From contig MNYW01000150.1 of NCBI GenBank assembly GCA_001873295.1, positions 1 through 44,174 on the forward strand: a stretch of 44,174 bases of DNA, given 5' to 3'. The notes under the pieces were generated by a model that worked only from the letters and a program-made list of their open reading frames with translations, searched no databases and was not told the DNA's origin. Position numbers and translations under genes: made by a program. How positions within the stretch are numbered: position 1 is the first letter of the stretch; each line of letters starts with the position of its first letter. This DNA comes from Nitrospirae bacterium CG2_30_70_394. GTDB taxonomy: Bacteria; CG2-30-53-67; CG2-30-70-394. Shown one piece after another: positions 1 to 44,174 of this stretch.

Positions 1-1
1 A

Positions 2-85
2 CCCCCGCGGCGCCGGTCGCTGCCCCCGCGGCGTCGGCCGCTGCCCCCGCGGCGCCGGCCGGTACCCCCGCGGCGCCGGTTGGTG
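2..85. repeat. 21-nt tandem repeat, four copies
   Basis: Four consecutive 21-nt units start at 2, 23, 44 and 65. Each begins CCCCCGCGGCG and differs only in the last ten bases. The unit is 7 codons, so read in frame it would give an Ala/Pro-rich linker of the P-A-A-P-V type. The window edge cuts it, so its full copy number is unknown. Confidence 0.8.
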
Positions 86-518
86 TGGAGCCGGTCGGGC
101 TGGAGGGGAGCCGCGGGGTACAGGAGGGTGGGGGGCGGGCGGCTGGCTCCGCAAAGGGCTTGCCGCCCATGAACGCGCGGGGGTGCGCATCGCCGGCCGC
201 GACGGTGTGGGTCACACTCACCCTGCGCGATGGCCGGCGCCTTACGGAGGGGGTCTCGGCGCGGAGGAGGCAAAAGGGGCAGAGGAGCTTTTTGAGGCGC
301 TCCTCCGTGACCTCTGCGACCGGGGCGCTGAACAACCCTTCGCGTCCATTCGCGGCGCGCTCTTTCCCTATCCCGCCACCCCGTTCGGGTGCACCTGCCC
401 TTGTGGCGTTACCCGATCGAGCGGCTCCGCCCACCGCCTGGGGTGGTCCCGCAACGCCGGGCGAGGGGTCGGCGGCGGACCGGCCGGCGGCCGGAGGGGA
501 GCGGGTCGGCCCCATTTT

Positions 519-547
519 TTGACACCGAAGGGGGCCGTTGTTAGGTT
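519..547 (+). promoter_or_regulatory. Candidate sigma-70 promoter for glyQ
   Basis: A perfect -35 hexamer TTGACA (519-524) is followed after 17 nt by TAGGTT (542-547), a weak -10 (3 of 6). It leaves a leader of about 55 nt before the glyQ ATG. Prediction from sequence only. Confidence 0.4.
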
Positions 548-609
548 GCGCGCCCTGTTTGTGGAGCGATTTTTTTGTCCGTGGGTTGCGAGGTATCTGA
601 AGAGACTCC

Positions 610-1503
610 ATGGCCGCCGCCCTCGCCTTTCAGGATGTGATCCTCCGGTTGCAGACCTTTTGGAGCGCGCGCGGCTGCTGCCTCACCCAGGGGACTGACG
701 TGGAGGTGGGGGCGGGGACCTTTTCGCCGCACACCTTCCTTCGTTCCCTCGGGCCGGAGCCGTGGCGGGCCGCCTATGTGCAGCCGTCGCGGCGTCCGGC
801 GGATGGCCGCTACGGGGAGAACCCGAACCGGCTTCAGCACTACTTCCAGTATCAGGTCCTCCTCAAGCCGTCGCCCTTGGAGGTGCAGGAGCTCTACCTC
901 GATTCCCTCCGTGTGCTGGCCATCGACCCCCTCGCCCACGACATCCGCTTCGTGGAGGACGACTGGGAGTCGCCCACCCTCGGCGCGGCGGGGCTCGGCT
1001 GGGAGGTGTGGCTCGACGGCATGGAGGTAACCCAGTTCACCTACTTCCAACAGGTCGGCGGGGTAGAGCTCTCGCCCATCCCGGTGGAGATCACCTACGG
1101 CCTGGAGCGGATTGCCATGTACCTCCAGGGGGTCGATTCGGTCTTCGACCTCGCCTGGGGGGGCGGGATCACCTACGGCCAGGTCTACCACCAAAACGAG
1201 GTGGAGCACTCCCACTACAACTTCGAGGTGGCGGACGTGGCGATGGTCCGCCGCCACTTCGACGATTTCGAGGGCGAGGCGCGGCGCACCCTCGCGGCCG
1301 GGCTGGTCCTGCCCGGCTACGACTCGGTCCTCAAGTGCTCCCACTGCTTCAACCTCCTCGACGCCCGCGGTGCCCTGTCGGTGACCGAGCGCACCGGCTA
1401 CATCGGCCGGGTCCGCCACCTGGCGCGCCAGGTGGCCAGCGCCTATCTGGCGAGCCGCGAGGCCCTTGGCTTCCCGATGCTGAAGCGGGAGGTGGGGGCG
1501 TGA
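610..1503 (+). CDS. glyQ: Glycine--tRNA ligase alpha subunit
   Basis: Alpha chain of the bacterial two-subunit (alpha2beta2) glycyl-tRNA synthetase, which charges tRNA-Gly with glycine using ATP. The 297-aa product has the usual family length and is recognisable throughout: an N-terminal [12 protein letters not shown] stretch, then [40 protein letters not shown] and a long conserved block with [13 protein letters not shown] and [12 protein letters not shown]. It carries the glycyl-adenylate-forming active site. The ATG at 610 follows a weak AGAG ribosome-binding site. glyS follows 63 nt later on the same strand, as expected for the partner subunit. The order glyQ-glyS-ppdK is also familiar from Geobacter-type deltaproteobacteria. 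Confidence 0.97.
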
Positions 1504-1566
1504 GGGCAGCGCGCCGCGCCGGGGTGGGGGAGGCCGCGTGGGCGCGGCGCTGCCGGGAGGTTGCCG

Positions 1567-3642
1567 GTGGCTGAGCTGCTTCTGGAGATCGGCTGCGAGG
1601 AGCTGCCCGCGGGCTACCTCGCCCCAGCGGTGCGCGCCCTGGCGGATGGGGTGTTGGAGCTCCTCGCCGAGCTGCACGTCCCGGCCACCGGCCTCACCAC
1701 CTACGAGACGCCGCGGCGCCTGGCGATCTGTCTGGCCGAGGTGGCGGAGGTGCAAGCGACGCGCGAGGTGGAGCGGCGCGGCCCCGCGGTCTCCGTGGCG
1801 TACGACGCGGGCGGCAAGCTCACCCGCGCCGGGGAGGGGTTCCTCCGTTCCGCCGGGGTGGCGGAGGCGGAGCTGATCCGCATCCATGGGACGAAGGGCG
1901 ACTACCTTGGCGCACGCATCCGCGAGGGCGGCGGGGCCACCCGCGCCCTGCTGGCCGCCCGCCTGCCCGAGGTGATCCGCACCCTCTCCTTCCCCAAGGC
2001 GATGCGCTGGGGGAGCGGCACCTGGCGCTTTGCCCGCCCGGTCCATTGGATCCTCTGCCTCCTCGGCGGCGCGGTGGTCGACTTCGCGGTGGACGGGGTG
2101 GCCGCTGGGAAGTTCACGTACGGCCATAGGTTCATCGCGCCTGCGGCGTGTGAAGTCAGCGGCTTAGAGAGCTACCTTGCAAGTCTGCGCGAGGCCGCGG
2201 TGGAGCCCGAGCCGGGGCGCCGCGCGGCCACCATCCAGGCGCGCGCCGCAACCTTGGGGGACGAGGCGGGCGGCCGGGTGGTGGTGGACGCTTCGCTCCT
2301 GGACGAGGTGACCCACCTGGTGGAGCAGCCGGACTGCTGCCTGGGCCGCTTCGACGAGGCCTTCTTGGCGCTGCCGCGCGAGGTCCTGGTCACCTCCATG
2401 GCGAAGAACCAGCGCTACTTCCCGGTGGAGGCGACGGCGGGCGGCCCGCTGCTTTCGTGCTTCGTGGCGGTGACCAACTCCCACCCGGCGGCGGCGGCGA
2501 ACGTGCGCGCTGGCAACGAGCGGGTGTTGCGCGCGCGCCTGGCGGATGCCCGCTTCTTCTGGGACGAGGACCGCAAGCGGCCGCTGATCTCGCGCCTCGC
2601 CGACCTCGCCGGCGTCACCCTTCACGAGCGTCTCGGCTCGGTGCGCGGTCGGGTGGCGCGGATGGAGGAGATCGCCGTGGCCCTCGCGACCGAGGTGGGC
2701 GGGGCGGAGGTGGAGGCGGTGAGGCGCGCGGTGCAGCTCGCCAAGGCGGACCTCACCAGCCACATGGTGGTGGAGTTCACCTCCCTGCAGGGGGTGATGG
2801 GCCGCTACTACGCCGCCCACGACGGCGAGCAGCCCGCGGTGTGCCTGGCGATCGAGGAGCACTACCGGCCGCGCTTCGCCGGCGATCTCCTGCCGGCCTC
2901 GCCCCTCGGTCGTCTGGTGGCGGTGGCCGAGCGGCTCGACGTGGTGTGCGGCGGCTTCGCCGTGGGGCTTATCCCCACCGGTTCGCAGGACCCCTTTGGC
3001 CTGCGTCGCGCCGGTCTTGGCCTCATCCAGATCTGTCTCGACGCCGGCTGGGACATCGACCTCGCGCCGCAGGTGGCGCGCAACCTGGAGCTTCTCGCGG
3101 CCGAGGGTGTGCAGGTGGCCGCGTCGGCCGCGGCGCAGCTCCGCGACTTTCTCGGCCAGCGCCTCCACTACGCCCTGTGCAGCCACGGCGTGGCCGAGGA
3201 GGTGGTGCGGGCGGTCCTCGCCGCCGGCGCGACGCGGCCGGTGGACGCCCGCGCCCGCGCCGCCGCCCTGGCCGAGCTGCGCCAGGACCCCTCGTTCGCC
3301 GACATCGCCACCTCCTTCAAGCGGGTCAACCGGATCCTCCCTGACGGCTTCGTGGGGGCGGCGGTCGACCGGGCGGTGCTCACCGAGGTGGCGGAGCGGG
3401 AGCTGCTGGCGGCGTGCGAGCAGGTGGAGCTGCTGGCCGCGCCGCTGCGCGCCGCGGGCGATTATGGCCAGCTCCTCCGCCGTCTGGTTACACTGCGCCC
3501 GGCGGTCGATCGGTTTTTTGAGGACATCCTGGTGATGGCTCAGGAGGAGGCGGTGCGGAGGGCACGGCTGTCGCTGCTGGCGCGGGTGCGCCACCTCTTC
3601 GATGGGCTCGCCGACATGAGCCAACTGGCGGCGGAGGGGTAG
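1567..3642 (+). CDS. glyS: Glycine--tRNA ligase beta subunit
   Basis: Beta chain of the tetrameric glycyl-tRNA synthetase, needed for tRNA recognition; it acts in the cytoplasm with GlyQ. About 691 aa, the normal length. The N-terminus [14 protein letters not shown] and the later segments [10 protein letters not shown] and [19 protein letters not shown] are hallmarks of the family. An HD-like segment and a C-terminal anticodon-binding (DALR-like) helical region follow. Start choice: a strong Shine-Dalgarno GGGAGG lies at 1555-1560. A TTG at 1561 abuts it with no spacer, whereas the GTG at 1567 has a 6-nt spacer, so GTG 1567 is preferred. The true start could still be 1561. Confidence 0.96.
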
Positions 3643-3689
3643 CCCCCGCGCGTCGCCGACTTGTCTTCACACCCTACGGAGGCACAACG

Positions 3690-6347
3690 GTGACCACACC
3701 CAAGTACGTCTACGTCTTCGCCAATGGCCACAGCGAGGGGCGCGGTGACCAGAAGGATCTCCTCGGCGGCAAGGGGGCGGGGCTCGCCGAGATGACCCAC
3801 CTTGGGATCCCGGTGCCCGCCGGTTTCACCCTCACCACCGAGGTGTGCACCTACTTCAATAACCACGCCAAGGGCTACCCGCCGGAGCTGTGGGACCAGG
3901 TCCTCGACGCCATGCGCCAGACCGAAGAGGCGATGGGCCACCGCTTCGGCGATGCAGCCGATCCGCTGCTCGTCTCGGTGCGTTCGGGGGCGCGCGTCTC
4001 CATGCCCGGGATGATGGACACGGTCCTCAACCTTGGCCTCAACGACGCAACCGTGCAGGGGCTGATCGCCAAGTCCGGGAACGCGCGCTTCGGTTGGGAC
4101 GCCTACCGCCGCTTCATCACCATGTACGGCGACGTGGTCCTCGGGGTCCCCCACGCCGCCTTCGAGAAGATCCTCGACGCGAAGAAGGCGGCGGTGGGGG
4201 CGCTGCTCGACACCGACCTCTCCGCCGACGACCTCCGTTCGCTCATCGCGTCGTACAAGCAGCTCGTTCTGGAGACCACCGGCAAACCCTTCCCCGATGA
4301 CCCGCTGGTGCAGCTCCGCGGCGGGATCAACGCGGTCTTCGATTCGTGGAACGTGCCGCGCGCGATCACCTACCGGAAGCTCAACGCCATCCCCGACCAC
4401 TGGGGCACCGCGGTGAACGTCGTCTCGATGGTCTACGGCAACCGTGGCGAGACCTCCGGCACCGGTGTCGCCTTCACCCGCGACCCGGCCACCGGCGAGC
4501 GCCGCTTCTTCGGCGAGTACCTGGTGAACGCCCAGGGTGAGGACGTGGTTGCGGGGATCCGCACGCCGCTGCCGATCGCCGAGCTGGAGCGCCAGATGCC
4601 GTCGATCTACCGCCAGCTCGTGGAGATCTACCAGGGGCTGGAGCGCCACTACCAAGACATGCAGGACATGGAGTTCACCGTCGAGGAGGGGAAGCTCTAC
4701 ATGCTCCAGACGCGCACCGGCAAGCGCACCGCGCAGGCGGCGGTGCGCATCGCTGTGGAGATGGTGAGCGAGGGGCTGATCGACGAGGCGACCGCGGTAT
4801 CGCGGGTGGCGCCGGCGCAGCTCGACCAGCTGCTCCATCCGCGCATCGACACCGACCAGCCGGTGGAGGTGGTGGCCAAGGGGTTGCCCGCCAGCCCAGG
4901 CGCGGCGGTGGGCGGGGTGGTCTTCACCGCCGAGGCTGCGATCGAGGCGGCGGCGAAGGGGCGGCAAGTGGTCCTGGTACGCGCCGAGACCTCGCCCGAT
5001 GACGTGGGCGGGATGCACGCCGCCGAGGGGATCCTCACCGCTCGTGGCGGCATGACCAGCCACGCGGCGGTGGTGGCGCGCGGCATGGGCAAATGCTGCG
5101 TCGCCGGCTGTGCCGCGATCCAGGTGGATGCGGAGGCGCGCCAGTTCACCGCCGGCGATCGGGTGGTGCACGAGTTCGACACCATCTCCCTCAACGGCTC
5201 CACCGGCGAGGTGATCCTCGGTGCCGCCAAGCTCATCGTTCCCGAGCTCTCCGGCGACTTCAACAAGCTCATGGGGTGGGCGGACCAGATCCGCACCCTG
5301 AAGGTACGGACCAACGCGGACACCCCGGAGGACGCCGCCAACGCGGTCGCCTTTGGTGCCGAGGGGATCGGCCTGTGCCGCACCGAGCACATGTTTTTCG
5401 GCGAAGAGCGGCTGCCGGTGGTCCAGGAGATGATCCTTGCCGAGGACGAGGCGACCCGCCGCGCGGTCCTCGCCCGCCTCCTGCCCTTCCAGCGTGACGA
5501 CTTCCTCGGGATCTTCCGCGCCATGGATGGCCGGCCGGTGACCATCCGCCTCCTCGACCCGCCGCTGCACGAGTTCCTCCCCTCGCGCGAGGGGCTCATC
5601 GAAGAGGTCGCCACCCTGCGTGCCAACGGGCGCGACCCCGCTGCCTTGGTGGTGAAGGAGCGGCTCCTGGCGAAGGTGAACCACCTCCACGAGCTCAATC
5701 CGATGCTCGGCCACCGCGGCTGCCGCCTCGGCATCTCCTACCCGGAGATCTACGAGATGCAGGCCGAGGCGATCGCCCTCGCCGCCTGCGCCCTGCGGCA
5801 GGAGGGGAAGCGGATCGTCCCCGAGATCATGATCCCCCTGGTCGGAACCGTGGCCGAGTTCCGCTATCTCAAGGAGCGGATCGTGAAGGTGGTGGAGGAG
5901 GTGAAGGGGCGCGCGGGGGTCGAGCTCGACTACCTCATTGGGACGATGATCGAGATCCCGCGCGCCGCCCTCACCGCCGATGCGATCGCCGCCGAGGCCG
6001 AGTTTTTCTCCTGCGGCACCAACGACCTCACCCAGATGACCTTCGGCTACTCGCGCGACGACGCCGGCGTCTTCCTCCCCGACTACCTGGAGAAGAAGAT
6101 CCTGCCGGTGGACCCCTTCCAGGTCCTCGACCGCGACGGCGTCGGCCAGCTCATCCGAATGGCGGTGGAGAAGGGGCGCAGCGCGCGGCCGGAGCTCAAG
6201 GTCGGGATCTGCGGCGAGCACGGCGGCGAGCCGTCGTCCATCGAGTTCTGCCACCAGGTGGGGCTCAACTACGTCTCGTGCTCCCCCTTCCGCGTCCCCA
6301 TCGCCCGCCTCGCCGCCGCCCACGCGGCCCTGGCAAGCAGGAAATAG
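3690..6347 (+). CDS. ppdK: Pyruvate, phosphate dikinase
   Basis: Interconverts pyruvate + ATP + Pi and PEP + AMP + PPi, linking glycolysis and gluconeogenesis in the cytoplasm. At 885 aa it is full length. In order it has an N-terminal ATP-grasp nucleotide-binding domain ([14 protein letters not shown], then the [16 protein letters not shown] block), the swivelling phosphohistidine domain with [16 protein letters not shown] (His about residue 458), and the C-terminal TIM-barrel PEP/pyruvate domain with [20 protein letters not shown] and the catalytic-Cys segment GICGEHGG (Cys about 841). It starts at GTG 3690 behind GGAGG near 3677, 47 nt after glyS, so it may be read from the glyQS transcript. 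Confidence 0.97.
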
Positions 6348-6425
6348 GAAGTAGGAAGGGGGTGGCCTCCGCAGCCTGGGGGAGAGGGCTGCTGCCCCCG
6401 TTCTACCTTCTCCTTCCTACTTCCT
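6346..6425. repeat. Inverted repeat after ppdK
   Basis: A perfect 13-bp inverted repeat, AGGAAGTAGGAAG at 6346-6358 and its complement at 6413-6425, encloses about 54 nt. It begins on the ppdK stop codon. It could end or protect the ppdK transcript, although no T-run follows. Just after it, CCTCTTTGCG occurs twice (6426-6435 and 6450-6459). Confidence 0.55.
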
Positions 6426-6617
6426 CCTCTTTGCGCCTTCGCGTCCTGGCCTCTTTGCGTTGCGTCGTCTTCCGGTCACCCGGCGAAAAGCTCGCCGCTG
6501 GAGCGGGAGCAACCCTCGCCCCTCTTGGGCCGGCGTCACCCGGAGCGACCTCCCCGCCGCGCGCGGCGGACCGTCCCGCCCCGATCGCCACCTTGCCGGG
6601 GGCGACGGGCGGCGGCC

Positions 6618-7409
6618 TTAGACGCAATCGACGCAGCGGACGATGCCGCGGGTGGAGGCATCGAGGAAGGTGAGGAAGGTGCGGATCTCCGGCAGGTCGG
6701 GGAGCTCCTGGCGGACCCGCTCCAGGGCCTCTGCCTGAGGAAGCTGGGAGCGGTAGAGGATCTCGAAGGCGTCGCGAATCGCGTTGATCGTCTCGCGCGG
6801 GAACTTACGCCGCCGCAGCCCCACCAGGTTCAGCCCCTGGGCGACCGCGCGGTTGCCGAGGACGGTGAGGAAGGGGGGCACGTCGTTGGCCACCGCCGAG
6901 GCGCCGCCGACCATCGCGTGGGCGCCGATGCGGACGAACTGATGGACCGCGGAGAGGCCGCCGATGATCGCGTAATCGTCCACCCAAACGTGGCCGGCGA
7001 GGGCGACGTTATTGGCGAGGATGCAGTGGTTGCCCACCTGCACGTCGTGGGCCATGTGGGCGCCCACCATCAGCAGGTTGTGGTCGCCGAGGGTGGTCAC
7101 CATCTGGTCGCCCTTCGTCCCCTTGTGGATGGTGACGAACTCGCGAACGGTGTTGTGGTTGCCAATCCGCACCTTCGACGGCTCGCCGGAGAACTTCAGA
7201 TCCTGCGGCACGTCGCCCACCGAGACCGCCTGGTGAAAGCGGTTGTCGCTGCCGATCACCGTGTCGCCTTGGATCACGCAGTGCGGGCCGACCACGGTGC
7301 GTGCGCCGATGTGCACCTCGGGCCCGATCACCGTGAACGGGCCGATCTCCACCCCCTCGTCCAGCTTGGCCCCCTCTTCGATGACGGCGGTACGGTGAAT
7401 CTGGGTCAT
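6618..7409 (-). CDS. lpxA: UDP-N-acetylglucosamine acyltransferase LpxA
   Basis: First enzyme of lipid A synthesis: it moves a 3-hydroxyacyl chain from ACP to UDP-GlcNAc in the cytoplasm. The 263-aa protein has the family length. The N-terminal two thirds are left-handed beta-helix hexapeptide repeats (AVIEEGAKLDEGVEIGPFTVIGPEV and onward), with the conserved IGDNNTVREFVTIHKGT-type segment as IGNHNTVREFVTIHKGT, and H-V-x-V-x-D-Y repeats. The C-terminal helical domain carries GLNLVGLRRRKF. The start is ATG at 7409; the frame continues upstream but without family similarity. The usual partners lpxD, fabZ and lpxB are not next to it, so the gene is displaced from the common cluster. It is evidence for an outer membrane with LPS. 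Confidence 0.95.
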   Translation of the reverse strand: MTQIHRTAVIEEGAKLDEGVEIGPFTVIGPEVHIGARTVVGPHCVIQGDTVIGSDNRFHQAVSVGDVPQDLKFSGEPSKVRIGNHNTVREFVTIHKGTKGDQMVTTLGDHNLLMVGAHMAHDVQVGNHCILANNVALAGHVWVDDYAIIGGLSAVHQFVRIGAHAMVGGASAVANDVPPFLTVLGNRAVAQGLNLVGLRRRKFPRETINAIRDAFEILYRSQLPQAEALERVRQELPDLPEIRTFLTFLDASTRGIVRCVDCV

Positions 7410-7661
7410 GGCGCGGTCCGGTTGCGGGTGGGAGAGGGATTCACTCTCTAACGGAAATGGGGTGGCTGGCAAAGGGTGGCGTGGCCGGGGGCAACGGGTG
7501 GAGCGCGCGGGATACGCCTTGCGGGTCGCCCCCGCCGCCGCCCTCGGCGACCCTCTCCGGTGGCTCGCCCACCCGTGGCGCGTCGCGCCGTGGTTCCGGG
7601 GCAGGCCGTCCAATGCCACGGCCAAGCTCTTCGGCCGCACTGGCGGCGCGTCCCATTGCCC

Positions 7662-8552
7662 TCATTCCACCGCCGCCGGCGCGGCGCGGGCGGCGCGGCC
7701 GCGCAGGGTGACGCCGCCGGCGAGGCAGACAAGGGCCATGCCGGTGAGGGCGAGGGGGTTGGGGACCTCGCCCCACGCCGCCCAGCCGATGGCGCCGGCA
7801 AAGACCACCGCGAGGTAAACGAAGGGGCCGATCTGGGCGGCCGGGGCGTAGGCGTAGGCGCGGGTGAGGAAGAGCTGGCCGCCGGTAGCGAGGACGCCGC
7901 TGGCCAGCAGCGGTAGCCAGAGGGCGGGCGGCGGGGTCTGCCAGCACCAGGCGAGGGGCATGGCGGAGACGGTGGTGGCGATGAGGCCGAAGTAGAAGAC
8001 GATGCGGGTGGTGGGCTCGGAGCGGGTGAGGCGGCGGATGGCGACCATGGCGACCGCCGCCAGCAGGCCGGAGAAGAGGCCGATCACCGCCGCCGGCTCG
8101 ATGGCGTGGGCGGTGGGTTGGAGGATCAGGAGGAGACCGGCGAAGCCGATGAGCGCCGCGCCGGCGAGCGCCGGGGTGACCATCTCGCGCAGCCACACCC
8201 ACGCCACCAGCGGGATGAACAGGGGCATGGTGTAGTTGAGAAGCATGGCCACGGCGAGCGGCAGGCGGGCGAGGGCGTAGAAGAAGCAGTACATCGCCGC
8301 CAGCCCGGAGAGGCCGCGGACCAGGTGGATCGGGAATGAGGTGGTGGCGAGGTCGCGGGCGCCGCGCCGCAGGCCGTGGCGCACCAGCCACGGGGCGAGG
8401 GTGACGAGGCCGCTGGCGTTGCGGAAGAAGACCACCATCTCGTTGGGGAGGTGGTGGCCGGCGGTACGGATGCACACCCCCATGGCGGCGAAGAGCAGCG
8501 AGGAGAGGGCCACATACAGGGCGCCGCGCCGCGGATCGTGGTCAGGGACCAT
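7662..8552 (-). CDS. EamA/DMT-family inner-membrane transporter
   Basis: Predicted drug/metabolite transporter permease; the substrate cannot be told from sequence. The 296-aa protein has about ten hydrophobic helices arranged as two EamA repeats (roughly residues 10-135 and 150-285). The first repeat contains the family-typical segment FRNASGLVTLAPWL, followed by LVRGLSGLAAMYCFFYAL and LLNYTMPLFIPLVAWVWLRE. The second carries YLAVVFAGAIGWAAWGE near its end. ATG at 8552 has only a weak upstream ribosome-binding site. Its neighbours are unrelated, and a 252-nt gap separates it from lpxA, so it is probably transcribed alone. Confidence 0.85.
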   Translation of the reverse strand: MVPDHDPRRGALYVALSSLLFAAMGVCIRTAGHHLPNEMVVFFRNASGLVTLAPWLVRHGLRRGARDLATTSFPIHLVRGLSGLAAMYCFFYALARLPLAVAMLLNYTMPLFIPLVAWVWLREMVTPALAGAALIGFAGLLLILQPTAHAIEPAAVIGLFSGLLAAVAMVAIRRLTRSEPTTRIVFYFGLIATTVSAMPLAWCWQTPPPALWLPLLASGVLATGGQLFLTRAYAYAPAAQIGPFVYLAVVFAGAIGWAAWGEVPNPLALTGMALVCLAGGVTLRGRAARAAPAAVE

Positions 8553-8664
8553 GGTGGAACACGCCGCTGGGGTGAGACTGGCGCTTGGGGGATCGAGTGG
8601 CCGGCGTACCGCGCGTGCTCAGGCCGAGGTTGGTGGGCACGGCGCGCGTGGCGGTGGGCGGTCG

Positions 8665-8856
8665 CTACGGCGTGGGTTCCGGCGGCGCCGTCGCTGGCGC
8701 CTCCATCTCGGGTGCCTCCGCCGGTCCCTCGGGGGTGTGCTCCACGCCGGCGGGCTGCTCCTTCTTCTCGATCTTGCGCAGGCGCTTCTCGTCCTTCTTT
8801 TTCTTCTTCGCCAGATCCCTCTGGCGTCGTTCGAACTGGTAGTTGGTCTTGGCCAA
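8665..8856 (-). CDS. Small Lys-rich protein of unknown function
   Basis: A 63-aa protein read from a TTG start at 8856. The start is chosen because GGAAAG lies a few bases upstream and because the protein there begins LAKTNYQFERRQRDLAKKKK, a sequence type I recognise from small uncharacterised proteins of many proteobacteria. The first half is a very basic, probably helical segment (residues 7-33, almost all K/R/E). The second half is an acidic, Pro/Ala-rich tail. There is no signal peptide or membrane segment. A nucleic-acid- or ribosome-associated role is possible from the charge, but this is inference only. Confidence 0.7.
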   Translation of the reverse strand: MAKTNYQFERRQRDLAKKKKKDEKRLRKIEKKEQPAGVEHTPEGPAEAPEMEAPATAPPEPTP

Positions 8857-9042
8857 GGTGGACTTTCCGTTGGAGAAAAAGGGCGCGCCGTGAGCCGCGG
8901 CGCGTTGCGGTTCACGCAGCAGCGATTCTAGCCTTCTCGCGGTCCCCTTCGCGAGGCGCGGTGGGCGGTGGTCGATACAGGCGCGTCGATCCGTGGTAAG
9001 AACGCGCGCCGCCGCGCTCGCCGCGGCCTCGTCCGTGCCCCG

Positions 9043-11250
9043 ATGAAGCGTCCCCCGCAACGGCCCCGCTTTTCGCCGCAACGCATCGCGGTGCTGATCC
9101 TCCTCGCCCTCCTGGCGTTTGGGATCACCTTGCTCATGGCGGAGGTGCGGCGCGGCACCTTGGCGTTGCCGGTGGCGGACCGGGTGGCGCTGCTGGTGCT
9201 GGTGAACGTCGAGGTGCTGGTCATCCTCGCCCTCCTCTTTGTCCTCCTGCGCGCCCTGATCACCTACGCCTTCGAGCGCCGCCACTCCCTGGCCGGCTCG
9301 AACCTCAAGACCCGTTTCCTCCTCGCCTTTCTCCTCCTGTCGATCCTGCCGTCGCTCCTCCTCTTTGGGGTCGGCTCGATCCTCATCCATCGCTCCATCG
9401 ACAACTACTTCGCCTTCCGGATCCAGGCGCCCTTCAAGACCAAGTCGCGCGACCTGAAGCCGACCCTCGAGCAGGTGGAGCGGCTGCTGGAGCGCGAGCT
9501 GGCGGCGAGCCACGGCCGGGTGGAAGCGGCGCTGCGTGCGGTGGTCGAGCTACCCCGGCCCGAGGATGGGGGGGCGTTGGGGGGGGCGATGGCGGGGTGG
9601 CTGGCGCGCTCCGGCGTCGACGAGATCGTGGCGGTCGATGGGCACGACACGGTGGTGGCGCAGGTGGGGGCCTCCTCCTGGTTCGGGCGGGGCCGGGTGA
9701 CGCTGGAGCCAGCGCAGCTTGCGGCCGCGCGCCGCGACGGGCGCGCCGTGTGGGAGCTGGACGATGGCCGCCTGTGGGGAGCGGCGGGGGCGGCGCTCCT
9801 CCCCCTGGCAAGCGGCGAGGTGGTGGTGGTGGTGCAGGCGCGGGTGGCGGAGGAGGTGGCGGCCACCCGCGCGGGGGTGGCGGACGCCCTGAGCTCGATC
9901 GGGCGGGTGGAGCAGTACCGCGGTCTGGTGAAGGGGAGCTACCTCCTCAACCTGGCGGTAGCGACTCTGCTGGTGCTGGTGGCGGCGGTGTGGCTCGCCT
10001 TCTACCTCGCCCGCCGGATTACCGAGCCGGTCCTCCGCCTCACCGAGGCGACCGAGCGGGTGGCGGATGGTGACCTCGATGTTCGCCTCACCCCCATGAG
10101 CGGCAGCGAGATTGGCCGCCTGATGCGCTCCTTCTCGCGCATGGTGGAGGATCTGAAGCGCTCCCGCGCCGCCACCGACCGGGCCCATGACGAGTTGGCG
10201 GCATCCCTGCGCGCCTTGCAGGAGCGCAACGAGCTGATCAGCACGGTGCTGGCGAGCATCGGTTCGGGGGTGGTCTCCCTCGATGGCGAGGGGCGGGTCC
10301 TCACCCTCAATCCGGTGGCGGTCGAGATGCTCTCCCTGGCGGGGGCGGAGGCGGCGGTGGGGTGCGCCTTTGGCGAGCCCATCGCCTCCGAGGCGATGGT
10401 TGAGGTGGTGGCGCCGGTGGTTGCGGGGAGGGATGAGTGGCGCCAGGGGTATGCCACCGTCGATCGCGAGGGCAGCGAGCGGCGCCTGCGGGTCACCGCC
10501 CGGGCGCTGCATAACGAGGCGGGCGCGGCGACCGGCACGGTGGTGGCGTTGCACGATTACACCGAGCTGGTGCGCGCGCAGAAGATGGCGGCGTGGCGCG
10601 AGGTGGCGCGGCGCATCGCCCACGAAATCAAGAATCCGCTCACCCCGATCCGCCTCGCCACCCAGCGGCTGCGCCGCAAGTTCGCGCGCGGCGACGGCGA
10701 CTTTGCCGAGGCGTTCGACGAGGCGTCGCGCATCATCCTCGAAGAGGTGACCGGCCTGGAGCGGCTGGTGAGCGAGTTCTCCGACTTCTCGCGCATGGCC
10801 GAGGCGCACCTCGCCCCCGCCGACCTCCACTGCATCGTGGAAGACGCCTTCGGGCTGGTGGAGCTCGGCGGTGGGGTGGCGGTGCGCAAGGCGTTCGATC
10901 GCAACATGCCGGAGGTTCGGGTCGACGCGGCGCAGCTCCGGCGCTGCTTCGTCAACTTGCTGAAGAACGCGGTGGAGGCGATGGGCGGGGAGGGGGAGAT
11001 CACCGTCACCACGCGCTTCGATCCGATCGGGGCGGTGTTCACCGTGGCGATCGCCGACACCGGCCCCGGGATCGAGGCGAACCGGCGCGAGGAGATCTTC
11101 TTGCCGTACTTCACCACCAAGGTGAACGGCACCGGCCTCGGGCTGGCGATCGTCAAGCACGTGGTCGCCGACCACCGCGGTTATCTGCGGGTGCGCGACA
11201 ACCCGCCCCACGGCGCCATCTTCGAGATCGAACTCCCGGTCTCCGGGTGA
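9043..11250 (+). CDS. NtrY-type membrane sensor histidine kinase
   Basis: Two-component sensor kinase with the NtrY architecture, about 735 aa. It has three N-terminal hydrophobic helices (about residues 15-35, 46-70, 89-115), a periplasmic or extracytoplasmic sensor region, a fourth helix (about 305-328), a HAMP domain (RRITEPVLRLTEATERVADGDLD), a PAS domain (from ELISTVLASIGSGVVSL), a HisKA domain with phospho-acceptor His about 527 (RRIAHEIKNPLTPIR), and a HATPase domain with NLLKNAVEAM, DTGPGI and GTGLGLAIV. ATG 9043 is used; an in-frame GTG at 8968 would add 25 Arg-rich residues. In classical systems NtrX lies downstream, but here the next gene is convergent glnD, so the kinase is an orphan. 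Confidence 0.9.
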   Translation: MKRPPQRPRFSPQRIAVLILLALLAFGITLLMAEVRRGTLALPVADRVALLVLVNVEVLVILALLFVLLRALITYAFERRHSLAGSNLKTRFLLAFLLLSILPSLLLFGVGSILIHRSIDNYFAFRIQAPFKTKSRDLKPTLEQVERLLERELAASHGRVEAALRAVVELPRPEDGGALGGAMAGWLARSGVDEIVAVDGHDTVVAQVGASSWFGRGRVTLEPAQLAAARRDGRAVWELDDGRLWGAAGAALLPLASGEVVVVVQARVAEEVAATRAGVADALSSIGRVEQYRGLVKGSYLLNLAVATLLVLVAAVWLAFYLARRITEPVLRLTEATERVADGDLDVRLTPMSGSEIGRLMRSFSRMVEDLKRSRAATDRAHDELAASLRALQERNELISTVLASIGSGVVSLDGEGRVLTLNPVAVEMLSLAGAEAAVGCAFGEPIASEAMVEVVAPVVAGRDEWRQGYATVDREGSERRLRVTARALHNEAGAATGTVVALHDYTELVRAQKMAAWREVARRIAHEIKNPLTPIRLATQRLRRKFARGDGDFAEAFDEASRIILEEVTGLERLVSEFSDFSRMAEAHLAPADLHCIVEDAFGLVELGGGVAVRKAFDRNMPEVRVDAAQLRRCFVNLLKNAVEAMGGEGEITVTTRFDPIGAVFTVAIADTGPGIEANRREEIFLPYFTTKVNGTGLGLAIVKHVVADHRGYLRVRDNPPHGAIFEIELPVSG

Positions 11251-11489
11251 CGCCGGAGGCGGTGGGGGGGGTGACCGCCAGGGTGGCGTCGCCGCACCAC
11301 GACCACCGGTCAGGCGTTGGGGGGCAGACAAAGGCCATCTCCCCTGCACGGTGGCAACCCATCTGGGAGAGCCATCTCGCCGCGGAACCACGCGGAAAGC
11401 CCTCCGCGCCTCCGCGCGAGCCCGCCTTGCCGGCGCGCACCCTTGCGAGCGGTTTGGCCGCGCACCCCGCCCGTTTGTTTCGCCGCCTC
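11251..11489. other. Convergent intergenic gap
   Basis: 239 nt between the convergent NtrY-like and glnD genes. No gene or T-tailed terminator is seen. The GC-rich motif ACCACGCGG...CCGCGCCTCCGCG near 11387-11422 resembles the widespread low-complexity 'ccgcgcctccgcg' intergenic repeat type. Confidence 0.35.
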
Positions 11490-14273
11490 CTACCTCTCTC
11501 CCGTCGCGCCGTCCTCTCCGCCTCGTTCGCCGCCGCCGCACACCGCCGCCGCCCGCTCCCCATCCGCCACCGCTTCGAGTCGGCGGCAGATGTAGCGGAG
11601 CTTGGCCGCGTCGACGATCTGGTGGCCGAAGATGTCGGTGATGAAGAAGCTGTCCACCACCCGCTCCGCCTGGGTGTCGATCTTGGCGCCGCGGATGTAG
11701 AGGTTGAGCTCCGCCATGGCGGTGGTGACGTCGTGGAGGAGGCCCGGGTGGTCCTCGGCGGCGAGGAGCAAGACGGTGGTGCGGTGCGAGGTCTCGTTGT
11801 CGACGCGCATCTCCGCCGGCAGGTGGCGCACGTGCAAAGGGAGGTGGGGTGAGCGCTCGCGGCGGGCGGTGATCTCCGCCAGCCGCTTGCGCCCTTCGAG
11901 GACCGCGCGCAGGTCGTCGAGGAGCGCCCGGCGCTCCGCCTTGGAGGTGAGGCGGCTGTGGTCGTGGCGGGTGAGCTGGAGGGTGTCGAGGGTGAAGCCG
12001 CCGCGGTGGGTGCGGACCTGGGCCGCCTTGATGTCTAGCCGATGGCCCACCAAGACGCCGGTGATCTTGGAGAAGAGGCCGGGCTGGTCCGTCTCGAGGG
12101 TGCAGACGGTGAGCTGGGTGTAGGGGCGATCGCGCGGGTTCACCAGGCGGAGCTGGAGGGGTGCTTGGTCGAGGCGGCGGACCATTTCGAAATCGGCGAG
12201 GATCTGGGAGACGGTCTTGCTGAGGATCTCCTGGTCGTCGATCTGCGGCAGGTAGCGGTCGAGAATGGCGGCGACCGGCCTGCCCTTGGCCTCTGCCCGC
12301 ACGGTCCGCTCCTTGGCGACGCGCAGCTCCGCCAGGGCGTCGGCATCGCGGTCGCAAATCTGTTGATGGGCGAGGGTGTAGAGCTCCAACAGCAGCGCCT
12401 CCTTCCACACCGACCACATGTCGGGGTGGGTGGCGCGGGCGTCGGCGTAGGCGAGGACGAGGAGGAGGGCGAGGGTCTCGGTGTCACGGATTTGGTCGAC
12501 GAAGCGGCCGAGGACTTCGTGGTCGTGAAACTCCAGCCGCTGGGAGACGTGCGGGAAGAGGAGGTGGTTGGCGACCATCCGCTCCACCACGTCGATCTCG
12601 TCTGCCGGGTAGCCGAGGTGGCGCATCACCTGGCCGGCGAGGTGCTCGCCCACCGCCGAGTGGTCGCCCGGGTAGCCCTTCCCGAGGTCGTGAAAGAGGG
12701 CACCGAGGTAGGCGAGGTGGGGGCGCGGCAAATCGCGGAAGGTGCGGTGGAAGGCGGCGCATTCGCCGTCGCCTGCGCTACGTACCGAGTCGATGTAATC
12801 GACGACCTGCAGGGTGTGCTCGTCGACCGTGTAGAGGTGGTAGGGGCCGGGCTGGCAGAGCGCCTCGATGGTCCCGAACTCGGGGACGAGACGGCGAAAC
12901 AGGCCGGTCTCGTACATCGGTCGGAGCCAGAAGGCGACCGGCCCGGCGCCGGCGAAGAGGCGGCGCAGGGTGGCGAGGTTGTCTTGGGAACGGACCTGCT
13001 CGTCGCGGACGAACGGCAGCTCGTATTGCAGCTTGAGGAGGGTTTCGGGAGAGAGGGGGACGTGGTGCTTTGCGGACAGCTCGAAGAGCTCGAGCATCCG
13101 TTCCGGCCGCTCGCGGAAGAGGCCGGCGGAGGCCAAGGGGATAGAGATCCGGTCGCGGAAGAGGAGGAAGCCATCCCCTACGTGGCGCATGCCGAGGTGG
13201 GTGCGAATGCGGGCGCCGATGCCGAAGTCGTGGGAGAAGCGGCGCAAAAGGACCCCGGAGAGGAAGTGGATCTGGCGCGCGTGGCAGTAGTAGTGGTGCA
13301 TGAAGGAGGTGGAGGCGGGGCGGTCTTCGTGGTCCTCGTAGCCCAGGTAGCGCGCCACCTCCTGCTGCTGATCGAAGGTGAGGCGGTCCTCTTTGCGGCC
13401 GGTGCGGAAGTGGATGTCGTTGCGTACCCGCCAGAGGAAGGAGCGCGCCTCCATGAGGTACTCGCGTTCGTCACGGGTGATCGAACCGCGCTTCATGAGC
13501 CCCTCGAAGTCGCCGCCTTGGAAGCGCGTCTTGCCCACCCAGCCGGCGAGGTGGATGTCGCGCAGGCCGCCGACCCCCTCCTTGAGGTGCGGTTCACGCA
13601 CGAAGATCGAGCCGCCCTGGCGGGTGAGCATCGCCGCGTGCTCGGCGAGTTTGGTCTCGATGTAGGCGCGGCTGTGGCGGGCGGTGATTTTGCGCGCCAC
13701 GTGGCGGACCAGCTCGGCGTAGACCTCTGAGTTGCCCGCGAGGTAGCGGGTCTCGAGCAGGGCGGTGCGCACGGTGAGATCGGCAAGCCCCTGTTCGACG
13801 CAGTCGCGGAAGGTGCGCACCGATTGCCCGACGGTGGGCCCGACGTCCCACAGGAGGGTGGAGAGCGCCGCGGCGACGCCACGCACGGTCGCGTCGAGCC
13901 GGCGGGGGGTGACCGCGAGGAGGTCGAGGTCGGAGCCGGGGTTGAGCTCGCCGCGGCCGTAGCCACCCACCGCGACGACCGCGAAGTCGGTGTCGAGTCC
14001 AAGTCCGAGGGCGCTGGCGAGAAAGGCCAACAGCCCCTGGATGAGCTGGTCGGCCGCTGTGGTGAGCTCTGCCACCACCACCGCGCCACAGGCGCCGTCG
14101 CGGTGGTGGCCGGCGATCTCCGCGCGCCGATGGTTGTAGAGGTCGCGCACTTGCACCAACAGGGCGGCGCGGTCGCGTTCCAGGCACGGCGCGGTGTCGT
14201 TCCACTCCCACGCCGCCAGGGTGGCGAGGTCGGTGACCTCCGGGAGGAGCCAACGGGGCCGCGTCTCGGTCAT
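11490..14273 (-). CDS. glnD: Bifunctional PII uridylyltransferase/uridylyl-removing enzyme GlnD
   Basis: Nitrogen sensor that uridylylates PII proteins when glutamine is low and removes UMP when it is high. 927 aa, within the family range. Domains in order: a nucleotidyltransferase with GGYGRGEL (103-110) and SDLD (114-117); a helical region; an HD domain with LYTVDEHTLQVVDYI and FHDLGKGYPGDHS (about residue 527) for the UMP-removing activity; and two C-terminal ACT domains starting near residues 720 (TVCTLETDQPGLFSKITGVL) and 832 (AAEDHPGLLHDVTTAM) that bind glutamine. The start is ATG 14273, which overlaps the stop of the upstream vanZ-like gene by 4 nt, so it is translationally coupled to miaB-vanZ. 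No glnB or glnK lies in the window. Confidence 0.96.
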   Translation of the reverse strand: MTETRPRWLLPEVTDLATLAAWEWNDTAPCLERDRAALLVQVRDLYNHRRAEIAGHHRDGACGAVVVAELTTAADQLIQGLLAFLASALGLGLDTDFAVVAVGGYGRGELNPGSDLDLLAVTPRRLDATVRGVAAALSTLLWDVGPTVGQSVRTFRDCVEQGLADLTVRTALLETRYLAGNSEVYAELVRHVARKITARHSRAYIETKLAEHAAMLTRQGGSIFVREPHLKEGVGGLRDIHLAGWVGKTRFQGGDFEGLMKRGSITRDEREYLMEARSFLWRVRNDIHFRTGRKEDRLTFDQQQEVARYLGYEDHEDRPASTSFMHHYYCHARQIHFLSGVLLRRFSHDFGIGARIRTHLGMRHVGDGFLLFRDRISIPLASAGLFRERPERMLELFELSAKHHVPLSPETLLKLQYELPFVRDEQVRSQDNLATLRRLFAGAGPVAFWLRPMYETGLFRRLVPEFGTIEALCQPGPYHLYTVDEHTLQVVDYIDSVRSAGDGECAAFHRTFRDLPRPHLAYLGALFHDLGKGYPGDHSAVGEHLAGQVMRHLGYPADEIDVVERMVANHLLFPHVSQRLEFHDHEVLGRFVDQIRDTETLALLLVLAYADARATHPDMWSVWKEALLLELYTLAHQQICDRDADALAELRVAKERTVRAEAKGRPVAAILDRYLPQIDDQEILSKTVSQILADFEMVRRLDQAPLQLRLVNPRDRPYTQLTVCTLETDQPGLFSKITGVLVGHRLDIKAAQVRTHRGGFTLDTLQLTRHDHSRLTSKAERRALLDDLRAVLEGRKRLAEITARRERSPHLPLHVRHLPAEMRVDNETSHRTTVLLLAAEDHPGLLHDVTTAMAELNLYIRGAKIDTQAERVVDSFFITDIFGHQIVDAAKLRYICRRLEAVADGERAAAVCGGGERGGEDGATGER

Positions 14274-14650
14274 GGGCTCTGCCGACGGCGGTGGCGCCGG
14301 AGTTGGGCAAGGAGGAGGGCGACGGTGGTGGCACCCGTGGCATCCGCGGCCACGTCCCAGACGCTCGAATCGCGGCCGGGGATGAAGCTTTGGTGGTACT
14401 CGTCGCTCACCCCGTAGAGGGTGGCGAGGAGCGCCGCCCGGGTGAGGACGAAGGGGGAGCTGCCGGCGGTGAGGGCGGCGGCGAGGACCGCGGTGAAGCC
14501 GCCGTATTCGACGCCGTGGCACACCTTGTCGAAGTTGGCGATGAGCTCCGGCGCGGTGCTTCCCGTTTGGGCGGAGAGGCCAAAGATCGTCGCCGCGTAC
14601 GCCGCCACCATCGCCCAGCGAACGCCGCGTCGCCTGGGTGGGGTGCTCAT
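14270..14650 (-). CDS. VanZ-family membrane protein
   Basis: A 126-aa small membrane protein with three to four hydrophobic helices. It has the VanZ-like signatures DKVCHGVEYGGFTAVL and GVSDEYHQSFIPGRDSSVWD, where the conserved DE-x-x-Q and R-x-x-x-x-x-D patterns fall. The molecular function of this family in Gram-negatives is unknown; the name comes from a teicoplanin-resistance accessory gene, and no resistance role should be read into it. Both ends overlap neighbours by 4 nt (ATGA): the start with the miaB stop and the stop with the glnD start. The three genes are therefore one operon. Confidence 0.85.
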   Translation of the reverse strand: MSTPPRRRGVRWAMVAAYAATIFGLSAQTGSTAPELIANFDKVCHGVEYGGFTAVLAAALTAGSSPFVLTRAALLATLYGVSDEYHQSFIPGRDSSVWDVAADATGATTVALLLAQLRRHRRRQSP

Positions 14651-16005
14651 GCGGCGGTCTCAAGCGTGCCCAAAAGGTGGCCGTGTTCCACCGCGCTGAC
14701 CCGCACCTCGACCCGCGCGCCAAGCGGCGCGGCGCGATCGAGGCGCAGGCGGCGGTTGGAGCGTGTCCTCCCTTCTGCCCAGCCCTCGCCCTGTTCCTCC
14801 ACGAGGATCTCCTGGCGGCTGCCCACCAGGGCCTGGTTGTGGGCCGCGGCGATGGTGCGTTGGAGGGCGAGGAGGCGCTCCAGCCGCTCCCCCTTCACCG
14901 CCTCGGGGATCGGGTCGCCGAGGGCGGCCGCCTTGGTGTGCGGGCGCGGCGAGTACTTGAAGGCAAAGAGGGAGGCGAGGCGCAAGTGGGCGACGACGGC
15001 GAGGGTCTCCGCGAAGTCCGCCTCCGTTTCGCCGGGGAAGCCGACGATGAAGTCGGAGACCAGGGCCACCTGCGGCAGGGCGGCGCGCAGCGCCCCCACC
15101 CGGTCCAGGTACTCGGCCACCGTGTAGCCGCGGCGCATCGCCGCGAGGAGGCGGTCGGAGCCCGATTGCAGGGGCAGGGGCAGGTGGGGGCAGACCTCCG
15201 GGATGGTGGCCAGCGCCTCGATCAAATCGTCGCCCAGGTGGCTCGGGTGGGAGGTGAGGAAGCGCACCCGGTAGATCGGCTCGATCGCCGCCACCTGGCG
15301 AAGGAGCTCGGCAAAGCTCACCTCGCCCTCGCCGCGCTCGCCCCCCTTGCGGCCGTAGGCGTTCACCGTCTGGCCGAGGAGGGTGACCTCGCGGCAGCCG
15401 GCGGCGGCGAGCTGGCGTACCTCGTTGCAGATGGTCGCGGCGGGACGCGAGTACTCGCGGCCGCGGGTGTAGGGGACGATGCAGAAGGTGCAGAACTTGT
15501 CGCACCCCTCCACCACCGTGACGTAGGCGCAGATCGTCGCCCCCCGCGCGGGGCCCGCGGGAGGCTCCAGGTAGGCCCCCTCGCCCACGTCGACCACCCG
15601 CTCGCCCGCCTCTACCCGCCGCAGGGTGGCCGCCAGCCGGCCGACCGCCCGGGTGCCAACCACGAAGTCGAGGCCGCGGGCGCGTTGCAACAGGGTGGCG
15701 CCATCCGCCTGGGCAACGCAGCCGGTGATCCCGATCTTCACCGCCGGTCGCGCCTGCTTCAAAGAACTCAGGCGGCCGACCTCGCTGAGGATTCGTTGCA
15801 CCGCCTGGTCGCGCACCGCGCAGGTGTGCAGGACGATGAGGTCCGCCTCCTCCGCACACAGGGCCTCTTGATAGCCGTGGTCACGCGCCAGGCCGAGGAG
15901 GCGCTCGCCTTCGTGGGCGTTCATCTGGCAGCCGAAGGTGTGGATGAAGACGCGCTTCACCCCGTCACCCGCGGTGCCCGTGACCGTTGTCTGGGAGTGT
16001 TCCAT
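14647..16005 (-). CDS. miaB: tRNA-2-methylthio-N6-dimethylallyladenosine synthase MiaB
   Basis: Radical-SAM methylthiotransferase that converts i6A37 to ms2i6A37 in tRNAs reading UNN codons. 452 aa, full length. The N-terminal UPF0004 domain supplies cluster cysteines at about C26 (FGCQMN), C62 (HTCAVRDQA) and C96 (TGCVAQ). The radical-SAM motif C-x3-C-x2-C is at C168, C172 and C175 (GCDKFCTFCIVPYTRG). LTSHPSHL and PLQSGSDRLLAAMRRGYT follow, and a C-terminal TRAM domain ends the protein. ATG 16005 is the first of the overlapping miaB-vanZ-glnD set, so the operon promoter should lie in the 267-nt gap shared with the divergent prenyl synthase gene. Confidence 0.96.
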   Translation of the reverse strand: MEHSQTTVTGTAGDGVKRVFIHTFGCQMNAHEGERLLGLARDHGYQEALCAEEADLIVLHTCAVRDQAVQRILSEVGRLSSLKQARPAVKIGITGCVAQADGATLLQRARGLDFVVGTRAVGRLAATLRRVEAGERVVDVGEGAYLEPPAGPARGATICAYVTVVEGCDKFCTFCIVPYTRGREYSRPAATICNEVRQLAAAGCREVTLLGQTVNAYGRKGGERGEGEVSFAELLRQVAAIEPIYRVRFLTSHPSHLGDDLIEALATIPEVCPHLPLPLQSGSDRLLAAMRRGYTVAEYLDRVGALRAALPQVALVSDFIVGFPGETEADFAETLAVVAHLRLASLFAFKYSPRPHTKAAALGDPIPEAVKGERLERLLALQRTIAAAHNQALVGSRQEILVEEQGEGWAEGRTRSNRRLRLDRAAPLGARVEVRVSAVEHGHLLGTLETAA

Positions 16006-16217
16006 CGCGCCGGGATTGTAGGGGCGGGTGGCGCGCTCGGCGAGCGGCCCCTAGCCAGTGAGGGGCGCGGGCAGGGGGCGGTTCGTCGTCGCGTCGAGGT
16101 GGTGGCGATGTTGCCCAGCGCCGGGCGGCGGGCGCAGCGCGTCGAGTGGGGGGTGGCGGCCCCCCCCTCCGTCGCTACCGAGCGGGCGAGAAGGCCGCGC
16201 CCCCTGCCTGCCGCCGT

Positions 16218-16246
16218 TTGACGGGTCGCGGAGTGGTCCCTACGCT
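16218..16246 (+). promoter_or_regulatory. Candidate sigma-70 promoter for the prenyl synthase gene
   Basis: TTGACG (16218-16223, 5 of 6) and TACGCT (16241-16246, 3 of 6) are separated by exactly 17 nt. They lie 26 nt upstream of the GTG start, with a TTAGGAG ribosome-binding site at about 16260 in between. This is a compact, plausible promoter-leader arrangement. Confidence 0.5.
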
Positions 16247-16272
16247 CCCGCGGACCGACTTAGGAGTGTTGC

Positions 16273-17247
16273 GTGCGTATCGAGACCGTTTGGAAGACCT
16301 TTCACCCCGATCTCGACCGAGTCGAGGCGGAGATCCGTCACCACCTCCACTCGGACGCGGCGATCATCCCGGAGGTGGGGGCCTATCTTCTCGAAGGGGG
16401 GGGCAAGCGGGTTCGGCCGCTCCTCTCGCTGCTTGCCGCGCGGCTGTGCGGTTTTGAACGAGAGTCCCTCTACACCCTGGCGGCGATCGTCGAGTACCTG
16501 CACACCGCCAGCCTCCTGCACGACGACGTGGTGGACATGGCGCAGCTCAGGCGCGGCCACGCCGCCGCCAACTCCATCTGGGGCAACCAGGTGTGTGTCT
16601 TGGTGGGGGACTACTTCTACGCCATGGCCCTGCACCTGGCGGTGGCCGAGGACAGCCTGGAGATCATGGAGATCCTCTCCGCCGCCACCGCTTACATGGT
16701 GAAGGGCGAGCTTCTCCAGATGGCCCACACCAAGGACGTGCAGACCAACCGCGCCCAGTACGAGGGGATCATCACCTGCAAGACCGCCAACCTCATGGCC
16801 GCCGCCTGTGCCCTGCCCGCGGTGGCGGCGGGGGTGGCGGAGCCTCTGAAGGAGGGGCTGCGCGCCTTTGGCCGCCACCTCGGGATCGCCTTCCAGATGG
16901 TCGACGACACCCTCGACTACGTCGCCGATGAGGAACGCCTCGGCAAGCTGGTGGGCAAGGACCTGATGGAGGGGAAGGTGACTCTGCCGCTGATTCTGCT
17001 GTTGCAGGAGGCGACGGCGGCGGATCGGGCACGGGTTGGGGAGATCATTTTGAAGGACAACCTCGAGCCGCACGACCTGCAAGAGGTGATCCTCCTCCTC
17101 GGCCGCTACGAGATCCTCGACGCCTGCCTCGCGGTGAGCGGCGACCATGTGCGCCAGGCGAAGGAGGCGCTCGCCCCCTTCCCGGAGAGCGAGGCACGTG
17201 CCGCCTGCTTCGCCCTCGCGGACTATGTGGTCGAGCGGGACCTGTAG
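16273..17247 (+). CDS. ispB: Polyprenyl (octaprenyl-type) diphosphate synthase
   Basis: Trans-prenyltransferase that extends FPP with IPP to the long side chain of quinones. 324 aa. The first Asp-rich motif is LLHDDVVD (D84, D85, D88), followed by the conserved RRG; the second is FQMVDDTLDY (D211, D212, D215). GGGKRVRP near residues 42-49 binds IPP. The GTG start at 16273 is preceded by TTAGGAG with a good spacer. The chain length cannot be read with confidence; octaprenyl is the usual product of the closest family, so IspB is the best name, though a heptaprenyl or solanesyl synthase is possible. Confidence 0.9.
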   Translation: MRIETVWKTFHPDLDRVEAEIRHHLHSDAAIIPEVGAYLLEGGGKRVRPLLSLLAARLCGFERESLYTLAAIVEYLHTASLLHDDVVDMAQLRRGHAAANSIWGNQVCVLVGDYFYAMALHLAVAEDSLEIMEILSAATAYMVKGELLQMAHTKDVQTNRAQYEGIITCKTANLMAAACALPAVAAGVAEPLKEGLRAFGRHLGIAFQMVDDTLDYVADEERLGKLVGKDLMEGKVTLPLILLLQEATAADRARVGEIILKDNLEPHDLQEVILLLGRYEILDACLAVSGDHVRQAKEALAPFPESEARAACFALADYVVERDL

Positions 17248-17649
17248 CCCCTTTTTCCCCCGCTCCGACCTGGCGAAAAAAAAAGCTCAAGGTCCGACCG
17301 GTGGTGGGCGATACGGTCGAAAAGGCCGGTGCGGAACCGGCCAGGAGGTGTGGGGTGGTCGTCCTCTTTGCCGGCATGGCCGTGGGATTCGCCCTTGGGA
17401 TGGTGGTGGCCGCGCTGTTAGCCGTGCCGGCTGCGGATCCGGGCTGCGACCACTGCGTCCTTGCCGAGGCGCGCTCGCCGCGCCGGGGCGCCACCACACC
17501 ATCCCACCTCACGGCGTAGCGCGCGGCGTGGGGCGAGGGACGTGCAGCCCTGCGGGGGATGCGATGGGGGAGTGGGAGCCCCCCCCCTCGATGCAAGGGC
17601 CGGCCCCAACGCGGCCGACCCGCCCTACTCCCTGGCGAGCCCCGCGAAC
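17248..17649. other. Convergent gap with A-run
   Basis: 402 nt between ispB and the convergent sugar dehydrogenase gene. It has a run of nine A (about 17277-17285), which could serve as the T-tract of a minus-strand terminator, although no strong stem adjoins it. One small reading frame on the plus strand is listed separately. CTCAAGGTCCGACCGG near 17286 resembles the right end of the dispersed inverted-repeat family found after 26.6 kb, but the rest does not match. Confidence 0.4.
17301..17519 (+). CDS. Possible small single-pass membrane protein
   Basis: A 72-aa frame starting at GTG 17301, with a weak AAGGT eight bases upstream. Residues about 18-42 (GVVVLFAGMAVGFALGMVVA and onward) form one clear hydrophobic Gly-rich helix. 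A short tail with a C-D-H-C motif (GCDHC) and an Arg/Pro-rich end follows. Codon choice is GC3-rich like its neighbours. I recognise no family. In DNA of this composition an open frame of this size is not strong evidence, so it may be spurious. Confidence 0.35.
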   Translation: MVGDTVEKAGAEPARRCGVVVLFAGMAVGFALGMVVAALLAVPAADPGCDHCVLAEARSPRRGATTPSHLTA

Positions 17650-18966
<1,317 letters not shown>

Positions 18967-19120
18967 GGGGTTCCTTAGGTTCAGGGGTGGGAGAGTCGGG
19001 GTGCGGGGCGATGGCGGGGAAGGGGATCGATCAAGGTGCGGGCGGAGGTGCTGGCCACCGCGACCGGCCCCGGGGGTTGGACCTCCCCTGGTTCGTCATC
19101 TCCCATGGCCAGCTCCGTGG

Positions 19121-20068
19121 CTAGAGGTACTTCCGGTACCAGTCGATCGCCTCGGCGAGTCCGGCGTGGATGTCATAGGTGGGTTCATAGCCGAGGAGGT
19201 GGCGGGCCTTATCGATGTCCGCCAGGGAGTGCTTGATGTCCCCGGCGCGCGCCGGGCCGTGGTGCGGCGGGATGTCGCGGTCGAGGAGCTTGCTCAGGAG
19301 GTGGTAGAGCTCGAGGAGCTGGACACGTTGGCCGGTGGCGACGTTGAACACCTCGCCGGCGACCCCCGCGGCCGCTGCCGCCTTCAGGTTCGCCTGGACG
19401 CAGTCGTCGATGTAGGTGAAGTCGCGGGTCTGCTCGCCGTCGCCGTTGATCGTCGGTGGTTCGCCGGCGAGGAGCGCCTTGACGAAGATCGGGATCACCG
19501 CCGAGTACTGGGAGTAGGGGTCTTGGCGCCTGCCGTAGATGTTGAAGTAGCGCAGGACCACGGTCTCTAGGCCGTAGACGCGGGTGAAGACCTGGCAATA
19601 GATCTCCTGGCCGTACTTGGTGACCGCGTACGGGGAGAGCGGTAGGGGCGGCATGGTCTCGACCTTTGGGAGGGTCGGGGTGTCGCCGTAGGAGGAGGAG
19701 GAGCCGGCGCACACCACCCGCTTCACCCCGGCGTCGCGCGCCGCCAGCAGGACGTTCACGTGGCCGTTGAGGTTGACGTCGTGGGTGGTGAGGGGGTCGG
19801 CCACCGACTTCGGGACTGAGCCGAGGGCGGCCTCGTGGAAGCAGACGTCCACCCCCGCCATGGCGTCGACCACCATCGCCATGTCGCGCATGTCGCCTTC
19901 CACCAGGCGGAAGCGATTGCCGAAGCCGCGCGCGTCGACGAAGGCGAGGTTCTCACGCTTGCCGGTGGAGAAGTCGTCGAGGACGCACACCGTGTCGCCG
20001 CGGGCGAGGAGCGCCTCGGCAAGGTTCGAGCCGATGAAGCCGGCACCGCCGGTGACCAGGTAATGCAT
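19121..20068 (-). CDS. wbpP: UDP-N-acetylglucosamine 4-epimerase (WbpP/TviC type)
   Basis: Extended short-chain dehydrogenase that interconverts UDP-GlcNAc (or its uronate) and the galacto form. 315 aa. The NAD-binding motif is TGGAGFIGSNL (6-16). The family-specific block HEAALGSVPKSVADPL is followed by SSSSYGD. The catalytic pair is Y147/K151 (SPYAVTKYGQEIY). RYFNIYGRRQDP and INGDGEQTRDFTYIDD closely match WbpP of Pseudomonas aeruginosa and TviC of Salmonella. ATG 20068 is used. The neighbour downstream is the dehydrogenase that completes the pathway; upstream lie PilZ and flagellar genes. Confidence 0.9.
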   Translation of the reverse strand: MHYLVTGGAGFIGSNLAEALLARGDTVCVLDDFSTGKRENLAFVDARGFGNRFRLVEGDMRDMAMVVDAMAGVDVCFHEAALGSVPKSVADPLTTHDVNLNGHVNVLLAARDAGVKRVVCAGSSSSYGDTPTLPKVETMPPLPLSPYAVTKYGQEIYCQVFTRVYGLETVVLRYFNIYGRRQDPYSQYSAVIPIFVKALLAGEPPTINGDGEQTRDFTYIDDCVQANLKAAAAAGVAGEVFNVATGQRVQLLELYHLLSKLLDRDIPPHHGPARAGDIKHSLADIDKARHLLGYEPTYDIHAGLAEAIDWYRKYL

Positions 20069-20150
20069 GAAATCCTCTCAGAATGAAGTGGGCACGGATC
20101 GTAGTGGCACGCCCTTGGGGTCACAAGACGGCCGCCCGTTGCGCACCGTC

Positions 20151-20708
20151 CTAGCCGCAGTCGCTACACGCCCCGTGGAGCTTGGCGAGCTCACGCTGGA
20201 GCTGGAGGGCGAAGCGCACTAGGCGCTCGCGGTCATGGTTGGTGATCTGGTCGAAGGTTGCGGCCACCCAGCGGTCGGGCGGGGTGTCGACGATGCGGAC
20301 CACCGAGGCGATCACCTCCACGATTCGTTGTGGCCGTCCCGGGAGGGCGACGGTGAGCAGGATGCGGTCGCCAACGCCAAGGCCGGCGCATGGGAAGGAG
20401 ATGCCGCACGCGGAGATCTCCACCGGGGTGCGCGGCAGGTCGTGGCGGTCGTCCCTCTCACTGGCGAGCTCGAGCAGGGTGCTCACCTTCTGATCGAGCC
20501 CCTCCAGGAAGCGCGCCACCTCGGGCTCGAAGGTTTCGGAGAGGAGGCGGCCGAGGGTGTAGTCGCCGTCGGGCGGTGGGATCGCCGCCTGCCGCCGGCT
20601 CACCAGGAGGGAACCGGATTCCCACCGCGGCCACTCGTCGCCGGCGATCTTTTGGTAGGCGAGGCCGACTTCGGCCTGGATGCGGACAAACTCACGGTTC
20701 GAAGACAT
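20151..20708 (-). CDS. PilZ-domain protein (c-di-GMP effector candidate)
   Basis: A 185-aa protein starting at ATG 20708 behind GAGGAAC, a good ribosome-binding site; the frame extends 13 codons further but without one. The N-terminal 90 residues begin NREFVRIQAEVGLAYQKI and are helical. The second half has the PilZ-like pattern DLPRTPVEISACGISFPC, then a beta-barrel-like stretch ending WVAATFDQITNHDRERLVRFALQLQREL. The first PilZ motif (R-x3-R) would be represented by R102-D-D-R or DLPRTPVEIS, and the second (D/N-x-S-x2-G) by EISACG, so ligand binding is uncertain. It sits in the minus-strand run after the flagellar genes, which suits a motility or surface role. Confidence 0.75.
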   Translation of the reverse strand: MSSNREFVRIQAEVGLAYQKIAGDEWPRWESGSLLVSRRQAAIPPPDGDYTLGRLLSETFEPEVARFLEGLDQKVSTLLELASERDDRHDLPRTPVEISACGISFPCAGLGVGDRILLTVALPGRPQRIVEVIASVVRIVDTPPDRWVAATFDQITNHDRERLVRFALQLQRELAKLHGACSDCG

Positions 20709-20793
20709 CAGTGTTCCTCGCGGATGCGGTGCGGTGGCCGCGGCCACCAGCCCTTGCCCCCTCTTCGGCAGGGGCGACTCATCCTTGAGCCAT

Positions 20794-21438
20794 TCACTCG
20801 TCGGGCCGACGGAGGTGCTCCTTCAGCCGTTGGACCTCTTTGTCGGAGAGTCCGCCGCCCGCGCGTAGGCGCTCGAGGGCGAGGCGGGTGTCGGCGTCGA
20901 TCCAGCTCTCCGCGGACGCCCGCTGGTACTCGCCGATGGCGGCCGGGTGGGCGAGTCGGGCCGGGGGGTGGTGGGGCAGGGGGTCCTCTGGGGTGGTCAC
21001 GGTTGGGGCGCTGCGTGCCGCTTGTTCTCCCCGCAGGGAAGCGACCTCGCGCATCAAGGCCACCTTGTCACAGGCGTTGCGCACGACGAGCTGGATCTCC
21101 GCCAGCTTGAACGGCTTGGCGACGAAGTCGAAGGCGCCGGCGTTGATCGCCCCGAGGACCGTCTCCAGGGAGCCATAGCCGGTGATGAAGATCACCTGGA
21201 TCGAGGGTTGGAGGAGGATCGCCCGTTGGAAGAGCTCCTCGCCGCCGATCTTGGGCATGGAGAGATCGGTTACCAGCAGGTCGAAGGGGTCTCGTTCGAG
21301 ACGCGCCAGCGCCTCCTCCCCATCGCGCGCCACGGTGACCGCGCGCTGCGGCGTCGCCAAAGCGCGTTCGAGTAGATCGCGTGAGGCGCGCTCGTCGTCG
21401 GCGATGAGGATGGAGAACGTGGGCAGTGCGGAGGTCAT
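20794..21438 (-). CDS. Receiver-only response regulator
   Basis: Two-component response regulator, 214 aa. The receiver domain (residues about 7-125) is complete: acidic pair D14/D15, phospho-acceptor D58 (LLVTDLSMPKIGG), T86 and K108 (FVAKPFK). After it come a Pro-rich linker and a 60-residue C-terminal helix-rich tail ending LSDKEVQRLKEHLRRPDE, which matches no output domain I know. It may therefore signal by protein contact, as CheY or Spo0F do. The gene for a HisKA-only protein starts about 327 nt upstream and ends 60 nt before it, making the two a likely pair. Confidence 0.88.
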   Translation of the reverse strand: MTSALPTFSILIADDERASRDLLERALATPQRAVTVARDGEEALARLERDPFDLLVTDLSMPKIGGEELFQRAILLQPSIQVIFITGYGSLETVLGAINAGAFDFVAKPFKLAEIQLVVRNACDKVALMREVASLRGEQAARSAPTVTTPEDPLPHHPPARLAHPAAIGEYQRASAESWIDADTRLALERLRAGGGLSDKEVQRLKEHLRRPDE

Positions 21439-21498
21439 CTCATTCCCCTCTTCGCCCTCGCGGCGCGGCGTCTTGACCGGGGAGGGAAGACTAGGGCG

Positions 21499-21765
21499 TC
21501 ACGCGGCGTACGGTGCCGTCTCGCCCGTACCCTTGCGTGCCTCCGCCGCGAGCCGCTGGATGATCTCCGCCATCCGCTGGGTCTCGGTGACGATGCGCTC
21601 GATACTTGCCGCCATCTCCGGGTCGGCCGTGTCCATGGCGAGGAGCTCGGCATTGCCCATGACCGCGGTTAATGGCTGGTTGAGCTCATGGGCGAGACGG
21701 CGGATGGCGAGGCGGCTCTCTTCCAGCGCTGCTACCCGACTCTCCACCGCCTTGGGTCCATCCAT
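21499..21765 (-). CDS. HisKA-only mini protein (kinase dimerisation/phosphotransfer domain)
   Basis: An 88-aa protein that consists almost entirely of a histidine kinase HisKA domain: LEESRLAIRRLAHELNQPLT with the phospho-acceptor His at residue 26, then two helices typical of the dimerisation bundle (AVMGNAELLAMDT and ETQRMAEIIQRLAAEARK). No HATPase domain follows. The frame ends at 21499, and the next gene is the receiver-only regulator, so this is not an obvious frameshift of a larger kinase. ATG 21765 has a GGAG eight bases upstream. It could be a stand-alone phosphotransfer partner or the remnant of a decayed kinase. The HELNQPL form is that of DctB/FixL-type kinases. Confidence 0.75.
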   Translation of the reverse strand: MDGPKAVESRVAALEESRLAIRRLAHELNQPLTAVMGNAELLAMDTADPEMAASIERIVTETQRMAEIIQRLAAEARKGTGETAPYAA

Positions 21766-21848
21766 CGTGCAGGCTCCGGTAAGCGGCGGCCACGCCACGA
21801 TCGTGGGCCACCGGCTGTTGCGATCTGTGGCTTATCGCCAGGTGCGGC

Positions 21849-22277
21849 TTAGCAGCTCAGCCCTTCGTCCAGCGGCTCACGGTAGGTGCAGACGATGGCC
21901 GTCGCGCCACGTTTGCGGTCGACCCACTGGAGCCACCCATCGCGCAGGGATTCGAGGACGAAGAGGGCATCCTCGGCAGGGGCGGGGCTTCCCTCCTCCC
22001 ACGCCACTTGCAAGCTCTCCCGCACAAACTCGTAAAGGCGCCACAGGTTGACGGCAATCTCTTCGCCATGGGGAAAGTCGAGGGCGGTCTCCAGTTCGGC
22101 AACATGCCGATTGGCGCCAAAGAGGGGATCGAGTGCCTCGTGGCGGTTGCCGTGGGCGAGGTGGAGGATGCCGCTGCGCGCCATTTGGATTGCCTGGTCA
22201 TAGACCGCCAGGACCTGCTGGCCATGGCCGGCCCGCTCCAGACGGGTGGTGTGGTAGCTCATGGTGCGGGCACCCAT
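21849..22277 (-). CDS. Second FliS-like flagellar export chaperone
   Basis: A 142-aa all-helical protein with the FliS pattern: VLAVYDQAIQMARSGILHLA, then LETALDFPHGEEIAVNLWRL and a final LFVLESLRDGWLQWV. It is clearly related to, but much diverged from, the canonical FliS encoded at 22669-23100. The family binds the flagellin C-terminus and prevents early polymerisation; this copy could serve another export substrate. ATG 22277 lies 5 nt after the upstream gene stop; an alternative ATG is at 22262. It is the third of three chaperone-like genes in a tight row. Confidence 0.75.
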   Translation of the reverse strand: MGARTMSYHTTRLERAGHGQQVLAVYDQAIQMARSGILHLAHGNRHEALDPLFGANRHVAELETALDFPHGEEIAVNLWRLYEFVRESLQVAWEEGSPAPAEDALFVLESLRDGWLQWVDRKRGATAIVCTYREPLDEGLSC

Positions 22278-22282
22278 GGTCG

Positions 22283-22672
22283 CTATCCCCGGCGGTCGAT
22301 GTAGGCGGCGGTCGTGGGCTCAGGCACGCGGTAGCCGCCCACCGCGCGTCGTCCCTCGCTCAGGTGGGTGAGCTCGTCGGCGAGCCGCTGGAGGTACCGC
22401 TCCAGGTGGAGCTGGTTGTTTTGGTCGCACGCCGCGATGCGTGCCATCGATGCCCGCATCTGGCGTGCCGCCACGGGCTCCACCTCTCCGGTTGCGGCGA
22501 GGAGGGCACACGTCTCGGCGACCTTGCGGGTGAGCTCCTCGCGCTGCCGGCGCAGGAGCCAGATGGCGTCGTACTCGACTTCGTCGATCGCCACGGCCTC
22601 CTCCAGGACCAGCGAGTGGATGTGGGCGAGGAGCTCGGCGCACGCGCTGGCTGGGTCGAGAACGGTGCTCAT
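22283..22672 (-). CDS. FlgN/FliT-like flagellar chaperone (probable)
   Basis: A 129-aa, wholly helical, heptad-rich protein. It has the layout of FlgN/FliT-type export chaperones: an early helix pair with LLRRQREELTRKVAETCALL, a second with NNQLHLERYLQRLADELTHL, and a tail GGYRVPEPTTAAYIDRRG. Family assignment rests on length, helical content and its place between two FliS genes downstream of fliD, where FliT is usual. Its start overlaps the canonical fliS stop by 4 nt (22669-22672), so it is translationally coupled. Confidence 0.6.
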   Translation of the reverse strand: MSTVLDPASACAELLAHIHSLVLEEAVAIDEVEYDAIWLLRRQREELTRKVAETCALLAATGEVEPVAARQMRASMARIAACDQNNQLHLERYLQRLADELTHLSEGRRAVGGYRVPEPTTAAYIDRRG

Positions 22673-23100
22673 CCGGCCACCACCGAGAGGGTCAGGCGGG
22701 TGGGCTCTGCCTGGCTCGACCGTCCCTGCGCACGGACCTGGCGTACCGCTTCACCCCACCCCTCGCGCAGGGTTTCGAGGACCGGGAGGATCGCTTCCAA
22801 CGGCGTTGCGGATCCCTCCGCGTTCGCCTTGGTGTAGCTCTCCAAACAGAAGAGGTAGAGGGCGGCGAGGTTGTCGGTGAGCTGTGCGTCGATTTCATGA
22901 TCGAGGGTCGCGTGGAGCTCGGTGATGATCGCCACCGCGCGCGAGATCGCCTCGCACTTGGCCGGGACGTTATGCGCCGCGATCGCCGCGATCGCCTGCC
23001 GGGTGAAGCGCAGGGCGCCGTCATAGAGCATCAGGAGGAGCTCGCTGCGATCGGCGGTGTTCGTCTGCGTCTGGCGGTAGGTGTGGTAGCCAGTGGTCAT
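22669..23100 (-). CDS. fliS: Flagellar secretion chaperone FliS
   Basis: Cytoplasmic chaperone that holds newly made flagellin and delivers it to the flagellar type III export gate. 143 aa. The N-terminal Y-x-x-Y-type start (MTTGYHTYRQTQTNTADRSE) leads into the hallmark LLLMLYDGALRFTRQA, then DHEIDAQLTDNLAALYLFCL and a final helix VLETLREGWGEAV. It follows fliD after 37 nt and overlaps the next chaperone gene by 4 nt. Confidence 0.93.
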   Translation of the reverse strand: MTTGYHTYRQTQTNTADRSELLLMLYDGALRFTRQAIAAIAAHNVPAKCEAISRAVAIITELHATLDHEIDAQLTDNLAALYLFCLESYTKANAEGSATPLEAILPVLETLREGWGEAVRQVRAQGRSSQAEPTRLTLSVVAG

Positions 23101-23137
23101 GGATGGATTCCCTTCCGTCCTTGGTTTCTGGGGGTGA

Positions 23138-24535
23138 TTACTTGCCGGTGCGGATGGCCGGTAGGTTGCTGAGGGCCTGGAGGAGTGAGTCGCCCTGGGT
23201 CTTCAGGTTGTTCACCAGCAGCTCGAGCTGCGCGTACTGCTTGGTGACCTGTTGTTTGTAGGCATCGATGCGGGCCTCGGAGGTGGTGATCTGTTGGTTG
23301 ATACGCTTGACGTTGGCGCCCAGCCCCTCGGTCCGTCCGTGGATGGCGCCGGTGATGGGGTCGGTGAAGGCCTCGACGGCGGTTGCGATCTGCCCGAAGA
23401 CACCGTGGGTGGTGGTGCCGTCGCCGCGGATGACCTCTTCCACCGTCGCCTTGTCGGTCTCGATCGCCCCCCGCAAGACCGAGGCGTCGAAGGAGAGACT
23501 CCCGCCATTGGTCATCCGCACGCCGAGAGCGGAGAGCGACTGGATCGAGCCGCTGCCGTGGCCGAGGCTGAGGACCGTGGAGTTGAGGCGCGAGACGACC
23601 GAGCGGAGGGTGAAGTCGCCGGCCAACACGCCCGGTTGATTCACATTGTTGTGGGCGGCATTGAACTGGGCGATCGCGTTGAAGGCATCGACAAAGGTGG
23701 AGAGTTTCGTCTCCAGGGGCCCCGTCGCCTCCTTCACGGTCACTGTGGTCGGGGTGGTGCCGCTCGTCCCGACCAGGTCGATGGTCGCGCCGGGGATCGC
23801 GTCGGTGACCGTGTTGGTGGCGCTGGTGATGGCGATGCCACTCACCGTGAGCTGCGCGTCGAGCGCCGCCTGGGTCTCGGTGAGATTCGCGTTGATCAGG
23901 CGCGACAGGCCGGCGTTGTCTGTGTCATTGGCGTCGCCGTCGCCGGTCACCGAGAGGGTCGCGGCGTTGGCGGTGCCGGTGGTGTTGGCGGTGATCACCA
24001 GGCGATACGGGCTGGCGCTGCCGTCGTTGACGATCGCCGCGGTGACTCCGGCATTCGCGTCATTGATTGCGTCACGCACCCCGGCCAGGGTGTTGTTGGT
24101 GGAGTCGATGGTGATGTCGACCGCCGGACCGCTGCCGATCTGGATGGCGAGGGTGCCGGTGCCAACGGCGGTGGTGTCGGTGTCCGCGAAGGCGGAGGCG
24201 GCGGTGGTGAGGGTCTGGGCGCGGGCGAGCTGGGTGACGTCGACGGTGTAGCTGCCCGCGGGGGTGGTGTTGGTCACCGACACCGCGACCGCGCCGGCGC
24301 TGGTGGCAACTGCGGTCCGCCCGAGGAGGGGGTCGCTCGTCTCCTGCAGGGCGTCCGCCGCGTCCTGCACCGCCTTCACCAAGGTGTTGAGCTTTTGCAG
24401 GGCGCTGACCTGGTTCTGGAAGCCGGATCGCCGGATCTGCAAGCGGTCGATGGGGATGCGCTCCGCCTGCACCAAGGCGTCGATGATCGACTGGGTATCC
24501 AGGCCGGTGACCAGCCCCCCGACGCTGATGGTCAT
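23138..24535 (-). CDS. fliD: Flagellar hook-associated protein 2 (filament cap) FliD
   Basis: Forms the pentameric cap at the filament tip that folds incoming flagellin. 465 aa. The N-terminus VGGLVTGLDTQSIIDALVQA is the diagnostic FliD start, followed by a coiled-coil region (RIPIDRLQIRRSGFQNQVSA). The middle is a Thr/Ala/Asp-rich variable domain, and the C-terminus returns to conserved heptads: GLGANVKRINQQITTSEARI and QLELLVNNLKTQGDSLLQ. The Thr/Ala-rich centre is typical of the surface-exposed part. Its start is 1-2 nt from the flaG stop, so the genes are co-transcribed. Confidence 0.95.
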   Translation of the reverse strand: MTISVGGLVTGLDTQSIIDALVQAERIPIDRLQIRRSGFQNQVSALQKLNTLVKAVQDAADALQETSDPLLGRTAVATSAGAVAVSVTNTTPAGSYTVDVTQLARAQTLTTAASAFADTDTTAVGTGTLAIQIGSGPAVDITIDSTNNTLAGVRDAINDANAGVTAAIVNDGSASPYRLVITANTTGTANAATLSVTGDGDANDTDNAGLSRLINANLTETQAALDAQLTVSGIAITSATNTVTDAIPGATIDLVGTSGTTPTTVTVKEATGPLETKLSTFVDAFNAIAQFNAAHNNVNQPGVLAGDFTLRSVVSRLNSTVLSLGHGSGSIQSLSALGVRMTNGGSLSFDASVLRGAIETDKATVEEVIRGDGTTTHGVFGQIATAVEAFTDPITGAIHGRTEGLGANVKRINQQITTSEARIDAYKQQVTKQYAQLELLVNNLKTQGDSLLQALSNLPAIRTGK

Positions 24536-24536
24536 C

Positions 24537-24917
24537 TCACGCCACCTTTTCGAAGAGGACGCCGCGCATCTGCTCCATATGCTTGGCCAGCGCGAGGAAT
24601 ACGTCGGGCGGGATTTGGCGAATCGTCTCGCCAGTGGCGCGGTCGCGAATGGTGATCACCTGATGGCCGGTCTCTTGGTCGACCCGGAAGTTGACCGAGC
24701 GATTGAACTGGGCCATGGCCGCGTCCAGGGCCTGCGGCGCGGCCGACGAGCGGGGTGTTGCCCCCCGTTGGCCCGTGGTGGCGGCAGACCCGAGGCCATC
24801 GATCATGGTCCCGAGGTCGCCGGTGTTGAGGCTTACCTGCGGTCCGCCGCCTGCCCCCGGTGTCATGGCGGCGGAGGGGCGTGGCTGCGGGTAGGCGATG
24901 GTGCTGATGTCAGCCAT
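24537..24917 (-). CDS. flaG: Flagellar protein FlaG
   Basis: Small protein encoded beside flagellin and FliD in many polar flagellates; loss affects filament length in several species. 126 aa. The first half is a low-complexity linker. Residues about 75-126 are the FlaG domain, with NFRVDQETGHQVITIRDRAT and IRQIPPDVFLALAKHMEQM, which are the conserved features. The ATG at 24917 has AGGGGTGA upstream. A strong hairpin separates it from fliC. Confidence 0.92.
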   Translation of the reverse strand: MADISTIAYPQPRPSAAMTPGAGGGPQVSLNTGDLGTMIDGLGSAATTGQRGATPRSSAAPQALDAAMAQFNRSVNFRVDQETGHQVITIRDRATGETIRQIPPDVFLALAKHMEQMRGVLFEKVA

Positions 24918-24931
24918 GGCTCACCCCTTAC

Positions 24932-24963
24932 GGGCCACCGGGGGGTCTGACCCCCGGTGGCCC
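24932..24963 (-). terminator. Hairpin between flagellin and flaG
   Basis: A perfect 13-bp stem (24932-24944 with 24951-24963, GGGCCACCGGGGG) with a 6-nt loop lies just after the flagellin stop and 15 nt before the flaG start. No T-run follows. It probably acts as a partial terminator or as a 3' stabiliser, so that flagellin mRNA exceeds flaG-fliD mRNA. Confidence 0.7.
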
Positions 24964-24982
24964 TGGGCTGTTTGGTCCTGCC

Positions 24983-26503
24983 TTACTGGAGCAGGGAGAG
25001 GACCGACGACGGCAACTGGTTCGCCTGGGCGAGGACCGAGATGCCGGCCTGCTGCAGGATCTGGTTCTTCGTCAGGTTCGAGGTCTCGGCCGCGAAGTCC
25101 GCGTCCTGGATGCGGGAGCGGGCGGCGGAGACGTTTTCGGTGACGTTCTGCAGGTTCGAGATGGTGGAGGTGAACCGGTTCTGGATCGCGCCCAGGTCGC
25201 CTCGCACCGAGTTGACGAAGGAGAGCGCCGCGTCGATGACGTCCAAGGCGGAGTTCGCCCCGGACTGGGTGCCGATGTTGACGTCCGAGACCTTCGACAG
25301 GCTGGAGCCCACCGCGGTGCTCGCCGCAGCGGCCACCAAGGAGCCGGAAGCGGCAGCCACGGAGGAGCTCATGGAGAAGGACTTCTGCGACGCCAGGGTG
25401 ACCGTGCCGCCCACCACCGAGCTGTCCGTGCTGGTGGCACCGCCGAGGGTCTGGCTCGTGGCGTCCGAGTTGTCACCGGTGAACTTCAACGTGCCGGTGC
25501 TGGCGATGAGGACGTCTTGGATGGCGATGTCCGCACCGTTGCTGTTGGTCAGCGTGATGCTGTCACCACTGCGCTCGGCGACGATGCCAGTGGTGGAAGA
25601 GACGTCGTTGATCGCCTGGACCAGGGGATCGAGGCCGGTGCCACTGCCGGTGGTGGAAGCGGAGATGGAAACGAGGGTGCCGTCGTCACCGGCGATCTTG
25701 AAGGTGGTGGCGCCAGTGGAAATGGTGGACAGGGTGGCCACCGTCGAGGCGGTGGCGGTGACCCCGGTGGTGGAGGTCTTGTCGTTGATCCCGGTGGCGA
25801 TGTCGGCTGCGCTCTCCCCGAGGGTGACGGCCACCGTGTCCTGGCCGAGATTGCCGGAGATGGTGAGGGTCTGGGCGGTGATCCGGTTAGCGGTGGTCAC
25901 CGTGGAGCCAGAGCCGCCGTTGACGTTCGCCGCCGCGGCGACCGCCGAGTTGATACCGGAGACGTTTGCCGAATCGCCGGTCACCGAGTTGTTGCCGATG
26001 GTGTTGGCGGCGGTGTTGCCGATCGAGATGTTGATCGTCTGGTTCGCCCGGAACCCCACCTGGAACTTGGCGTTGGTGAAGGTGCCGTCGAGGACCTTGG
26101 TGCCGTTGAACTCGGTGGTGGACGAGATGCGGGTCATCTCGCTTTGGAGCTGGGTGACCTCGGCCTGGAGGGAGGCGCGGTCAGAGCTCGAGTTCGTGTC
26201 GTTCGCCGACTGGACCGCCAGCTCGCGCATCCGCTGCAGGGAGTTGGTCACCTCCTGGAGCGCGCCTTCTGCCACCTGCGCGACCGAGATGCCGTCGTTC
26301 GCGTTGCGGATCGCCTGGTCGAGGCCGCGGACCTGGGAGGTCATGCGCGAGGAGATCGCCAGCCCTGCGGCGTCGTCCTTGGCGGAGTTGATCCGCAAAC
26401 CGGACGAGAGTCGCTGGAGCGCCGAGCTGACGCCCATGGCCGACTGGTTGAGGTTGCGCTGGCCGTTGAGGGCCAGCAGGTTCGTGTTGACTGCGAGTGC
26501 CAT
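24983..26503 (-). CDS. fliC: Flagellin
   Basis: Structural subunit of the flagellar filament, exported by the flagellar type III system. About 506 aa. The N-terminal D0/D1 region is canonical: [40 protein letters not shown] and [20 protein letters not shown]. The C-terminal D1/D0 is [20 protein letters not shown] through to [13 protein letters not shown]. The Thr/Ser/Gly-rich centre (residues about 170-410) is the variable surface domain, rich in possible O-glycosylation sites. ATG 26503 follows a strong GGAGGAAAG site, and the frame's upstream extension is ignored. It is transcribed from a sigma-28-type promoter at 26605-26631. Confidence 0.97.
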
Positions 26504-26604
26504 GGGACTTTCCTCCGTGGAAAGTGCGGGTCTGTCCGACCCTAGGGTTGGGGCGGGCATCCTGCACCGCCACTGGTCTTACCGGGTTTTTCCGGTAGCC
26601 AGCG

Positions 26605-26631
26605 TTATCGGCGGTGGGGGGGCTCGCCTTG
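26605..26631 (-). promoter_or_regulatory. Sigma-28 promoter of flagellin
   Basis: On the minus strand the -10 GCCGATAA (26612-26605) matches the sigma-28 consensus exactly. Eleven nt upstream is CAAGGCGA (26631-26624), a partial match to TAAAGTTT (3 of 8). The start site would be about 26597, giving a leader of about 94 nt. Confidence 0.65.
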
Positions 26632-26640
26632 AGGGGGAGG

Positions 26641-26774
26641 GGCGCGAGTCCCGGAGCAGAGACCATTCGCGGAGCCATCGTGGGGCTGGGCAACAAAGAG
26701 CGGGGCGATCCGGGCCCGGATTTGCTTCGTCGCTTCGTTCCGCTCCTGCACAGTCGACCGACAAAGTCCGGCCG
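26641..26774 (+). repeat. Dispersed inverted-repeat element, copy A
   Basis: Starts GGCGCGAGTCC and ends with the right core GCTCCTGCACAGTCGACCG (26742-26760) followed by CAAAGTCCGGCCG (26762-26774). It lies between the two sigma-28 promoters of fliC and flgM. The left terminal part is less well kept than in the other copies. See the finding on the element family. Confidence 0.5.
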
Positions 26775-26824
26775 CCTCTTCTGGTTTTGGGTTGGGGAGC
26801 GTGGCGTCGTCGTGGGCGGGTGCA

Positions 26825-26851
26825 TAAAGTTTTCTCCCCGGCCGCCGATCA
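26825..26851 (+). promoter_or_regulatory. Sigma-28 promoter of flgM
   Basis: TAAAGTTT (26825-26832, perfect) is followed by exactly 11 nt and GCCGATCA (26844-26851, 7 of 8 to GCCGATAA). It ends 31 nt upstream of the flgM ATG. It is the best promoter match in the window. Confidence 0.85.
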
Positions 26852-26882
26852 GTGGCCGAGGGGAAGCCACGGGAGAAAAACC

Positions 26883-27197
26883 ATGAAGATTGGATCGGGC
26901 AACAACAACAAGAAGGTTCGGACCGGCAACGCCGCCCCTACCGCGAAGGCGGGGAAGTCAGGCAAGGCGGGGGGTGCGGCCGCCGCCGGGCGGTCCCATG
27001 CCGGGGCTGACCACATGGAGATCTCCGGCCACGCCCGGGAGGTCCAGCAGGCGTTGGATCTGGCCACCGCGGCGCCGGAGATCCGCACCGCCAAAGTGGA
27101 GCCGTTGAAACAGGCGGTGGCGGACGGCACCTACTACCGCCCGAGCGACGCGATCGCCGAGCGGATTGTCGAAGAGATGAAGCGCGGCCCAGGCTGA
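26883..27197 (+). CDS. flgM: Anti-sigma-28 factor FlgM
   Basis: Binds sigma-28 (FliA) and blocks late flagellar transcription until it is exported through the finished hook. 104 aa, near family length. The first half is basic, disordered and Gly/Ala/Lys-rich, as expected for an exported, natively unfolded protein. The second half, ARAVQQAL-like REVQQALDLATAAPEIRTAK followed by VEPLKQAVADGTYYRPSDAI and AERIVEEM, is the sigma-28-binding motif. The start is ATG 26883 behind GGGAG; the frame is open far upstream, across the antisense of flagellin, but only this part is family-like. Expression from a sigma-28 promoter gives feedback control. Confidence 0.9.
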   Translation: MKIGSGNNNKKVRTGNAAPTAKAGKSGKAGGAAAAGRSHAGADHMEISGHAREVQQALDLATAAPEIRTAKVEPLKQAVADGTYYRPSDAIAERIVEEMKRGPG

Positions 27198-27217
27198 ACT
27201 GGCCGCCGGGGACCGGC

Positions 27218-27243
27218 GCGCCGCCACCCGCGGGTGGCGGCGC
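27218..27243 (+). terminator. Perfect 26-nt palindrome after flgM
   Basis: GCGCCGCCACCCG at 27218-27230 is exactly complementary to 27231-27243, forming a stem with almost no loop (12 bp around a central GC). It starts 21 nt after the flgM stop and is the likely end of that transcript, although no clean T-run follows. Confidence 0.6.
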
Positions 27244-27273
27244 CGGGTGCTGTTTCATGCCAGCGGTTGCAGC
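27240..27273 (+). repeat. 34-nt direct repeat, copy 1
   Basis: Begins GCGCCGGGTGCTGTTTCATG and is identical to 27314-27347. The two copies are offset by 74 nt, and their flanks are unrelated. Confidence 0.9.
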
Positions 27274-27313
27274 TCGCTATTCACCGGCTGGCCAGCGACG
27301 GCCTGGACGCGCC

Positions 27314-27347
27314 GCGCCGGGTGCTGTTTCATGCCAGCGGTTGCAGC
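27314..27347 (+). repeat. 34-nt direct repeat, copy 2
   Basis: Exact second copy of the 34-nt repeat at 27240-27273. It ends 14 nt before an inverted-repeat element. Confidence 0.9.
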
Positions 27348-27360
27348 CCCTAGCCGCCCG

Positions 27361-27461
27361 CCGGCCGACGTCCCGATCGACTGCGCAGAAGCGAACCCAG
27401 GCCGGGATCGTGGAATGATCGAGCCCGCTGCTTCTCGTCACGAGCGACCGGGTCCGACGAA
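27361..27461 (-). repeat. Dispersed inverted-repeat element, copy E
   Basis: Read on the minus strand its core is GCTTCTGCGCAGTCGATCG followed by ACGTCGGCCGG. This core lies at 27361-27393, and a second, opposite and poorer core, GCGACCGGGTCCGACGAA, lies at about 27444-27461. It ends 3 nt before the tpiA stop codon. The spacer between core and end box is shorter than in the other copies. Confidence 0.5.
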
Positions 27462-27464
27462 CTC

Positions 27465-28232
27465 CTAGCCGAGTCGTCCCGCGGTGATGATCCGCGCGAA
27501 GGTGGCAGCGTCCAGGGAGGCGCCGCCGACGAGCACCCCGTCCACGTCCCGGGTGGCCAAGAGCTCGGCGGCATTGGTGGCGTTCACCGAGCCGCCATAA
27601 AGGATGGGGACGCGATTGGCGGTGTCGGCATCGCAGTGGCCCGCCATCCAGGCGCGGATTGCCGCGTGGACCTCCTGTGCCTGTTCCTTGGTTGCCGTCT
27701 CGCCGGTGCCGATCGCCCAGACCGGTTCGTAGGCGATGACGATCTGCGCCCGTCGCTCCGGCTTGCAACTGCCGAGCGCCGCGGTGAGCTGGCGCTCCAC
27801 CACCGCTTTGGTCTGGCCGGCCTGCCGTTCCGCGAGGGTCTCCCCCACGCAGACGACCGCCACCAGCCCCGCCTCCACCGCTGCGGTCACCTTCTTCCCG
27901 GTCGCCTCGTCCGTTTCGCCGAAGAGGTGGCGCCGCTCGGAGTGGCCGACGAGGACGTGGCGGCAGCCGCAATCGACGAGCTGTGCCGCGGACACCTCGC
28001 CGGTGTAGGCGCCGTTCTCCGCCCAGTAGAGGTCCTGGCCGCCCACGAAGAGGTTGGCCGGGCCGAGGCGGGCCACCTTGCCCACCCGCTCCAGGGCGGT
28101 GAAGGGGGGGAAGAGGACGACCTGCCGGTGGGGGGCATCAAGGGCTGCGTCCATCACCCCGCGGGCGAGACGCTCGGCTTCATCCAGGGTGCAGTTGAGC
28201 TTCCAGTTTCCAGCGATGATCGTGGCCCGCAT
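27465..28232 (-). CDS. tpiA: Triosephosphate isomerase
   Basis: Interconverts glyceraldehyde-3-phosphate and dihydroxyacetone phosphate in glycolysis and gluconeogenesis. 255 aa. Catalytic residues are visible: K11 in AGNWKLN, H97 in GHSERRHLFGE and the general base E169 in AYEPVWAIGTG. The phosphate-binding LYGGSVNATNA and GVLVGGASLD complete the barrel. ATG 28232 has AGGGGA upstream. In many genomes secG follows tpiA; here the stop is followed directly by a repeat-filled convergent gap. Confidence 0.97.
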   Translation of the reverse strand: MRATIIAGNWKLNCTLDEAERLARGVMDAALDAPHRQVVLFPPFTALERVGKVARLGPANLFVGGQDLYWAENGAYTGEVSAAQLVDCGCRHVLVGHSERRHLFGETDEATGKKVTAAVEAGLVAVVCVGETLAERQAGQTKAVVERQLTAALGSCKPERRAQIVIAYEPVWAIGTGETATKEQAQEVHAAIRAWMAGHCDADTANRVPILYGGSVNATNAAELLATRDVDGVLVGGASLDAATFARIITAGRLG

Positions 28233-28374
28233 GGCAGATCCCCTAAAGAAGTTGAAGACAGCGGTGGGTCAGCTTCGCGACGGGTGGAGCCGTCCGTGGC
28301 ACCGGGTCTCCCGTCCCGAATCCCGCGTGAACGGCATACTTTTACTCTTTGCCATGGCGATTATTAAGGGGGCA

Positions 28375-28407
28375 AGAAAAGGGGCCCCGGCGATGTGCTG
28401 GGGCCCC
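28375..28407 (-). terminator. Intrinsic terminator downstream of mrp
   Basis: Read on the minus strand, GGGGCCCC (28407-28400), an 11-nt loop and GGGGCCCC (28388-28381) form an 8-bp GC stem followed by TTTTCT. It lies about 190 nt beyond the mrp stop. Confidence 0.75.
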
Positions 28408-28443
28408 GCTCCTCCGCGCCTTGCGCCGCCGTTTAGGAAGTGG

Positions 28444-28595
28444 GTTGGACTTTGTCGATCGCGACGCGAGGGAGGGGGATCCAGTCCGGCTGGGGAGCCG
28501 TGCGCGGCGTTTCGGGGGCGTGGGGCTACGCAGCAGGGGTCCCACTCTGGGCCGCGGTCCGTTTCTTCGCGGTCGATCAAGGCCAAATCCGACCG
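28444..28595 (+). repeat. Dispersed inverted-repeat element, copy B
   Basis: Has both ends. The left end is GGACTTTGTCGATCGCGACG (28447-28466). The right end is GTTTCTTCGCGGTCGATCA (28561-28579) followed by CCAAATCCGACCG (28583-28595). The interior shares GGGAGCCGTGCG with copy C. It ends 3 nt short of the mrp stop codon. Confidence 0.6.
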
Positions 28596-28598
28596 CGC

Positions 28599-29681
28599 CT
28601 ACGCCTGGTTCAGGGTGAAGACCGGTTTTACGTGGGTGAGCCGCTTCTTCAGGTTGCGCCGGGTGACCTCCTCGGAGAGCGCCTGGGCGAGGTCGAGGAA
28701 GCGTTTCGCCTGCGGCGACTCCGGGTGGGCGGAGACGATCGGCTGGCCCGTGTCCCCGCCCTCGCGCACGACCGGGTCGAGGGGCAGCTTGCCGAACAAG
28801 GGCACCTTGTACTCGCTGGCGAGTATGGCGCCACCGCCCTCACTGAAGATCGCCGTCTCCGCACCACACTCCGGGCAGACGAAGGAGGACATGTTTTCGA
28901 TGACGCCGAGGATCGGGACCTCCACCTTCTCGAACATCGCCATGCCCTTGCGGACGTCGGCCACCGCCACGTCTTGGGGGGTGGTGACGGCGACCGCGCC
29001 GTCGAGCTTGGCGAGCTGCGACAGGGAGAGCTGGGCGTCGCCGGTGCCGGGGGGGAGGTCGACGAGGAGGTAGTCGAGGTCGCGCCACTCCACGTCGCCG
29101 AGGAGCTGGCGCAACATCCCGTCGATCATCGGCCCGCGCCAGATCACCGGGTCCTTATCCTTCACGAAGAAGCCAAAGGAGATGTAATAGACGCCGTGGC
29201 CGAGGGCCGGGATGAGGCGCTTGCCGAACAGCTCTAAGGGCCGCTCCACGCCCATCATCGTGGGGATCGAGGGGCCGAGGATGTCGGCGTCGAGGATCCC
29301 CACCTTGTTGCCCATCTGGGTGAGGGCGATGGCGAGGTTGGCGGTGACCGTGGACTTGCCGACGCCCCCCTTGCCGGAGGAGATCGCCACCACGCAGCGC
29401 ACCTCCGGGATGAGGTTCCGCTCGCCGTATTCGAGGGAGAGGGTCTCCTCCACCACCTTCAGCTCGACCCTCTCGACCCCCGCCACCTGTTCCATCGCTT
29501 GGCGGACCTGGGCCTCCAACGCGGGGCGCAAACGGCTGCCCACCGCCGGCATCGCCAAGGTGGCGGAGGCGGTCCCGCTGGCGACGGTGATGTCCTTCAC
29601 CACCTTCAGCTTGATGACGTCCTCCGCCATCCCGGGATAGGGGATCGCCGCCAGGGCCTCGATGACTTTTGCCGTGCTCAT
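28599..29681 (-). CDS. apbC: Mrp/ApbC iron-sulfur cluster carrier ATPase
   Basis: P-loop NTPase that holds and transfers Fe-S clusters to apo-proteins. 360 aa from ATG 29681, which has AGGAGA directly upstream. The N-terminal 85 residues are a MIP18/DUF59-type domain (VIEALAAIPYPGM...). The deviant Walker A is SSGKGGVGKSTVTANLA (103-110 core), the switch I/Walker B region is DADILGPSIP and LVDLPPGTGD, and the cluster-binding CxxC is C269/C272 (SSFVCPECGAET). It stands alone, with its own terminator downstream and the terminator of the zinc-ribbon gene upstream. Confidence 0.95.
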   Translation of the reverse strand: MSTAKVIEALAAIPYPGMAEDVIKLKVVKDITVASGTASATLAMPAVGSRLRPALEAQVRQAMEQVAGVERVELKVVEETLSLEYGERNLIPEVRCVVAISSGKGGVGKSTVTANLAIALTQMGNKVGILDADILGPSIPTMMGVERPLELFGKRLIPALGHGVYYISFGFFVKDKDPVIWRGPMIDGMLRQLLGDVEWRDLDYLLVDLPPGTGDAQLSLSQLAKLDGAVAVTTPQDVAVADVRKGMAMFEKVEVPILGVIENMSSFVCPECGAETAIFSEGGGAILASEYKVPLFGKLPLDPVVREGGDTGQPIVSAHPESPQAKRFLDLAQALSEEVTRRNLKKRLTHVKPVFTLNQA

Positions 29682-29807
29682 GGTCTCTCCTAGAAAACGA
29701 GATCGCGAAGGGAGTGGGTAGGCCGCGGTCCAGCGGTGTTGCGGCAAGGACGATTGTCGGTAGCGAAGCCCCTTCTACGCAATCCGCGGACGATCCTTCG
29801 TGACTCC

Positions 29808-29847
29808 AAAAAAAAGGGGCGCCCCCACCGTGTGGTGGAGGCGCCCC
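29808..29847 (-). terminator. Strong intrinsic terminator downstream of the zinc-ribbon gene
   Basis: On the minus strand a 14-bp stem (29847-29834 with 29829-29816, one G-U-type pair) with a 4-nt loop is followed by eight T (29815-29808). It lies 21 nt after the zinc-ribbon stop and insulates the Rrf2 operon from mrp. Confidence 0.93.
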
Positions 29848-29868
29848 GAGGCCGCGGCGTGGGCGGCC

Positions 29869-30090
29869 TTACTCTTCCACGTCTTGGTGCGCCATCTTGT
29901 GGCGGAAACGGCTTCCCTTGCGTGGCCCCGGCGGCTCCAACTGCGGGCCAGAGTGGAAGAAGACATAGTTCCCGCAGATGTAGCAACGGTAGTAGTTGGA
30001 ATCCATCGTGTTGTTTTGCAGGTTGCTGGCGCTGTCCATACAACCCATCTGTTCGAGCTGCATGGGGGCGGAACACTTGGGGCATTTCAT
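29869..30090 (-). CDS. Small zinc-ribbon protein
   Basis: A 73-aa protein from ATG 30090, with GGAGG eight nt upstream. Two CxxC knuckles, C3-P-K-C6 (MKCPKCSAPM) and C36-Y-I-C39 (YYRCYICGNY), form a typical zinc ribbon. A basic tail GPRKGSRFRHKMAHQDVEE follows. I do not recognise a named family. It lies 38 nt after the Rrf2 gene and ends at a strong terminator, so the two form a bicistronic unit; the regulator may control it. A metal, redox or nucleic-acid-binding role is possible but unproven. Confidence 0.75.
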   Translation of the reverse strand: MKCPKCSAPMQLEQMGCMDSASNLQNNTMDSNYYRCYICGNYVFFHSGPQLEPPGPRKGSRFRHKMAHQDVEE

Positions 30091-30128
30091 GTTCAGGACC
30101 TCCGTGGGGGGGATGGTAACAATATACG

Positions 30129-30545
30129 TTATGAGTGAGCGGCGGCCGGGTTGAGGGGGAGTTCCCGGGCCATTTCCGCCAGGTTTGCGGCTTCGAGCTC
30201 TGCGACGATCGCGCGTTCCACCCGTTCCCACACGGCTCGGGTCAACGCCTGGGCACCGTTCGTTCTCGCTTCGCGGACGAGGCGAATCGGGCCCTCGACC
30301 GCCTCCACCACGTCGCGCATGGAGATCTCTGCCGGGTCGCGGGCAAGGGAGACGCCGCCGCCAGTGCCGCGCTGGGTAAAGACCAGGCCAGCACGGGCGA
30401 GACGTCGCACCACCGCCGCGAAGGCGTGACCCGGCAGGGCGTGCTGGCGGGCGATCTCCTCCACCGGCGCCACCGTCCCAGGGGGCAAGGTGGCCAGGTG
30501 AACGATCCCGGTGACCGCGTAGTCGACGCTGTGATTGATCCTCAT
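30129..30545 (-). CDS. Rrf2-family transcriptional regulator lacking cysteines
   Basis: 138-aa winged-helix regulator of the Rrf2 family (relatives IscR, NsrR, CymR). It has the start MRINHSVDYAVTGIVHLA, the helix-turn-helix with EEIARQHALPGHAFAAVVRR, the wing RGTGGGVSLARDPAEISM and the dimer helix DVVEAVEGPI. There is no cysteine anywhere in the protein, so the three-Cys Fe-S ligation of IscR/NsrR is impossible; it may sense in another way, as cluster-free members do. A 23-bp dyad covers its own promoter, which suggests autoregulation. The zinc-ribbon gene follows in the same transcript. Confidence 0.9.
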   Translation of the reverse strand: MRINHSVDYAVTGIVHLATLPPGTVAPVEEIARQHALPGHAFAAVVRRLARAGLVFTQRGTGGGVSLARDPAEISMRDVVEAVEGPIRLVREARTNGAQALTRAVWERVERAIVAELEAANLAEMARELPLNPAAAHS

Positions 30546-30559
30546 GGCTGTACCCAGTA

Positions 30560-30582
30560 AAGAATAGAAATAGACTGTTCTT
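30560..30582. promoter_or_regulatory. 11-1-11 dyad, probable Rrf2 operator
   Basis: AAGAATAGAAA (30560-30570), one base, then AGACTGTTCTT (30572-30582). Seven of the eleven pairs are complementary, and flanking GTAA/TTAC (30557-30560, 30583-30586) extends the symmetry. The size and spacing are those of Rrf2-family boxes. It lies 14 nt upstream of the Rrf2 start codon. Confidence 0.6.
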
Positions 30583-30588
30583 TTACAA
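30561..30588 (-). promoter_or_regulatory. Candidate promoter of the Rrf2 gene
   Basis: On the minus strand TTGTAA (30588-30583) and TATTCT (30566-30561) are 16 nt apart. The -10 is only 15 nt from the ATG, so the leader would be very short. The operator dyad covers the spacer and -10. Confidence 0.45.
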
Positions 30589-30661
30589 GTTACCTACCAG
30601 GGTGGACCCCGTCAAGGCGATCGGTAGGCTGGCGGGTGCGGCAGCTCCGCGGAAAAGCGCC

Positions 30662-30693
30662 GGCCAGAAGGGTGGAAGGCCAGAAGGGTGGAA
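30662..30693 (+). repeat. 16-nt tandem duplication
   Basis: GGCCAGAAGGGTGGAA occurs twice without a gap (30662-30677, 30678-30693) in the space between the Rrf2 and glrR genes. Confidence 0.85.
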
Positions 30694-30735
30694 TGGCGCC
30701 CGGGTGGTCGCGCCGTCGGCCCCCCACCGCGGCGG

Positions 30736-32094
30736 TCAGCAGAAGTCGGAGCGCTTCAGGCCGTGACGCTTCATCAGGGCGTAGAAATCGGTGCGGTGCT
30801 TGCCCGCCATGCTGGCGGCTTGGCTGACGTTGCCGCCCGCGGCGCGCAGGACGCGAATCAGATAGTTGCGGTCGAACCGGCTTCGCGCGTCGTGCATGGA
30901 GAGGAGGGCGGTGTCGGCGGGGGTGTGGTCGCCGGCGGGGGGGGGCTCCAGGGTGAACGCGTCTGCCTCCAGGCACTCGGTGTCGGCGAGGGCGACCGCC
31001 ACCTCGATGCGGTTTCTCAGCTCACGCACATTGCCCGGCCACGGATATTGTTCGAGCCGTTGGAGGGCAGCGTCGCTGATGGTCAGGGGGTGGCCGTCGC
31101 CGAACTCGGTGAGGAAGTGGCGGACGAGGGGGGCGATGTCTTGTTGCCGGTCGCGCAGGGGGGCGAGGTGGAGGGGAAGGACGTCGATGCGATAGTAGAG
31201 GTCCTCGCGAAAAGTCCCATCGGCCACCTTGCGGCGCAGGTCCTGGTGGGTGGCGGCGATCACCCGCACGTCCACCGCCACCGGTTCTACCCCGCCGACC
31301 GGCATCACCTCCCGCTCCTGGAGGACGCGGAGGAGCTTGACCTGGGTCTCCAGCGGCGCGTCGCCGATCTCGTCGAGAAGGAGGGTGCCGCCGTGGGCGG
31401 CGCGGAAGAGGCCGAGGTTGGCAGTGTGCGCTCCGGTAAACGCACCGCGCTCATGGCCGAAGAGCTCGCTCTCCAGAAGGTTCGCCGGGATAGCGCCACA
31501 GTTGATCGCCCGGAAGGGGCCGAGGCGCCGGCCGCTGTAATCGTGCAGGGCGCGCGCCACCACCTCTTTACCGGTGCCGGTGGCGCCGGTGATCAGGACG
31601 GTGGAATCGACCCGGGCGAGCTTGCGCACCCGCTTCCACACCTCGCACATCGCCGGGCTGGCGGCGACGAAGGGAGCCTCCTCCGCCATCCGCTCGGCGG
31701 GTGTGGCGGCGCTGTGGCCGCGCAGGGCGGCGCGCACCCGCTGGACCAACTTCATGCCGTCGTACGGCTTGGCGAGGAAGTCGAAGGCGCCGGAACGGAT
31801 TGCCTGGACCGCGCTGGCGATGTCGCCGTGGGCGGTGAGGATGATCACCGGCACCGCCGGCCACCGCTTGTGGACCGCCTCCAGGAGGTCGATGCCGCTC
31901 ACCTTGGCCATCCGCAGATCGCTCACCACCGCGTCGGGCGGATCCGCGGCCACGATCTGGAGCGCCTCTTCGCCGCTGTTGGCGGTGGCCACTCCATACC
32001 CCTCGCTGGCGAGGCGCATGGTCAGGACCTCGAGAATGGCCGGGTCGTCGTCCACCAACAGGACCTTGGAGCGGGGCCCGGCGGTGTTACTCAT
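30736..32094 (-). CDS. glrR: Sigma-54-dependent response regulator (GlrR/QseF type)
   Basis: NtrC-family activator, 452 aa. The receiver domain has D16/D17 and phospho-acceptor D59 (AVVSDLRMAKVSG). The AAA+ domain has Walker A GATGTGKE (170-177), the sigma-54 contact GAFTGA (217-222), Walker B LLLDEIGD (about 238-245) and the arginine-finger region FREDLYYRIDVLPLHLAPLR. A C-terminal Fis-type helix-turn-helix (GGNVSQAASMAGKHRTDFYA) follows. ATG 32094 overlaps the end of the lipoprotein gene by 8 nt. The order kinase-lipoprotein-regulator is that of glrK-qseG-glrR in enterobacteria, where GlrR drives small RNA genes from sigma-54 promoters. Its targets here are unknown. Confidence 0.9.
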   Translation of the reverse strand: MSNTAGPRSKVLLVDDDPAILEVLTMRLASEGYGVATANSGEEALQIVAADPPDAVVSDLRMAKVSGIDLLEAVHKRWPAVPVIILTAHGDIASAVQAIRSGAFDFLAKPYDGMKLVQRVRAALRGHSAATPAERMAEEAPFVAASPAMCEVWKRVRKLARVDSTVLITGATGTGKEVVARALHDYSGRRLGPFRAINCGAIPANLLESELFGHERGAFTGAHTANLGLFRAAHGGTLLLDEIGDAPLETQVKLLRVLQEREVMPVGGVEPVAVDVRVIAATHQDLRRKVADGTFREDLYYRIDVLPLHLAPLRDRQQDIAPLVRHFLTEFGDGHPLTISDAALQRLEQYPWPGNVRELRNRIEVAVALADTECLEADAFTLEPPPAGDHTPADTALLSMHDARSRFDRNYLIRVLRAAGGNVSQAASMAGKHRTDFYALMKRHGLKRSDFC

Positions 32095-32578
32095 GGCTCT
32101 CCTCCGCGGGTAGGGGGGCGAGGTCGATCGCTTTCAACCGTTCCATTTCATGCTCGAGAGAGAGGAGCTGCTTTTTCAGGCGGGCTTGGGCCGCCGCCGC
32201 CTTGGTCGCGCTGCGGGCGGCCGCTTGTTGGGCGTCGCGCTCGGATTCGTACGAGGTGAGGAGACCGAGAAGGGTTCGCGCCACCTCCCCGGCGCCGCCC
32301 GCCTGCGGTTCCAGCTCGCTCGCCTGGACCAGACAGCTGCGCGCCTCGGGTGCGGGGGTGGGGAGGGCCGGCGGCAGGTAGGCGAGGGCGCCGTGGAGCC
32401 AGGCGGCCGCGCGCAGGTGGCGGTCGGCGCCGGTGTCCTCGCGCAGGCGGTGGGCCGCCTCCCCCTCCGGGAACTGGACGCCGTAGGCGGACGTGGAGGG
32501 CAGCGGGCGCATCCACGGCCGGGGGGCACACCCCGCGGCCATCACCACCACGATGGCCACGCCCAGCCCCCTACGCAT
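32087..32578 (-). CDS. QseG-like outer-membrane lipoprotein
   Basis: 163-aa predicted lipoprotein. The signal peptide GLGVAIVVVMAAGC ends in a lipobox with acylated Cys17. The mature part has a short helical/TPR-like region (LRAAAWLHGALAYLPPALPT and onward) and a C-terminal coiled coil QARLKKQLLSLEHEMERLKA. Length, lipidation, final coiled coil and position between a GlrK-like kinase and a GlrR-like activator match QseG (YfhG), which controls kinase activity from the envelope. Sequence similarity to QseG is too low to see by eye beyond the C-terminus. The start overlaps the kinase stop by 8 nt, and the stop overlaps the regulator start by 8 nt. Confidence 0.75.
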   Translation of the reverse strand: MRRGLGVAIVVVMAAGCAPRPWMRPLPSTSAYGVQFPEGEAAHRLREDTGADRHLRAAAWLHGALAYLPPALPTPAPEARSCLVQASELEPQAGGAGEVARTLLGLLTSYESERDAQQAAARSATKAAAAQARLKKQLLSLEHEMERLKAIDLAPLPAEESHE

Positions 32579-34037
32579 GCGCGACCTCCGCGGTCGCCGC
32601 TGGGATGCGCACCACGAAGCGCGATCCCTGGCTGGGGGTGGCGCGCACCTGCAGGGTGCCGCCGTGGTCCTCGACGATGAGCCGGGCGATCGCCAGGCCG
32701 AGGCCCGTGCCCGGCAGGGAGGCGTCGACGGTGCCTCGTTCAAAGCGCCGGAAGATGCGTTCCTGCTCCCCCTCCGGGATGCCGATCCCGGTGTCGCACA
32801 CGCTGATCTCGACCCACCCGTTCGCGCCGCCGGCGAACCTCTCTCCCTCGAACCAGACCCGCCCGCCGGGGCGGTTGTATTTGACCGCGTTGCTAATGAG
32901 ATTCGTGAAGACCTGCAGCAGCCGCTCTTCGTCGCCGCGGACGGCGATCCCGGGGAAGCGCGGCGGATCGATCGCGATCCCCTGGCGGGTGGCCAACAGG
33001 TGGGTCCCCTGGAGGGAACGGTGGAGGAGGTCGTCAACGGACACAGTTTGAAAATGGTACCCCATCTGCCCGGCCCGAATCCTGGAAAGATCGAGGATCT
33101 GAGCGGTGCGCCGTTGCATCCGGTCGAGCTCGTGGCGGCTGAGCTCCAGCAGCTTGCGCTGCCCCTCGCTGGTGGGACCCGCCGCCCCTTCGAGCATCAG
33201 GGCGTTCGCTTCGCGCAGGGAGGTGAGGGGGGTCTTGAGCTCGTGGGAGCAGTTGGCGAGGAACTCCTCCTTGAGGGCGTCGAGCTCGGCAAGCTGGCGG
33301 GCCATCTGATTGGCCGAACGGGCGAGTGCGCCGATCTCGTCGTCTCGCTCCACCCCCACCTGGTAGTTGAGCTCACCCTGGGCCCAGCGGCGGGTAGCGG
33401 TGTGGAGCTCGTGCAGCGGCCCGGTGACTCGGCGTGCGGTCCAGTAGGCGAACACTCCTCCCATTCCCATCACCATCACCCAGCCGCAGAGGCCGATGTG
33501 GAAGGCGCGGCGCACCGTCCGGTCGCTCTCCTGTAGGCGCGCCTCCATGCGCTCCTGCAGGCCGTCGCGTACCGCGTTGAGGCGATCGGCGACGCCGGTG
33601 AAGGTGGTGGTGAGGGCCTCGCCGCTGCTCGCCGTCAAGCGGGGGGGGGCCGCCGCCCGCTCCCACAGGGCGCGGTGGTCCTCCTGCGCCGCGCTCATCG
33701 CCGCGCGCCACTCCCCGTCGGGGAGTTGGCTGGCGAGGGTGGTCAACGCCGACTCGAGGTTCTGGCCTACCTGATCGGCGCGGCCGAAGAAGGCCGGGTC
33801 ACGGGTGACCAAGCTCTTCTTCGCCAGACTCTCCTCGGCGCGGGCGAGTTGCAGGCAGCGACCGGTCTCCAGGTAGAGGGGCATGTCCTCGTGGAGGAGC
33901 TGGTCGACCTCCCGCCCGAGGGTGGCGAGATAGCCGAGGACGTATACCCCAAGGGCGGCGACCACCAACCCCAGGAGGAGGTAGCCGACGAGAAAGTTCA
34001 GGTAGAGGCGGCGAGAGAGCAGGGCAAAGAGGACCAT
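32571..34037 (-). CDS. glrK: Membrane sensor histidine kinase (GlrK/QseE type)
   Basis: 488-aa sensor kinase. TM1 is about residues 12-38. A mostly helical periplasmic region of about 135 residues follows, then TM2 (about 180-200), a HAMP domain (ARRVTGPLHELHTATRRWAQ), HisKA with phospho-acceptor H265 (NCSHELKTPLTSL), and HATPase with NLISNAVKYNRPGG, DTGIGIPEGE and GTGLGLAIARLI. ATG 34037 is used; the reading frame runs upstream, but the first hydrophobic helix starts here. Weak ribosome-binding site. It is the first gene of the three-gene overlapping operon. Confidence 0.92.
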   Translation of the reverse strand: MVLFALLSRRLYLNFLVGYLLLGLVVAALGVYVLGYLATLGREVDQLLHEDMPLYLETGRCLQLARAEESLAKKSLVTRDPAFFGRADQVGQNLESALTTLASQLPDGEWRAAMSAAQEDHRALWERAAAPPRLTASSGEALTTTFTGVADRLNAVRDGLQERMEARLQESDRTVRRAFHIGLCGWVMVMGMGGVFAYWTARRVTGPLHELHTATRRWAQGELNYQVGVERDDEIGALARSANQMARQLAELDALKEEFLANCSHELKTPLTSLREANALMLEGAAGPTSEGQRKLLELSRHELDRMQRRTAQILDLSRIRAGQMGYHFQTVSVDDLLHRSLQGTHLLATRQGIAIDPPRFPGIAVRGDEERLLQVFTNLISNAVKYNRPGGRVWFEGERFAGGANGWVEISVCDTGIGIPEGEQERIFRRFERGTVDASLPGTGLGLAIARLIVEDHGGTLQVRATPSQGSRFVVRIPAATAEVAHA

Positions 34038-34338
34038 GGGAGTCGGTCGGCGCGGGTCGATTGGGGGGCAAGAAGAGGCGGGCGCGAGTCCAGATCGGGA
34101 GCCGTGCGTCGTGCGGCGTGGGGCGAGGAGCCTGACGGATTGGGTCCCGACCCCCGCCGGCGCCTCCTTCCGCGCCATCGCAGTCGATCGCCCCAGTCCG
34201 ACAGGTTCCGAGGACGATCGCCCATCATCGGGGCGGTCCGGAGAGGGGTCAACGCGGGCGTCGGAGCCGCCGAAGCGCCTCCTGTTAGTGTGCGGCAAAC
34301 CGTTGTCGCATCTCCCTCCCTTCACTAAGGTCTCCTGC
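34038..34338. other. Divergent glrK-prsT gap
   Basis: 301 nt between divergent genes. It is half filled by one dispersed inverted-repeat element (34054-34204). No other strong signal is visible; the promoters of both neighbours must be here or overlap the element. Confidence 0.5.
34054..34204 (+). repeat. Dispersed inverted-repeat element, copy C
   Basis: Left end GGGTCGATTGGGGGGCAAGA, then AGGCGGGCGCGAGTCC (34076-34091). Interior GGGAGCCGTGCG is shared with copy B. The right end is GCGCCATCGCAGTCGATCG (34172-34190) followed by CAGTCCGACAG. It starts 17 nt upstream of the glrK start codon and covers the likely promoter region. Confidence 0.55.
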
Positions 34339-37146
34339 ATGAATCATCTCTTTCGCCAGACCGGAACCCGCCGCGCGGCGCGCCTTGCCGCCCTCTTTCT
34401 CGTCACCCTGCTGGTGATCCCCGCCTGCCACCGCGACCAGGGCGGGGAGGCGGAACTGCGCTACAAGCGCGCCACGCGGCTGCTCGACGAGGGCAACGTG
34501 AAGGCGGCGGTGGTGGAGCTCAAGGCGGCCACCGCGGCGCGCGAGCAGTGGGCCCCGGCGCACCGCAAGCTGGGGCAGGCCTACCTCACCCTCGGCCGCT
34601 ACGACAGCGCCCGCGACGCCCTGGCGCGCGCCGCCAGCCTCGCCCCGGAGGACGTGGAGATCGTCCTCGACCTGGCCGAGGCGGAGATCCACCTCGACCA
34701 CCTCGACCAGGCGAAGAGCCACCTCCAGCGCTACACCCAGGGGGTGGGCAAGACGCCGCGGGTGGAGCGGCTGCTTGGCGCCCTCGCCGGGCGTCAAGGC
34801 GACGCCGGGGCGGCGCGCACCCATTTGGAAGCGGCCCTGGCGGCGGACCCCGATGCACCGGCGACGCGCCTGGAGCTCGCCCGCCTGGCGGTGGCCGGTA
34901 ATGATCTGGAGGAGGCGGCGCGCCAGCTCGGCGCGGCGGCCAAGGACCACCCGGACGACCTCCAGCTCCAGTACGGCCTCGCCGAGGTGGCGATCCGCCA
35001 GGGCGACCTGGGGGAGGCGAACCAGATCCTCGACCGGATCTCCAAGATCGACGACCAGCAGCTCCTCAACCGTCTGCTGAAGGTCGAGAACCTCATGCGC
35101 CTCGGCCATGACGACGACGCCCTGACCGAGGCGACGAGCCTCGCCACGGCCTACCCGGCGCTCGGTCGTGCCCACCTCCTGCGCGGCGTCTTGCTGCTCA
35201 AGGCCAACCGGCTACCCGACGCGGTGGAGGCGCTCAGCCGCGCGACCGCGGCCGATGGCAAGGATGGCGCCGCCTGTTTCTATCTCGGCTCGGCCCTCCT
35301 CGCGGCGGGCAAGGGGGAGCAGGCGCGGGCGCAGCTCACCCGCGCCACCGCGCTGCGTCCGGACTACCCTATCGCCCAGGCCCTGCTCGCCGAGGCGCAC
35401 CTGGCGGTGGGCGACACCGCGGCGGCCCAGCGTGTCGCCACGGTGCTGATCGCTGCCCACCCGGAGTTGCCCATGGCGCGCCTGGCGGAGGCGGATGTGG
35501 CGGCCGCGGGCGGCGATCTCGACGGCGCGGCGACGCGCCTTGGCAGGCTAGTTGCGGATCAGCCCGAGTGGCTCGAGGGGCGCCTCCACCTCGCCCGGGT
35601 GGAGGCGAAGGCGGGCCATCAGGAGGCGGCGCGCGCGGCGTACACGGCGCTGGTCGAAGGGGGTGGGCCGGTGCCCCTCTATCTCGAATACGGCCAGTTC
35701 CTCGCCGGCGGTGGCGCCTGGACGGAGCTGTTGCACGTCGCCGAGGTGGCGCTGGTGGCCCACCCGGGGGTTGCGGCGCTGCTCAATCTCCAGGGGGTCG
35801 CCCTCGCCGCCCTCGATCGGGGCGCGGCGGCGGAACCTGTCTTTCGCGCCGCCTTGGCGGCGGAGGCGGGCCACGGCGCCGCGGCGGTCAACCTGGCCAA
35901 GCTGGTGGCGAAGGCGGGGCGGGAGGGCGAGGCGATCCCGATTCTGCGCGCCGCAATCGCGGCGAATCCGCAGGAAGCCGCGTCGCGCAGCCTCCTCGCC
36001 GACCTCCTGTTGAAAGAGGGCAAGGCGGCGGAGGCGATCGACCTCTACGAGGCGGCGGTGAAGGCGAACGCGAGTCCGCGCGATCTGGCCCGCCTCATCG
36101 TCCTTTATCTGCGGGCGGAGCGCGCGGACGGGGCGGTGCGGACCGCCCGCCGGCTGGTCACCGAGCAGCCGACGCTGGCCGGCGCCCACCTCCTCCTCGT
36201 CCAGGCCCTCGCCTCCTCCGGCCGCACCGAGGAGGCGCTGGCCGAGGCGCAGCTCCTCGACAAGATGGCGTCCACCTGGCCGCCGGGGCTGAACCAGGAG
36301 GCGGCGTTGCTGGCGGTGGCGAAGCGGACCGACGAGGCGATCGCCACCTGGGAGCGCTCCCTCGCCAGCCAGCCCGAGCAGACCGCGGTCCACATCGACC
36401 TGGCGCGCTTGCTGCTGTCGCTCTTTAAGGGCAAGGAGGCGGTCGCCCATGCGCGGCTGGTGGTGGGGGCAACCCCCGCGGATCCCATCGCCCACCTCCT
36501 CTTGGGCCGCAGCCTGGAGGTGGCCGGCGACAAGGTTGCGGCCGAGAGCGCCTTCGAGCGCGCCCGCTCCCTCGCGCCGGCGGCGCCCGCGGTCCTCACG
36601 GAGATCGCCGAGTACCGCCTGCGCCGTGGCGATTCCGCGGCTGCCGAGGCGCTTTACGAGCAGGTCTTGAAGGGCGAGCCACGCCACGCGGCGGCCCTCC
36701 TGCGCCTGGCGATGATCGCCGAGCACGACGGCCACTACGACGAGGCGGCGCGCCGTTACCGGCGTCTCCTCGTCGCCCAGCCGGAGGATGTGGTCGGTCT
36801 GAACAACCTCGCGTGGATCCTCGCCGACAAGCTCGATGCGGCCGGCGAGGCGGTGACCCACGCGCAAGAGGCGAACCGCCTCAAGCCGGACCAGTGGTGG
36901 CTCCTCGACACCTGGGCGTGGGCCCTGGGCAAGGCGGGCGAGGCAGAGCAGGGGCTGCGGCGCGTCGACCAGGCCCTCGCCCAGCGTCCCGACAGCCCGA
37001 CCCTCCACTACCACCGGGCGGTACTTCTCGACGCGCGGGGCGATCGGGTGGGGGCGGTGGTGGAGGCGAAGCGCGCCCTGGAGATCACCTCCGAGTTCCC
37101 CGAGGTGGAGGCGGTCCGTACCCTCCTTGCCCGGTTGCAACGGTAG
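34339..37146 (+). CDS. prsT: PrsT-type TPR-repeat lipoprotein (XrtA/PEP-CTERM system family)
   Basis: 935-aa lipoprotein. The signal peptide LAALFLVTLLVIPAC is followed by a lipidated Cys30. The rest is about twenty tetratricopeptide repeats (for example AHRKLGQAYLTLGRYDSARD, VGLNNLAWILADKLDAAGEA). The length, the opening segment (RATRLLDEGNVKAAVVELKA) and the closing repeats (LNNLAW, LLDTWAWALGKAGEAEQG, LHYHRAVLLDARGD) fit PrsT, the TPR lipoprotein found with exosortase A and extracellular polysaccharide genes. No exosortase, PEP-CTERM protein or EPS gene is in the window. It heads a plus-strand run with the DHH and Slt genes. A generic TPR scaffold remains possible. Confidence 0.7.
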   Translation: MNHLFRQTGTRRAARLAALFLVTLLVIPACHRDQGGEAELRYKRATRLLDEGNVKAAVVELKAATAAREQWAPAHRKLGQAYLTLGRYDSARDALARAASLAPEDVEIVLDLAEAEIHLDHLDQAKSHLQRYTQGVGKTPRVERLLGALAGRQGDAGAARTHLEAALAADPDAPATRLELARLAVAGNDLEEAARQLGAAAKDHPDDLQLQYGLAEVAIRQGDLGEANQILDRISKIDDQQLLNRLLKVENLMRLGHDDDALTEATSLATAYPALGRAHLLRGVLLLKANRLPDAVEALSRATAADGKDGAACFYLGSALLAAGKGEQARAQLTRATALRPDYPIAQALLAEAHLAVGDTAAAQRVATVLIAAHPELPMARLAEADVAAAGGDLDGAATRLGRLVADQPEWLEGRLHLARVEAKAGHQEAARAAYTALVEGGGPVPLYLEYGQFLAGGGAWTELLHVAEVALVAHPGVAALLNLQGVALAALDRGAAAEPVFRAALAAEAGHGAAAVNLAKLVAKAGREGEAIPILRAAIAANPQEAASRSLLADLLLKEGKAAEAIDLYEAAVKANASPRDLARLIVLYLRAERADGAVRTARRLVTEQPTLAGAHLLLVQALASSGRTEEALAEAQLLDKMASTWPPGLNQEAALLAVAKRTDEAIATWERSLASQPEQTAVHIDLARLLLSLFKGKEAVAHARLVVGATPADPIAHLLLGRSLEVAGDKVAAESAFERARSLAPAAPAVLTEIAEYRLRRGDSAAAEALYEQVLKGEPRHAAALLRLAMIAEHDGHYDEAARRYRRLLVAQPEDVVGLNNLAWILADKLDAAGEAVTHAQEANRLKPDQWWLLDTWAWALGKAGEAEQGLRRVDQALAQRPDSPTLHYHRAVLLDARGDRVGAVVEAKRALEITSEFPEVEAVRTLLARLQR

Positions 37147-37245
37147 GCCCCAATCTCGGCGTCCCCACCCTGCCTCCCCGCGGCGGGGGCGGAGGTGGTT
37201 CCATCCCCCACACTCTTTGACGTCGATCCCGCCGATCCCTCGCCG

Positions 37246-38640
37246 ATGAAATACATCGCCGTTTGCCAGGATGACGTCCTCCATGGCTTCCTCATTGCCC
37301 AGGCGCATGGGGGCGAGCAGATCCGTTTTCTCGTCACCTCCGGTCAGGCGCGGGCGCGGATGGCCGACGCTGGCCTCGACGTCCACAAGGTGACCCTCGC
37401 CGGCCGCCGCTGGCTGGCCACGGCCGAGCCCGAGGCGGGTGATGTCTTCATCCTTTACCTCCACGACGATCGGCAGGTGCGGCGTCTGGTCCAGATGGTC
37501 ACCGAGCAGGTGCCGGAGTGCTCGATCATCCCGATCCTCCACTCGCACCTCGCGTACGACCTGCCCGAGGGGCCGCGCATCCGGCCGATTTACACCCACG
37601 ACCTCTTCTCCGAGCACGGCACCCAGATCCTCCACCTACAGACCACGCGCAACCGGGTGCAGGCGATCCGCGACCACTTCGCGGACAAGGAGCGGGTCCT
37701 GGTGTTGCTCCACGACGATCCGGACCCCGACGGCATCGCCGCCGGTCTCGCCCTGCGCGCCCTCCTGGGGCGCACCGCGCGCACTTGCCCCCTGGCGAGC
37801 TACAAGCCGGTGACCCGCCCGGAGAACCTGGAGATGCTGGAGCGGCTGGCGGTCGACATCCTCCCCATGGCCGAGGTGGACCTGAGCCGCTACCCGGCGA
37901 TCGCCACCGTGGATGTGCAGCCGGCCTACTTCGGCGACCGCCACCCGAAGGTCGACCTGGTGATCGACCACCATCCGGAGCTCAAGGGGTACCAGGCGAG
38001 CTTCCGCGAGATCCACACCTCCTACGGCTCGTCGTCGACGATGATGACCGAGTTTCTGCGTGCCGCCGAGGTGGAGATCAACCAGCGCCTCGCCACCGCC
38101 CTCTTTTACGCGGTGAAGACCGACACCCAGTTCCTCCAGGGGACCCACCACCTCGCCGACCTCGACTCCTTCTTCTATCTCTACGCCCGCGCCAATCGGA
38201 AGGCGATCAGCGAGATGGAGCGGGCGCAGCTCCCGGCGGCCGACATCGACCGGATCTGCCGGGCGCTGTTGGCGCGCCACCTGGTGGGCGACACCCTCTT
38301 TGTCCACGCCGGGCCGGTGCAGCGCGACGACGTGATCACCCAACTCGCCGACATCTGCCTGCGCTTCGAGGGGGTGGCGTGGGTCTTCTGCTCCGGCCTC
38401 CTCGACACCACCTTGGTGGTGGCGATCCGCAACGTCGGTTACCTGAAGAATGCCGGTGAGGTGGCAACCAAGGCGTTCGGCGATGTGGGCAACGCGGGCG
38501 GTCGGCGGACCATGGCGAAGGCGGTCATCCCCCTGGTGGCCCTCCGCCCCCTGATCGGCTCCCTCGGTGAGTCGAAGCTCCGCTCGTTCATCGAGGAGCG
38601 GGTCCTGGCGGATCAAGCGGTCGCCGCCTCCACCGCGTAG
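37246..38640 (+). CDS. DHH-family phosphoesterase with N-terminal TrkA-N/RCK-like region
   Basis: 464-aa protein. Residues 150-465 are a DHH phosphoesterase: motif I HDDPDPDG (156-163), motif II VDVQP (about 222-226) and the DHH signature VIDHHPEL (239-246). A DHHA1 part (GDTLFVHAGPVQRDDVITQL to the end) follows. This layout matches NrnA-type enzymes acting on short RNA or cyclic dinucleotide linkers. The first 140 residues (KYIAVCQDDVLHGFLIAQAH, and onward) are a separate alpha/beta domain with a region recalling Rossmann TrkA-N proteins, although the usual G-x-G-x-x-G is absent. ATG 37246 is used; GTG 37195 would add 17 residues. The substrate is unknown. Confidence 0.85.
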   Translation: MKYIAVCQDDVLHGFLIAQAHGGEQIRFLVTSGQARARMADAGLDVHKVTLAGRRWLATAEPEAGDVFILYLHDDRQVRRLVQMVTEQVPECSIIPILHSHLAYDLPEGPRIRPIYTHDLFSEHGTQILHLQTTRNRVQAIRDHFADKERVLVLLHDDPDPDGIAAGLALRALLGRTARTCPLASYKPVTRPENLEMLERLAVDILPMAEVDLSRYPAIATVDVQPAYFGDRHPKVDLVIDHHPELKGYQASFREIHTSYGSSSTMMTEFLRAAEVEINQRLATALFYAVKTDTQFLQGTHHLADLDSFFYLYARANRKAISEMERAQLPAADIDRICRALLARHLVGDTLFVHAGPVQRDDVITQLADICLRFEGVAWVFCSGLLDTTLVVAIRNVGYLKNAGEVATKAFGDVGNAGGRRTMAKAVIPLVALRPLIGSLGESKLRSFIEERVLADQAVAASTA

Positions 38641-38652
38641 GTGAATCTCGCC

Positions 38653-40851
38653 ATGGCCCGTTGCCGCTGGATCGCGCCCCTCCTCGGGGTGGCCGCCCTG
38701 CTCCTCGCGCGGGGAGCGATCGCGGCGGTGCCACCCCCGCCGCCGGGGCTCGGGCCGGCGGTGGCCGCGGTGCGTGACGAGCGGTTCGCGGACGCGGCCG
38801 ACATCCTCGCCGCCCTCGACCCGGCCACCCTGCCGGAGGCGAGCCGGCCGGCGCGGGACCTGCTTCTGGGCTACTGCCTGTCGGAGACCGGCGAGGACGG
38901 TGGTGCCTACCCCCTGTTGGAGGGGGCGGCCGCCGCCTTCCCGGCGGTCGCCGCCACGTTCCATTACCGCGCCGCCGTCGCCGCCCTCGACGAACGGCGG
39001 TTCGATTGGGCGCGCGCCAGCCTGGATCGCCTCTTCGCCCTTCCCGAGTCGCGCCTCACCGTGCCGGCCTTACGCCTCAAGGCGCGGGTCGAGAAGGAGG
39101 CGGGAGATCGCCAGGCGGCCCTCGCCGCCCTCGACCGCTACCTCGCCTTCGACGGCGGCCAGGACGACGTCGGGGCGCTCTTCGACAAGGCCGGCCTGCA
39201 GGCGGAGGTCGGGGCGTACCGTCAGGCCCAGGCCACCTACCAGCAGGTGTGGATCGATTACCCGAGCGACGACCTTGCCGCCGCGGCGGTGCGCGCCCAG
39301 CGGAGTCTGGAGCGCCACGCCCCCATCCCCTGCGCCGGTGCTGAGGATCTCTACGCCCGGGCCCAGCGCGCTGCCCGCGCCTACCACCACGAGGAGGTGA
39401 TTCGCTCGGTTCATCTTCTCGCCCGCCGTGCCCCGAACTTCGCCCAGATGGATCAGGCGGAGCTCCTTTGCGGACGCGCCGAGGACCACCTGCATCGCTT
39501 GGATCGCGCCGCCGCCACCTTCGAGCGCGCGGCGATCCGCTTCCCCCAGTCGCCCCTCGTGGCCGAGTACCTCTACCGCGAGGCACAGGCGCGCCTGCGC
39601 CTGCGCGAGGTGGACCGCGCCACCCGCCTCGCTTCGGCCCTCGCCCACCGCTTCCCGCACGACCCCAACACCGGTCTGGCGCTCTACATGCTCGGTAAAC
39701 ACCACCACCTGCGCGGCGAGCCCGAGGTGGCGCGCCAGTGGCTGGGCCGCCTCGTCCAGCTCCAGCCCAAGGGGGGGCAGACCGACGTGGCGTGCTGGCG
39801 CCTGGGCTGGATTGCCTACCAGGCGGGGGAGTGGGAGGAGGCGCGCCGCTGGTTCACCACCGTGGTGGAGCGGTTCGGCCACACCTCCAGCTTGCGGGTG
39901 GAGGCGCTCTACTGGGCGGGCCGGTGCGCCGAGCGGGTCGGCGAGCGGGCGGCGGCGGTCGAGCTGTACCGGCGCACCGTGGCACCGAACCGCTGGGACT
40001 ACTTCGCGCAGGCGGCGATGGCGCGCCTCGCCACCTTGGAGAGCGGACCGGCCTCGCCCCCGGACGTAGCCTTTCGCCTGGTCACCACGGCCACTCCCCT
40101 GGCCGAGCCGCGCCCGACGCCGGCCCTCTCCCGTGCCCTGCTCTTCGCCTCCCTCGGTCTCGACGCCATCGCCCGCAACGAGATCACCGACCTTCTGCGC
40201 CATGTCCCCCTCGAGCCCCCGGAGCGGCTGCCGTACATCGTCTTGCTCAGCGAGCTTGGCGACCACCAGGCGGCCCTCGCGGAGCTGCATCGCTACTACG
40301 GGAGTGCCCTGATCCGCGGCGAGCAGGACCTACCGCCAGCCTTCTGGCGCGCCGCCTACCCCCTGCCGCGGCGCCGCCTGTTGGAGGCGGAGGCGCGCCA
40401 GTACCACCTCGACCCCTACCTCCTCGCCGCCCTCATCACCCAAGAGAGCGGCCACAACCCGAAGGCGTACTCGCCCGCCGGCGCCCACGGCCTCATGCAG
40501 CTCCTCTGGTCCACCGCCCAGCGCATGGCGCGGGAGGTGAACCTTCCCCTCCAGCGGCCCAAGGAGCTCTTCGACCCGGCGGTCAACCTCCGCCTCGGCT
40601 CCCGCTACCTCGCCGACCTTCTCGAACGGTTCGACGGCGATACCGCCGCGGCGCTTGCCGCCTATAACGCGGGCGAGCACCGGGTGGAGGAGTGGCGGCT
40701 TCAGGGGCCGCGGGAGACCCCGGAGTTCATCGCCACGGTCCCGTTCAGCGAGACCCAGCGGTACGTCGAACGGGTCCTCAGCCACCACCGTGCCTACCAG
40801 GCAATCTACGGGGAGGGTGCGGCCACCCCGGACCCCGGCGGACCGGGCTAG
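38653..40851 (+). CDS. Soluble-type lytic transglycosylase with TPR domain
   Basis: 732-aa exported murein hydrolase of the Slt70 type, which cuts the MurNAc-GlcNAc bond with anhydro-ring formation. It has a signal peptide (IAPLLGVAALLLARGAIAA) and a long TPR-like helical solenoid. The C-terminal SLT domain (from residue about 580) has the catalytic Glu598 in ITQESGHNPKAYSPAGAHGLMQ, then LFDPAVNLRLGSRYLADLL and AALAAYNAG. ATG 38653 is preferred because AGGTGAA lies 8-9 nt upstream; a GTG at 38641 abuts the DHH stop. Close packing with the DHH gene suggests co-transcription. Confidence 0.93.
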   Translation: MARCRWIAPLLGVAALLLARGAIAAVPPPPPGLGPAVAAVRDERFADAADILAALDPATLPEASRPARDLLLGYCLSETGEDGGAYPLLEGAAAAFPAVAATFHYRAAVAALDERRFDWARASLDRLFALPESRLTVPALRLKARVEKEAGDRQAALAALDRYLAFDGGQDDVGALFDKAGLQAEVGAYRQAQATYQQVWIDYPSDDLAAAAVRAQRSLERHAPIPCAGAEDLYARAQRAARAYHHEEVIRSVHLLARRAPNFAQMDQAELLCGRAEDHLHRLDRAAATFERAAIRFPQSPLVAEYLYREAQARLRLREVDRATRLASALAHRFPHDPNTGLALYMLGKHHHLRGEPEVARQWLGRLVQLQPKGGQTDVACWRLGWIAYQAGEWEEARRWFTTVVERFGHTSSLRVEALYWAGRCAERVGERAAAVELYRRTVAPNRWDYFAQAAMARLATLESGPASPPDVAFRLVTTATPLAEPRPTPALSRALLFASLGLDAIARNEITDLLRHVPLEPPERLPYIVLLSELGDHQAALAELHRYYGSALIRGEQDLPPAFWRAAYPLPRRRLLEAEARQYHLDPYLLAALITQESGHNPKAYSPAGAHGLMQLLWSTAQRMAREVNLPLQRPKELFDPAVNLRLGSRYLADLLERFDGDTAAALAAYNAGEHRVEEWRLQGPRETPEFIATVPFSETQRYVERVLSHHRAYQAIYGEGAATPDPGGPG

Positions 40852-40857
40852 CCGCCT

Positions 40858-40938
40858 GCGGACGGTGACGATCCGGTGCCGAGGCGAAGCGGGCGCGAGC
40901 CCGCTTCGCCGCCGTAGACCGGGCCAAAGTCCGGCCGC
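40858..40938 (+). repeat. Dispersed inverted-repeat element, copy D
   Basis: The shortest copy (81 nt), folded as a near-continuous hairpin. The left arm includes GACGATCCGGTGCCGAGGCG and AAGCGGGCGCGAG. The right arm includes GCTTCGCCGCCGTAGACCG (40903-40921) and CAAAGTCCGGCCG (40925-40937). The central 12-bp stem is listed separately. Confidence 0.6.
40883..40910. terminator. Hairpin between slt and the two-CW gene
   Basis: GGCGAAGCGGGC (40883-40894), loop GCGA, then the perfect complement (40899-40910): a 12-bp stem in the convergent gap. No T-run on either side. It is the core of repeat copy D and may end both transcripts. Confidence 0.6.
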
Positions 40939-41016
40939 CTTCCCGGGAATGGCGTGCGCTCACCGTCGATCGCCGCCATCGCGCCGATCCCCTCCTCCCG
41001 TCGCCATCCCGGGTTC

Positions 41017-41316
41017 CTAGCGACCTCGTTGGGTGTCGCTGGGGGTAAGGATAAAGTTTCGCCCCTCGTCCTCGTTGACCCGTTTTAGAAACTCACACTG
41101 CAAACAACTCATGAGCTTTTTGGCAAAGGTTCCCTGTTGATCGCCGTGACAAAAGGTTCCCGCGATCGCCCAACAAAAGCGACCACCGCATTCACCCTGA
41201 TTGGTTCCGTCGTACTCGGAAGGGAGCGCGGCGGGGCAGACGCCAAACTGCTCGGCGTGCTTGCCGCTTGGCTCCCGGCCGCACTGCTTGATCTCCCAGC
41301 AATTATTTCTTTCCAA
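41017..41316 (-). CDS. Two-CW domain-containing protein
   Basis: 99-aa cysteine-rich protein with two C-W motifs: CWEIKQCGRE (near residues 6-15) and GRFCWAIAGTFCHG. CPAALPSEYDGTNQGE lies between them and LMSCLQCEFLKRVNEDEG follows. This is the pattern of the two-CW family of small proteins seen in deltaproteobacteria, Nitrospirae and related anaerobes, often near sensor or redox genes; the function is unknown. The eight or more cysteines suggest metal or Fe-S binding. Start: TTG 41316 with AGGTGA six nt upstream, giving the motif at the very N-terminus. Its promoter region is AT-rich and bears a perfect dyad. Confidence 0.85.
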   Translation of the reverse strand: MERNNCWEIKQCGREPSGKHAEQFGVCPAALPSEYDGTNQGECGGRFCWAIAGTFCHGDQQGTFAKKLMSCLQCEFLKRVNEDEGRNFILTPSDTQRGR

Positions 41317-41701
41317 GGGTTGTCACCTAAAACTAGTATTTATTTTATTAATTCGATTTATCGAATCGCCCGCGTCCAGGGTGGTCGTGTATGGGCCATC
41401 TTCGGTACTTCGGGGGAAGCGGAAAGGAAGATAAGAAATAGAGTCATGAACCGTTATTGATACCGTTTTCGGTGTTGCCGTGTCTACCTCCTCGGGCAAC
41501 GGTTTTGTGCGTTGCACGGTGGTCGAGGGGTTCGGCAGGGTAGGGCGCCATCTATTGATGACCGGATCTTCCGACACCTGGGGGGGGCGGGCGCCATCCA
41601 TGCCCCGGGGAGCCGGCGCATCTTTCCTGCAGCGACGGGGGGTTGTGCCGAGGATGGGGGGTGGCACGCGACCTGCTTAGAGGGGGCCTAAGGTCGTTGC
41701 C
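41317..41701. other. AT-rich divergent control region
   Basis: 385 nt between divergent genes. The half next to the two-CW gene (41317-41470) is strikingly AT-rich for this genome and holds the 16-bp dyad. The rest is GC-rich, and no gene is seen. An imperfect repeat CCGTTATTGATACCGTTTTC occurs near 41452-41471. Confidence 0.5.
41351..41366. promoter_or_regulatory. Perfect 16-bp dyad, candidate operator
   Basis: ATTCGAT (41351-41357), TT, ATCGAAT (41360-41366): a perfect 7-2-7 inverted repeat 35 nt upstream of the TTG start of the two-CW gene, inside an AT-rich stretch. Its regulator is unknown. Confidence 0.55.
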
Positions 41702-42178
41702 ATGGGTCGCCTCTCCTGCCTCGTCGTCGTCGCCTCCCTCCTCCTCGCAGGAGCCGTGTCCGCTCAGGTCCACACCGCCGCGCTCCCCCCGACCGCGGTG
41801 GTGCAGGCCGAGCGGCCGCGGTTGGCGGACGACTGGGCGGCGGTGGTGCTGTACCGCGCCTTGCGCGATGAGCTCATCGACGCCGACCTGTCGAGCACCT
41901 CCCTCCACTATCGCCTGCCACTCTCCTGGGCGCGCATTGCGGGGGGGGCGACGCCCGTCCCGGCGGTGGCTCGTCACCTCTCCTGTTCCCTCACCGCCGA
42001 CGTTTTTGACCTCGCGGTCGGGATCGATCTGGGCCACCCACGCGGCTGGGGCGGGTGGGTGAAGGTGGACCTGGACGACCATCGGGTGGTGGTGGAGGCG
42101 GCGGCCAACGGGCTCCACTACGGGGTCACCTACGATCAGGGCGGCACCGTGCAGGCGCTGCTCCGCATGCCGTTCTAG
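41702..42178 (+). CDS. Secreted hypothetical protein
   Basis: 158-aa protein with a clear signal peptide (LSCLVVVASLLLAGAVSA, cleavage after AQ-like SA-Q). The mature part of about 135 residues is Ala/Val/Asp-rich and has no motif I know. Segments such as HYRLPLSWARIAGGATPVPA and GWVKVDLDDHRVVVEAAANG look like an ordinary beta-rich periplasmic protein. ATG 41702 has only a weak site upstream. It precedes the octaheme cytochrome gene by 468 nt; a functional link is only a guess. The same frame stays open for 47 codons beyond the TAG stop. Confidence 0.6.
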   Translation: MGRLSCLVVVASLLLAGAVSAQVHTAALPPTAVVQAERPRLADDWAAVVLYRALRDELIDADLSSTSLHYRLPLSWARIAGGATPVPAVARHLSCSLTADVFDLAVGIDLGHPRGWGGWVKVDLDDHRVVVEAAANGLHYGVTYDQGGTVQALLRMPF

Positions 42179-42646
42179 CTGGCCGCTTCCCTTGCGGGTC
42201 GCCAGTACGGGCTCGGCGGGGTGGGCGAGACGGTCCAGCGGCGGGCCACCCCTGGGCTGTGGGGGGATGGGGTGATCACCCAAATGCGGGTCTGGACGCA
42301 CCGGCATTTGGTGGGTCGCTGAACCGTTTCGTCCGGGTCGCTTCGTGGCGCCACCACTTACGGGTGGCATAGCGGATGCATCGAGACGGGGAGTCGGGCA
42401 GGAGGTTGGTTTTGCCCTACCCGGTCGTTCCCCAGCGTCGTCCGTGGGGGACGACTTCGCGGAGGTTCCATGGCCCCGGGCGGTGCCAGAGACGTGGCGA
42501 TCAGTCGCCGGTGGGCGGGCGGCCAGGGTGCGCGCGGTCCGCCGCCGCAACTCCCCCCTCACCGCGGAGTCCGTGCCCGCAAGTCGCGGTGAGGATCAGG
42601 TGTTGCGCTTTCCCGGGCACAACCCACCCGTAGGAGGAGATCCACC
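42179..42646. other. Gap before the octaheme cytochrome gene
   Basis: 468 nt without a clear gene. It contains an 8-bp inverted repeat (CCAAATGC at 42280-42287 with 42304-42311), a 9-bp stem CTCACCGCG/CGCGGTGAG (42558-42566, 42585-42593) in the cytochrome leader, and the strong ribosome-binding site AGGAGGAGA before 42647. No sigma-54 or FNR-type site fits well. Confidence 0.5.
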
Positions 42647-44074
42647 ATGCGCTACCCAGTCCTGACCACCGTCGCGGCGTTCGCCGTCGCCGTGGGCGGT
42701 GCGCTGCCCGTCACCGGCGCGCCCATTTTTTACAACCAGCTCTCCGCGGAGAGCCAAAAGTGCGTCGAGTGCCACCAGGAGTCGACCCCGGTCCTTGACC
42801 AGCAGTGGGGCGAGAGCCGCCACCACCGCGGCAACGTCGGCTGCTACGAGTGCCACGGGGTCAACACCGACGCCACCAACGCCCTCGACCACAACGGCTT
42901 CAAGATCCACGTGATCGTCACCCCGAAGGATTGCTCCCGTTGCCACGAGCGCCCATACGCGGAGATGGAGAACAGCCACCACGCGAAGGCGGGCGAGATC
43001 CTCGGCTCGTTGGATAACGTGCTGGCCAACGTGGTGGAGGGGAACAAGAAGTTCTATGGCAAGTCGGCACTGGCGGTGAACGGCTGCCTCCAGTGTCACG
43101 GCTCGGAGGTGAGGCTGAAGGACGGTGAGCCCACCGTGGATACATGGCCCAATGACGGCATCGGCCGGCTAAACGTGGATGGTTCCCGTGGCTCCTGCAG
43201 CTCGTGTCACATGCGCCACACCTTCTCCGTGGCCCAGGCGCGCCAGCCGGAGACGTGCGGCCGTTGCCACCTGGGGCCCGACCATCCGCAGAAGGAGATC
43301 TACGAGACGAGTCGGCACGGCATCCTCTATGCCGCCAACAAGGACAAGATGAACATGGACAGCTCCAAGTGGGTGGTGGGGGTCGACTACTGGGCCGCAC
43401 CCACCTGCGCCACCTGCCACATGAGCGCCACCAAAGAGCTGCCCTCGACTCATGACGTCGGGGCGCGGATCTCGTGGAACAACCGGCCGTCGGTCTCGGT
43501 CCGCCCCGAGGTCACCGACGCCAAGCTCGGACTGACCGACAAGCCGGACTGGAAGCAGCGGCGGGCGGCGATGAAGGACGTCTGCCAGGCGTGCCACAAC
43601 GAGAAGTACGTGAGCAACTTCTACGAGCAGTACGACGGCCTGATCCAGCTCTACAACGAGAAGTTCGGCGAGCCGGGTGAAAAGCTCTACGGGCTCCTGA
43701 AGGATGGCGGCCTGATCACCGCCCAGCCGTTCGACGAGAAGATCGACTGGGACTGGTTCCTCATCTGGCACCACCAGGGCCGCCAGGCGCGCCACGGGGC
43801 GTCGATGATGCAGCCCGACTACACCCACTGGCACGGCCTCTTCGAGGTGGCGGAGGTCTTCTACTCCGAGTACATCCCCGAGGCGCGTGAGCTTGTGGCG
43901 GCGGGGCTCAAGGCGGGTGGCACCAAGGCGCAGGCGGCGGGGAAGGTCAACGCCTACCTCGAAGAGCTGCTCAATAGCGACAACCACCGCTGGTACATTG
44001 GCAAGCTCAGTGCCGAGGAGAAGGCTGCGGACGCCAAGGAGCGTGAGGCGTTCAAGGCGCGGTACGCCAAGTAG
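42647..44074 (+). CDS. hao: Octaheme c-type cytochrome of the hydroxylamine oxidoreductase family
   Basis: 475-aa periplasmic multiheme protein with a signal peptide (TTVAAFAVAVGGALPVTGA). Eight CxxCH heme sites are at about residues 39, 66, 96, 147, 184, 204, 254 and 313. The spacing and blocks such as CSSCHMRHTFSVAQARQPE, CGRCHLGPDHPQKEIYETSR and MMQPDYTHWHGLFEVAE place it in the HAO/octaheme reductase family. Members either oxidise hydroxylamine or hydrazine or, without the tyrosine cross-link to the catalytic heme, reduce nitrite or hydroxylamine. A tyrosine occurs at Y392 in DYTHWHG, and the true cross-link position must be checked by alignment. AGGAGG precedes ATG 42647. A quinol-linked partner cytochrome, often next to hao, could lie beyond the window. 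Confidence 0.9.
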   Translation: MRYPVLTTVAAFAVAVGGALPVTGAPIFYNQLSAESQKCVECHQESTPVLDQQWGESRHHRGNVGCYECHGVNTDATNALDHNGFKIHVIVTPKDCSRCHERPYAEMENSHHAKAGEILGSLDNVLANVVEGNKKFYGKSALAVNGCLQCHGSEVRLKDGEPTVDTWPNDGIGRLNVDGSRGSCSSCHMRHTFSVAQARQPETCGRCHLGPDHPQKEIYETSRHGILYAANKDKMNMDSSKWVVGVDYWAAPTCATCHMSATKELPSTHDVGARISWNNRPSVSVRPEVTDAKLGLTDKPDWKQRRAAMKDVCQACHNEKYVSNFYEQYDGLIQLYNEKFGEPGEKLYGLLKDGGLITAQPFDEKIDWDWFLIWHHQGRQARHGASMMQPDYTHWHGLFEVAEVFYSEYIPEARELVAAGLKAGGTKAQAAGKVNAYLEELLNSDNHRWYIGKLSAEEKAADAKEREAFKARYAK

Positions 44075-44089
44075 GCGGCGGTGGACGGC

Positions 44090-44113
44090 GGGTGGGGTCC
44101 CGCGACCCCACCC
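44090..44113 (+). terminator. Hairpin after the cytochrome gene
   Basis: A perfect 10-bp stem GGGTGGGGTC (44090-44099) with 44104-44113 and a CCGC loop, 15 nt after the stop. No T-run follows. Confidence 0.6.
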
Positions 44114-44127
44114 CGTGGTACATGGCG

Positions 44128-44160
44128 CCGCGCGGGAGGGTGGTGTGTGCTCCCGCGCGG
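44128..44160 (+). terminator. Second hairpin after the cytochrome gene
   Basis: A perfect 11-bp stem CCGCGCGGGAG (44128-44138) with 44150-44160 and an 11-nt loop. It is tandem with the first hairpin, near the window edge. Confidence 0.5.
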
Positions 44161-44174
44161 CAGGGCGGCCGGCG

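Follow-up and report, generated by a model that had tools for sequence, protein, structure and literature searches.

A DHp-Only HisKA Protein in a Flagellar Filament Gene Cluster of Nitrospirae as a Candidate Phosphotransfer Protein

Between flagellar chaperone genes and the gene of a receiver (REC) protein, the window (the whole 44,174-nucleotide stretch of DNA analysed here, from Nitrospirae bacterium CG2_30_70_394) codes for an 88-aa stand-alone HisKA protein. As the preliminary description of this DNA had proposed, it has a phospho-acceptor histidine, His26, and lacks an ATP-binding domain. Its gene is under purifying selection. We give about half of our confidence to the reading, drawn from sequence comparison and predicted structure, in which the protein would be a working DHp-only, HPt-like and lineage-specific phosphotransfer protein for the adjacent REC protein.

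Results

A HisKA Domain without a Catalytic Domain

The gene starts at the ATG at position 21765 of the minus strand; an in-frame GTG at 21798 is an alternative start that would extend the product to 99 aa. The Pfam scan matches PF00512 over residues 21–79 with 51.6 bits, against a curated cut-off of 26.9 bits. Numbered from the ATG, the H-box reads H26-E-L-N-Q-P-L. From His26 to the C-terminus there are 62 residues, the last being ETAPYAA, and neither HATPase nor Hpt (PF01627) has a Pfam match in the protein or at its place in the genome.

The AF2 model of the protein, made from a two-row alignment (pLDDT 86.7), is a two-helix hairpin (residues 4–44 and 49–80). Its Foldseek matches in the PDB are the DHp domains of ERS1, CpxA, GacS, and ZraS, and also the RetS–GacS DHp complex; the TM score to the ERS1 DHp domain is 0.76 and the Foldseek probability about 1, with weak E-values (best 0.02), as expected for a hairpin. 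The structure prediction that had been advised for both proteins thus gives a DHp-like hairpin for the HisKA protein and a receiver fold for its neighbour.

The genome assembly contains 38 HisKA matches, 36 of them above the Pfam cut-off, and among these 36 the 88-aa protein is the sole one without a HATPase in frame or nearby. A sub-threshold match (L145, G000:C50:20157-20318; 22.7 bits) lies in a 500-aa frame without a HATPase match and with a REC domain nearby. The Hpt domains found in the genome lie in four large proteins of 646–1114 aa, two of which carry HisKA (C45), and the Hpt scan of the genome found no small Hpt-only protein. Because the Hpt domains are found only in large proteins, a DHp-only protein could fill the role of a free HPt.

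Table 1. Features of the flagellar filament cluster and adjacent genes
Feature	Coordinates	Strand	Evidence
Flagellin	24983..26560	-	translation; match in G001
FlaG	24537..24917	-	PF03646, 4e-17
FliD filament cap	23138..24535	-	translation; flagellin-FlaG-FliD-FliS order kept in G001
FliS flagellar export chaperone	22669..23100	-	PF02561, 3e-34
FliT-like flagellar protein	22283..22672	-	PF05400, E 0.0045, below cut-off; orthologue in G001
Second, divergent FliS-like flagellar chaperone (FliS2)	21849..22277	-	PF02561, 5e-15
88-aa stand-alone HisKA (DHp-only) protein, phospho-acceptor His26	21499..21765	-	PF00512, E 1e-13
214-aa receiver protein: REC with D58, long alpha5 helix, linker, C-terminal helices	20794..21438	-	PF00072, E 5e-25
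Divergent PilZ-like protein	20151..20747	-	PF07238, E 0.076, below cut-off; class relative 7.7e-10

The Locus

The minus-strand order is flagellin, FlaG, FliD, FliS, FliT-like, divergent second FliS, HisKA, REC, PilZ-like, and sugar epimerase (Table 1), and gaps of 83 bp (FliS2 side) and 60 bp (REC side) flank the HisKA gene. Sigma-54 sites were not above chance, no sigma-70 promoters or minus-strand terminators were found, and an Rfam search gave no match. In the genus, two FliS paralogues flank the FliT-like gene; in the sister family, a single FliS match was found in three genomes and none in three.

The placement of a PilZ-like gene next after REC, with flagellar chaperones upstream, stands as first described. 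The PilZ-like protein itself reaches 13.8 bits, below the PF07238 cut-off of 22.5, whereas a class relative at the equivalent place reaches 39.5 bits. It keeps the RxxxR motif and has ExSxxG in place of N/DxSxxG (NLSGGG in class relatives), so that its binding of c-di-GMP may be altered.

Conservation and Selection in the Genus

The source genome was compared with one genome of the same genus (G001), giving two orthologues in total. The G001 orthologue also has 88 aa, with 68% identity, and lies among the same neighbours in the same order and with similar spacing (gaps of about 75 bp on the FliS2 side and 72 bp on the REC side), as the suggested check of synteny revealed. Both proteins share His26 and the H-x-L-N-Q-P-L-T-A-V box. 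The H-box is HELNQ in the source protein and HDLNQ in G001, the residue after the histidine being E27 and D, respectively, and His+4 is Gln in both. The H-box region (residues 26–45) is identical at 17 of 20 positions, versus 43 of 68 elsewhere, a difference that is suggestive only (p 0.05; two orthologues). The dN/dS of the HisKA gene against G001 (Nei-Gojobori) is 0.28, similar to those of FliT (0.30) and PilZ (0.26); REC has 0.19 and both FliS have 0.16, and dS between the source genes and those of G001 is 0.6–0.7. An orthologue of the same length in the same context, together with purifying selection, confirms that the gene is real and more than a chance open reading frame.

The preliminary description had pointed to a lost histidine, or to a full-length kinase with a frameshift here, as signs against its proposal. 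His26 is retained in the one orthologue, and no relative examined has such a kinase at this place. A frameshifted kinase in the source genome was likewise rejected, as only 60 bp separate the HisKA stop from the REC start.

The Receiver and the Sister Family

Residues D14, D15, D58, T86, and K108 of the REC protein are invariant in five aligned class sequences. Its AF2 model shows a normal receiver domain with a long alpha5 helix (residues 112–142), then a low-confidence linker and C-terminal helices. The tail had been described as 60 residues that are not a known output domain; the second part holds, Pfam giving no output domain in the 214-aa protein, and the length must be corrected to about 95 residues (120–214). 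A SHOCT-like end of this tail was considered and set aside, since it appears in just one relative and below threshold (E 0.16).

The phylum sample consists of eight genomes, two in the genus and six in the sister family. The HisKA gene is absent from all six sister-family genomes, and a single-sequence scan of the genome contigs with the 88-aa protein found no relative. Orthologues of REC, with an added coiled coil, occur in four of the six; identity is 39–40% overall (three aligned) and 48–52% over the REC domain (all four). In three of these four (L055, L057, L058), REC is directly followed by a REC-GAF-HD-GYP gene and then by PilZ, and in the fourth (L056) the HD-GYP gene is the last on its contig. 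The motifs of the HD-GYP domain are HDIGK, HHE, and GYP in L055, L056, and L057, the third being AGYP in L058. The REC-GAF-HD-GYP frame of L058 (about 7763–9300, G003) has one in-frame TAG, either a sequencing error or a broken gene. An NtrC-type partner had been guessed in these relatives from length and was discarded on the Pfam result of REC-GAF-HD-GYP. FliD–FliS lie upstream of REC on the same contig in two genomes, at about 4 kb (G007) and 12 kb (G002). The two genus genomes have no HD-GYP orthologue, showing partial domain matches only.

The position of REC beside HD-GYP and PilZ genes in the sister family supports a c-di-GMP setting. As judged from these gene orders, REC has long belonged to a c-di-GMP-linked neighbourhood, and in two genomes it lies near flagellar genes. 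Because the sister family keeps REC without the HisKA protein, REC does not need this protein in general. The simplest account of the HisKA gene is that the source genus gained it later, with loss in the other family as the alternative.

Discussion

A Candidate Histidine–Aspartate Relay

In the reading we prefer, the 88-aa protein would dimerise into a four-helix bundle, in which His26 would take a phosphoryl group from the receiver of a hybrid kinase, or from the ATP-binding domain of another kinase in trans, and hand it on to D58 of REC, whose gene begins 60 bp further downstream. Once phosphorylated, REC would use its long helix and C-terminal tail to act, probably on partners with a flagellar or c-di-GMP role; this link of the output is probable by gene location only. 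We infer the partner, the direction, the output, and the phosphotransfer itself. The relay is favoured because REC keeps the phosphorylation residues and because the same class has fusions of REC with a HisKA that lacks a catalytic domain (G004, G006). The minimal phosphotransfer module of the preliminary description is supported at the level of sequence, where His26, the DHp fold, the REC neighbour, purifying selection, and the HD-GYP and PilZ genes of the sister family all agree with it.

The H-box offers a further indication. In an alanine scan of CrdS, kinase activity was assigned to the acidic residue after the histidine and phosphatase activity to Thr/Asn at His+4; an Asn-to-Gln change at His+4 abolished the latter, leaving none measurable (PMC3510030). 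By analogy, Gln at His+4 would favour transfer over dephosphorylation, and with the acidic residue kept, phosphorylation in trans by a CA domain is no less possible than an HPt-like role.

In a wider form, which we advance tentatively and hold to be wrong rather than right, one genus would have acquired, within its flagellar filament cluster, a dedicated minimal His-Asp relay of DHp-only protein and REC, through which a c-di-GMP-linked receiver of long standing is supplied with phosphate. The relay would then exemplify a wider practice, so far little described, in which catalytic-domain-less HisKA proteins carry out phosphotransfer in place of HPt domains. If the relay is true, selection can preserve a DHp alone, of 88 residues, for phosphotransfer, a single lineage can recruit a DHp-only protein to an existing receiver, and the pair is a small and clean system in which to test a DHp without its kinase.

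Other Roles for the Protein

The DHp-only protein might instead form heterodimers with a full-length kinase, or be phosphorylated by one in trans, and so modulate that kinase. The precedent is RetS, whose ATPase domain is degenerate and which controls GacS by several protein–protein mechanisms (PMC5992135), and both the RetS–GacS complex among the PDB neighbours and the retention of the acidic residue required for autokinase activity (E27; D in G001) agree with such a role. However, a neighbouring kinase gene is absent, the conserved neighbour being REC, and RetS has a receiver domain of its own (PMC5992135) that the 88-aa protein lacks. We regard this role as unlikely.

That the protein dephosphorylates the adjacent REC, or serves it as a phosphate sink, seems to us quite unlikely. 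HisKA domains can dephosphorylate their cognate regulators (PMC3510030), and D58 could return its phosphate to His26; yet both orthologues have Gln at His+4, the substitution that abolished phosphatase activity in CrdS, a separate HisKA protein whose H-box differs (PMC3510030). We judge it improbable that the protein serves the flagellar cluster as a helical, structural adaptor whose histidine is out of use: it is a simple helical hairpin near small chaperones, FliS and the FliT-like protein, but the H-box is its best-kept stretch, with the full H-x-L-N-Q-P-L retained. FliS and FliT-like chaperones are helical. A decayed histidine kinase remnant, the alternative that the preliminary description had offered, is very improbable and already largely refuted, for although the HisKA domain is of the kinase type and falls among those of full kinases in a weak tree, the length, stop, neighbours, and spacing are the same in a species at dS of about 0.7, dN/dS is like that of the neighbours, His26 is kept, and no relative has a kinase at this place.

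HisKA Domains without Catalytic Domains Elsewhere

P2CS files HisKA-only (or HPt-only) proteins as phosphotransfer proteins (PMC2716373). In a later survey of about a thousand phosphotransfer proteins, which took in HPt-only ones, those encoded in gene pairs had a response regulator as partner in 85% of cases (PMC3018481). An earlier census had noted HK-like proteins lacking HATPase in Archaeoglobus (PMC1183210). Hence, the HisKA-only architecture is already a known kind. The 88-aa protein has the architecture by which the P2CS class is defined (HisKA, without HATPase or receiver domain) and differs from it in nothing, its function being putative; its gene also adjoins that of a response regulator.

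Spo0B and ChpT, both dimeric, are histidine phosphotransferases with the build of a kinase core, including a degenerate ATPase-like domain. The 88-aa protein would resemble them in using a DHp-type dimer as an HPt; unlike them, it has no ATPase-like domain, ending 62 residues past the histidine. The locus also recalls the flagellar two-component pair FlrB–FlrC / FleS–FleR in that a histidine and receiver gene pair lies just after fliD–fliS, whereas here the histidine protein has no ATPase domain and the receiver has neither an AAA nor a DNA-binding domain.

Searches with two- and three-sequence profiles found, across many genomes, numerous HisKA domains that are not followed by an ATPase domain, a set gathered by similarity to the queries and therefore no census. 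The forms include stand-alone proteins of about 85–100 aa (L177–L181, L116), REC-HisKA, PAS-HisKA (by reading of the sequence), and one HisKA-REC. Many further ones are long proteins with HisKA at the very C-terminus, mostly in Myxococcota and other deltaproteobacterial records.

A tail motif, Y-x-T-x-x-Y...I-x-DL, beginning 50–55 residues after the histidine, is present in 38 of 53 other catalytic-domain-less HisKA proteins and in none of 105 full kinases that the same search gave. Its fuller form is Y-x-T-K-x-Y...I-x-DLD, about 53 residues past the histidine (L062, L064, L073, L184, L193, L194, L196, L197, L198, and others), and no description of this family was found in the literature searched. 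By their sequences, the tail-bearing proteins may make up one coherent phosphotransfer family that spans Myxococcota and other groups; the shared tail suggests that such proteins, though they lack a catalytic domain, form a genuine functional class rather than being broken kinases. The 88-aa protein shares with them an H-box of the HELNQPL type, the lack of HATPase, and an end soon after the second helix, but it has no tail, ending before the motif could form, and stands apart in the weak tree. Its membership in the family was considered and rejected: ETAPYAA resembles the TKPYAAG of L188 but is out of register and has F in G001, and neither the tree nor the profile scores favour it.

In five genomes from the phylum of G060, a stand-alone HisKA protein of about 90 aa (L177–L181) is encoded beside a ligA-like gene. 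Like the 88-aa protein, it is a minimal HisKA-only protein, conserved over several genomes; it differs in its H-box (HELAQPL or HALAQPL), in having no adjacent receiver gene, and in its non-flagellar locus.
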